A DNA stretch of 43,959 nucleotides. It comes from Actinomycetota bacterium. GTDB lineage: Bacteria > Actinomycetota > Coriobacteriia > Anaerosomatales > UBA912. The translations under genes and the position numbers were made by a program. Each line of letters starts with the position of its first letter. Positions within the stretch are counted from its first letter, which is position 1. The notes under the pieces were generated by a model. That model ran no database searches. It was not told where the DNA came from and worked only from the letters and a program-made list of their open reading frames with translations. Below are positions 1 through 43,959 of this stretch, in pieces. The stretch spans positions 1 to 43,959 of the forward strand of contig JAMDCK010000021.1 of NCBI GenBank assembly GCA_023488435.1. The letters run 5' to 3'.

Positions 1-840
1 GAGCAGGGGCTTCTCGGCATACGCAAGGCGCTGGGGCTCTATGCGAACCTGCGGCCAGTCAAGCTCTTCCCAGCGCTCGTGGGTGCGTCCGCACTCAAGC
101 CTGAGGTGCTCGACGGCGTCGACATGCTCATCGTGCGCGAGCTGACTGGCGGACTTTACTTCGGCGAGAGGCAGCGCCTCTACAACGTGGCCGGCGCGGG
201 TACGGGCGGCGGGCCGGGCCAACGCGCGTTCGACACGATGGACTATCGCGAGTTCGAGGTCGAGCGCATCGCGCGCACCGCGTTCGAGGCCGCGCGGACG
301 CGGTCCGGGCGCGTTCACTCGGTCGACAAGGCCAACGTGCTCGAGACCAGCCGGATGTGGCGCGAGATCGTCCACCGCTTACACGCCGAGGAGTTCTCAG
401 ACATCGAGCTTGTCGACCAGCTCGTGGACAACACCGCGATGCAGCTCATCAGGTGGCCGGCCCAGTTCGATGTCATCGTCACCGAGAACATGTTCGGCGA
501 CATACTCTCCGACGAAGCTTCGATGCTCACAGGTTCACTCGGCATGCTTGCCAGCGCATCTCTGGGTGACGGCTCCGCGCTCTACGAGCCCAGCCACGGC
601 AGTGCGCCGGACATCGCAGGCCAAGGTGTCGCCAATCCGCTCGCGATGTTGCTCTCCGTCGAGCTGATGCTCAGACACAGTTTCGGCATGAACGATGCCG
701 CGGATCGCCTCTCCTCGGCGATCGAGCATGTACTCGCCGATGGCTGGCGGACCGCTGATATCGCGGATGAGACCACCTCCCCCGACAAGCGGGTCGGCAC
801 TTCGGCGATGGGAGACATGGTCGCCAGCCGCATAAACTGA
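1..840 (+). CDS. leuB: 3-isopropylmalate dehydrogenase, 3' part (5' end outside window)
   Basis: The frame is open from base 1, so this is the last 279 residues of a protein usually about 355 long; roughly 75-80 N-terminal residues are off the window. LeuB oxidatively decarboxylates 3-isopropylmalate with NAD+ in leucine synthesis. In organisms with citramalate synthase it also handles 3-methylmalate for isoleucine. Family signatures seen include the [14 protein letters not shown] segment, the VDNTAMQLI segment, the metal/substrate-binding [13 protein letters not shown] segment and the [12 protein letters not shown] segment near the NAD site. The closely related isocitrate and tartrate dehydrogenases are less likely given the nearby cimA and ilvE. 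Identification is by motif recognition. Confidence 0.95.
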
Positions 841-856
841 GGATAGGCTCCCCGAC

Positions 857-3800
857 ATGCATGCTGCTCAACAATCGAAGTCATCGCCACCAGCCTGGCT
901 CATCGTCAGCACGGTTTCGGCCTTGGTGCTGATCGGTGTCGGTGGCTACTTGCTCTTCCTCACCCAGCGCGATTTCTTCGATGAGAGCGCCAAACACTCC
1001 CTCACGACAGTTTCTGCCGTCAAAGTCGACCAGATCGTGCAGTGGCGTGAAGAGCGTTTTCGGGACGCCGGTCATGTGACGGCCTCTATCGGCGCGACAA
1101 GGGTTGCGGTGTGGATTGAAGAGCCCGACAGCCTCGACGAGGCGCTTGTTGCCCAGTGGCTTTCGACTTCGTACGCTCCCAGCTACTACACGGGAGCGAC
1201 CATAGCCGATGGTTCCGGTTTGATTAGAATGACTTCAGGCGCGGTGAGTCCGCACATGACTGACCCGCTGCTTCGCGCCATTGAGAAAGCGATGCAGACG
1301 GGGCAGCCGCAGATCACCGATCCCTATGTCGCAGCCGAGGGAGAACATGCAAAGGTGCATCTAGTGGCACCGCTCTTCGATTCCACCGCCGTAGAGCGGC
1401 AAGTCACAGGTGTTGTGTTCCTTTGCATGAACGCCGAGGCTACTCTCTTTCCGCTGATCGCCGTGGATCCGCTCGGCAGTGAAACTGCCGAGACCGTGCT
1501 GCTCAGACGTGACGGCGAATACGTCCACTTCCTCAACAATCTACGACATGTCGATAATTCCGATCTGTCCTTCAGGGTTCCGCTGACTCGCACCGGCGTC
1601 CCCGCCGTCAACGCGGTGCTTGGAGAGATCGGGACGATGCACGGAGAAGACTACAGAGGCGTGCGTGTACTTGCTAGGTTAGATCAAGTTCCAAGCACTC
1701 CTTGGAGTGTCGTTACCAAGATCGACGAGGAAGAGGTATTCGCGGGGTGGCGGCTCGAAGCGTGGACGATATGGATCGGCACCTTGATTCTGATGCCCTC
1801 AGCCGTCGGCACTGCGGGGATGATCAAGCAGCGGATCGACCTCTCTCAGAGGGCTGCCCTTTTCGAGTCGGAACGCGAGCGACTGGCGACTCAGCAAGCT
1901 CTGACCCTGAGCCAACAGTGGCTTTCTTTGGCATCAGAGGCGGCGAGCCAGGGATTTTGGGACTACGACATCCCAACGGGTCGGATTGAGATCAACCGCT
2001 CTTTCGCCACGATGTATGGATTCGACCCAGACACTTTCGTTGAATCGTACTCCGCGTGGGCAGGGCGACTCCATCCCGACGACAGGACCCGTGTTGAGGC
2101 CGAGTTGAGGGATTACATCGAGGGCGCAGCTCCCGAATACAGGGCTATATATCGAACGATGAATGCCGACGGGGCATGGCTGTGGACCCTGTGCATCGGG
2201 AGTGTCACTCACCGCGATGAGCAGGGCACTCCGTTGCGCATGCTCGGCGTTGACACGGACATCACCTCACTCAAAGAGGCGCAGATCGAAGCGGCGGCGG
2301 CTCGTCAGCTTCTGCAAGATATTCTCGACACCATTCCCGTCAGAGTCTTCTGGAAGGACCTTGAGTCGCGATACCTTGGATGCAATAAACCGTTTGCAGT
2401 CGATGCCGGGTATGCCTCGCCAGATGAAATTGCGGGCAAGAGCGACTATGACCTAAGTTGGGCGGAAAAAGCCGAATCGTTCCGAGCCGACGATCGCAAT
2501 GTTATCGACAACGGGGCGATGCCGCTGGGAGTTGAGGAGCCCGGGCTGTCGGCAACAGGCGAGAGTATTTGGCTGCGCACCAACAAGGTTCCAATGCGGA
2601 ACGAACACGGGAGCATCATCGGGGTGATTGGCACTTATGAGGACATCACCTCAGAGAAGCTGACAAAACTCGAACTTGCGCAGCTCAACGAGAACCTCGA
2701 GCAGCTGGTGGATGAGCGCACCGAGGAGCTCTCAGCGGCCCTGCAGGAACTGCAGACCCTTTTCGAGGATCTCAGGGAGGTCAACGAGCAGCTCACTTCT
2801 GCCAACGAAGCGAAGACCGTGTTCCTGCGCTCGATGAGCCATGAGCTTCGGACGCCGTTGAACTCGGTGATTGGATTTTCGTCCCTGTTACTGCAAGGAG
2901 CAGCAGGGCCGACGACTGGGGAGCAAGAAAAGCAGCTTGAGATGATCAACCTATCCGGCAAGCATCTACTTGAGCTCATCAACGACATCCTCGATCTGTC
3001 GCGCATCGAGGCGGGTAGCGTCCAGCTGACACGCACGGTTTTCTCGGTGGAGGAGCTAGTGAGGGAAGTCGTGGAATCAGTAGCGCCTCAGGCGGCGAGC
3101 AAGTCGCTTTTGCTTTCGCACGAGGTATCCGAGCCAGCCCTTCTGCTGGATTCTGATCGCATCCGTGTCAGGCAGATACTGCTGAACCTGCTCGGCAACG
3201 CCATCAAGTTCACAGACGAGGGCTCGATCACAATCCGTGCGTGGCGCCCCGCCGACGGCGAGGTCGCCTTCTCGGTCATCGACACCGGCTGCGGGATTTC
3301 GGCCACAGATTATGAACGCATCTTCGAGGATTTCGTGAAGGCTCGACAAAATCCCCCATGTGCGGTGGAAGGCACTGGCCTAGGACTTCCGATATCCCGC
3401 ACCCTGACGACCTTGCTTGGCGGCACATTGACTGTCGAGAGCACTCCTGGCGAGGGTTCAACTTTCACTCTTCGGTTACCGGAAAGACCCGCGGGGGACT
3501 TCGACTCCACATGGATGAAAGGGGCACCGATGCTGAGAGGCGACGGTTACCGATTGAACAACGCGATACGCACATCCATTCTGACTTCAATCCTTGCGAT
3601 CACAGCACTCGGCATTATGGGGTGTACGACTCCCGAAGCGCCCACCGATGCACAAACGTCGGTCTTGGAGACCCCTGAAGAGGGCGCTGAGCGCCTCCTG
3701 ACCGAGCTCCCAACCTCAACCTTCACTGAGCAGCAAGCCCTCGAAGCCCGGGGCGCTCTTCGCGACGCGGTGATCGAAGGGGCTTCCTCATCTACCGACT

Positions 3801-4438
3801 GGCTTGCAATCAACGAGGATGGATCGTTCGAAGCCACCGGCATCTTGCAAGGGGGCGGCTCCTGGGATGGCGCCGGGGGCGAGCACATCCTCGTGGGACT
3901 CAAAGTCCCGCAGGTCGTTGGTGATGTGACCGTCTATCATGTCATCCCCCTGATCTTCGAGGCACAGGCCCAGGTCACAAGCAGGGGAGAGCAGCACTCC
4001 ATCGAGGCTGTGATGTGGCCCTCCGAGGGAGCATCGGTCGATTATGGTGGGTACTGGGCCACGGCGCGATTTTCGGTTCAAGACGGCTGGATCAGAGGTG
4101 AGTCCCTCGCCTTCACCGATCGGGAAGTCGTTTGGGGTGCTTGGCCGGATGACTATCCCGCATCGGCGGACACCTTCAATCTTGCAGGCTTTTTGGCTTG
4201 TTGGCTTTCTGCGGAGCCTGGGGAGCAGGGATTCGCAGGTAGTTTCGATGTGACGGTGGTGGACCATCTTGGGTCGGCGGCCATCTACCATGTGGCGCAG
4301 GTTTTCTACGAGCAGCAAGACGACGTTCCTGCTGGGCTACTGTTGATGTCGAGCGATGCATCGGAGCCCATCAAACCGCAGGCACTGGCAGTTCGCTTGG
4401 TCGATGATAAGCTGGTGGTCGATGGGGCGGATCGGTGA
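857..4438 (+). CDS. Membrane sensor histidine kinase (PAS-PAS-HisKA-HATPase), ORF continues in frame into a lipoprotein-like region
   Basis: A 1193-codon ORF. Residues 15-35 and about 303-323 are membrane helices enclosing a roughly 270-residue extracellular sensor, probably Cache-like. Two PAS domains follow (about 353-475 and 483-605), then a Glu/Leu-rich coiled coil. The HisKA H-box MSHELRTPLN has phospho-acceptor His662. The HATPase has N781 in the N box, DTGCGIS (D809) and GTGLGLPIS from 839. The kinase ends near residue 885. From residue 892 the same frame encodes a signal peptide with a lipobox and an extracytoplasmic domain, which is unusual for a kinase C-terminus. A ribosome-binding site and ATG at 3530, plus a TGA at 3516 in the +1 frame, suggest two genes joined by one extra base in the G5 run at 3493-3497. 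No response regulator is adjacent. The kinase call is firm; the single-protein reading is doubtful. Confidence 0.8.
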   Translation: MHAAQQSKSSPPAWLIVSTVSALVLIGVGGYLLFLTQRDFFDESAKHSLTTVSAVKVDQIVQWREERFRDAGHVTASIGATRVAVWIEEPDSLDEALVAQWLSTSYAPSYYTGATIADGSGLIRMTSGAVSPHMTDPLLRAIEKAMQTGQPQITDPYVAAEGEHAKVHLVAPLFDSTAVERQVTGVVFLCMNAEATLFPLIAVDPLGSETAETVLLRRDGEYVHFLNNLRHVDNSDLSFRVPLTRTGVPAVNAVLGEIGTMHGEDYRGVRVLARLDQVPSTPWSVVTKIDEEEVFAGWRLEAWTIWIGTLILMPSAVGTAGMIKQRIDLSQRAALFESERERLATQQALTLSQQWLSLASEAASQGFWDYDIPTGRIEINRSFATMYGFDPDTFVESYSAWAGRLHPDDRTRVEAELRDYIEGAAPEYRAIYRTMNADGAWLWTLCIGSVTHRDEQGTPLRMLGVDTDITSLKEAQIEAAAARQLLQDILDTIPVRVFWKDLESRYLGCNKPFAVDAGYASPDEIAGKSDYDLSWAEKAESFRADDRNVIDNGAMPLGVEEPGLSATGESIWLRTNKVPMRNEHGSIIGVIGTYEDITSEKLTKLELAQLNENLEQLVDERTEELSAALQELQTLFEDLREVNEQLTSANEAKTVFLRSMSHELRTPLNSVIGFSSLLLQGAAGPTTGEQEKQLEMINLSGKHLLELINDILDLSRIEAGSVQLTRTVFSVEELVREVVESVAPQAASKSLLLSHEVSEPALLLDSDRIRVRQILLNLLGNAIKFTDEGSITIRAWRPADGEVAFSVIDTGCGISATDYERIFEDFVKARQNPPCAVEGTGLGLPISRTLTTLLGGTLTVESTPGEGSTFTLRLPERPAGDFDSTWMKGAPMLRGDGYRLNNAIRTSILTSILAITALGIMGCTTPEAPTDAQTSVLETPEEGAERLLTELPTSTFTEQQALEARGALRDAVIEGASSSTDWLAINEDGSFEATGILQGGGSWDGAGGEHILVGLKVPQVVGDVTVYHVIPLIFEAQAQVTSRGEQHSIEAVMWPSEGASVDYGGYWATARFSVQDGWIRGESLAFTDREVVWGAWPDDYPASADTFNLAGFLACWLSAEPGEQGFAGSFDVTVVDHLGSAAIYHVAQVFYEQQDDVPAGLLLMSSDASEPIKPQALAVRLVDDKLVVDGADR
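3517..3524 (+). promoter_or_regulatory. Ribosome-binding site supporting a separate lipoprotein start
   Basis: GAAAGGGG sits 5 bases before the ATG at 3530, which begins a signal peptide. It overlaps an out-of-frame TGA (3516-3518) that would end the kinase after a one-base frameshift. The arrangement looks like an ordinary two-gene junction. Confidence 0.5.
3530..4438 (+). CDS. Putative lipoprotein, possible independent gene inside the 3' end of the kinase ORF
   Basis: Reading from the internal ATG at 3530 gives 302 residues. They begin with a basic/hydrophobic signal peptide ending in a lipobox (LGIMGC, Cys32), then a Thr/Pro/Glu linker and a roughly 250-residue mixed alpha/beta domain I do not recognise. 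GAAAGGGG at 3517-3524 lies 5 bases before this ATG, a good Shine-Dalgarno placement. The lipobox and linker are typical of a surface lipoprotein. As written, the sequence joins it in frame to the histidine kinase. If the G5 run at 3493-3497 had four G's, the kinase would stop at TGA 3516-3518 and this would be a normal downstream gene. The function is unknown; a partner sensing protein for the kinase is only a guess. The stop overlaps a possible GTG start at 4435. Confidence 0.55.
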   Translation: MLRGDGYRLNNAIRTSILTSILAITALGIMGCTTPEAPTDAQTSVLETPEEGAERLLTELPTSTFTEQQALEARGALRDAVIEGASSSTDWLAINEDGSFEATGILQGGGSWDGAGGEHILVGLKVPQVVGDVTVYHVIPLIFEAQAQVTSRGEQHSIEAVMWPSEGASVDYGGYWATARFSVQDGWIRGESLAFTDREVVWGAWPDDYPASADTFNLAGFLACWLSAEPGEQGFAGSFDVTVVDHLGSAAIYHVAQVFYEQQDDVPAGLLLMSSDASEPIKPQALAVRLVDDKLVVDGADR

Positions 4439-4488
4439 CGGGCAACCGAGCTCCAAGCGAATGCGCCGATCTTGGAGGGAGTGCACCC

Positions 4489-4869
4489 GTGGGGAGAAGC
4501 GCCTGGATGAGATATGCTGTTCGACTGCTCGGAGTGATTGCGCTCCAAGCAGCTTTCTTCCTCGTTGCGATCCTCGTCGTGATTCCAGCGCTGCCCCAGA
4601 CCGCTGAGGCGATCCGGGCTGTAGTCATCGTCACCGGATACCTGTTGCCTCTAGCGCCAGGGCTATTGGTCCCCCGAGAGTGGACGGCGCGTCGCCGGTT
4701 GATCGTCTCGGGCGCTTCAACTGCTGTCTTGGCATCGATCCTCAACGTCGAAGCACCTGCGATCGGTCTCAGTGCCGAGGTCGGACTCTTGTTCTTCGCA
4801 GTGCAAGTCTTTCTGTCCTCACTGATCTCGCTCTTTCCAGAGAAATCCACGCAGCCACAGACCACGTAG
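4489..4869 (+). CDS. Small four-helix membrane protein of unknown function
   Basis: About 126 residues with four predicted membrane helices: one after the start (YAVRLLGVIALQAAFF region), one around AVVIVTGYLLPLAPG, one around IVSGASTAVLASI, and one around LLFFAVQVFLSSLISLF. The last helix is followed by a short polar tail. I chose GTG 4489 because GGAGGG at 4474-4479 is well placed. A longer form from GTG 4435, overlapping the previous stop as GTGA, and a shorter one from ATG 4507 are also possible. No conserved family is recognised. Its position right after the lipoprotein suggests co-transcription with the kinase/lipoprotein locus. Confidence 0.6.
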   Translation: MGRSAWMRYAVRLLGVIALQAAFFLVAILVVIPALPQTAEAIRAVVIVTGYLLPLAPGLLVPREWTARRRLIVSGASTAVLASILNVEAPAIGLSAEVGLLFFAVQVFLSSLISLFPEKSTQPQTT

Positions 4870-4975
4870 CTTTCAGTCCCAGACACCCGGATCACACCGC
4901 CCCTGTCATGGCACCGCCGCTTTGGAGTAAACTGTGAGGCTACAACGGGCGAAGCGGAAGTGAAGGGGTGCACAG

Positions 4976-5890
4976 ATGGCTCTATCCAAGGCCGAGAAGA
5001 TATGGATGGACGGCGAACTCGTCGACTGGGACAAGGCGCAGGTCCACGTGCTCACACACGCTCTCCACTACGGCTCCGGGGTTTTTGAAGGCATCCGCTG
5101 CTACAAGACCGACGACGGCCCCGCTGTCTTCCGCCTGACAGAGCACATGGAGCGCCTGGAGCGTAGCGCTGCGATGCTCCTGATGGATATAGGCTACAGC
5201 GTCGACGAGACGGTCGCCGCGGTCAAAGACCTCATCCGAGTCAACCGCCTTCAGTCCTGCTACGTGCGTCCACTCGTCTTCCGCGGCTACGGTGTCATGG
5301 GCCTTGATCCGCTCCCGGCACCGGTCGGCATAGCCATCGCGGCATGGCCGTGGGCGACCTATCTGGGCGAGGAAGCCATCAAGCACGGCGTGGCCGTCGG
5401 CGTCTCGAGCTGGAGACAGCGCGGGATCAACTCGACCCCACCGGCGATCAAGGCCACCGGTCAGTACATCAACTCCTCGCTCGCCAGGATCGAAGCGAAC
5501 CGACATGGCTACGCCGAAGCGGTGCTTCTGAACGAGGAAGGTAAGGTTTGCGAAGGGACCGGCGAGAACCTCTTCATCATCAAGAAGGGTGTGATCCACA
5601 CACCGCCTGTCTCGGACGGCATCCTTGAAGGCATCACGCGCGACAGCATCATGAATCTTGCCTGCGCACTGGGCATCGAGGTCAGGGAGACCTCGCTCGT
5701 GCGCACCGACCTCTACACAGCCGACGAGATGTTCATGACCGGCTCAGCAGCTGAGGTCGTCCCCGTCAACTCGGTCGACGGCCGAGTGATAGGGGAGCCT
5801 GGACCGATCACGGTGGAGCTGCAGAAGTACTTCTTCCGAGTCGTGGAGGGCAAGGAACCGGCTTTCGCACACTGGATCGAGCATGTATAA
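4976..5890 (+). CDS. ilvE: Branched-chain amino acid aminotransferase
   Basis: A 304-residue fold-type IV PLP enzyme that performs the last transamination giving valine, leucine and isoleucine from their 2-oxo acids with glutamate. The start at ATG 4976 is preceded by AAGGGG. Family features are HYGSGVFEGIRCY near the N-terminus, the PLP lysine K159 in PPAIKATGQYINSSLA, EGTGENLFIIKKGV and the C-terminal FMTGSAAEVVPV segment. The length is normal for IlvE (about 300-310). It lies between leuB and cimA, which fits branched-chain amino acid synthesis. A D-amino acid aminotransferase is less likely because of the EGIRCY and GTGENLF motifs and the context. Confidence 0.95.
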   Translation: MALSKAEKIWMDGELVDWDKAQVHVLTHALHYGSGVFEGIRCYKTDDGPAVFRLTEHMERLERSAAMLLMDIGYSVDETVAAVKDLIRVNRLQSCYVRPLVFRGYGVMGLDPLPAPVGIAIAAWPWATYLGEEAIKHGVAVGVSSWRQRGINSTPPAIKATGQYINSSLARIEANRHGYAEAVLLNEEGKVCEGTGENLFIIKKGVIHTPPVSDGILEGITRDSIMNLACALGIEVRETSLVRTDLYTADEMFMTGSAAEVVPVNSVDGRVIGEPGPITVELQKYFFRVVEGKEPAFAHWIEHV

Positions 5891-5921
5891 CCGGACACGA
5901 CCCGCAGGGTAGGCGACTCGG

Positions 5922-7508
5922 ATGATCACTCTTTACGACACCACACTGCGCGACGGGACCCAGCGAGAGGGCCTCACGCTTTCGGTTGGAGACAAGATCC
6001 GCATCGCCCAACGCCTCGACGTCCTCGGCATACACTACATCGAGGGCGGATTCCCGGGTTCCAACCCAAAGGACGCCGAGTTCTTCAAGCGCGTCCGCGA
6101 CGTTGCGTTCGAGAACGCTCAGATCACCGCCTTTGGCGCTACCTGCCGAAAGGGTGCCTCGGCGGAGACCGATCCGGGACTTCTGGCGTTGCTGGAGACC
6201 GGGTGTGACACGCTGTGCATCTTCGGTAAGGCGTGGGATCTCCACGTGACCGAGGCGCTCGGTGCGACTCTGGCTGAGAACGTGCGCATGGTCCACGATA
6301 GCGTCGCTTTCCTCAAGGCGGCCGGCAAGCAGGTCTTCTTCGATGCTGAGCACTTCTTCGACGGCTACGCCAACGATGCGTCATATGCGATCGAGGTGTG
6401 TCAGGCGGCTGCTTCGGCCGGTGCGGATGCGATCGTGCTCTGTGACACGAACGGCGGCATGATGCCACATCAGGTGCTCTCGGCAGTGACTGCGATGTCG
6501 CTAGTCATCGATGCGCCGTTGGGGATCCACGCTCACAACGATACCGGTTGCGCCGTGGCCAACTCGCTGCTTGCGGTCGAGGCTGGCTGCGTCCAGGTTC
6601 AGGGAACCGCGAACGGTTATGGCGAGCGCGCTGGCAACGCCGACCTGCTGACGATCATCCCGTCGCTCGTGCTCAAGATGGGCAAGGAGTGCATCACCAA
6701 AGAGCAGCTCAAGCTGCTCACAGAGGTCAGCCACTTCATCGCCGAGACAGCCAACCTCTCGCCTTACCCGCATCAGCCCTATGTGGGCATCTCGGCGTTC
6801 GCGCACAAAGGCGGCGTGCACGCTAGCGCCGCGGCGAAGCTGCCCGAGGCTTACGAGCACATCGACCCTGCGTCGGTGGGCAATCTCGCACGAGTGGTCG
6901 TGAGCGAACTCGCCGGCCGAGCGTCCTTGACGATGAAGGCGAAGGAGATGGGCATCGACCTTACCGGTGATGCCGAGACGGTCGCCGAAGTCCTCGACAG
7001 CATCAAGCAGCTCGAGCACGAGGGTTACAGCTTCGAGACCGCGGACGGATCGCTCGAACTGATGTTGCGCAAGAAGCTGGGTACCTACGAGCCGCTTTTC
7101 CGCCTCGAGTCGTTCCGCTGCATCATGGAGAAGCGCGAGGACGGCAAAGTGGCGACCGAAGCGACCATCAAGATCCACGTCGGCGGCCACCGGTATATCG
7201 CAACCGCCGAAGGCAACGGTCCGGTCAACGCTTTGGACAAGGCGCTCCGAATCGCGATGGGCAGATTCTATCCGCACCTGGAGGACTTCGAGCTCGTCGA
7301 CTACAAAGTGCGGGTCCTGGAGGAGAAGAAGGGGACTGCGGCAGTCACCCGAGTTCTCATTGAGACGAGCGATGGCGAGAAGTCTTGGGGGACGGTGGGC
7401 GTTAGCGAGAATATCATCGAGGCATCGTGGGATGCGCTCGTCGATGGAGTGGAGCACGGGCTGGCCCATCCGCTGGCGCAGTGTGATCACGGCCCGAAGA
7501 CTGCATAG
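5922..7508 (+). CDS. cimA: Citramalate synthase
   Basis: A 528-residue DRE-TIM metallolyase that condenses acetyl-CoA with pyruvate to (R)-citramalate, the entry to threonine-independent isoleucine synthesis. The N-terminal YDTTLRDGTQREG motif supplies the catalytic Arg10/Asp11. The metal-binding HxH is H203/H205 in GIHAHNDTG. The KAWDLHVTEALG stretch and GGVHASA segment are typical of the CimA branch. The C-terminal part (about 390-510) matches the LeuA-type dimer/regulatory domain that binds the end-product amino acid. Length (about 530) and motifs favour CimA over 2-isopropylmalate or homocitrate synthase. It lies 31 bases after ilvE, probably co-transcribed. Feedback inhibition by isoleucine is expected from the family. 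Confidence 0.92.
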   Translation: MITLYDTTLRDGTQREGLTLSVGDKIRIAQRLDVLGIHYIEGGFPGSNPKDAEFFKRVRDVAFENAQITAFGATCRKGASAETDPGLLALLETGCDTLCIFGKAWDLHVTEALGATLAENVRMVHDSVAFLKAAGKQVFFDAEHFFDGYANDASYAIEVCQAAASAGADAIVLCDTNGGMMPHQVLSAVTAMSLVIDAPLGIHAHNDTGCAVANSLLAVEAGCVQVQGTANGYGERAGNADLLTIIPSLVLKMGKECITKEQLKLLTEVSHFIAETANLSPYPHQPYVGISAFAHKGGVHASAAAKLPEAYEHIDPASVGNLARVVVSELAGRASLTMKAKEMGIDLTGDAETVAEVLDSIKQLEHEGYSFETADGSLELMLRKKLGTYEPLFRLESFRCIMEKREDGKVATEATIKIHVGGHRYIATAEGNGPVNALDKALRIAMGRFYPHLEDFELVDYKVRVLEEKKGTAAVTRVLIETSDGEKSWGTVGVSENIIEASWDALVDGVEHGLAHPLAQCDHGPKTA

Positions 7509-7584
7509 ACGATAAAGGATTCGCGGCTTCCGTATGGAATCTATAGACCAGGGGTACGGCATAGATGAGATCCGGAGGCGCAAG

Positions 7585-8334
7585 ATGCGCGTCGTCAGAG
7601 TCCTTAGCGACTGTGATTGCCGCTATGGACTAGCGGACGCTCAGACCGTCACTCTGATCTCCGACGAGCCTTTTGCGGCGTGGGAGACGGAGCGCACCCT
7701 ATCACTGCACGAGGCATCACTCCTCACCCCTGTCGTTCCAACAAAGATCGTCTGTGTGGGCCTGAACTATCGAGGACATGCAGCTGAGTTGGGCCAGCCG
7801 ATTCCGCAAGAGCCGGTGATCTTCCTCAAGCCCCCGACCACCATCAACAAACCTGAAGGCGAGATCGTCATCCCGCCGGGCATCGGTCAGGTCGATTACG
7901 AGGCCGAACTGGCAGTGGTCATCGGTAGGCACACGCATAATGCCTCGCCTGCCGAAGCCAGACAGAGCATCCTTGGCTACACCTGCGCTAACGACGTGAC
8001 CGCTCGCGAAATCCAACGCCGCGACGGCCAGTGGACCCGCGCCAAGAGCTTCGACGGCTTCTGCCCTTTGGGGCCTTGGGTCGAGACCGACGTCGAGCCC
8101 GACGACCTCCTCGTCGAGGCGATCATCAACGGCGAGGTGAGGCAGGCTGCACGCACCAGCGAGATGATCTTCGGCGTGTACGATCTGGTGTCGTTCATCA
8201 GCGGGGTCATGACGCTTCTGCCCGGCGATGTGGTGCTCACGGGCACTCCGGCGGGGATAGGCGCAGTCCGCCCTGGAGACAAGGTCGAGGTGCGCATCGA
8301 GGGCATTGGCTCGCTTACGAACACTGTCGTCTGA
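7585..8334 (+). CDS. Fumarylacetoacetate hydrolase family protein
   Basis: A 249-residue protein of the FAH/MhpD/5-oxopent-3-ene-1,2,5-tricarboxylate decarboxylase superfamily, which acts on C-C bonds of 2-oxo acids with a divalent metal. Seen are the VCVGLNYRGHAAELG entry motif, FLKPPTTINKPEGEI, the metal-ligand segment VDYEAELAVVIG (Glu-x-Glu), the NDVTAREIQRRDGQWTRAKSFDGFCPLGPW segment split across its usual positions, and the C-terminal GDVVLTGTPAGIG. The frame is open from 7534, but I place the start at ATG 7585 because GGAGG at 7574-7578 is 6 bases upstream and homologues begin here. The true substrate (acylpyruvate, oxaloacetate or other) cannot be told from sequence. It lies 77 bases after cimA. 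Confidence 0.88.
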   Translation: MRVVRVLSDCDCRYGLADAQTVTLISDEPFAAWETERTLSLHEASLLTPVVPTKIVCVGLNYRGHAAELGQPIPQEPVIFLKPPTTINKPEGEIVIPPGIGQVDYEAELAVVIGRHTHNASPAEARQSILGYTCANDVTAREIQRRDGQWTRAKSFDGFCPLGPWVETDVEPDDLLVEAIINGEVRQAARTSEMIFGVYDLVSFISGVMTLLPGDVVLTGTPAGIGAVRPGDKVEVRIEGIGSLTNTVV

Positions 8335-8460
8335 AGGGCATGCGCCGTCTGTCGAATCGTGGCCGCCTTTCGGCTATGAGCGGACGCAATATGTCGTTTC
8401 GGGTGGTATCCTATCTACGATATGTTGTGCCCGACCGCCAATCCCTGGAGGAACCGCCGA

Positions 8461-8766
8461 GTGTCTGTCGATCGCCTTCGAACACCTGAGGTAGATGAAC
8501 TGCTGAGGGCTTTAGCCTCGATTCAGAACCCGGATGAAGCCTACGCGCTGCTGCAGGATCTGTGCACTGTGCGCGAGGTTCAGGACATGGCACAGCGGCT
8601 TCGAGTGGCGCGGATGTTGGCGGCAGGAGAGCACTACTCGGCGATTAGGCACTCCACGGGTGCTTCGGCGACCACGATCAGTCGAGTCAGCAAGGCACTG
8701 AACTACGGGGCCGATGGCTATCGCACGATCATCGCAAGGCTCGATGAGGGGCCAGGCGAGCGCTGA
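8461..8766 (+). CDS. TrpR/YerC-family DNA-binding regulator
   Basis: A 101-residue all-helical protein of the YerC/YecD type in the Trp-repressor superfamily. It has the ELLRALASIQNPDEAYALLQD helix region (residues differ in detail) and CTVREVQDMAQRLRVARML. The helix-turn-helix YSAIRHSTGASATTISRVSKAL is spread over the second half. The start is GTG 8461 with TGGAGGAA at 8446-8453; an upstream in-frame ATG at 8422 has no such site. The stop is 1 base before the dnaE start. TrpR-family proteins of this type have been described as histidine-biosynthesis repressors (HisR) in Firmicutes. The his operon lies one gene downstream, so that role is a reasonable inference here but unproven. Confidence 0.85.
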   Translation: MSVDRLRTPEVDELLRALASIQNPDEAYALLQDLCTVREVQDMAQRLRVARMLAAGEHYSAIRHSTGASATTISRVSKALNYGADGYRTIIARLDEGPGER

Positions 8767-8767
8767 C

Positions 8768-11700
8768 ATGTCCTTCGTCCACTTGCACACACACTCAATG
8801 TATTCGCTGCTCGACGGTGCGGCTCGCATCACGGATCTTGTGAGCAAGGCCGCTGAGCACAAGATGCCCGCTTTGGCATTGACCGATCACGGGTACATCT
8901 ATGGGGCCGTCGACTTCTTCCGCCAGGCCAAGAAGGCGGGGGTCAAGCCGATCATCGGTTGCGAGGTCTATTTCACGCCGGGGTCGATATCTCAACGGGA
9001 GGGTAAGCCGGAGCTTTATCACCTGTTGCTGCTCGCCAAGAACGATATCGGCTTGGCGAACCTCAAATCGCTACTGAGCGCTGCCGCGGTCGAGGGTTTC
9101 TTCTACAAGCCGCGGATCGACATGGAGTTGTTGACTCAGCATTCGGAAGGTCTCATTGGGACGAGCGCCTGCATGAGCGGAATCGTGAGCAAGTCAATCG
9201 AGCTGGGCATGGTCGAACAGGCCCGGGAGTGGGCGATCAAGTACTCGCAGATCTTCGCGCCTGGCGACTTCTACCTCGAGATCCAGGATCAGGGGATCGT
9301 CGCCGACAACGGGGTGACCCAGCGCCAACTGTGCGAGAAGATCGCAGCCCTCGGCGAGGAGTTAGGCTTGCCGCTCGTGGCGACCAACGACATCCACTAC
9401 ATCTCGCAGGAGGACAGCACCACCCAGGACCTGCTACTTTGCATCGGGACCGGCACCACTCTGAGCGACGAGAAGCGCATGAAGTTCTCGAGCACGGAGT
9501 TCTACATGAAGTCACCTGCCGAGATGGCCGAGGTCATGTCGGCGTACCCGCAGGCTCTCGCCAACACGCTTGAGATTGCCGAGAAGTGTTCGGTCGACAT
9601 CGACTTCGACAGTCTGCACCTCCCGGTCTTCCCGGTTCCGGAAGGCATGACGCAAGAGGGGTACCTGCACGAGCAGTGCGTCAAGGGGCTCAAAGTGAGG
9701 TACGGCGATCCAGTGCCCGATAGCGTCATGGCAAGACTCGACTCTGAGATCGCCGTCATCAACGAACACGGCTTTGCGCCGTACTTCCTCGTCGTGGCTG
9801 ACATCGTGCAGTGGGCGAAGGGGCAGGGAATCGGGGTCGGCCCCGGAAGAGGATCAGCGGCCGGGTCGATCATTGCATACTCGCTAGGCATTACCACGCT
9901 GGATCCGATAGCCAACGGCCTTCTGTTCGAGCGCTTCCTCAATCCAGAGAGAAGCGAGATGCCCGACATCGACATCGACTTTGACGACGAACGTCGTGGC
10001 GACGTGATCCAGTACATGATCGATGAATATGGTGAGGACAAGGTCGCACAGATAATCACCTTCGGCACCATGAAGGCCCGCGCTGCTGTTCGTGATGCAG
10101 GACGGGTTCTCGGCTATCCGTATGGGGTGCCGGATCGCATTTCCAAGATGATCGTCGAGGACCTCAAAGGCACTATCGACTCGTCGCTTGCTCAGAACTC
10201 GGAGTTCAAGGCCGACTACGACACCAACATCGACACCAAGAAGATCGTCGACGCCGCCCGCGCGCTCGAGGGCATCGTCCGAGGCGAAGGAGTCCATGCG
10301 GCCGGAGTGGTCATCTGCCCGGATCCCGTTCGTACCCACGTGCCAGTGAAGTACGACACGAAGGGTGGCGCGGTCATCACGCAGTGGGACGGCGTGACCG
10401 TGGGCGACCTCGGCCTGCTCAAGATGGATATCCTAGGACTCAGGACGCTAACTGCGATCGCCCATGCTGTCCGGGGCATCGAAGAACGACATGGTTTGCG
10501 TATCGACCCCGAGCAGATTCCCATCGACGACAAGAAGACCTTCGACCTCCTTAGCCGAGGAGACACCATGGGTGTTTTCCAGGTCGAATCGGCTGGCATG
10601 AGACAGCTTCTGAAGAAGATGAAGCCGACCACCTTCGAGGACGTGGTGGCCATCCTTGCGCTCTATCGCCCCGGTCCACTCGGGTCGGGCATGGTCGACG
10701 ACTTCGTCGAGCGCAAGCTCGGTCGCAAGGAGGTCACCTACTACGACGATCGACTGGCCCCGATCCTGAAGGAGACGTACGGCACCGTCGTCTACCAGGA
10801 ACAGGTCATGCGCATCTCGATGGAGATGAGTGGCTTCTCGGCGGCTAAAGCGGACAAGCTGCGAAAGGCGATGGGCAAGAAGCTCACAGATGTTCTGGCG
10901 GCACTCAAAGGCGACTGGGTCGAGGGTGCCAAAGGCAACGGCTACGACGCCAAGCTCGCTGAGAGCATGTGGAACGACATCGAGCCCTTCGCCGAGTATG
11001 CGTTCAACAAATCGCACTCGGCAGCTTATGGGCTGATCACGCTGCAGACCGCTTACCTCAAAGCGCACTACCCAAGCGAGTACATGGCGGCAGTGCTCAG
11101 CAGCCATCAGGGTAAGACCGAGAACATCGTCAAGTACGTCGCCGAGTGCAATCGCGCTGGCCTCAAGATTCTGCCGCCGGATGTGAACTCGTCGAACAAG
11201 CGGTTCACGGCCGTGGATGAGGGCATCAGATTCGGGCTGGCGGACATCCGTGGCGTGGGTGAAGCCGTCGTGGAAGAGATACTGAAAGCGCGCGAGAAGG
11301 GCGGCCCGTTCTCATCGCTGCATGACTTCTGTGAGCGCGTCGAGGCGGGCAAGTTCAACAAGAAGACCCTGGAAGCGCTGGTCAAGGCGGGTGCTTTCGA
11401 CTCCACCGGATACTCTCGCATGCAGCTATCAGGCCTGGTCGATGAGTGCGTGGAGCTCGCGGCCAGGCGCCACAAGGATCGCCAGAGCGGTCAGGTCTCG
11501 ATGTTCGATCTCTTCTCGGCAGAGGATGTTGGCGGCATCGATGATATCCCCGAGCCCTCAGGCGAGGAGTGGGACAAGAAGATCAAGCTGACGTTCGAGA
11601 AGGAGATGCTAGGCATCTACGTCTCCGATCATCCGCTCAAAGCCATCGCGGGGAAAATCCGCGAGGCCGCAGATTACAGCTTGCTTGAGGTCGAGGACCT

Positions 11701-12199
11701 GCCTGCAGGCACCATCGCCAGATTCGCAGGGATCCTCTCGGCGGTCGACCGTAAGCCGACGAGGGCCGGCAAGATGATGGCCATCATGACCTTGGAAGAC
11801 CTTGGCGGCTCCGTGGAAGCGGTGCTTTTCCCGCAGATGTTCGACAAGTTCCGCGATCTAATCGCCGAGGAAGCGCAGGTGTGCCTCAAGGCCAAGATCG
11901 AAGAGGATGACCGTGGGCGCAAGCTTATCGTGATGGACGTGACTGCCCTCGAGCCCACAGAGCGCGTGCGTAAGCCCGGCAAAGTGGTCGTAGAGACCGA
12001 TCACGCGGCCATTGCGAACGGCAGATTCGATGAGCTCAAAGAGCTGGTGGATCGCTATCCGGGGAGTGACACCCTTGAACTGCATCTGCGTGGCTCCGGA
12101 TCAGTCCGGGTCTTCGCCTGCGGCATGGTGGATCGCTACGAGAACGGTCTTCACGCTGGGCTCATGGAGATGTTCGGCGGTGCGTGCGTCCGCACGTAG
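8768..12199 (+). CDS. dnaE: DNA polymerase III subunit alpha
   Basis: A 1143-residue replicative C-family polymerase. The start is ATG 8768, giving the canonical MSFVHLHTHSMYSLLDG; the frame is open upstream but homologues begin here. Domains in order are PHP (H5, H7, H9), the palm with catalytic Asp400 and Asp402 in PDIDIDFDDE, and the third catalytic Asp554 in LLKMDILGLRTLT. These match E. coli D401/D403/D555 almost exactly. Then come the fingers, the helix-hairpin-helix region (VGEAVVEEILKAR), and an OB-fold near 985-1060 (ARFAGILSAVDRK). The length is typical for DnaE rather than PolC. It follows the YerC-like gene with a 1-base gap, so the two are probably translated from one transcript. 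Confidence 0.97.
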   Translation: MSFVHLHTHSMYSLLDGAARITDLVSKAAEHKMPALALTDHGYIYGAVDFFRQAKKAGVKPIIGCEVYFTPGSISQREGKPELYHLLLLAKNDIGLANLKSLLSAAAVEGFFYKPRIDMELLTQHSEGLIGTSACMSGIVSKSIELGMVEQAREWAIKYSQIFAPGDFYLEIQDQGIVADNGVTQRQLCEKIAALGEELGLPLVATNDIHYISQEDSTTQDLLLCIGTGTTLSDEKRMKFSSTEFYMKSPAEMAEVMSAYPQALANTLEIAEKCSVDIDFDSLHLPVFPVPEGMTQEGYLHEQCVKGLKVRYGDPVPDSVMARLDSEIAVINEHGFAPYFLVVADIVQWAKGQGIGVGPGRGSAAGSIIAYSLGITTLDPIANGLLFERFLNPERSEMPDIDIDFDDERRGDVIQYMIDEYGEDKVAQIITFGTMKARAAVRDAGRVLGYPYGVPDRISKMIVEDLKGTIDSSLAQNSEFKADYDTNIDTKKIVDAARALEGIVRGEGVHAAGVVICPDPVRTHVPVKYDTKGGAVITQWDGVTVGDLGLLKMDILGLRTLTAIAHAVRGIEERHGLRIDPEQIPIDDKKTFDLLSRGDTMGVFQVESAGMRQLLKKMKPTTFEDVVAILALYRPGPLGSGMVDDFVERKLGRKEVTYYDDRLAPILKETYGTVVYQEQVMRISMEMSGFSAAKADKLRKAMGKKLTDVLAALKGDWVEGAKGNGYDAKLAESMWNDIEPFAEYAFNKSHSAAYGLITLQTAYLKAHYPSEYMAAVLSSHQGKTENIVKYVAECNRAGLKILPPDVNSSNKRFTAVDEGIRFGLADIRGVGEAVVEEILKAREKGGPFSSLHDFCERVEAGKFNKKTLEALVKAGAFDSTGYSRMQLSGLVDECVELAARRHKDRQSGQVSMFDLFSAEDVGGIDDIPEPSGEEWDKKIKLTFEKEMLGIYVSDHPLKAIAGKIREAADYSLLEVEDLPAGTIARFAGILSAVDRKPTRAGKMMAIMTLEDLGGSVEAVLFPQMFDKFRDLIAEEAQVCLKAKIEEDDRGRKLIVMDVTALEPTERVRKPGKVVVETDHAAIANGRFDELKELVDRYPGSDTLELHLRGSGSVRVFACGMVDRYENGLHAGLMEMFGGACVRT

Positions 12200-12222
12200 G
12201 TTGGGGACGCACCTGCGAGGGG

Positions 12223-12250
12223 TTGACTCGCCTTCGGCATGTGGTATGCT
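12223..12250 (+). promoter_or_regulatory. Promoter of the histidine operon
   Basis: A -35 box TTGACT (12223-12228) and a -10 box TATGCT (12245-12250) are separated by 16 bases. The -10 is preceded by TGG, forming an extended -10. Transcription should start near 12257, about 50 bases before hisZ. This is the clearest plus-strand promoter between dnaE and the his genes. Confidence 0.75.
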
Positions 12251-12265
12251 ACTCCAGCACTCTAT

Positions 12266-12275
12266 CACTATAGTG
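12266..12275 (+). promoter_or_regulatory. Perfect palindrome, candidate operator of the histidine operon
   Basis: CACTATAGTG is its own reverse complement. It lies about 10 bases downstream of the predicted transcription start and 33 bases before hisZ, a position where a bound dimeric repressor would block initiation. The TrpR-type regulator encoded at 8461-8766 is the obvious candidate protein. Assignment as an operator is inference from position and symmetry only. Confidence 0.4.
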
Positions 12276-12308
12276 CGATGAAGTGGCCGTAGAGGAGATT
12301 GAACTGCA

Positions 12309-13574
12309 ATGAGACCCACGACACCAAGAGGCTTTCGCGACATCCTCACACGTGAGGCTCGCGAGCGTGACCAGATATCGAGGTCGATCATCGAGGCACT
12401 GGCCGCCTGGGGGTATTCGATCGTTGAGACCCCGATCGTCGAAGAGTACACGACGCTCCAGGTCGGCGTAGGCAAGTCGCTCCAGGGAACCGTGTTCCCG
12501 TTCGTCGATACCGACGGAACTTTGCTAGCACTGCGCCCAGAGATGTCGGTCCCGATCGCGAGGCTTGCTGCGACGCGGCTTTCCCAGTCGCCCGGACCAC
12601 ACCGGCTCAGCTACAGCTCGGAGGTCTTCCGCGAGCAAGTCTCGTTGCGCGGGCAGGCCCGGCAGTTCACCCAGGTCGGACTCGAGCTTATCGGTGCGAG
12701 CGGCCCTGTCGCCGATGCCGAAGTGGTCGGCACGCTCGTCGAGTCCCTTCGAGCTACGGGGCTTCGCGGGTTCGTGGTCGCTGTGGGCACCGTGGAGGTC
12801 CTGCGGTCGATCATCACATCGTCCGATATGGACTCCCAGTGGAAAGATGCTGTCATCGAGGCAGCTCAGAAGCGCAATCTCGTGGCCATCGACCTTTTGG
12901 CCGCTCGCGAAGGACTCGATTCTGCAGTCGCTTCTGCACTCAGGGTCGTTCCGCGCCTGCGCGGTGGCCGCGAGGTGATCGCCGAGTGTTCGCAGGTAGC
13001 GGGATCCTTCGCTGGAGTCGCGGCTGCCCTCGATCTTCTCGGCGCCACGTGGGATCTACTCGAAGCCTCTGGCGTCCAGGAGTTCGTCTCGATCGACCTG
13101 GGCACCATGAGGTCGTTCGACTACTACGCAGGCATGGTCCTCGAGGTCTTCGCGCCGCAGCTCGGCGTCGCAATCGGCGGAGGCGGCCGATACGACCCGG
13201 TGATGTCGGAGTTCGGCGACCCTTGTCCGGCCGCTGGCTTTGCGCTCGGACTCGAGAGGGTGCACATCGCACTTTCCGAGCAGGGCGGCGTGAAGCCCTC
13301 CCGAGCCCTGGACGCTGTTCTCGGCGGCGAGGCGCAGCAATCGTTCGTGGCGGCAGCCAAGCTTCGGGCCGCGGGGTGGCGGGTGCGTCTCGCTTGCGGG
13401 GATCGGGCCAGCGTCGCCGAAGAGGGTCCGCAGTTCGCAGCGAAGCTCGCTTTGTGGGCCTCGGCAGACGGCGTCGTGGTCCTCGGCAGCGATGCGAGCG
13501 TCACCGGCACGCTGTCCGAGCCCTTCGGCGAGCCGCCTAGCCAAGCCGAAAGAGAGTCGGAGGTGCGCTCGTGA
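12309..13574 (+). CDS. hisZ: ATP phosphoribosyltransferase regulatory subunit
   Basis: A 421-residue paralogue of the histidyl-tRNA synthetase catalytic core. It pairs with short-form HisG to make the hetero-octameric ATP phosphoribosyltransferase, the feedback-controlled first step of histidine synthesis. Class II synthetase-like segments are seen: LRPEMSVPIARL, SYSSEVFREQ, SFDYYAGMVLEVF, GGGGRYD and AAGFALGLERV. HisRS proper would have further conserved histidine and adenylate contacts. The adjacent short hisG, translated from an overlapping GTG, makes HisZ the right call. The C-terminal segment after about residue 330 is a short remnant of an anticodon-binding-like domain. It is the first gene of the his operon, downstream of the promoter at 12223. 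Confidence 0.9.
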   Translation: MRPTTPRGFRDILTREARERDQISRSIIEALAAWGYSIVETPIVEEYTTLQVGVGKSLQGTVFPFVDTDGTLLALRPEMSVPIARLAATRLSQSPGPHRLSYSSEVFREQVSLRGQARQFTQVGLELIGASGPVADAEVVGTLVESLRATGLRGFVVAVGTVEVLRSIITSSDMDSQWKDAVIEAAQKRNLVAIDLLAAREGLDSAVASALRVVPRLRGGREVIAECSQVAGSFAGVAAALDLLGATWDLLEASGVQEFVSIDLGTMRSFDYYAGMVLEVFAPQLGVAIGGGGRYDPVMSEFGDPCPAAGFALGLERVHIALSEQGGVKPSRALDAVLGGEAQQSFVAAAKLRAAGWRVRLACGDRASVAEEGPQFAAKLALWASADGVVVLGSDASVTGTLSEPFGEPPSQAERESEVRS

Positions 13575-14254
13575 TCGTGAAGCGCTCGATCGAAGCCCAC
13601 GAAGCCGCCAGCAGATCGCGACTTCGGTTCGCAATCCCGAAAGGCGCCCTGTTCTCAGGGGCCGTCGATGTGCTCTCGCGCATCGGTGTCGACACGCGCG
13701 GACTCGAGGAGTCCGGCCGCCAACTCATCGTGGTCACCGACGATTTCGAGTTCGTGATCAGCAAGCCAAGCGACATCCCCATCTACGTTGCCACTGGCGC
13801 CGCCGATGTCGGTATCGCAGGCGCGGACGTGCTCGCAGAACTCCAGGTTGACGTCGTGGAGATACTCGACCTCGGGTTTGGGGCGTGCAAGATGGTCGTC
13901 GCCGAGCCGCTGGTCCCGCGCGAAGACCCGCAGCAAGTGTACGAGCACCTCGGCGTCATCCGTGTGGCGACCAAGTACCCGCGCATCACCGAGCGCCACT
14001 ACTCGCGAAAAGGCGTGCAGGTCGAGGTCGTCAAGCTAAACGGCAACATCGAGATCGCCCCACTCATCGGCATGGCGGACCAGATCGTCGACATCACGCA
14101 GACTGGGACCACCCTGCGCAAAAACGATCTGCGGATCGTCGAGGATGTCATGTTCGCTTCGGCGAGATTCATCGCCAATCCCGGCAGTCTGCGGACCCGT
14201 TCATTACAAGTCGGTGAACTCGTGCAGGCTTTGGGCGGTCTGAAGGTACAATGA
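13571..14254 (+). CDS. hisG: ATP phosphoribosyltransferase catalytic subunit, short form
   Basis: 227 residues. The enzyme joins ATP and PRPP to give phosphoribosyl-ATP. Seen are RFAIPKGALF, DIPIYVATGAADVGIAGADVL across the substrate site, VATKYPRITERHYSRKG and the PRPP-binding DITQTGTTLRKNDL. The C-terminal ACT-like regulatory domain of long HisG is absent, so HisZ is needed for activity and histidine inhibition. GTG 13571 overlaps the hisZ stop, and GGAGGTG (13559-13565) lies in the hisZ 3' end. The N-terminus carries about 17 extra residues before the usual RLRFAIPKG start; a later start is possible but has no obvious binding site. Confidence 0.93.
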   Translation: MIVKRSIEAHEAASRSRLRFAIPKGALFSGAVDVLSRIGVDTRGLEESGRQLIVVTDDFEFVISKPSDIPIYVATGAADVGIAGADVLAELQVDVVEILDLGFGACKMVVAEPLVPREDPQQVYEHLGVIRVATKYPRITERHYSRKGVQVEVVKLNGNIEIAPLIGMADQIVDITQTGTTLRKNDLRIVEDVMFASARFIANPGSLRTRSLQVGELVQALGGLKVQ

Positions 14255-14303
14255 AGATGATCGCCGGATTTCCCGGGCGACACGAGGAAAGGTCGATTCA
14301 ACG

Positions 14304-15650
14304 ATGATCCGCCGAATAGATCTCGAACCAGGAGCCAAGCTCACCGAGGACCAACTTGCGCGCACTTCCAGCATCGACGCTGAGGTACTGTCCGTAGCGG
14401 CAAGGATCATCGACGAGGTCCGTCGACGCGATGACGAGGCGCTTTTCGACTACACCAAGCGCTTCGATAGCGTCGAGCTCACCACCCTTCGGGTAACCGC
14501 CGAGGAGATCTCGGACGCTATGACCTCCGTCGACGATGAGTTTCTCGACGCGGTCTCGGCTGCCGCCTCGGCGATCGAGGATTTCCATGCCCGCCAGGTG
14601 ACGCAGTCGTGGTTCACGACTCACGAGGGCGGGATATTCCTGGGACAGAAGGTCACGCCGCTCTCGCGCGTAGGCATCTATGTGCCCGGCGGACGGGCGT
14701 GCTACCCCTCAAGCGTGCTGATGGGCGCGATTCCTGCGCTGGTCGCAGGCGTGGACGAGGTCGTCATGGTGGCCCCGCCCGATTCAAGCGGGAACATCAA
14801 CCCGTACACGCTGGCCGCTGCCGCGATCGTCGGCATCGACGAGATTTACAAGGTGGGCGGGGCGCAGGCGATCGCCGCCCTGGCATTCGGAACGCGATCG
14901 ATCCCGCGTGTCGACAAGATCGTCGGCCCGGGCAACGCTTATGTGACCGCCGCCAAGAAGCTCGTGATGGGCGATTGCGGAATCGACATGCTTGCCGGTC
15001 CTTCGGAGGTACTGATACTCGCCGACGAGACCGCGGTCCCGCTCTTCGTGGCGATCGACCTCATGGCGCAGGCGGAGCACGATCCCCGTGCGGCCACCTA
15101 CTTGGTGACCACCGACCCGGACCTTCCCGCAGAGGTCGAGGAGGCGCTGGGAGTGCTTCTCGGCGAGTCCCCAAGGGGGGAGATCACCGCGCAGTCCCTC
15201 TCGGAGAATGGCGTGTTCATCGTGTGCCCCGACACGCAGACAGCTCTCGACGCGGTGAACCTGATCGCGCCTGAGCACCTAGAGATCCAGACGGTGGACG
15301 CGTTCCACCTGCTCAGCGGCATCAAGAACGCCGGCGCCATCTTCCTGGGGCCTTGGACGCCCGAATCCGTGGGCGACTACGTCGCCGGGCCCAACCACGT
15401 ACTACCCACTGGAGGCACCGCGCGCTTCTCGAATCCGCTTTCGGTCGATGATTTCGTCAAGAAGTCGTCGGTGCTGTCTTACTCGTTCGAGGCGCTCGAG
15501 TCAGAGGGCCCCGACGCCATGACCTTTGCGAACAGAGAAGGCTTGTGGGCGCACGAGGCGGCCATCGCACTGAGGCTGGGGATGGTACTCAGTGAGGACG
15601 ATGATCCCGTACAAGGCGATGATGACACAGGCGGGAGCGAGCCTCGATGA
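14304..15650 (+). CDS. hisD: Histidinol dehydrogenase
   Basis: 448 residues, slightly longer than the usual 425-435. It is a zinc enzyme oxidising L-histidinol to L-histidine in two NAD+ steps, the end of the pathway. Conserved segments are [62 protein letters not shown], and catalytic Glu324/His325 in APEHLEIQ. The terminal [20 protein letters not shown] segment is also present. The start at ATG 14304 has GAGGAAAGG upstream. The last four bases form ATGA with hisC. The acidic C-terminal tail ([12 protein letters not shown]) is extra relative to the core family. Confidence 0.97.
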
Positions 15651-16786
15651 AGAAAGTCAGGGACCCCAAGGACGCACTCGAAGGGCTTGTCCCTTACGAT
15701 GCCAAGGCCATCAAGGCCGAAGTCGTGCTCTCCAACAACGAGCACCCCGACAACATCCCCAAGGAGATTGCAGCCTGGATCGCCCAGCGGATAGACAAGT
15801 TCCAGTTCAACCGCTATCCGGATCCCACGGCCCGGGAACTCAGAACGCTCATCGCCGAAGCGAACGGGCTGGATGCTGCCAACGTGCTTGTCGGGAACGG
15901 TGGCGATGAGTTGATTCTAGACATCCTGTTGGCATGGGGTGGCCCCAACCGCAAGGTGCTGGACCTGCCGCCGACTTTCTCGATGTACGCCATCGACGCA
16001 AAGATCACTGGAACCGAGCTCGTCAGCATCCCGCGGGACGCGGAGTTCAAGGTCGAAGGCGACGCTGTCCTAGAGCGGCTCGCACAAGGCGACATCGACG
16101 TCGTGATGATCGCCAATCCGAACAACCCGACTGGTAACTTATGCCCCGAAACCCTGCTGATCGACATCCTCAATGCTTCCGATGCGCTGGTTGTCGTCGA
16201 CGAGGCGTACTTCGAGTTCTCCAGGCACACCATGAGGCCGCACATGGACAGGCATCGCAACCTGGTCATCTTGAGGACCTTCTCCAAGGCGTTCTCGATT
16301 GCGGGCATGCGGGTGGGCTACCTTCTCGGCCACGAAGATGTTCTCGACGAGATCCGCAAGGTGCGTCAGCCGTACTCGGTGAACGCCTTCTCGCAGTGGG
16401 TCGCGCTCAAGGTCTTTCGCGAGAGGGTCGTTTTCGAGAGTGCGATCCGCGAACTCATGCGCGAGCGGGACCGGATCGTCTTCGGCCTCGCTGAGCTCGA
16501 CGGCGTGGAGGTCTTTTCCTCCGAGGCGAACTTCGTGCTCTTCCGCGTCGAGCATGCCGGTGCGCTGTGGCACGACCTGCTCCACAGTCACTCGGTGTTG
16601 GTGCGCGACCTAACGCGCGCCGAAGGATTGCAGGACTGCCTGCGCGTGACGATTGGGTCGCCGGAGGAGAACACGGCGTTCCTGACGGCGATGAGGGCCG
16701 CCCTGTCTGCTCGGCGGCTTTCACAGATGATGACCAGCGGGGCTGCTGCCGACCATCCAGCCACGCAAGAGGAGGCGGGGAAGTGA
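15647..16786 (+). CDS. hisC: Histidinol-phosphate aminotransferase
   Basis: A 379-residue fold-type I PLP enzyme transaminating imidazole-acetol phosphate to histidinol phosphate with glutamate. Features are NNEHPDNIP near the start, GNGGDELILDIL, ANPNNPTGNL, DEAYFEFS and the PLP lysine K214 in TFSKAFSIAGMRVGY. K214 has the same number as in E. coli HisC. The C-terminal SNFVLF-type segment (EANFVLFRV) and the LRVTIGSPEEN motif complete the family pattern. It overlaps hisD by four bases (ATGA) and hisB by GTGA. Aromatic aminotransferases share the fold, but operon position settles the role. Confidence 0.95.
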   Translation: MKKVRDPKDALEGLVPYDAKAIKAEVVLSNNEHPDNIPKEIAAWIAQRIDKFQFNRYPDPTARELRTLIAEANGLDAANVLVGNGGDELILDILLAWGGPNRKVLDLPPTFSMYAIDAKITGTELVSIPRDAEFKVEGDAVLERLAQGDIDVVMIANPNNPTGNLCPETLLIDILNASDALVVVDEAYFEFSRHTMRPHMDRHRNLVILRTFSKAFSIAGMRVGYLLGHEDVLDEIRKVRQPYSVNAFSQWVALKVFRERVVFESAIRELMRERDRIVFGLAELDGVEVFSSEANFVLFRVEHAGALWHDLLHSHSVLVRDLTRAEGLQDCLRVTIGSPEENTAFLTAMRAALSARRLSQMMTSGAAADHPATQEEAGK

Positions 16787-17379
16787 CTGACATGACTCGG
16801 AAAGCAGCGATTGCGCGGGGCACTTCAGAGACATCGATTCAGCTTGAAGTCGACCTAGACGGTAGCGGTGTTGTGTCGGCGAGGACCGGGATCCCCTTCT
16901 TCGACCACATGCTCGATGCTTTCGGCAGGCACTCGCTGATCGACCTCGCCCTCGAGGCCACTGGTGACCTTGAGGTCGACGCGCATCACACGGTCGAGGA
17001 CGTAGGCATCGTCTTGGGGCAGGCAGTAGCTAAGGCACTCGGCGACAAGTCGGGAATCAAGCGCTTCGGCTCGGCCACCGTTCCCATGGACGAAGCGCTG
17101 GTGCTCGCCGCGATCGACATCTCCGGCCGAGGCGGACTCCACTACGAGGTCGACCTGCCAATCGAATTCATCGGCACCTTCGATACGACGCTTGCCAAGG
17201 AGTTTCTCATCGCCTTTGCCAGCAATGCAGGCATGACCGTACACATACGGATGCTCGCAGGCGAGAACAGCCACCACATCATCGAAGCGGTGTTCAAGGC
17301 TCTGGCCCAGGCACTTCGTGTCGCCGTCGAGCTTGATCCGCGCGTCAAGAGCGTGCCCTCGACAAAGGGTGCCCTGTGA
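16783..17379 (+). CDS. hisB: Imidazoleglycerol-phosphate dehydratase
   Basis: 198 residues, the monofunctional dehydratase without the N-terminal phosphatase found in enterobacteria. It dehydrates imidazole-glycerol phosphate to imidazole-acetol phosphate using Mn2+ bound by histidine clusters. Seen are FFDHMLDAFGRHSLIDL, HHTVEDVGIVLGQA and a second cluster at ENSHHIIEAVFKA. The frame is open well upstream into hisC, but the start is GTG 16783 (overlapping the hisC stop, GGAGG at 16771-16775) or ATG 16792. The protein does not need the upstream extension. It ends in GTGA shared with hisH. Confidence 0.95.
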   Translation: MTDMTRKAAIARGTSETSIQLEVDLDGSGVVSARTGIPFFDHMLDAFGRHSLIDLALEATGDLEVDAHHTVEDVGIVLGQAVAKALGDKSGIKRFGSATVPMDEALVLAAIDISGRGGLHYEVDLPIEFIGTFDTTLAKEFLIAFASNAGMTVHIRMLAGENSHHIIEAVFKALAQALRVAVELDPRVKSVPSTKGAL

Positions 17380-17999
17380 TCGCTGTTGTCGATTACGGCA
17401 TGGGCAACCTCAGAAGCGTGCAGAAGGGATTCGAGTCGGCCGGCGTCAATGGCGTTTCGATCACGAGCGATCCTTCGGCCATAGCCGCCGCCGATGGCAT
17501 CGTCTTGCCCGGCGTGGGCGCATTTCGTGATGCGATGGCGCATCTTGATGCCAGCGGCATCAAGGAGGCCCTTGTGGCTGCGATAGCTTCCGGCACGCCG
17601 TTGCTCGGGATCTGCCTGGGGATGCAGATGCTCGCCGAGACAGGCTTCGAAGATGGCGAATGGCCGGGCCTAGGGGTGATACCCGGAACCTGCGTCCGAC
17701 TCCCTGATGTGGTAAAAGTGCCGCACATGGGGTGGAACACCGTGGCTTACCCGCAACCCAGCCCGCTCTTTGATGGCATCCCTGCGGGGTCGGCTTTCTA
17801 CTTCGTTCACAGTTATCGGCTGAATCCCGCGCAGGATTCCTGTATCATCGGAAAAACCGAGCACGGACTGACTTTTGCATCGGCGATCCAGGCAAGCCCG
17901 AACGTCTTTGCGGTTCAGTTCCACCCCGAAAAGTCTTCGGATGCCGGATTGCGCCTGCTGGCGAACTTCGGCCGGATCGTACAGGAGAAGATGCAGTGA
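17376..17999 (+). CDS. hisH: Imidazole glycerol phosphate synthase, glutamine amidotransferase subunit
   Basis: A 207-residue class I glutaminase that supplies ammonia to HisF. The catalytic triad is visible: Cys80 in LLGICLGMQML, His183 and Glu185 in QFHPEKSS. The N-terminus IAVVDYGMGNLRSV and the PHMGWNTV segment are characteristic of HisH. Translation begins at GTG 17376, overlapping the hisB stop, and ends overlapping the hisA GTG. The length is normal (about 200-210). Confidence 0.96.
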   Translation: MIAVVDYGMGNLRSVQKGFESAGVNGVSITSDPSAIAAADGIVLPGVGAFRDAMAHLDASGIKEALVAAIASGTPLLGICLGMQMLAETGFEDGEWPGLGVIPGTCVRLPDVVKVPHMGWNTVAYPQPSPLFDGIPAGSAFYFVHSYRLNPAQDSCIIGKTEHGLTFASAIQASPNVFAVQFHPEKSSDAGLRLLANFGRIVQEKMQ

Positions 18000-18724
18000 A
18001 AATCCTACCAGCGATCGATATCCTCGACGGCAAAGCCGTGCGCCTCTACCAGGGGCGTCTGGATGCCGTGAAAATCTATAACGACGACCCCGTCGACCAG
18101 GCCAGGCAGTGGGCCGACCAAGGTGCGGAGTGGATTCACGTCGTCGACCTCGATGGTGCCGTGTTGGGCGAGCCGAGGAACGCTGAGATCATCGCAGCGA
18201 TCGTGGCTGCTGTGGATGTGCCTATTCAGACCGGCGGTGGCGTCCGGTCCATGGATACCATCGATAGGCTGTTCGATCTGGGTGTCACCAGGGTTGTTCT
18301 CGGCACTGCGCTAGTGTCGGACCCGGATTTAGTGGAGGCAGCCTGCCACAAGCACGAGGGCATCGTCGCTGGAATCGACGCGAAGGACGGTAAAGTCGCG
18401 ATCGAAGGCTGGAAGCAGGGCACAGAGAGGGGTGTCCTCGAACTCATCCAGGAGCTCAGCGTGCTTGGCCTGAGGCGGGTAGTCTACACCGACATCGGGC
18501 GGGACGGCACCCGGACCGGCGTGAATTACGGCGCCTATCGTGCTCTGGTCGATCAGACGGACCTACAGATCATTGCGAGCGGTGGAGTGGCGACGCTGAC
18601 CGATATCCGGGACCTTGCAACCATCGGCGACCAGGTAGAAGGAGTCATCGTCGGAACGGCTCTCTATGAGAACGAATTCACCCTTCGGCAAGCGATGTCT
18701 GCCGCAAGAAATCCCGCGGAGTAG
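17996..18724 (+). CDS. hisA: ProFAR isomerase
   Basis: A 242-residue (beta/alpha)8 barrel carrying out the Amadori rearrangement of ProFAR to PRFAR. Asp8 in ILPAIDILDGKAVRL is the general base. Further signatures are VVDLDGA, IQTGGGVRS, GIDAKDGKVAIEGW, YTDIGRDGT and IASGGVATL. Bifunctional PriA of many Actinobacteria has the same fold. The presence of tryptophan genes is not known here, so a PriA-type dual role cannot be excluded. GTG 17996 overlaps the hisH stop (GTGA). Confidence 0.93.
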   Translation: MKILPAIDILDGKAVRLYQGRLDAVKIYNDDPVDQARQWADQGAEWIHVVDLDGAVLGEPRNAEIIAAIVAAVDVPIQTGGGVRSMDTIDRLFDLGVTRVVLGTALVSDPDLVEAACHKHEGIVAGIDAKDGKVAIEGWKQGTERGVLELIQELSVLGLRRVVYTDIGRDGTRTGVNYGAYRALVDQTDLQIIASGGVATLTDIRDLATIGDQVEGVIVGTALYENEFTLRQAMSAARNPAE

Positions 18725-18733
18725 TGATCGCGC

Positions 18734-19501
<768 letters not shown>

Positions 19502-19518
19502 AGGAAAGGGCGTGTGTC

Positions 19519-19875
19519 ATGCAGCGTGAAGAAGGCTTACTGGTACCAGCGGAGCTGACTTTCGATGCCGCCGGATTGATACCTGCCGTCGTTCAACAGC
19601 ACGATACCGGCGAGGTTCTCATGGTGGCCTACATGAATCTGGAGTCCCTCGAAAAGACTCTGGAGACCAAAGCCACTTGGTTTTGGAGTCGTTCCCGAAA
19701 GAAGTATTGGATGAAGGGCGAGAGCTCGGGCAACATTCAGGCGGTCGTGGACGTGCGCTACGACTGCGACGCTGATTGCCTTCTGGTTCTTGTCGATCAG
19801 GTCGGAGTCGCCTGTCATACCGAGCGCAGGTCGTGCTTTTACCGATCGCTTCTGGAGGTGGACGCAGATGTCTGA
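19519..19875 (+). CDS. hisI: Phosphoribosyl-AMP cyclohydrolase
   Basis: A 118-residue stand-alone cyclohydrolase opening the adenine ring of phosphoribosyl-AMP. Characteristic segments are [36 protein letters not shown] and the zinc/magnesium cysteines in [12 protein letters not shown] and [21 protein letters not shown] lies upstream of ATG 19519. The end overlaps the hisE start by eight bases. The gene encodes only the cyclohydrolase half of the fused HisIE of enterobacteria. Confidence 0.95.
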
Positions 19876-20185
19876 AGTCAGGCACGGCAAGGACGTCGGG
19901 CAAGTGCTCTCGGAGCTCTTCGAGGTGCTGGAAAGCAGGCGCGGTCAAGTCGATGTCGGTGGCGAGAGCTACACTGCGCAGCTACTAGCGGGGCCCGAGG
20001 ATCGCCTGCTCAAAAAGATTGGGGAGGAAGCCACCGAGGTGGTCATGGCAGCCAAAGACGCTGACGCGGTCCAGCTGCGATACGAGATCGCGGATCTTCT
20101 CTACCATGTGATGGTCGTGATGGTGCGCTACGGCTTGACGCTCGATGACGTCGCGGATGAACTAGCGGGTCGCCGGAAGAGCTAG
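19868..20185 (+). CDS. hisE: Phosphoribosyl-ATP pyrophosphatase
   Basis: 105 residues of the all-alpha NTP pyrophosphohydrolase (MazG-like) fold, removing pyrophosphate from phosphoribosyl-ATP. The metal-binding acidic motif appears as [16 protein letters not shown] with a second cluster in [13 protein letters not shown]. The start is ATG 19868, with GGAGGTG at 19854-19860. The frame extends upstream, but homologues begin near here. It is the last his gene; no gene for histidinol-phosphate phosphatase follows. Confidence 0.93.
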
Positions 20186-20198
20186 AAGCTCGCAAGAG

Positions 20199-20342
20199 CT
20201 ATCGGGTCGCGTTCGTCACCTTGATTACATAGCCAGTGCCCGAACAATCAGGACACCGGACATTCTTGGGGCGTCCGCTTGCATCGGTGATGTGGACGAC
20301 TTTGTTGCCCTTGCACTTTGGGCAAGGCGATTTGCTTATCAT
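20199..20342 (-). CDS. 47-residue zinc-ribbon protein
   Basis: A short minus-strand ORF of 48 codons including the stop. It starts at ATG 20342 with GGGAG upstream and ends at TAG 20199-20201. It encodes two Cys pairs, CPKC (7-10) and CPDC (30-33), the second followed by SGTGYVIKV. This resembles one half of the DnaJ-type zinc finger or small rubredoxin-like ribbons. A near-consensus promoter (20376-20404) lies 34 bases upstream, which strongly supports a real gene. The partner and function are unknown; nucleic-acid or protein binding via a single zinc is expected. It is convergent with hisE, with 13 bases between stops. Confidence 0.75.
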   Translation of the reverse strand: MISKSPCPKCKGNKVVHITDASGRPKNVRCPDCSGTGYVIKVTNATR

Positions 20343-20375
20343 CGGCGCGCGGCTCCCTGATCTAAGCTATTCCGC

Positions 20376-20404
20376 ATTATACTGCGAGTGACTGGAATTG
20401 TTAA
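20376..20404 (-). promoter_or_regulatory. Promoter for the minus-strand zinc-ribbon gene
   Basis: Read on the minus strand, TTAACA (20404-20399) and a perfect TATAAT (20381-20376) are separated by exactly 17 bases, 11 of 12 consensus positions. Predicted transcription start is near 20369, about 27 bases before the ATG at 20342. Confidence 0.8.
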
Positions 20405-20521
20405 GAAAGATTAGGCTTTCCAGTCATGAGCTTCAGTTCTCACGCCTCAAGTTGCAAAAACGAGGCCAGAGGATTCAACTTTTCGGCCAGGAAGGGGGAT
20501 GTAGCTCCCGTCAGTTTTGAG

Positions 20522-20527
20522 TATAAT
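20522..20527 (+). promoter_or_regulatory. Probable -10 box of the opp operon promoter
   Basis: A perfect TATAAT, about 73 bases before the oppA start, in an AT-rich patch unlike the surrounding GC-rich DNA. The -35 region (around 20499-20504, ATGTAG) is poor, so an activator may be involved. Transcription would start near 20534. Confidence 0.5.
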
Positions 20528-20599
20528 AGGCCGGATAGTGAATAGATGAGATGCTAGGGCCAGCAGGGACATGACCGCGGATTGAATGGAGGAAGTCAC

Positions 20600-22249
20600 T
20601 TGAGATCCAGATCGAGCAAGTGGTTGGTAGCGGCACTCGGTGCCGTACTCGTGGCGGCGATGCTCTTCGCTACGGGATGTGCTCCACAAGAGCAGGAGCC
20701 TGCACCGCCTCAAGACGAGGTGCAGAGGGGCGGAACACTGAGCTTCTACATCAGTGAGCCTGCGTTCATCGATCCCTTCAACCTACAGGAATCGGAGGGC
20801 ACCCAGGTCGGCCAAGCACTCTTCGACAGCCTGGTGAGCTTCGACCCAATCACCTCCGAGATCATTCCCGCTGCTGCGGCTAGCTGGGAATCCAACGAGG
20901 ATGCCACTGTTTGGACCTTCAACCTTGTTGAAGGTGCGACTTTCCACAACGGTCGCGAGGTCACCGCCGCGGACTTCAAGTTCGCCTGGGAGCGCATCGT
21001 CAACCCGGAGAACCAGTCTGAGATCTCCTACCACCTCTCTGCGGTGGAGGGCTTTGAAGCAATGGCATCCGGAGCCGCCACTGAGCTTGCAGGTGTCAGG
21101 GTCGTAGACGATCTAACCCTTGAAGTAACGCTTTCTTACGCCTTCGCCGACTTTGAGTTTGTCGTCGGCCATCCTGCTCTCGCTCCTGTGCCTCGCGAGG
21201 AAGTCGAGCCGGATCCTGCGGCCTTCGGTGCGATGCCGATCGGCAACGGCCCATTCAGAATGAGTGAGCCATGGGCGCGGGATCAGTTCATCAGAATCGA
21301 AAGGTTCGAGGACTACTACGGTACCGCACCGAACATCGACGCTGTCGATTTCCGCATCCTTGCCGACATGGACACTGCGTTCCTTGAGTTCCAGGCCGGT
21401 AACCTCGACTTCACTCGGATACCGTCGGGCCAGATCGACGCCACGGTCGATCAGTATGGTCGTAGCCCTGATGGCTACACCGCCAACCCCGGCGAGCAAG
21501 TCCTCCTCGGCAACGAGTCGGCAACCTACTACCTGCTTATGAACAACACGCAGGAAGTGTTCCAGAACCCACAGGTTCGCGAGGCGCTGTCTCTGGCGAT
21601 CAATCGCCAGGCAATCTGCGATATCGTCTTCGAGGGAACAAGGACTCCGGCTAGCGGAATCGTGCCTCCTGGCATCGTCGGCTTCACTGAGGATGCGTGG
21701 GAGAACTCAAGGTACGATGTCGATGCAGCAAAAGCTGCCCTGGAAGAGGCAGGATTCCCCAACGGCGATGGCCTACCCCCGATCGTGCTTGAGTACAACT
21801 CAGGTGCCGGACACGAGGATATCTTGCAGCTGGTCCAGAGCGACTTTGCGGCTATCGGTATCGAGTCCGAGCTCAAGGGTATGGAGTGGGCAGCTTACCT
21901 AGATCGACTCGCCGAGAGGACCTACCAGATGGGTCGCTTGGGATGGGTCGCCGACTACCCGATCATGGACAACTTCCTGTACCCGCTCTTCAAGTCAGGT
22001 AGCTCTGACAACTTCGCCGGTTACACCAACCCCGAAGTCGACAGGATGCTCGAGCAGGCTCGTAAGACCGTCGATGATGCAGAGCGCATCGCTCTGTACC
22101 AAGAGATCGAGGCCGCTATCGGCGCCGATATGCCTGTGATTCCATTGATGTACTACAGCCACACGCGGGTTGCCTCGGAAAGAGTTCGCGATGGCGTGAT
22201 GAGCCCCAAGGGACTCTTCGCCTTCGAGAGCGTTTGGCTTGCACAGTAA
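20600..22249 (+). CDS. oppA: Oligopeptide ABC transporter, substrate-binding lipoprotein
   Basis: 549 residues of the family 5 solute-binding proteins (DppA/OppA). An N-terminal signal peptide ends in lipobox LFATGC with Cys27 as the lipid site, followed by an acidic/proline linker. Family features include RGGTLSFYISEP, the WTFNLVEGATFHNGREVTAADF segment spread near residues 100-130, and a C-terminal PLMYYSHTRVASERVRDGV. The frame is open from TTG 20582, but TTG 20600 is chosen because GGAGGA (20588-20593) is 6 bases upstream. It captures peptides outside the membrane for the OppBCDF importer encoded next. Peptide specificity cannot be told from sequence. Confidence 0.92.
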   Translation: MRSRSSKWLVAALGAVLVAAMLFATGCAPQEQEPAPPQDEVQRGGTLSFYISEPAFIDPFNLQESEGTQVGQALFDSLVSFDPITSEIIPAAAASWESNEDATVWTFNLVEGATFHNGREVTAADFKFAWERIVNPENQSEISYHLSAVEGFEAMASGAATELAGVRVVDDLTLEVTLSYAFADFEFVVGHPALAPVPREEVEPDPAAFGAMPIGNGPFRMSEPWARDQFIRIERFEDYYGTAPNIDAVDFRILADMDTAFLEFQAGNLDFTRIPSGQIDATVDQYGRSPDGYTANPGEQVLLGNESATYYLLMNNTQEVFQNPQVREALSLAINRQAICDIVFEGTRTPASGIVPPGIVGFTEDAWENSRYDVDAAKAALEEAGFPNGDGLPPIVLEYNSGAGHEDILQLVQSDFAAIGIESELKGMEWAAYLDRLAERTYQMGRLGWVADYPIMDNFLYPLFKSGSSDNFAGYTNPEVDRMLEQARKTVDDAERIALYQEIEAAIGADMPVIPLMYYSHTRVASERVRDGVMSPKGLFAFESVWLAQ

Positions 22250-22274
22250 GACTGAATGACGTTCGATAGACCAG

Positions 22275-22310
22275 GCGTGCCGGGACGTGCTGCATGGCGT
22301 CTCGGCACGC
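22275..22310 (+). terminator. Strong hairpin between oppA and oppB (attenuator or mRNA stabiliser)
   Basis: A 13-pair stem, 22275-22287 with 22298-22310 (12 Watson-Crick pairs and one G-U), encloses a 10-base loop. No T run follows, so a classical terminator is unlikely. Such hairpins after binding-protein genes often protect the upstream message or partly stop polymerase, giving more binding protein than permease. Confidence 0.65.
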
Positions 22311-22371
22311 AGGGTGTTGGTGGCTGTGGCCGACAAGCGGTGCACAGACGGTAGAGACAAGAGAGTGATGG

Positions 22372-23349
22372 ATGTTCAAGTACGTTGCGCGGCGCCTGCT
22401 GCAGATGATCCCGGTATTCCTGGGTGTGACGTTGTTGCTGTTCGTTCTTCGCGCTCCCGGTGTGCTGCCCGGCGATCCCGTAAGGATGATCACTGGCGAA
22501 CGGGCCATCTCCGAGCAACTTAGGGCTCAGGTGATCAAGGAGCACGCGCTTGATCAACCCCTGCACGTCCAGTACTGGATCTACTTGACCAACCTTGCGC
22601 AGGGCGACCTGGGTGAATCCTTTCAGCGTGGTCGCCCCGTGGTCGACATCTTCGCCGAGAAGTTCCCCAACACTTTGCGATTAGCGTTGGCCGCCATATT
22701 CATCGAACTTATCGTCGGCGTGGCCGCTGGCATCATTTCGGCTATCAAACGGTACTCTTTTTGGGACGTGTTCGTGACCTTATCAACATCGGTTCTGGTC
22801 TCGGTCCCGGTCTTCTGGTTAGGCATGCTCCTGCAGATACTCTTCGGCATACAGATGAAAGAGTGGACCAGCGGAGCGTTCTTCTTACCGATATCTCAGA
22901 TGTCCTCTGCTCAATTTCCCGATTGGGCACACCTTATACTGCCGGCAATCACGCTCGCTTCCGTTTCAACCGCCTATGTCGCCCGGATTATGCGAAGCCA
23001 GATGCTCGAGGCTATGAGCCAGGACTACATCCGCACTGCTCAAGCCAAAGGGCTATCGCGTAATGCGGTCACATTCAAGCATGGTCTGAAGAATGCCATG
23101 ATCCCAGTGGTCACCTTCATCGGCATAGACTTCGGGGCGATGATGGGTGGGGCCATCCTGACGGAGTCGGTGTTTAGCTGGCCCGGAGTCGGTCGTGAGA
23201 TATTCCTTGCGGTTGGCCAACGGGACTGGCCCATAGTGATGGGCGGCGTCATCATCGTCGTCATAATCGTGATGATCATCAACCTCCTGGTCGACTTGAG
23301 TTACGCCGCTTTGGATCCCAGGATCAAGTACTCGGGAGCGAAGCGATGA
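22372..23349 (+). CDS. oppB: Oligopeptide ABC transporter permease OppB
   Basis: A 325-residue membrane permease with about six helices. The N-terminus MFKYVARRLLQMIPVFLGVT is typical of the DppB/OppB family. The ATPase-coupling EAA loop is at YIRTAQAKGLSRNAVTFKH with the following GLKNAMIPVVTFIG. TESVFSWPGVGR is another family signature. It forms the transmembrane channel with OppC. ATG 22372 follows a GAGAGTG stretch. It overlaps oppC by four bases (ATGA). Confidence 0.93.
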   Translation: MFKYVARRLLQMIPVFLGVTLLLFVLRAPGVLPGDPVRMITGERAISEQLRAQVIKEHALDQPLHVQYWIYLTNLAQGDLGESFQRGRPVVDIFAEKFPNTLRLALAAIFIELIVGVAAGIISAIKRYSFWDVFVTLSTSVLVSVPVFWLGMLLQILFGIQMKEWTSGAFFLPISQMSSAQFPDWAHLILPAITLASVSTAYVARIMRSQMLEAMSQDYIRTAQAKGLSRNAVTFKHGLKNAMIPVVTFIGIDFGAMMGGAILTESVFSWPGVGREIFLAVGQRDWPIVMGGVIIVVIIVMIINLLVDLSYAALDPRIKYSGAKR

Positions 23350-24236
23350 CTGCTGATCAGACAGTTACAGTTCAGAAGAGTCGTACGTTGTGGGGGGACG
23401 CCTGGCGGCGTCTGCGCAAGAATAAGCTTGCCGTAGTTAGCATGGCCTGGGTGGTTCTTATCGTTACGGTTGCCCTCTCAGCCGACCTGTGGGTGCCAAC
23501 GACGTTTGCTGACCCCCTTGCAATCAACACCACCCCAGGCGCGAGCCTGCAGGCTCCTTCGGCAGAGCATCCTTTTGGGACGGATAGGTTGGGCAGGGAT
23601 GTCCTCTCCCGAGTCATATATGGAGCCCGCATATCACTTGCGGTCGGCCTCATCGCCGTTGCGATATCGCTCGTCATCGGTTTGACCTTGGGTGCGATAT
23701 CGGGCTACTTCGGCGGGCTCGTTGACACTCTTGTCATGCGCAGTGCCGATGTGTTCTTCGCTTTCCCGTACATCCTTTTTGCAATAGCGCTCGTCGCAGT
23801 ATTGGGGCCCAGCTATCAGAACGTGTTCATAGCGATCGGGATATTAGGCTGGCCCGCCATTGCGCGGGTCTTTAGAAGCTCGATCCTTTCGGTCAAGCAG
23901 AACGAGTATGTCGATGCCGCCAGGGCCATGGGCGCCTCTCATGTTCGCATACTGTTCAGGCACATCATGCCCAACGCTATAGCGCCTATCATCGTCTACG
24001 GAACGATGAGTATCGGTGGTGCCATCATCACCGAAGCGGCACTATCGTTCCTTGGGATGGGGGTCCAGCCGCCGACGCCCTCGTGGGGCCTGATGCTTTC
24101 CGATGCCAGGGCGCTGATGTTCGTTGCGCCGTGGCTTGTCTTCTGGCCGGGGCTGGCGATCCTAACTACGGTTCTGGCGTTCGTTCTCATGGGCGATGGT
24201 TTGCGCGACGCACTTGACGTGAAGATGAAGGACTGA
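23346..24236 (+). CDS. oppC: Oligopeptide ABC transporter permease OppC
   Basis: A 296-residue permease. A cytosolic N-terminal stretch (LWGDAWRRLRKNKLAVVSM) precedes the first helix. HPFGTDRLGRDVLSRVIYGARIS is the OppC/DppC signature, here spread over two adjacent segments. The EAA loop is YVDAARAMGASHVRILFRHI, and the terminal LMGDGLRDALDVKMKD is characteristic. It is translationally coupled to oppB and lies two bases before oppD, so the genes are one transcript. Confidence 0.94.
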   Translation: MTADQTVTVQKSRTLWGDAWRRLRKNKLAVVSMAWVVLIVTVALSADLWVPTTFADPLAINTTPGASLQAPSAEHPFGTDRLGRDVLSRVIYGARISLAVGLIAVAISLVIGLTLGAISGYFGGLVDTLVMRSADVFFAFPYILFAIALVAVLGPSYQNVFIAIGILGWPAIARVFRSSILSVKQNEYVDAARAMGASHVRILFRHIMPNAIAPIIVYGTMSIGGAIITEAALSFLGMGVQPPTPSWGLMLSDARALMFVAPWLVFWPGLAILTTVLAFVLMGDGLRDALDVKMKD

Positions 24237-24238
24237 GC

Positions 24239-25255
24239 ATGTCTGAGCTACTGCAGGTCAACTCACTGGCCACACACTTCAAAACGACCGACGGCGTTGT
24301 CCGCGCCGTCGACGGCGTCTCCTTCTCGCTAGCCCCGGGCCGCACCCTAGCCGTCGTCGGCGAGTCAGGCTCGGGGAAGTCCGTCACGGCGCTCTCGGTG
24401 ATGCGACTCATACCGGAACCCGGCGGGAAGATCGTCTCGGGCGAGGTTCTCTACAAGGGCGCTGACGTGCTGAAGATGACTGACTCGGAGGTCCGCGGAC
24501 TTAGAGGCGATCGCATCGCGATGATCTTTCAGGACCCCATGACCTCACTGAACCCGGTTTTCCGCATCGGAAATCAGGTCGGAGAGACGCTCATGGTGCA
24601 CAAGGGAATGAATCGCAAGGAGTCCTTCGAGCGCGCGATAGAGTTGCTCGACATGGTCGGCATCCCACACGCCAAGTCCCGTGCGCGCGACTATCCGCAC
24701 CAGTTCTCGGGCGGGATGCGCCAGCGGGCTATGATCGCGATGGCGCTCGCATGCGAGCCTGACATTCTGATTGCCGATGAGCCCACCACCGCCCTCGACG
24801 TGACCATCCAGGCGCAGATACTCGACTTGTTGCTCGATCTGCAGCAAAGGACCGGGACCGCCATCATCATGATCACTCACGACCTGGGCGTCGTAGCAGA
24901 CATAGCCGATGACGTGATGGTCATGTACGCAGGCAAGCAGGTAGAGTACGGAAAGGCCGATGAGGTCTTCTATCAACCGAGGCACCCCTACGCTTGGGGC
25001 CTGCTCGACAGTCTTCCTCGGCATGACGTTGGCAGCAAGGGGTCGCTGCTGCCGATCATGGGCCAGCCGCCCAGTCTTATCAACCTGCCAAGCGGGTGCG
25101 CCTTCCACCCCCGATGCGCTTATGCGCGCGAGATTTGTTCTGCGCAAACCCCGGCTTTGGTCGATGTAGGCGACGGACATCTTGCGGCCTGTCATTTCGC
25201 GAGTGACCCGGGCTTCACGCGCAAGGCTTCGCCCGCAACGGATGAGGTGGCATGA
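24239..25255 (+). CDS. oppD: Oligopeptide ABC transporter ATPase OppD
   Basis: 338 residues. It has Walker A GESGSGKS (41-48), the Q-loop [12 protein letters not shown], signature FSGGMRQR, Walker [13 protein letters not shown] and the H-loop [15 protein letters not shown]-terminal oligopeptide/dipeptide transporter extension holds Cys-rich [15 protein letters not shown] and a late ACHF, which in this family can bind an iron-sulfur cluster. It couples ATP hydrolysis to peptide import with OppF. ATG 24239 follows the oppC stop by two bases. Confidence 0.95.
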
Positions 25256-25258
25256 GCC

Positions 25259-26269
25259 ATGACTGAAATACTTCGGGTTGAGAGCCTACGCAAGCACTTC
25301 CCGGTCGAGCAGGGTATGTTCAGCTCACACCTCGGCCGAAAGGTCTACGCTGTCGACGACGTGTCGTTCTCGGTCAATGAAGGCGAGACGCTGGGTCTTG
25401 TAGGCGAATCCGGGTGCGGCAAGTCCACTACCGGCCGATGCGTGACCAGGCTGCTCGAGAAGACTTCCGGGAGCGTCACATTCGAGGGAGCAGAGATTGG
25501 CAAGCTAGGCGGCAAGGCGCTCAAGGCTTTCAGGCGAGATGTGCAGATCATCTTCCAGGATCCTTACGCATCACTGAATCCGAGGATGACGATCGGCGAG
25601 ATCGTCCGAGAACCGCTTTCTGTCCACGGTATCGGCACTCGCGATGAGCGCCGAGCCCAGGTCAAGGAGCTTCTCGAGGTCGTCGGGTTGAATCCTGAGC
25701 ACGTCAACCGCTTCCCGCATGAGTTTTCGGGTGGACAAAGACAGCGCATCGGCATCGCTCGTGCACTCGCTTTGCGCCCCAAGCTCATCGTCTGCGATGA
25801 GCCCGTGTCGGCGTTGGACGTCTCGATTCAGGCCCAGATCATCAACCTGCTCGAGGATCTGCAGAAGACGTTCGGGCTGACATATCTGTTCATCGCCCAC
25901 GATCTGTCGGTAGTACGTCACATCTCTGATAGAATCGCTGTGATGTATCTGGGCAAGATCGTCGAGTCTGGGGACTGGAGGGGAGTCTACGATACTCCGC
26001 ATCACCCTTACACACAGTCATTACTGTCCGCCGCTCCGCTGCCTGACCCCAAGGCGCAGCGCTCGCGGGGGCGCATCATCTTGCATGGAGACGTCCCCAG
26101 CCCGATCGACCCTCCGTCTGGTTGCCGATTCCACACTCGCTGCCCGATCGCGCAGTTCCCGCAGTGCGCCGAGATCGAGCCGCCTCTCGCCGAGGTTGCG
26201 CCAGGACACCTTGCGGCCTGCCATTTCGCGAAGCCGCTGCCTATCGATACCGAGTCGCCTGCTAAGTGA
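25259..26269 (+). CDS. oppF: Oligopeptide ABC transporter ATPase OppF
   Basis: 336 residues, the second ATPase of the importer. Walker A GESGCGKS (49-56), Q-loop [12 protein letters not shown], signature FSGGQRQR, Walker [13 protein letters not shown] and H-loop [13 protein letters not shown] are all intact. The C-terminal extension carries [16 protein letters not shown] and ACHF, matching the cysteine pattern in OppD. It starts three bases after the oppD stop. Both ATPases look catalytically complete. Confidence 0.95.
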
Positions 26270-26295
26270 CTCGAGCCTTCTAGAAAGGGGAGCGG

Positions 26296-26775
26296 ATGAG
26301 ACCTGATCCATCCGAACGACTCGACGAGCGCGCAGTCACTGTGTGGCGCATACAGAGCCTGATCTCAGTTGCTGTTCTGGGGTCCGGGCTGCTTGTGCTC
26401 GCAGTTCTCTACCGGTTCAATGTGATTCCATGGCAGGTATTGCCAGTTGCGGCGGTGGCCCTACTGACCTGGGGGTTGCTGTCGGTGGGGTTGTTTCCCA
26501 GAGTACTCTGGCTCAGGTGGCGCTATGAGGTCCTCGACACAGAGATCGATCTGAAGTTCGGCCTGTTGATCCAGAAGCGCACGATCATCCCGATGGCGAG
26601 GGTCCAGCATGTTGACACGAAGGCGGGACCTTTGTTGCGAGCGTTCGGTCTGGCCGATGTCACCATCGCCACAGCCGCCGGAATGCACGAGATCCCTGGC
26701 CTCTCCAACGAGGTGGCCGACGCTCTTCGCGATCGCATCGCACTATCCGCTGGAATGATCGAGGACGTGCTTTGA
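26296..26775 (+). CDS. Membrane protein with bacterial PH-like domain (YdbS type)
   Basis: 159 residues. Two helices (about 20-40 and 47-67) are followed by a bPH2 (DUF304) domain with WRYEVLDTEIDLKFGLLIQKRTIIPMARVQHVDT signatures spread over about 30 residues and a GLADVTIATAAGMHEIPGL end. GAAAGGGGAGC precedes ATG 26296. Its stop overlaps the start of the larger PH-domain protein, the usual ydbS-ydbT arrangement in Bacillus and relatives. A role in envelope stress or resistance to antimicrobial compounds is suggested for that pair; not demonstrable here. Confidence 0.85.
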   Translation: MRPDPSERLDERAVTVWRIQSLISVAVLGSGLLVLAVLYRFNVIPWQVLPVAAVALLTWGLLSVGLFPRVLWLRWRYEVLDTEIDLKFGLLIQKRTIIPMARVQHVDTKAGPLLRAFGLADVTIATAAGMHEIPGLSNEVADALRDRIALSAGMIEDVL

Positions 26776-28265
26776 CGGTGAGCTGGTCAGAGCCGCGCCG
26801 GGCACATCCAGCAGCGATAGCCGTCTACGCTTGGAGCACAGTGACCACGCTGTTGAGTATCGCCGCTCCGATCTTAGTCCTGAGTATGTTAGAAGCCGAC
26901 GGCTTGGCAAGGATATTCCTCCCGATCGTTGGCGGCGGCCTTGTGGTTGCTGCGATAGGCGCCACATTGGCGGTCAGCTACGTTCGCTGGCTCAAGTTCC
27001 AGTTCACCATCGACGGAGATACGTTCCATGTCGAGCAGGGGATACTCTTCCGCAAGAACACCCGCATGGCGGGGGAGCGAATCCAGACCATAGACACCGC
27101 AGCCAATCTGGCCTTCAGAATCTTGGGCCTGGTGACCCTCAACGTGCATACCGCTGGGGCCACGGGCAAGCCGGAGGTATCGATTCCTGCACTGACCATC
27201 GCGCAAGCCGAGGATCTGACGCAGGCGCTGAGGAGCCTGCGGCCTGTGACCCGGCCGCCGTTCACTGTCGAAGGTGATGCGGTCGCTTCGGCTGACACTC
27301 TGTCCCTAGCCGGAGGAGTAGCCTGTGTCGCCGAGAAGTGGACCCTCAGTGACCGGATGCTTGCACTCAATGCCTTGACGTCCACGTCGGGTTTCGGGGC
27401 GGCTCTTGTGGGGACGATAGCCGGAGTTGGAGTCATTGTAGAGATCTACGGATTGCTAGTGGGTCCCGTCGACAGCACCCCCCCTGATTTCGTATTGATC
27501 CTCGGGGGTCTGGTGCTCATCGTACTGGTCATCCTCGTCGCATGGGCCGTCAACTGCGTGTTGACCGCCTTGCGGTACTGGGGCTTCTCGGCAGGATGTG
27601 GTGGCGACGTCATAGTGGTCGAGCATGGCCTGTTGCGCAGAGTGATGCGCAGCGTGCCCCTTCGGCGGGTCCAAGCGGTGAGATACACAGAGAGCGTCCC
27701 GGCCCAGATGGTATCCAAGGTCGCCGTGTCCGCGGATTGCGCGGGGGTGATGTGGGGGACGGAGGCCCAGTCGGGTTCTGATGTCCTGCACCCGATTTTG
27801 GAGCGGGAAGAGGCACTCCGGTTCTCCGAGGCGATGGTCCCCGGGCACCTGCCCCCGCAGATGCAACCTGTGCCCCGTTCGGGGCTACCGCTCTATGTCG
27901 TGTTTCCCGCAATCGCCCCATTGATCGTGGCGGTTGCGGCAGCGGTGTTCCTTCCCTATGGGTGGCTGGCCTTCCTGGTTCCGTTGCTCGCTGCTGCGTG
28001 GGGCGTGGCCATGCACAAAGACGCCGCCTGGGGTTTCGATGAGGTGACGCTGGCATTACGGTGGCGCATCATCAGTCGCACCACGCTTGTCGTGAGACGC
28101 TCTCGGATACAATCGGTTCAGGTCACGCGCAATCCGATACAGAGGCGGATGGGGTTGGCTACTGTCAGAGTCCAGATCGCGTCAGTATCTCGAGCTGCGG
28201 TGGCGCATGTGGAAGAGTCTGAAGCGTGGCGACTGTTCGAATGGGTGTCAAGAAAGGGAACCTGA
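26772..28265 (+). CDS. Multi-domain PH-like membrane protein (YdbT type)
   Basis: 497 residues with paired membrane helices near 15-65, 200-265 and 375-410, each followed by a bPH2-like repeat. The repeats are visible by the recurring pattern of a basic residue, RIQTIDTAAN or RVQAVRYTES or RIQSVQVTRN, then a GL-rich strand. The start is TTG 26772, overlapping the previous stop, or GTG 26778. It pairs with the YdbS-like protein. The C-terminus ends only three bases before queA, so it may share a transcript with it. The molecular role is unknown. Confidence 0.82.
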   Translation: MTVSWSEPRRAHPAAIAVYAWSTVTTLLSIAAPILVLSMLEADGLARIFLPIVGGGLVVAAIGATLAVSYVRWLKFQFTIDGDTFHVEQGILFRKNTRMAGERIQTIDTAANLAFRILGLVTLNVHTAGATGKPEVSIPALTIAQAEDLTQALRSLRPVTRPPFTVEGDAVASADTLSLAGGVACVAEKWTLSDRMLALNALTSTSGFGAALVGTIAGVGVIVEIYGLLVGPVDSTPPDFVLILGGLVLIVLVILVAWAVNCVLTALRYWGFSAGCGGDVIVVEHGLLRRVMRSVPLRRVQAVRYTESVPAQMVSKVAVSADCAGVMWGTEAQSGSDVLHPILEREEALRFSEAMVPGHLPPQMQPVPRSGLPLYVVFPAIAPLIVAVAAAVFLPYGWLAFLVPLLAAAWGVAMHKDAAWGFDEVTLALRWRIISRTTLVVRRSRIQSVQVTRNPIQRRMGLATVRVQIASVSRAAVAHVEESEAWRLFEWVSRKGT

Positions 28266-28267
28266 AG

Positions 28268-29305
28268 ATGCGCACGGATGACTTCGATTACGACTTGCCC
28301 AGTGGCCTGATCGCTCAAGAGCCCATGGAACCCCGGGATGCGTGCAGGCTCCTTGTGCTTGACAGGGCCAGCGGGCAGATCGATCACCGGATCTTCCGCG
28401 ACCTTCCCGATTACCTGAACAAAGGCGACGTGCTGGTCGTGAACGAGACGCGTGTCATGCCAGCGCGCTTGAAGGGTGCGAAGGACGAGACCGGCGGCGC
28501 CGTGGAAGTGTTGCTCCTGCGTGAGGCGTACGAGAACACATGGGAGTGCCTGGTCAAGCCGGGACGCCGAATCATGCCGGGCGCCAAGCTCGTCTTCGGC
28601 GATGGAGTCATGCGCGGGCTGGTGGTCGACAAAGTGGCCGACTCGGGAGCAAGGCTGATCCGCTTCTCGGTGGATGCGCCCAGGACATTCGGCGACGTGG
28701 TCAACGAGATCGGCGAGATGCCGCTGCCGCCATACATCACCAAGCCGCTGGCGGATCCGTCGACGTATCAGACCGTCTACGCCCGTGAGGCGCGCAGCGC
28801 TGCGGCGCCCACAGCCGGGCTACACTTCACGCCTGAACTGATGGAGCGCATCGAGTCCATGGGTGTGCGGATCGCGCGTGTCGAGCTCGATGTCGGGATC
28901 GACACATTCCGCCCAGTCGCCGAGGATGACCCCACCGAGCACGTGATCCACAAGGAGTACTTCAGGGTCGGCCCGCTCGCCGCCGAGATCATCAACACCG
29001 CTCGCGCCAAGGGCGGCAAGGTGGTGGCTGTGGGGACGACATCAGCGCGGTCGCTGGAGAGCGCGTGGGACCCGGAAGTCGGCGAAGTCACCCCACAGGC
29101 ACGCGAGACCGATCTGTACATCCTGCCCGGCTACAGATTCCGCGCGATCGATGCGCTGATCACGAACTTCCACACGCCGCGTTCGACGTTGCTCATGATG
29201 ATCAGCGCGTTCGCGGGTCGTGATCTTGTGATGGGTGCGTACCACGAGGCCATCGAGAGACAGTACAGGATGCTTTCCTTCGGCGATGCGATGCTGCTGA
29301 AGTAG
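28268..29305 (+). CDS. queA: S-adenosylmethionine:tRNA ribosyltransferase-isomerase
   Basis: 345 residues. QueA transfers the ribosyl moiety of SAM to 7-aminomethyl-7-deazaguanine in tRNA, giving epoxyqueuosine at the wobble position. Conserved segments are FDYDLPSGLIAQEP, VVNETRVMPARLKG, PPYITKPLADPSTYQTVYA in order, AAPTAGLHFTPELM and ALITNFHTPRSTLLMM. The start at ATG 28268 is where homologues begin, with AAAGGGAA upstream; the frame extends further 5' inside the previous gene. tgt, the preceding enzyme of the pathway, is 1.7 kb downstream. Confidence 0.96.
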   Translation: MRTDDFDYDLPSGLIAQEPMEPRDACRLLVLDRASGQIDHRIFRDLPDYLNKGDVLVVNETRVMPARLKGAKDETGGAVEVLLLREAYENTWECLVKPGRRIMPGAKLVFGDGVMRGLVVDKVADSGARLIRFSVDAPRTFGDVVNEIGEMPLPPYITKPLADPSTYQTVYAREARSAAAPTAGLHFTPELMERIESMGVRIARVELDVGIDTFRPVAEDDPTEHVIHKEYFRVGPLAAEIINTARAKGGKVVAVGTTSARSLESAWDPEVGEVTPQARETDLYILPGYRFRAIDALITNFHTPRSTLLMMISAFAGRDLVMGAYHEAIERQYRMLSFGDAMLLK

Positions 29306-29335
29306 TCGATTGAGCGCCAGGCGGCTCTACTCGAC
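29305..29335. terminator. Possible bidirectional terminator between queA and the anti-sigma gene
   Basis: GTCGA (29305-29309) pairs with TCGAC (29331-29335) and GAGC (29312-29315) with GCTC (29324-29327), forming an interrupted 9-pair hairpin in the 21-base gap between two convergent genes. There is no T run, so strength is uncertain. Confidence 0.3.
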
Positions 29336-30367
29336 CGGCACCCACCAACTCCAGTTGGGGGAGCCCGCAAGTGATTCGACGCCTGAGGTCTCAGGAGCCA
29401 TCGCGAAGCCTGCTTCGGGTGACGCCCCCGGAGGCGCAAAAATCGGCGTACCCTGGTCGTCCCTACCGGCTTGCTCGAATGTGGGTGCCCCGTCTTCCTC
29501 GGCAGGGGGAGCGAATCGCGGCGGCAGGATGGGCCACATTCCGAAGGCGCCAAGCGTCCCTGAGGTCAGAGCGAATGTCCGGCCTCGGAGGGTGCGCGTG
29601 ACGAGCGTCGCCTCGTAGAGGACATCATCCGGTCCGAGGATCATGATCGTGCCGACTTCCCGGGTCGCATAAGCTTGGTGAGAACCGGTGGATCCCGAGC
29701 CTAGGTCAGTGATGATCGATCCGATCGAATCGCCCTCAGGGCGGCCGAGCGAGGGGCTTTCGGCGACCTGGTAGACATTCTCGCCCAGCACAGCGAAGCG
29801 GGCGCCCGTGGCTGGTGCGGCCTCGGGGGCCACAGCCTGTGGGGGCACATCCGCAGGCGGCGGTGCCTCGATTGCAGTGTCGGCGCCCATTGGCATCGGA
29901 GCATCGGCGGTCACCTCGAAGGCAGTCTGGGGTCCGGCTGGAGTCATCAGATAGCGCACCCCGACTATAGTGCCGAATCCCGCTACCACCAGGATTGAAG
30001 CCGCAGCCCCGATGAACACTAGCTTCGGGTGGCGCAGAAGGTCGGCGATACTCGGCGGTAGCCACGATTTCGACTTGCCGGGGGCTTCTGTCCCGGCTTT
30101 TGCCGCCGCTTGAACCTCCGCTGCTGCCGCCGCTTTCGTCGCTTGCTGTTCGCGGACGATCGCAGCGAGCGTCGCTACAACTACGCCTTCATCGACCGCC
30201 GGAGTCGGCACTTTTCGCATGTTCGCCAGCACGCCGACGAATCGAGTGCAGCTTTCGCACGCGGCGCAATGCCGCTTGGCGCGAGCAATCTCCTCGGCAT
30301 CGAGGCGCTCACCGTCTGCCGCTACCGAGATGATCTCCTGTATTTGCAGGCACTCGTTATCGTTCAT
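29327..30367 (-). CDS. Anti-sigma factor with zinc-finger (zf-HC2) domain and large exported domain
   Basis: 346 residues. The N-terminal zinc anti-sigma motif is H33-x3-C37-x2-C40. A long Ala/Glu-rich helix follows, then one membrane helix (about 116-137), a Pro/Ala-rich linker of about 60 residues, and an exported domain of about 150 residues containing an ARFAVLGENVYQVAES segment and ending NWSWWVPVE. The ATG overlaps the sigma-factor stop (ATGA), so the two are co-translated. Such proteins hold an ECF sigma factor at the membrane until an external signal or redox change releases it. The exported domain is not a family I recognise, and its ligand is unknown. Confidence 0.85.
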   Translation of the reverse strand: MNDNECLQIQEIISVAADGERLDAEEIARAKRHCAACESCTRFVGVLANMRKVPTPAVDEGVVVATLAAIVREQQATKAAAAAEVQAAAKAGTEAPGKSKSWLPPSIADLLRHPKLVFIGAAASILVVAGFGTIVGVRYLMTPAGPQTAFEVTADAPMPMGADTAIEAPPPADVPPQAVAPEAAPATGARFAVLGENVYQVAESPSLGRPEGDSIGSIITDLGSGSTGSHQAYATREVGTIMILGPDDVLYEATLVTRTLRGRTFALTSGTLGAFGMWPILPPRFAPPAEEDGAPTFEQAGRDDQGTPIFAPPGASPEAGFAMAPETSGVESLAGSPNWSWWVPVE

Positions 30368-30912
30368 CGTCTCTCACCTAGAAGACCCATTATCGTCATC
30401 AACGTCCGTCGGGCGCGGAACACGCGCGATTTGACCGTACCAGCGGGCACGCCGAGAGCCTCGGCGGCTTCCGCATACCCCATGCCGAAGAGCGTCACCG
30501 CAGAGAGTGCCTCGCGGTCCTCGGGTGAGAGGGCTCGCATCGCCTCTTCTAGCGCGACTTTGTCGATGACCCCCGAAGCATGATCGGGCGAAGAGTCGGT
30601 CGCAATCGTCAGCGGGTCCACAGGAATCGGCCTTCGCTTGCCTGCCCTCAAGGAGTCCAGGCAGATGTTGCGCGTCACCCGGAAAAGCCAGGTCGAGAAG
30701 GCTGATTCCCCGTTGAACCCGGCTAGGGATCGATACACCTTGATGAACACCTCCTGCACAACGTCATCAGCAGCCGCCTTGTCGCCGAAGAACCGAAGCG
30801 CGTGGGCGTAAACGGCGCTCGCATGGGTGCGCATGAGCGTTTCGAAAGCCGCCACGTCACCTGCGCGTGCGGCTTCGATAAGCTCGGTCTCTTCGGTTCT
30901 TGCCGAGGGCAT
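30364..30912 (-). CDS. ECF-type RNA polymerase sigma factor
   Basis: 182 residues. Region 2 is at about 25-90: AFETLMRTHASAVYAHALRFFG, then DKAAADDVVQEVFIKVYRSL, then FSTWLFRVTRNICLDSLR. Region 4 is at about 120-175: ALSPEDREALSAVTLFGMGYAEAAEALGVPAGTVKSRVFRARRTL. No region 3 is present, as in group 4 sigma factors. The frame is open to 30987, but ATG 30912 with AAAGGTG (30917-30923 on this strand) is the better start. It precedes the anti-sigma gene with a four-base overlap. Probable autoregulation is inferred from the family. Confidence 0.93.
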   Translation of the reverse strand: MPSARTEETELIEAARAGDVAAFETLMRTHASAVYAHALRFFGDKAAADDVVQEVFIKVYRSLAGFNGESAFSTWLFRVTRNICLDSLRAGKRRPIPVDPLTIATDSSPDHASGVIDKVALEEAMRALSPEDREALSAVTLFGMGYAEAAEALGVPAGTVKSRVFRARRTLMTIMGLLGERR

Positions 30913-30969
30913 CCAACACCTTTCGCTGATATGACGTCGGTTGCAGCTGTGCGGTTCACGTGTGATCGA

Positions 30970-31000
30970 TGCATAATCATCGCCCACCGCTGCATGTCAA
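30970..31000 (-). promoter_or_regulatory. Candidate promoter of the sigma/anti-sigma operon
   Basis: On the minus strand a perfect TTGACA (31000-30995) is followed after 19 bases by TATGCA (30975-30970). The spacing is long and the -10 weak, so it may need help. It lies 57 bases upstream of the sigma start codon, in the divergent gap with tgt. Confidence 0.4.
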
Positions 31001-31022
31001 GGATACAACAGATGCCAAGTGC

Positions 31023-32159
<1,137 letters not shown>

Positions 32160-32161
32160 TA

Positions 32162-32176
32162 GGCAGCTTTGCTGCC
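32162..32176 (+). terminator. Short hairpin after tgt
   Basis: GGCAGC (32162-32167) and GCTGCC (32171-32176) form a perfect 6-pair stem with a TTT loop, three bases after the tgt stop codon. There is no T run downstream, so termination is only possible, not shown. Confidence 0.35.
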
Positions 32177-32330
32177 GAGCGACGCCGCACGGAGCGCGGT
32201 CGGCGGCGAACAGTCAGACCCGGTAAAGTCATTGTGCAGTGATTCCTCTATGATGTTATCATTTCAAGCCGAAAACGCAGTGTCGCGCTCTGTCTGCGCA
32301 CCCCTGATTAGACACCGGAGGTTTCTTGTT

Positions 32331-32609
32331 GTGGATATCATCAGCATCATCTATATAGCAGTACTCATCTTGGCGTTCTATCTGTTGATAATCCGCCCCC
32401 AGCAGACCAGAAACAGAGAGATGCGCGAGCTTGCAGCATCACTGACTGTGGGCGATCGAGTCATCACGGTGGGCGGGATGCATGGTCAGGTCACTGAGGT
32501 CAACGATGAGACCGTGCTGCTCAAATCTCATGACGGCTCGGTGATGATGTACGAGAAGGCCGCCATCGGCAAGATCGTCCGCGACATCCCTGCGATAGAC
32601 GGGAAGTAG
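32331..32609 (+). CDS. yajC: Preprotein translocase subunit YajC
   Basis: 92 residues with one N-terminal membrane helix (IISIIYIAVLILAFYLLIIRP) directly followed by the conserved RPQQTRNREMRELAASLTVGD. The cytosolic part has the VGDRVITVGGMHGQV and IGKIVRDIP motifs. YajC associates with SecDF at the Sec translocon. The frame is open to 32169, but GTG 32331 with GGAGG at 32317-32321 is the proper start. It is followed by secD after 81 bases, a standard yajC-secD-secF cluster. Confidence 0.95.
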   Translation: MDIISIIYIAVLILAFYLLIIRPQQTRNREMRELAASLTVGDRVITVGGMHGQVTEVNDETVLLKSHDGSVMMYEKAAIGKIVRDIPAIDGK

Positions 32610-32690
32610 TCGAGTGACCCGAATCGAAAGCCGGCGGCCCCGCAAAGTGCAGCTGCCCGGGATTCTTATCATCATGGAAAGCGGGAAGTA

Positions 32691-33965
32691 ATGAATCTGC
32701 GGCAGTGGAACTTTCTTGCCCTGGCGATCGTGATCGTCTTAGTCGGAATCTCCTGGTACCTGCTCTGGCCAATCGACCAGAAGATTACCCGTGGACTCGA
32801 CATCAAGGGTGGCTTGTCTCTTATCCTAACTGCCGAGGAAACCCCCGGCATCCCCGTCACTGAAGAAGTGATGGACCGGGCGGAGCTCATTGTCCGCAAC
32901 CGGGTAGACGGCCTAGGGGCCGCAGAGGCTTCGATCCAGCGTCAGGGAGCGACGTCACTTCTGGTCCAATTGCCTGGCATCGGGAATGCTCAGGAGGCGC
33001 TGGATGCACTCGGTACGACAGGACAACTAGAGATTCGTGATGTGATCAGCGTTGATGCTACCACCGGTGCTCCGGTGTTGGGTGAGATCCTGCTCACCGG
33101 CGAAGTGGTCACTGACGCCAGCGTAAGCACCGACCAGTTCGGCGCATTATCTGTGGATGTCACGTTCAACCAAGAGGGCGCACAAAGATGGGCAGAGGTC
33201 ACGCAAGCGAGGATCGGTCGGCAAATCGCGATCGTCTTGGACGGAGTGGTCCAGTCGGCCCCCGTGGTGCGTGAAGCCATCCTCGGAGGCCAGACATCGA
33301 TCTCTGGCAACTTCACACCCGAAGAAGCGAACCAACTGATGACCGTGCTGGAAACCGGAGCTCTTCCGGTCACTCTCGAATTCTCTGAAGCCCGGGTGGT
33401 TGGCCCGACGCTGGGACAGGACTCCCTCGATAAGGGCATTTTTGCGATTCTTGTGGGCCTGGCGGTTGTCGCGGTCTATCTCCTCGTGTTCTATCGACTG
33501 CTGGGAGTCATATCGCTACTGTCGATGGCGGTTTTCGCCTCCATCTTCCTAGGCACGCTTGCGGTGCTGTCTACATTTGGCTGGTTCGCGTTGACCCTGC
33601 CTGGAATAGCGGGAATCGTGCTGACGATCGGTCTGGCAGCCGACTCCTCCATCCTCATGAATGAGCGCTTCAAGGAAGAAGTCGCCCAGGGCAAGACGAT
33701 CCGCAGCGCAGCTAAGTCCTCGACTCGCAATGCGATCGGAACCTCGCTCGATGCCGACCTGGTTACGCTGGTCACGGCCATGGTCCTCTATTTTGTAGCA
33801 ATCGGACCGGTCAAGGGCTTCGCACTGACACTCATGATCGGCATCATCTGCGACTTGATCGGCATGTTCCTGCTCAAGCGCCCGTTGATCATCATCCTCG
33901 CCGAGAACGTGATGGCAAAGGCGCCCGGCTGGTTCGCCCTGCCGAAAGGAAGCACCAATGCCTAA
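32691..33965 (+). CDS. secD: Protein translocase subunit SecD
   Basis: 424 residues. One N-terminal helix precedes a periplasmic-equivalent domain (about 35-240), with the signature LDIKGGLSLIL, RNRVDGLGAAEASIQRQG and LVQLPGIGNAQEA. The C-terminal half has five helices with the GPTLGQDSLDKG and SLDADLVTLVTAMVLYFVA segments. With SecF it uses the proton (or sodium) gradient to pull proteins out of SecYEG. ATG 32691 follows a GGGAAG stretch. The last eight bases overlap secF. Confidence 0.96.
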   Translation: MNLRQWNFLALAIVIVLVGISWYLLWPIDQKITRGLDIKGGLSLILTAEETPGIPVTEEVMDRAELIVRNRVDGLGAAEASIQRQGATSLLVQLPGIGNAQEALDALGTTGQLEIRDVISVDATTGAPVLGEILLTGEVVTDASVSTDQFGALSVDVTFNQEGAQRWAEVTQARIGRQIAIVLDGVVQSAPVVREAILGGQTSISGNFTPEEANQLMTVLETGALPVTLEFSEARVVGPTLGQDSLDKGIFAILVGLAVVAVYLLVFYRLLGVISLLSMAVFASIFLGTLAVLSTFGWFALTLPGIAGIVLTIGLAADSSILMNERFKEEVAQGKTIRSAAKSSTRNAIGTSLDADLVTLVTAMVLYFVAIGPVKGFALTLMIGIICDLIGMFLLKRPLIIILAENVMAKAPGWFALPKGSTNA

Positions 33966-34854
33966 GATCGACTTTTTGGGTCACATGAAAATCTTTGCGG
34001 TCATCTCGGCGATTCTTCTTTCTGTGTCTATAGGGGCAATCGTCGTCAGGGGCCTTACTTTCGGAGTGGAGTTTCGGGGCGGGACGGTAATCAACATCGG
34101 GACAGATACCGACCTGAGCTACGCTGAGGTCAGGGACGCTTTCGCCCAAGCTGGCCTTGTAGAGCCCGTGATCCAGTCTGTCCAGGAGGGCGGATTCATC
34201 GTCAGATCAGGGGAGACTGATCCCGATGAGGCCAACCGCATCTTCGTCGAGGCTGCAGGGATACTGGGAATCGATAGCGCCGCAGGCAACGTCACAACTA
34301 TCGGTCCGGGCTGGGGTGAGAGTATCACCAACGCAGCCCTGATGGCGCTGGTGCTATCGATTGTCGCGCTGTTACTCTACATGTCGGTGCGATTCGAGTA
34401 CAAGATGTCGGTGTGCGCCGTCATCGCCTTGCTGCATGACGTTGTGATCGTCGTGGGCATCTATGCTCTTGCAGGCAGGGAGATCACGCCCAACACGATC
34501 GCCGCTCTGCTGACGATCACGGGATACTCGCTCTACGATACGGTCGTGGTGTTCCACCGCATGAAGGAGAACTCCGCTGCCTTGGTCAACACCACTTTCA
34601 CTGCGATGGCGAACCGTTCAATCAACCAAGTGTTGGTGCGAACCATCAACACCTCACTGACCTCGCTCGTCCCCATCATCGCCCTGCTGCTCTTCGGCGG
34701 GGAGACGTTGATGGACTTCGCCTTTGCCATCACTGTGGGTCTGCTGGTCAGCACTTACTCGTCGATAGGCGTTGCAAGCCCCATCTATGTACTTTGGAAG
34801 GAACGCGAGCCCAAATTCCAGGCGTTGGCCAAGAGGCAGGCTGGAGCCGCGTAG
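33958..34854 (+). CDS. secF: Protein translocase subunit SecF
   Basis: 298 residues. An N-terminal helix is followed by the short exported domain with GLTFGVEFRGGTVINI. Five further helices contain RFEYKMSVCAVIALLHDVVIVVG-type sequence in two adjacent stretches, YSLYDTVVVFHRMKEN and the NRSINQVLVRTINTSLT loop. It is the partner of SecD, with overlapping genes implying 1:1 synthesis. The length is normal for separate SecF. It is the last gene of the yajC-secDF run; the next gene starts 66 bases later. Confidence 0.96.
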   Translation: MPKIDFLGHMKIFAVISAILLSVSIGAIVVRGLTFGVEFRGGTVINIGTDTDLSYAEVRDAFAQAGLVEPVIQSVQEGGFIVRSGETDPDEANRIFVEAAGILGIDSAAGNVTTIGPGWGESITNAALMALVLSIVALLLYMSVRFEYKMSVCAVIALLHDVVIVVGIYALAGREITPNTIAALLTITGYSLYDTVVVFHRMKENSAALVNTTFTAMANRSINQVLVRTINTSLTSLVPIIALLLFGGETLMDFAFAITVGLLVSTYSSIGVASPIYVLWKEREPKFQALAKRQAGAA

Positions 34855-34920
34855 CCTTCTGCATATTACGAGCGATTTCGAAGTGCCGAGCCTCGGGTGC
34901 GGCCTTCGCGGGTGGGACCT

Positions 34921-37900
34921 ATGACCGAAGTGACAATCGAACAGCGCGGGCACTGCTGTGGGCATGGCCGATGGGGCGTCCGGAGAGTGGAGCCTGGTCC
35001 CGCCGAGGCGCTGGCGCGCGAGACCGGTTTTTCGCTGGTCTTCTGCCGCATCATGGTTGGCCGCGGTATCACCGATGCGGCCGCCGCCCGCGCATTCATC
35101 GAGCCGTCGCTTGATCGTGACTGGCTCGACCCGCACGTGATTCCGGGTATGCGCGCGGGGGCCGAGAGGGTCGCTGCCGCGATTAGGGCCCGTGAGCGCA
35201 TCGTGGTCTTCGGGGACTTCGACCTCGATGGCATCTCTTCGGCGGCTTTGATGGCTCGCGGACTTTCGGCGATGGGCGCAGATGTCGAGGCAATCATCCC
35301 GGACAGGTTCGCCGAAGGTTACGGGCTCTCGGTTGCCGCGATGGATCGTGCTCTTGCGCTTGGTCCGAAGCTGCTCATTACCGTCGACTGCGGTGTCTCC
35401 TCCAGAGCCGAGGTCGCCCAGCTGTTGGGCGCCGGGGTGGACGTGGTGGTCACCGATCACCATGAGCCCGGGGAGGGTCTGCCGGTCGGGATACCCGTTG
35501 TGAACCCCAAGCTTGACCCCAACTGCCCCTCCTTCTCGCTTGCCGGTGCGGGTGTCGCGCTCAAGTTCGTGCAGGCCGTTGGCGACGCGGTCGGCTCGCC
35601 CGATGTCTGGCGTTCGCTCACAGATCTTGCAGCGCTGGGCACGATCGCCGACATCGTCCCGCTGATTGGCGAGAATCGAGCGCTGGTCGCGGATGGCCTC
35701 GCGCGCATCGCAGCGGCTCCGCGAGCGGGCATCGCCGCGCTAGCAGAGGTAGCGGGTGTCTCGGCGAGTGGATTGCGCTCCCAGGATGTCGCCTTCGGTC
35801 TAGCGCCGCGACTCAACGCCGCCGGCCGTATGGGAAGCCCGGACATCGCGCTAGACCTGATGATGGTCGATGACGCTCCGACCGCCGAGAAGCTGGCATC
35901 CGCGCTCGATGAGCAGAATCGCAACCGCCAAATCGTCGAGCAGAAGATGAGCGAAGAGGCCCTCCAGCTCGCCGAGCAGAGCATCCGCAGCGGCGATCGC
36001 GCCCTGGTGCTCGCACGCGAGGGTTGGCACGAGGGCGTGAAGGGGATCGTCGCATCCAGGTTGGCCACCAGGTTCGGCTTGCCGTGCATCCTATTCGTCA
36101 TCCGCGACGGGCTCGCCCTGGGCTCGGGTCGCTCGGCTGGCAGCGTCGACCTCTACGCTGCGGTCGAGGCGTGCTCCTCACACCTGGTGCGCTTCGGCGG
36201 GCACCATGCGGCAGTCGGGGTGACCCTGGCGGTGGAGGAGCTCGAACCCTTCCGGGAATCGCTACGTGCACATCTCGCGACCCTGCCTGCCGATGAGTTC
36301 GTCGCCGAGCGGCTATGTGACGTCGCGGTCTCCCTCGATGATGTTTCGGTCGAGTTGGGGACGGAGCTCGCGTTGATGGAGCCGTTCGGACACGGGAATC
36401 CGGCGCCTCTGTTTGAGGCGAGCAGCGTCTTCATGACCTCCCGCCAACGAGTGGGTAAGGATTCGAACCACCTTCGCTTCACCGCATTCGACGGCACGAA
36501 CGGTGTCGGCGCCATCGCATTCCGCTGCCGAGACATCGAGCAGGCCGCCGACATGGAGACGCCGGTCGATCTTGCCTTCGAGCTCAGCGTCGACACGTGG
36601 CGCGGCAACCGCCGGGCACAGCTGATGGTTCGCGATTTCGCGACCCTCGAAGTCGAGGAGGACGCACCCGCGGCAGAGCTCGTCGAAGAGCTATTCGCGC
36701 GCGCGGATGCGATCGTCGCTCGCGAGGAGTACTCGGGAATCACAGACGCCGAGTCGTTCCACACCAAGCTCGTCGGAGTGACTTTCGAAGGCAGACAGGA
36801 CGTTATCTCTCGGTTGAAGTCGGGCGACGCACTCGCGATGAGACGCCAACCCGAGAATCCCTATGACGCCAATGCGATCGCGCTCTTCGAACACCGTGGC
36901 GCACAGGTTGGCTTCCTCAACCGCCGTCTGGCCCAGGCCCTTGCACCTGCACTCGATGCCGGTGTCGCCTACGACGTCGAGGTCACAGATGTGACCGGCG
37001 GCGTCGACGCACGCTCCTGGGGCGTCAATGTGCGCATCAGCCGGCGAGGCGATGCCATCGACCCGGTGAGCGAGACTTCCAAGGCTGAGATCCGCGAAGA
37101 GCTTGCGCAACTGTCGCCCGAGGCCCTTGAGCGCACGATCATCACGCGCCTCATCGGCGACAGGGCGCTTCTGGAGACCCAGGGCAAGGCCCTCGAGGTG
37201 CTTGCAGCAGGCAGGCGCTGCCTTACGGTGATGGCCACCGGCCGAGGCAAGTCCCTGATCTTCCACGCCCACGCCGCCAGGCTCGCACTTAAGGAATCAA
37301 AGGCGTCGGTCTTCGTCTTCCCCTTGCGCGCACTCGTAGCCGACCAGCACTTCCACCTCGCCGAGATGTTCCTCGAGTTCGGCTTGACGGTGAAGGTTCT
37401 CACAGGTGAGTCCTCATCGGCGCAGCGAGACGAGATCTTCGCGGGACTCGCCGAAGGCGAGGTATCCGTGGTGCTGACCACACCGGAGTTCTTCGAGCAC
37501 AACTCGGCCAGATTCGCAGCGACCGAGCGGATCGGGTTCGTCGTTGTGGACGAAGCGCACCACGTGGGTCGCGCGAAGGCCGGACATCGCCCCGCATACG
37601 CTCGGCTCGGCGAGGCGATAGCCTCACTGGGCGATGGCGTCGGAGTCTTCGCTTGCACCGCCACGGCGAGCGCCGAGATCGCGTCGATAATCGAGGAGTC
37701 TCTCGGCATTGATGTCGTGCTCGAGGACCCGGCGGTGCGCGACAACCTCGGGCTTGAGGACAGGCGCGGCATCAAAGACAAGGAAGGAAGTCTGCTGGCC
37801 ATCGCGCTTTCCGGCGGCAAGACGATCGTCTACTCGAACTCGCGTGACCAGACCGTGCGCATCGCCCGCATGCTACGCAAGCGCATCCCGGCGCTGGCCT

Positions 37901-38607
37901 CGCGGGTCGTGTTCTACAACGGTGGCCTCGGCAGGCAGGCTCGGCACGCGGTCGAGCAGGCCTTCAGGAACGGCGACCTATCCATCGTCGTGGCCACGAG
38001 TGCTTTCGGTGAAGGCGTCAACATCCCCGATATCCGCAACGTCGTGCTCTATCACCTGCCATTCAACGAGATCGAGTTCAACCAGATGTCGGGCAGGGCC
38101 GGCCGTGATGGAGCCCCTTCGGCGGTTCACCTGCTCTTCGGGGCGGGGGACGGTCGCATCAACGACCTCGTGCTCTCGACCCAGGCCCCGGCCCGCGAGG
38201 ACATGGCAGCCCTCTACCTGACGCTCAAAGACATCCAGGGCTCGAACGGCGAGGGCTTCGAGGTCACCAACGCCGAGCTCGCCGAGCTGATCTCGCGCCA
38301 AGCCGGTCGCGACTTCACCGACAAGGCGGTCTCTGTGGGCCTGTCGGTCTTTCGCGAACTCGGACTGTTGCGTTCGGAAGGCCACGGCCCTTACCGGCGC
38401 CTCACCGTCGTCCTGCCGCCGCCCGGCAAGATGGAGCTCGCCGAGTCCGTGCGCTACTCCGAAGGGCTCGAAGAGATCGCCGAGTTCCGCGAATTCCGCA
38501 CCTGGGCGCTTGGCGCAACCGCCGAAGATTTGCTTGCGCGCTTCAATCGACCTATCCTTCCATCAACGACGCCAACGACGGGCCAGGAGACATGTCAGCG
38601 ACCCTAG
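34921..38607 (+). CDS. recJ: RecJ nuclease fused to a HIRAN domain and an SF2 (RecQ-like) helicase
   Basis: 1228 residues, about twice the usual RecJ. Residues 1-590 form a complete RecJ: DHH motif I D99-F-D101-L-D103-G, DHH at 179-181 (TDHHEP), DHHA1 GGHHAAVG (426-433) and an OB-like stretch. Residues about 613-695 are a HIRAN domain (LVGVTFEGRQDVISRL, NPYDANAIALF, VGFLNRRLAQAL). Residues about 740-1200 are an SF2 helicase: Walker A ATGRGKS (Lys777), DEAH 877-880, ACTATAS, IVYSNSRDQ, and FGEGVNIPDIRN with QMSGRAGRDG as motifs V-VI. Nuclease and helicase motifs both look intact. HIRAN domains bind 3' DNA ends in fork-remodelling enzymes. GTG 34897 is an alternative start. The end overlaps the (p)ppGpp gene by 16 bases. 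Fusion is seen; a coupled unwinding-resection role is inferred. Confidence 0.92.
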   Translation: MTEVTIEQRGHCCGHGRWGVRRVEPGPAEALARETGFSLVFCRIMVGRGITDAAAARAFIEPSLDRDWLDPHVIPGMRAGAERVAAAIRARERIVVFGDFDLDGISSAALMARGLSAMGADVEAIIPDRFAEGYGLSVAAMDRALALGPKLLITVDCGVSSRAEVAQLLGAGVDVVVTDHHEPGEGLPVGIPVVNPKLDPNCPSFSLAGAGVALKFVQAVGDAVGSPDVWRSLTDLAALGTIADIVPLIGENRALVADGLARIAAAPRAGIAALAEVAGVSASGLRSQDVAFGLAPRLNAAGRMGSPDIALDLMMVDDAPTAEKLASALDEQNRNRQIVEQKMSEEALQLAEQSIRSGDRALVLAREGWHEGVKGIVASRLATRFGLPCILFVIRDGLALGSGRSAGSVDLYAAVEACSSHLVRFGGHHAAVGVTLAVEELEPFRESLRAHLATLPADEFVAERLCDVAVSLDDVSVELGTELALMEPFGHGNPAPLFEASSVFMTSRQRVGKDSNHLRFTAFDGTNGVGAIAFRCRDIEQAADMETPVDLAFELSVDTWRGNRRAQLMVRDFATLEVEEDAPAAELVEELFARADAIVAREEYSGITDAESFHTKLVGVTFEGRQDVISRLKSGDALAMRRQPENPYDANAIALFEHRGAQVGFLNRRLAQALAPALDAGVAYDVEVTDVTGGVDARSWGVNVRISRRGDAIDPVSETSKAEIREELAQLSPEALERTIITRLIGDRALLETQGKALEVLAAGRRCLTVMATGRGKSLIFHAHAARLALKESKASVFVFPLRALVADQHFHLAEMFLEFGLTVKVLTGESSSAQRDEIFAGLAEGEVSVVLTTPEFFEHNSARFAATERIGFVVVDEAHHVGRAKAGHRPAYARLGEAIASLGDGVGVFACTATASAEIASIIEESLGIDVVLEDPAVRDNLGLEDRRGIKDKEGSLLAIALSGGKTIVYSNSRDQTVRIARMLRKRIPALASRVVFYNGGLGRQARHAVEQAFRNGDLSIVVATSAFGEGVNIPDIRNVVLYHLPFNEIEFNQMSGRAGRDGAPSAVHLLFGAGDGRINDLVLSTQAPAREDMAALYLTLKDIQGSNGEGFEVTNAELAELISRQAGRDFTDKAVSVGLSVFRELGLLRSEGHGPYRRLTVVLPPPGKMELAESVRYSEGLEEIAEFREFRTWALGATAEDLLARFNRPILPSTTPTTGQETCQRP

Positions 38608-40805
38608 AAGACATCGAACGCCATCTAGGCCAGTATCTTCCGGACGTCGACGTCACGGATCTCGAGGATGCCTACGAGTTCGCTCGCGAGGCGCACGAGG
38701 GTCAATCGCGCAAGTCGGGTGAGCCTTTCTTGGCGCATCCCGTCGAGACTTGCCTCATCCTCGCTGAGCTCCACATGGACACCGCGACCCTCAAGGCAGC
38801 GATCCTCCACGACGTCGTCGAGGACAGCTCGGTGGAGCTGGGGACGGTACGCGAGCGCTTCGGTGATGAGGTCGCCGACCTCGTGGACGGCGTCACCAAG
38901 CTCGGGCGCATCGAGTTCGAGTCCCTCTCGGAAGCGCAAAGCAACAACTTGCGTAAGATGCTCATTGCGATGGCCAAGGACATCCGCGTCATCATCATCA
39001 AGCTGGCCGACCGCCTTCACAACATGCGCACCCTCGCTGTGTTGCCGCCGGACAGGCAGCGCGACAAGTCCATCGAGACGCTCGAGATATACGCGCCACT
39101 CGCGCATCGCTTAGGCATCTCGAGTATCAAGTGGGAGCTCGAGGACCTGGCCTTCTACTACCTCGAGCCCAAGAAGTACCACCAGGTCCAGAAGATGGTC
39201 GCCGAGCGCAGGGCCGCGCGCGAAGTCTACCTCGCCGATGTCATCGACACGCTCCATCGCGAGCTGCATGAGGTCGGGGTCTCGGCCGATATCTCAGGCC
39301 GCCCTAAGCACCTGTACAGCATCCACCAGAAGATGTCGCAGAAGGGCAAGGACTTCAACGAGATCTACGACCTGATCGCCCTGCGCATCATCGTAAGCTC
39401 GGTCAAGGACGTCTACGGCGCGCTGGGAACGGTCCACTCGATTTGGAAGCCGGTGCCCGGTCGCTTCAAGGACTACGTCGCCATGCCTAAGTTCAACATG
39501 TACCAGTCGCTGCACACGACGGTCATCGGACCCGCGGGTCGCCCCTTGGAGATCCAGATCCGCACCGAGGAGATGCATCGCACCGCTGAGTTCGGCATCG
39601 CAGCCCACTGGCGCTACAAGGAGGGCGGCCGAGGAGACGCAAGCTTCGAGGAGAGGCTCTCGTGGCTTCGGCAGATGCTCGAATGGCAGACCGAACTCAA
39701 GGATCCCCGCGAGTTCATGGAAGCGCTCAAGATCGACCTCTTTGAGGACGAGGTCTTCGTCTTCACGCCGAAGGGCGACGTCAGATCGCTTCGCAAAGGG
39801 GCCACGCCGCTCGATTTCGCTTACGCGATCCACACCGAGGTCGGGCATCACTGCGTCGGCGCGAAGGTCAACGGCTCGATTGTCCCGCTCGCTCACGAAC
39901 TGCACATGGGCGACCGCGTCGAGATCCTCACCAACAAGAACTCGTGGCCCAGCCGCGACTGGCTCAACATCATCAAGACGAGCAGCGCGCGCACCAAGAT
40001 CCGCGGGCACTTCTCGAAAGCCAGTCGCGTCGACGACCTCGCGAAAGGCAAGGAAGAGCTCGCCAAGGTGATGAGGCGCCATGGCATGGGGCTGTCATCG
40101 GCGCAGACGAATCGCGCCTTGGAGCAGGTAGCCGCCGAGGTCAAGCTCGCATCCGCAGACGACCTGCTCGCGCAGATCGGGGCGGGGAAGGCCTCGCCCA
40201 AGCAGGTGGCGGGCAAGATCCTCAAGCTGATGTCGGTCGATGACGCCAAACCCGCCGAGGAGACCCTTCCGCGCGAGTTCACCCTCGCCGAGCCGATGCG
40301 CCCACCCAAGGCGCACCGCCAGCGCAAAGGCGGCGTGGGCGTCCGCGTCAAAGGCGTCGAGGGCGTTCTCGTCAGGCTATCCCGATGCTGCACCCCGGTG
40401 CCGTGCGACAAGATCCTCGGCTTCGTCACGCGAGGCAGGGGAGTATCGGTGCACCGCGCGGATTGCCCGAACGCGACAGAACTCCTCGGCCAGCCGGAGC
40501 GCCTGATCAAGGTGGAGTGGGATAGCGAGCACGAGGCAACGTTCCAGGTCGAGATCGTAGTCGAGGCCCTCGAGCGCCTACGCCTGCTGCCCGAGGTCAC
40601 CGACACACTGGCCCAGGCAGGCGCGAGCATCCTGTCGGCGAACTACTCGACCACCAAGGAGGGCATCTCGACGATGCGCTTCCTGTTCGACCTAGGCAAT
40701 ATGGACCAACTCGGACCGCTCTTACGGGAAGTCCGTGCGCTGGATGGCGTTTTCGACGCCGAGCGCCGCGCCCCGGGCGCCGAAGTCAAAAAGAAGAAGA
40801 GGTAG
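38592..40805 (+). CDS. rel: Bifunctional (p)ppGpp synthetase/hydrolase (Rel)
   Basis: A 737-residue RelA/SpoT homologue. The N-terminal HD hydrolase is intact (HPVETC, then H73-D74 in ILHDVVEDSS). The synthetase domain has the GRPKHLYSIHQKM segment and YQSLHTTVIGP near residue 304. A TGS domain follows at about 386-450 (VFVFTPKGDVRSL), then a conserved-cysteine region near 595-630 (LSRCCTPVPCDKI, HRADCPN) and a C-terminal ACT domain. Length and both catalytic sites indicate the bifunctional Rel of Gram-positive bacteria. ATG 38592 lies inside the 3' end of the recJ-helicase gene. It ends two bases before a metallo-hydrolase gene. Confidence 0.95.
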   Translation: MSATLEDIERHLGQYLPDVDVTDLEDAYEFAREAHEGQSRKSGEPFLAHPVETCLILAELHMDTATLKAAILHDVVEDSSVELGTVRERFGDEVADLVDGVTKLGRIEFESLSEAQSNNLRKMLIAMAKDIRVIIIKLADRLHNMRTLAVLPPDRQRDKSIETLEIYAPLAHRLGISSIKWELEDLAFYYLEPKKYHQVQKMVAERRAAREVYLADVIDTLHRELHEVGVSADISGRPKHLYSIHQKMSQKGKDFNEIYDLIALRIIVSSVKDVYGALGTVHSIWKPVPGRFKDYVAMPKFNMYQSLHTTVIGPAGRPLEIQIRTEEMHRTAEFGIAAHWRYKEGGRGDASFEERLSWLRQMLEWQTELKDPREFMEALKIDLFEDEVFVFTPKGDVRSLRKGATPLDFAYAIHTEVGHHCVGAKVNGSIVPLAHELHMGDRVEILTNKNSWPSRDWLNIIKTSSARTKIRGHFSKASRVDDLAKGKEELAKVMRRHGMGLSSAQTNRALEQVAAEVKLASADDLLAQIGAGKASPKQVAGKILKLMSVDDAKPAEETLPREFTLAEPMRPPKAHRQRKGGVGVRVKGVEGVLVRLSRCCTPVPCDKILGFVTRGRGVSVHRADCPNATELLGQPERLIKVEWDSEHEATFQVEIVVEALERLRLLPEVTDTLAQAGASILSANYSTTKEGISTMRFLFDLGNMDQLGPLLREVRALDGVFDAERRAPGAEVKKKKR

Positions 40806-40807
40806 CC

Positions 40808-41428
40808 GTGAAGATCGAGAGACTCGCACTAGGCCCGCTGGAAACCAACTGCTGGCTCGTTTCAGACGGACATGGAGGACCAGTGGTCATCATCGACCCT
40901 GCCGATGAGGCCGATCGGATTGTGAGCGCGCTCAAAGGCCGAGAAGTCGCTGCCGTGGTGTTGACGCACGGGCACTTCGATCACCTAGCAGCAGCCGGCG
41001 AGGTCATGTCGGCCACAGGAGCCGGACTCCAGGTCCACATGGCCGACGCACCCTGGATCACCACTGCCGCCGGCACCGGCGGTCTGCCCTTCGGATTCGA
41101 GGCCGCAGCCCCTCCTGCCAGCCGAGAGCTTCGCGACGGCGATACCATCGAGGCGGGCTCGCTTAACGTCGAGGTCCTGCACACGCCAGGACATACTCCC
41201 GGGAGCATCTGCCTGCTCGCCGACGGACATCTGTTCTCGGGGGACACGCTTTTCGCGGGCAGCGTCGGTAGGACCGACTTCCCACGAGGTGACGGGCGGG
41301 CACTAGGGCGCTCGATCGCAGAGCGCATCGCTCCGCTTCCTGACAAGACGCTCGTGCATCCTGGGCATGGTCCGGATACAAGCATCGACCGCGAACGGCG
41401 GATCAATCCCTTCTTCCCTAGGGGCTAG
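40808..41428 (+). CDS. Metallo-beta-lactamase-fold hydrolase (glyoxalase II-like)
   Basis: A 206-residue single-domain protein. Metal ligands are visible in T-H54-G-H56-F-D58-H59, the HTPGHTPGSICLL histidine, the bridging Asp in FSGDTLFAGSVGRTDF and the terminal HPGHGPDTS histidine. This pattern is shared by YcbL/GloB-type thioesterases. The C-terminal substrate domain of true glyoxalase II is missing, so hydroxyacylglutathione is not a safe assignment. GTG 40808 is preceded by AAGAGG within the rel stop region. An MBL hydrolase after rel is a common neighbourhood in Gram-positive bacteria. Confidence 0.88.
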   Translation: MKIERLALGPLETNCWLVSDGHGGPVVIIDPADEADRIVSALKGREVAAVVLTHGHFDHLAAAGEVMSATGAGLQVHMADAPWITTAAGTGGLPFGFEAAAPPASRELRDGDTIEAGSLNVEVLHTPGHTPGSICLLADGHLFSGDTLFAGSVGRTDFPRGDGRALGRSIAERIAPLPDKTLVHPGHGPDTSIDRERRINPFFPRG

Positions 41429-41592
41429 AAGTGCTGTGTCTCGCATTCTTTGGGGCTGGTCGCTTGGCTGGATTGCGGGTACAATCGATTAACTTGCATT
41501 TAGGTAAGATAATTCCGCTTGCCAACAAGGACAGGACGGAGCTGCTCGTTGAGGACGCATGAGGTATTCGTGACGACTGCGGTGAGAACTCT

Positions 41593-43824
41593 ATGACATA
41601 TGCGGCAACGCGACCCCTTGTCGTTGCACAGGCTAAGCGCCGAGGACTCCGGCTTGCTGTCCTGGCGCTGTTTGTCGTTATGTGGGCACTGGTCTTTTCG
41701 GCAGTAGCTTTTGCGAATACGACTCCAACGGTTCCGGTGAATGTCCAGGCTATCCCCGGAACGACATCTCCGCTGATTGCCAGGATTACTTGGAATGCGT
41801 CCACCGATGACGTCGGCGTGAGTGGGTATAACGTTTGGCGCTCGCTGACCTCCACGGGAACACCCTCGTTGATTGGTTCGACGGTCGGCCTGCGTTTCGA
41901 TGATGTGAGGGGAGTGCCGGGTCAGCCGTACTTCTACATGGTCAGCGCCTTTGACGGCGCTGGATTACAGTCGACTCGATCGGCCCCAGTAGGTCCGGTG
42001 CGCTCCACATGGGTACCGCGCCCGCACGTGACCTACACCACAGCGGGCAATCTATGTTCGTCCTGTCACACGCCGCATGAGGCCGCCACCGCAAGGGGCC
42101 TGCTCAGACCTGCGACAGGGGCCAGGACTGAGAGTTCAGTCTGCTTCACGTGTCACGATGGATCCGGTGCGATCAATATCAGGACCGGCCCCACCAATTC
42201 GTTCGCTCTCGCTAGCGGGCATGCTCTAGAGGAGCGCGATACCGGAGCCGATCTAGCGGATCGCTGCTCCAGCTGCCACTCGGCTCATGGTGACTTCAAC
42301 GTCAACAGAATGCTGCCTAGACCCTCGATCAATGGGACTACGGTAGCCCGCGGGAACTCCTGGTGTCTGGCTTGCCACAACAGTACTAACGACTGGTTCG
42401 GCCCAGGATATCCTTCCATGGCGACTCCCTCCAGGGATGCCAGCGGCTTCCCGGTGAGCGGCAGGTTCCCTGGACCCTCGATTGTGAGTAGTGCGGGCGC
42501 CAATCGACATGCGCTGATTCCAGCTTCGACGATAGCTACTCCGTCGCGTCAGGCAGGCGACTGCCTCTACTGTCATCAGTCCCATCGCTCGGCGAACCGA
42601 TACGACGCTCTTCGCCACACTTATCGCGCTCCGAGCGCATCGACCTTGGCCAGTGACCAGATAGGTGGCTTCGCTGAGTCCTGCTTCGCTTGTCACGGAG
42701 CCACCACGCCCAGTGTGTTTGCAACGCGCCCCGCTAACATGACTAACATCCGCCAGTTCGTGGCCACATCGACCGTCGCTACCACAACCAACATGGGGCA
42801 TCGGATCGAAACGGCAGGCGGGACGTTCCCGGTCGGATCGCCGATGCCGTGCTTCAGTTGCCACAACCCCCACGGGTCCAGCAGGGGTAACGCATCGCTG
42901 ATCTCAGATGAGAGAGGCAGGCTGCTTTCGACCACTTCGGCGGCGGGGGTTCGTGCCTTCTGCCTGACATGTCACGCGACAACCGATGGATTCGTCTGGA
43001 ACAGCATCACTTCTACGGTCACCGCCGTCAGCACCACCGAGACTGTGGTCGGACTGCGTCGTGATGGGACCGGCGGCACCGTATTAAGGCTTCCGGTCAT
43101 GGCAGCCGGGCACAATCGTGCTGACTCTCGGTCCTGCTACGAATGTCATACCAGTAGTCCGGGCACCCGTTATGCGCCCGGTGGGAACAACGTGCATAAC
43201 CCCGGACCCGGCACTCCCCCTGGCATTGTGACCAACACTTTGTTTTTCAGGCCCGAAGACACTGTGACAGGCAATATTCCTTCGGGTGATCAGGCGGGGG
43301 ACACGTATCAAGCTGCCGTGGCTGGATGGTCTGTACGCTCGATGGCACCGGCCAGTTCGACTGTTGCCTTCCAGTCTCAGACCGCCGCAGTGACCGTACC
43401 CACTGGTGCACAGAACTGGAGGATGGTTAGGTTCGTCTCCCCACCCGTTGCCACCACCGTTTCGATCCCGGCCGGTGGATGGAACATTGAGATTTGGGTC
43501 AGGCAGAACGCCACTGGAGCTAGCGCGTCCATGCGTCCCTTCGTCTACGTGTGGCTAGCTAACAACACTAGGGGTCCGGCCATCGTGGGTCCTGCAAACA
43601 TGGGAACTACATGGCCAACAACGTCACTGCCGGGTGAGTCTCGGGCGGCTACTGCAACGGCCCTCCTACCCGTGACGCTCAATCCAGGCGACAGGATTGT
43701 CATGGACATGGCCGTCCAGACAAATGCCACTTTCGCGATTGATCGTAGTTTCAGCTACTCCTTCGGCGTGGGGGCACAAGGATTCCTGCGTGCACCAACT
43801 GCCATAACCTGGGTAGCCCCTTAG
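41593..43824 (+). CDS. Secreted nine-haem c-type cytochrome with FN3 domain
   Basis: 743 residues. A signal peptide or anchor (about 17-41, AFA before Asn) is followed by a fibronectin type III domain (about 45-135, with ARITWNASTDDVGVSGYNVW). Nine CXXCH haem-binding motifs start at Cys155, 184, 225, 258, 324, 364, 420, 457 and 515. Four of them have a second histidine two residues later (CSSCHTPH, CSSCHSAH, CLYCHQSH, CFSCHNPH), the paired-CXXCH type. After about residue 540 is a 200-residue Thr/Val/Ala-rich beta domain of unknown type. It ends with no anchor or sorting signal. A role in extracellular electron transfer is likely for such proteins, but not proven. No strong Shine-Dalgarno site precedes ATG 41593. 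Confidence 0.9.
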   Translation: MTYAATRPLVVAQAKRRGLRLAVLALFVVMWALVFSAVAFANTTPTVPVNVQAIPGTTSPLIARITWNASTDDVGVSGYNVWRSLTSTGTPSLIGSTVGLRFDDVRGVPGQPYFYMVSAFDGAGLQSTRSAPVGPVRSTWVPRPHVTYTTAGNLCSSCHTPHEAATARGLLRPATGARTESSVCFTCHDGSGAINIRTGPTNSFALASGHALEERDTGADLADRCSSCHSAHGDFNVNRMLPRPSINGTTVARGNSWCLACHNSTNDWFGPGYPSMATPSRDASGFPVSGRFPGPSIVSSAGANRHALIPASTIATPSRQAGDCLYCHQSHRSANRYDALRHTYRAPSASTLASDQIGGFAESCFACHGATTPSVFATRPANMTNIRQFVATSTVATTTNMGHRIETAGGTFPVGSPMPCFSCHNPHGSSRGNASLISDERGRLLSTTSAAGVRAFCLTCHATTDGFVWNSITSTVTAVSTTETVVGLRRDGTGGTVLRLPVMAAGHNRADSRSCYECHTSSPGTRYAPGGNNVHNPGPGTPPGIVTNTLFFRPEDTVTGNIPSGDQAGDTYQAAVAGWSVRSMAPASSTVAFQSQTAAVTVPTGAQNWRMVRFVSPPVATTVSIPAGGWNIEIWVRQNATGASASMRPFVYVWLANNTRGPAIVGPANMGTTWPTTSLPGESRAATATALLPVTLNPGDRIVMDMAVQTNATFAIDRSFSYSFGVGAQGFLRAPTAITWVAP

Positions 43825-43844
43825 ATTGGTCGAGAAGCATCTAA
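43821..43844. terminator. Hairpin between the cytochrome gene and the convergent end-of-window gene
   Basis: TTAGAT (43821-43826) and ATCTAA (43839-43844) form a 6-pair stem. An alternative pairing of CCCC and AGATT with AATCT and GGGG is also possible. It includes the cytochrome stop codon. There is no T run; terminator function is uncertain. Confidence 0.35.
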
Positions 43845-43854
43845 TCTTGGGGGG

Positions 43855-43959
43855 TTAGGCCGCTTCCGCGAACCTTGACGCCCAGTGAGAGTCCCATTCG
43901 TTGTTGTAGCGTAACACCCTGAGTTTGAGGATTCCAAGTGCACCGGGCTTGAGCCAGCT
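43855..43959 (-). CDS. 3' end of an unidentified gene, possibly a transposase
   Basis: On the minus strand the frame is open from the window edge to TAA (43855-43857). It encodes 34 residues, including LKLRVLRYNNEWDSHW, then ending SRFAEAA. Basic, Trp-rich tails of this form (arginines, then W-x-x-x-W) are common at the C-terminus of several transposase families. The fragment is too short for a firm assignment. If correct, an insertion sequence lies beside the cytochrome gene. Confidence 0.45.
   Translation of the reverse strand, partial: SWLKPGALGILKLRVLRYNNEWDSHWASRFAEAA

Follow-up and report, generated by a model that had tools for sequence, protein, structure and literature searches.

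A gene near the end of this stretch of DNA encodes a secreted protein in which an FN3 domain, nine haem sites and a beta-rich tail follow one another, and the question it raises is whether this layout is a complete stand-alone design, as had been claimed in a preliminary description, or what is left of a longer cytochrome. The window (the whole stretch analysed, 43,959 nucleotides) is the entire contig C21 of assembly G000, a fragmented MAG of 1.70 Mb in 62 contigs that is 96% complete. Those of its relatives that bear a name are MAGs of Coriobacteriia and Anaerosomatales, and the sister genome G003 belongs to UBA912. We consider it probable (about 0.77) that the gene is an ortholog, truncated at its C-terminus, shortened inside and recombined in part, of a conserved secreted 19-haem cytochrome of the Anaerosomatales (OPB41, Coriobacteriia), that the full-length protein is a bis-His wire of the wall or surface which relatives have lengthened, and that about 4 kb has been deleted here.

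Layout of the nine-haem protein

Table 1. Features of the cytochrome locus, with positions in the window
Feature	Position	Strand	Basis
relA/spoT homologue (named by similarity), upstream marker of the conserved locus	38592..40805	+	synteny
Metallo-beta-lactamase-fold (MBL) hydrolase homologue (named by similarity), upstream marker of the locus	40808..41428	+	synteny
Multihaem cytochrome gene, read as truncated; 743 aa, nine CXXCH	41593..43824	+	ORF and profile evidence
Sec signal peptide, aa 1-42, cleavage near VAFA/N (judged by eye)	41593..41718	+	
FN3 domain, aa 44-136	41722..42000	+	sequence, profile and model
First haem unit, aa 139-544	42007..43224	+	nine CXXCH and ten conserved distal His
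CXXCH sites	42055, 42142, 42265, 42364, 42562, 42682, 42850, 42961, 43135	+	
In-frame junction; relatives hold about 241 aa more, with five haems	43225..43230	+	alignment with G003 and G001; HMM map
Beta jelly-roll domain, aa 547-743 (197 aa), divergent in the window copy	43231..43821	+	
TAG stop; relatives read on (P-L-Y-G-H-R / P-V-F-G-H-R) for about 358 aa with five haems	43822..43824	+	
9-bp target-site duplication GATTGGTCG; the hisS side reads GATTGGTGG, an 8/9 match	43824..43832	.	
End of an ISLre2-type insertion sequence of 1377 bp, with the C-terminal part of its UPF0236 transposase; broken off where the contig stops	43833..43959	-	

The reading frame of the cytochrome begins at an ATG, and the same start is kept in G003. 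The signal peptide is the only strongly hydrophobic segment of the protein (KD maximum 2.68, against at most 0.99 elsewhere), and a search for an anchor found no LPXTG and no further hydrophobic segment. The FN3 domain was matched to 1k85 by phmmer (E 4e-5) and recovered also by profile search and by AlphaFold/Foldseek. All 18 cysteines sit in the nine CXXCH motifs (aa 155, 184, 225, 258, 324, 364, 420, 457 and 515), and in 20,000 shuffles of the protein the motif occurred 0.01 times on average and at most twice. Pfam profiles PF09699 (Paired_CXXCH_1, E 3.5e-22) and PF14522 (E 3.9e-12) match the protein; taking as a multihaem c-type cytochrome any protein with at least three CXXCH motifs and a family profile (Paired_CXXCH or cytochrome c7-like), this one can be assigned to the class by its sequence. 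Its 20 histidines comprise nine proximal, ten conserved and one variable residue, and the nine haem sites and ten distal histidines are kept in 28-29 of 29 relatives. The ten conserved distal residues would suffice for bis-His ligation of all nine haems, a count that favours electron transfer over catalysis.

For the haem unit no confident PDB fold match was obtained, the Foldseek listing being dominated by FN3 and the pLDDT of this part of the model being low; within the same limit, no enzymatic multihaem fold was found among the matches of the PDB profile search and Foldseek. The tail was modelled as an all-beta jelly-roll at moderate confidence (mean pLDDT 71). A Pfam search of this domain gave no match above the cut-off; among PDB folds the model comes closest, at a TMq of about 0.6, to the beta domain of CocE/PepX-type hydrolases. 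The model agrees with the beta-rich character proposed for the tail. A comparison with filament-forming cytochromes had also been suggested, and the PDB profile search matched the window protein to none of OmcS, OmcE and OmcZ.

In most respects the preliminary description agrees with these results: the count of nine CXXCH, the export, the leading FN3 domain, the tail of about 200 residues and the lack of a membrane anchor were all recovered. The reading as an exported electron carrier with many haems and with adhesion-type modules, in a host that is probably monoderm, is supported, ten distal histidines for nine haems speaking for electron transfer.

Upstream of the genes listed in Table 1, positions 34897-38607 of the window form one 1236-aa frame that combines RecJ (DHH, DHHA1, RecJ_OB), HIRAN and a DEAD/Helicase_C helicase, and homologous sequence occupies the same place in relatives.

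A cytochrome family of variable length

The family to which the gene belongs is present in 37 of the 69 genomes of the order, which is probably Anaerosomatales (OPB41), a group of subsurface bacteria of the iron-reducing type, and weaker matches occur in one Thermoleophilia MAG and in other phyla. Most of the complete members of the family carry 19 haems. Using the 406-aa haem unit as a profile, we mapped tandem units of about 340 aa that are of two alternating types, so that each pair measures about 680 aa and holds 14 haems. The largest frames were found in G052 (5121 aa, 75 CXXCH), G008 (4696 aa, 61) and G058 (4118 aa, 75). Haem counts of 33, 33, 61, 75 and 75 equal 19+14k, and a count of 48 is off by one; a strict 14-haem rule was rejected as universal, because members with 42 (G089), 44 (G093) and 13-18 haems do not fit it. 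Some repeats are near-identical, those of G130 differing at 7 positions over 1374 bp and those of G008 at 1 over 696 bp. They come from short-read assemblies, and either recent duplication or conversion, or assembly error, would account for them.

The 75-haem gene of G052, which has a long N-terminal extension (L114), follows the relA-MBL pair as in the window, and so do the members at L065, L066, L112, L113, L116, L122, L126 and L132; the placement is established for these loci and not for the genes of G008, G058 and G130. In many family loci a ccsA-like gene lies downstream. We put forward tentatively, at somewhat less than even odds, that the relA-MBL locus of Anaerosomatales holds a length-variable wire, that is, one secreted polypeptide with its own ResB-CcsA that is grown or shrunk by recombination of the 14-haem unit of about 680 aa (19, 33, 61, 75) and whose length could be selected, the window copy being a contraction.

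Two further architectures were observed. At L055 (G008:C2, 15900-20000) about 1300 aa of repeated Ig-like beta domains, recognised by eye, precede the FN3 domain of the giant G008 cytochrome and form its beginning. A protein of 1067-1108 aa with 42 CXXCH, about one per 25 aa, is encoded at L148 (1721-4921) and also at L149, L151-L153, L155 and L159; it shows 19 Paired_CXXCH units in L148 and recurs in the neighbourhood of distant relatives, in Zixibacteria, Latescibacterota, Eisenbacteria and others.

The window copy beside its 19-haem orthologs

Genome G003 is colinear with the window gene by gene, the nearest flanking products being 92-98% identical in amino acids. Its ortholog of the cytochrome has 1352 aa and 19 haems, FN3 preceding a group of nine and a group of five haems, then the beta domain, five further haems and a C-terminal cap, and is followed by resB (PF05140), ccsA (PF01578) and hisS; the G001 ortholog (1360 aa) has the same layout. 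Compared with these, the window copy is without the middle five haems, in frame, and without the last five, its TAG standing just past the beta domain. It shares with the Anaerosomatales 19-haem locus family, as defined in this analysis, the upstream relA-MBL pair, the FN3 domain and the haem unit, and departs from it in having nine haems rather than at least 19, a stop in place of the C-terminal cap and an insertion sequence (IS) where resB-ccsA would follow. The beta domain occurs in five of the 69 genomes: in four relatives it is internal, with five more haems and a conserved C-terminal cap behind it, and only in the window copy is it C-terminal. Judged from these alignments, the C-terminus at 43821 is not that of the cytochrome family. 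The internal loss of 241 aa, which is seen in one assembly only, could be a misassembly.

The stop codon lies 8 bp before the IS that ends the contig. The element carries a UPF0236 transposase (PF06782, E 2.8e-16), a type that we take to belong to ISLre2, has a length of 1377 bp where about 1.4 kb is expected, ends in terminal inverted repeats (tips AGAAGCATC/GGAAGCATC) and is bordered by a 9-bp duplication. In G000, hisS is found on contig C22, whose upstream DNA follows G003 to about 100 bp from hisS and then passes into a complete 1377-bp IS; the flank of this copy, GATTGGTGG, matches the GATTGGTCG of the window at 8/9. The rule of a 9-bp duplication was fixed by another pair of copies, on C13 and C33, which have GCAACTCCC on both sides (9/9). 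Since order, strand and duplication agree, we place the genes as cytochrome-IS-hisS, a join that rests on the 8/9 match and on synteny. The presence of the IS and of the matching flank on the hisS contig indicates that about 4 kb, with the five C-terminal haems, resB and ccsA, has gone from the locus. The C-terminal five haems and the resB of the locus were sought elsewhere in G000 and not found, except for a 36% paralog on C23.

Contigs C33 and C48 were tried as the far side of the window IS and rejected, as their flanks mismatch the duplication and C33 pairs with C13; a six-haem ORF at the start of C35, considered as the lost C-terminus, was rejected for want of homology. On contig C104 of G003 (L099) the left flank is that of one IS copy (GCAACTCCC, as on C13) and the right flank that of a different one (TATGATTCC, as on C48), which gives this contig the appearance of a chimera formed between IS copies, perhaps even from two species.

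We compared synonymous divergence between the window and G003 along the region. In seven flanking genes dS is 0.29-0.72. Within the cytochrome it is about 0.4-0.8 for most of codons 1-140, and past codon 200 it is mostly above 1.3 or saturated. The 3' part of the gene is thus far more diverged than the neighbouring genes; its beta domain shares 52% identity with the G003 and with the G001 domain, against 75% between those two. The jump in dS within the gene suggests replacement by a diverged allele through recombination, not faster protein change.

It might be argued that the gene is already a functionless pseudogene, having lost ten of 19 haems, the dedicated resB-ccsA and the C-terminal cap, with an IS at its end and a fast-evolving beta domain. 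Yet its 743 codons contain no frameshift or internal stop, the nine haem sites and ten distal histidines are intact, pN/pS stays far below 1, the beta domain included, and the genome has other CcsA-type genes. The intact frame and the low pN/pS indicate that selection has acted on the gene through most of its past; it may be functional today, and we regard a dead gene as unlikely. The same intact frame, low pN/pS and complete haem ligands, together with two other short nine-haem relatives (G138, 588 aa; G004, 609 aa), would also suit a deliberate short design, in which FN3 binds the wall or a partner, nine haems form the wire and the beta domain is a cap or polymerisation module. This is a distinctly improbable reading. 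The closest orthologs, which occupy this locus in their genomes, carry 19 haems and lie beside resB-ccsA, and the beta domain is internal wherever else it occurs. Moreover, homology runs on past the stop, which adjoins an IS and a gap of 4 kb when compared with G003; the claim of a complete stand-alone protein accordingly found no support. An assembly or binning artefact, with DNA of two organisms fused or repeats skipped, is very improbable: dS jumps inside the gene, the contig ends in a repeat and C104 of G003 indicates that such errors occur in these data, but the flanking genes, the start and FN3 diverge normally from G003, inspection by eye showed no shared repeat at the internal junction, and the IS duplication agrees with the hisS contig.

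Proposed role, known systems and the host genome

The usual gene order is relA, MBL hydrolase, cytochrome, resB, ccsA and hisS. According to the truncated-ortholog reading, the intact protein would be exported by Sec and its haems loaded by the neighbouring ResB-CcsA (system II). A bis-His haem chain on FN3/Ig-like stalk domains could then conduct electrons across or outside the thick wall to minerals, electrodes or partners. In related proteins, several of them encoded at the relA-MBL locus, tandem units that each add 14 haems in about 680 aa bring the total to as many as 75. The deletion of about 4 kb in G000 took away resB and ccsA with their adjoining genes, besides the five haems at the end of the cytochrome, and the ISLre2-type element is found at the junction. 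Sequence shows the truncation, the synteny, the repeat architecture and, through synteny and the IS flanks, the deletion; the role in electron transfer, the wall or surface location and any residual function are inferred. The remnant can presumably still bind nine haems, and it is about equally likely that it persists as a short secreted carrier matured by another CcsA set or that it is decaying.

Bis-His multihaem chains are known for electron conduction. This knowledge, a signal for secretion, system II genes next to the cytochrome and the existence of iron-reducing relatives (PMC9686372) make an extracellular electron conduit the likeliest role of the full-length protein, and we hold it with good probability. 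The Anaerosomatales isolates Anaerosoma tenue and Parvivirga hydrogeniphila, probably of the same order as the window host, have 17-18 multihaem genes, part of which cluster with genes for cytochrome c biogenesis, and one cultured member of the order is an obligate Fe(III) reducer; the part of this source available to us describes homologs of MtrA, OmcH, OcwA and CFE_2239, and not the relA-MBL locus or the repeats (PMC9686372).

Giant multihaem proteins and layouts combining FN3 with haems are already known. The placing of FN3 before a haem array, which had been counted as part of an unusual layout, is shared by a 24-haem protein of Geoalkalibacter ferrihydriticus with two N-terminal FN3 domains, for which extracellular electron transfer is also proposed; this host is diderm, and the portion of the paper available mentions no 14-haem ladder or beta insert, the likeness being one of description (PMC12016550). 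ANME MHC-A/B/C proteins with up to 86 haems (PMC9012536) and a 69-haem protein of Desulfuromonas soudanensis (PMC4914508) are likewise very long haem chains, for which a role in taking electrons across the outer layer or past it is assumed, and ANME MHC-B is adjoined by a CcmF paralog (PMC9012536) as the Anaerosomatales cytochrome is by resB-ccsA. However, by description, ANME proteins bear S-layer or other domains, whereas the Anaerosomatales family has FN3/Ig-like N-termini, repeats of about 340 aa and an Actinomycetota host. A survey of bioanodes, which included a Coriobacteriales genome with 37 multihaem genes, reported at most 53 haems (PMC7399161), and the electron transfer reported for thick-walled bacteria uses modest proteins of 6-9 haems (PMC9012536). 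OmcS, OmcE and OmcZ would resemble the proposed chain in function as bis-His multihaem wires; unlike their filaments, it is one polypeptide.

In the literature searched, which was mostly open access, we found no report of the locus, the repeat ladder or the truncation. The movement of electrons to solids by thick-walled bacteria is poorly known, and a family of 19-75 haems with near-identical repeats offers a natural length series for tests of distance, conductivity and growth on minerals. The value of the window gene lies chiefly in its being a natural truncation, and it cautions against taking the nine-haem layout for the family design.

The lack of maturation genes beside the cytochrome had been noted before, and it is true of the window; it is due to the local deletion and the contig end, and is not a feature of the genome, which encodes CcsA-type assembly proteins (Cytochrom_C_asm matches on C14, C9 and C45). 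A genome without any maturation system and an enzymatic multihaem fold had both been named as findings that would count against an electron carrier, and neither was encountered. As a search of the whole genome revealed, the host is rich in multihaem proteins, with others on C14, C19, C23, C29, C35 and C45. The one at L076:5178-9785 (G000:C29) has 1536 aa and 37 haems and ends in carboxypeptidase-regulatory-like and F5/8 type C domains. We also observed unrelated genes present as apparently identical tandem copies of about 1 kb at L162 (G000:C33; 2222-2716 / 3315-3809) and on G000:C45 (15483 / 16518), which may be assembly duplications.
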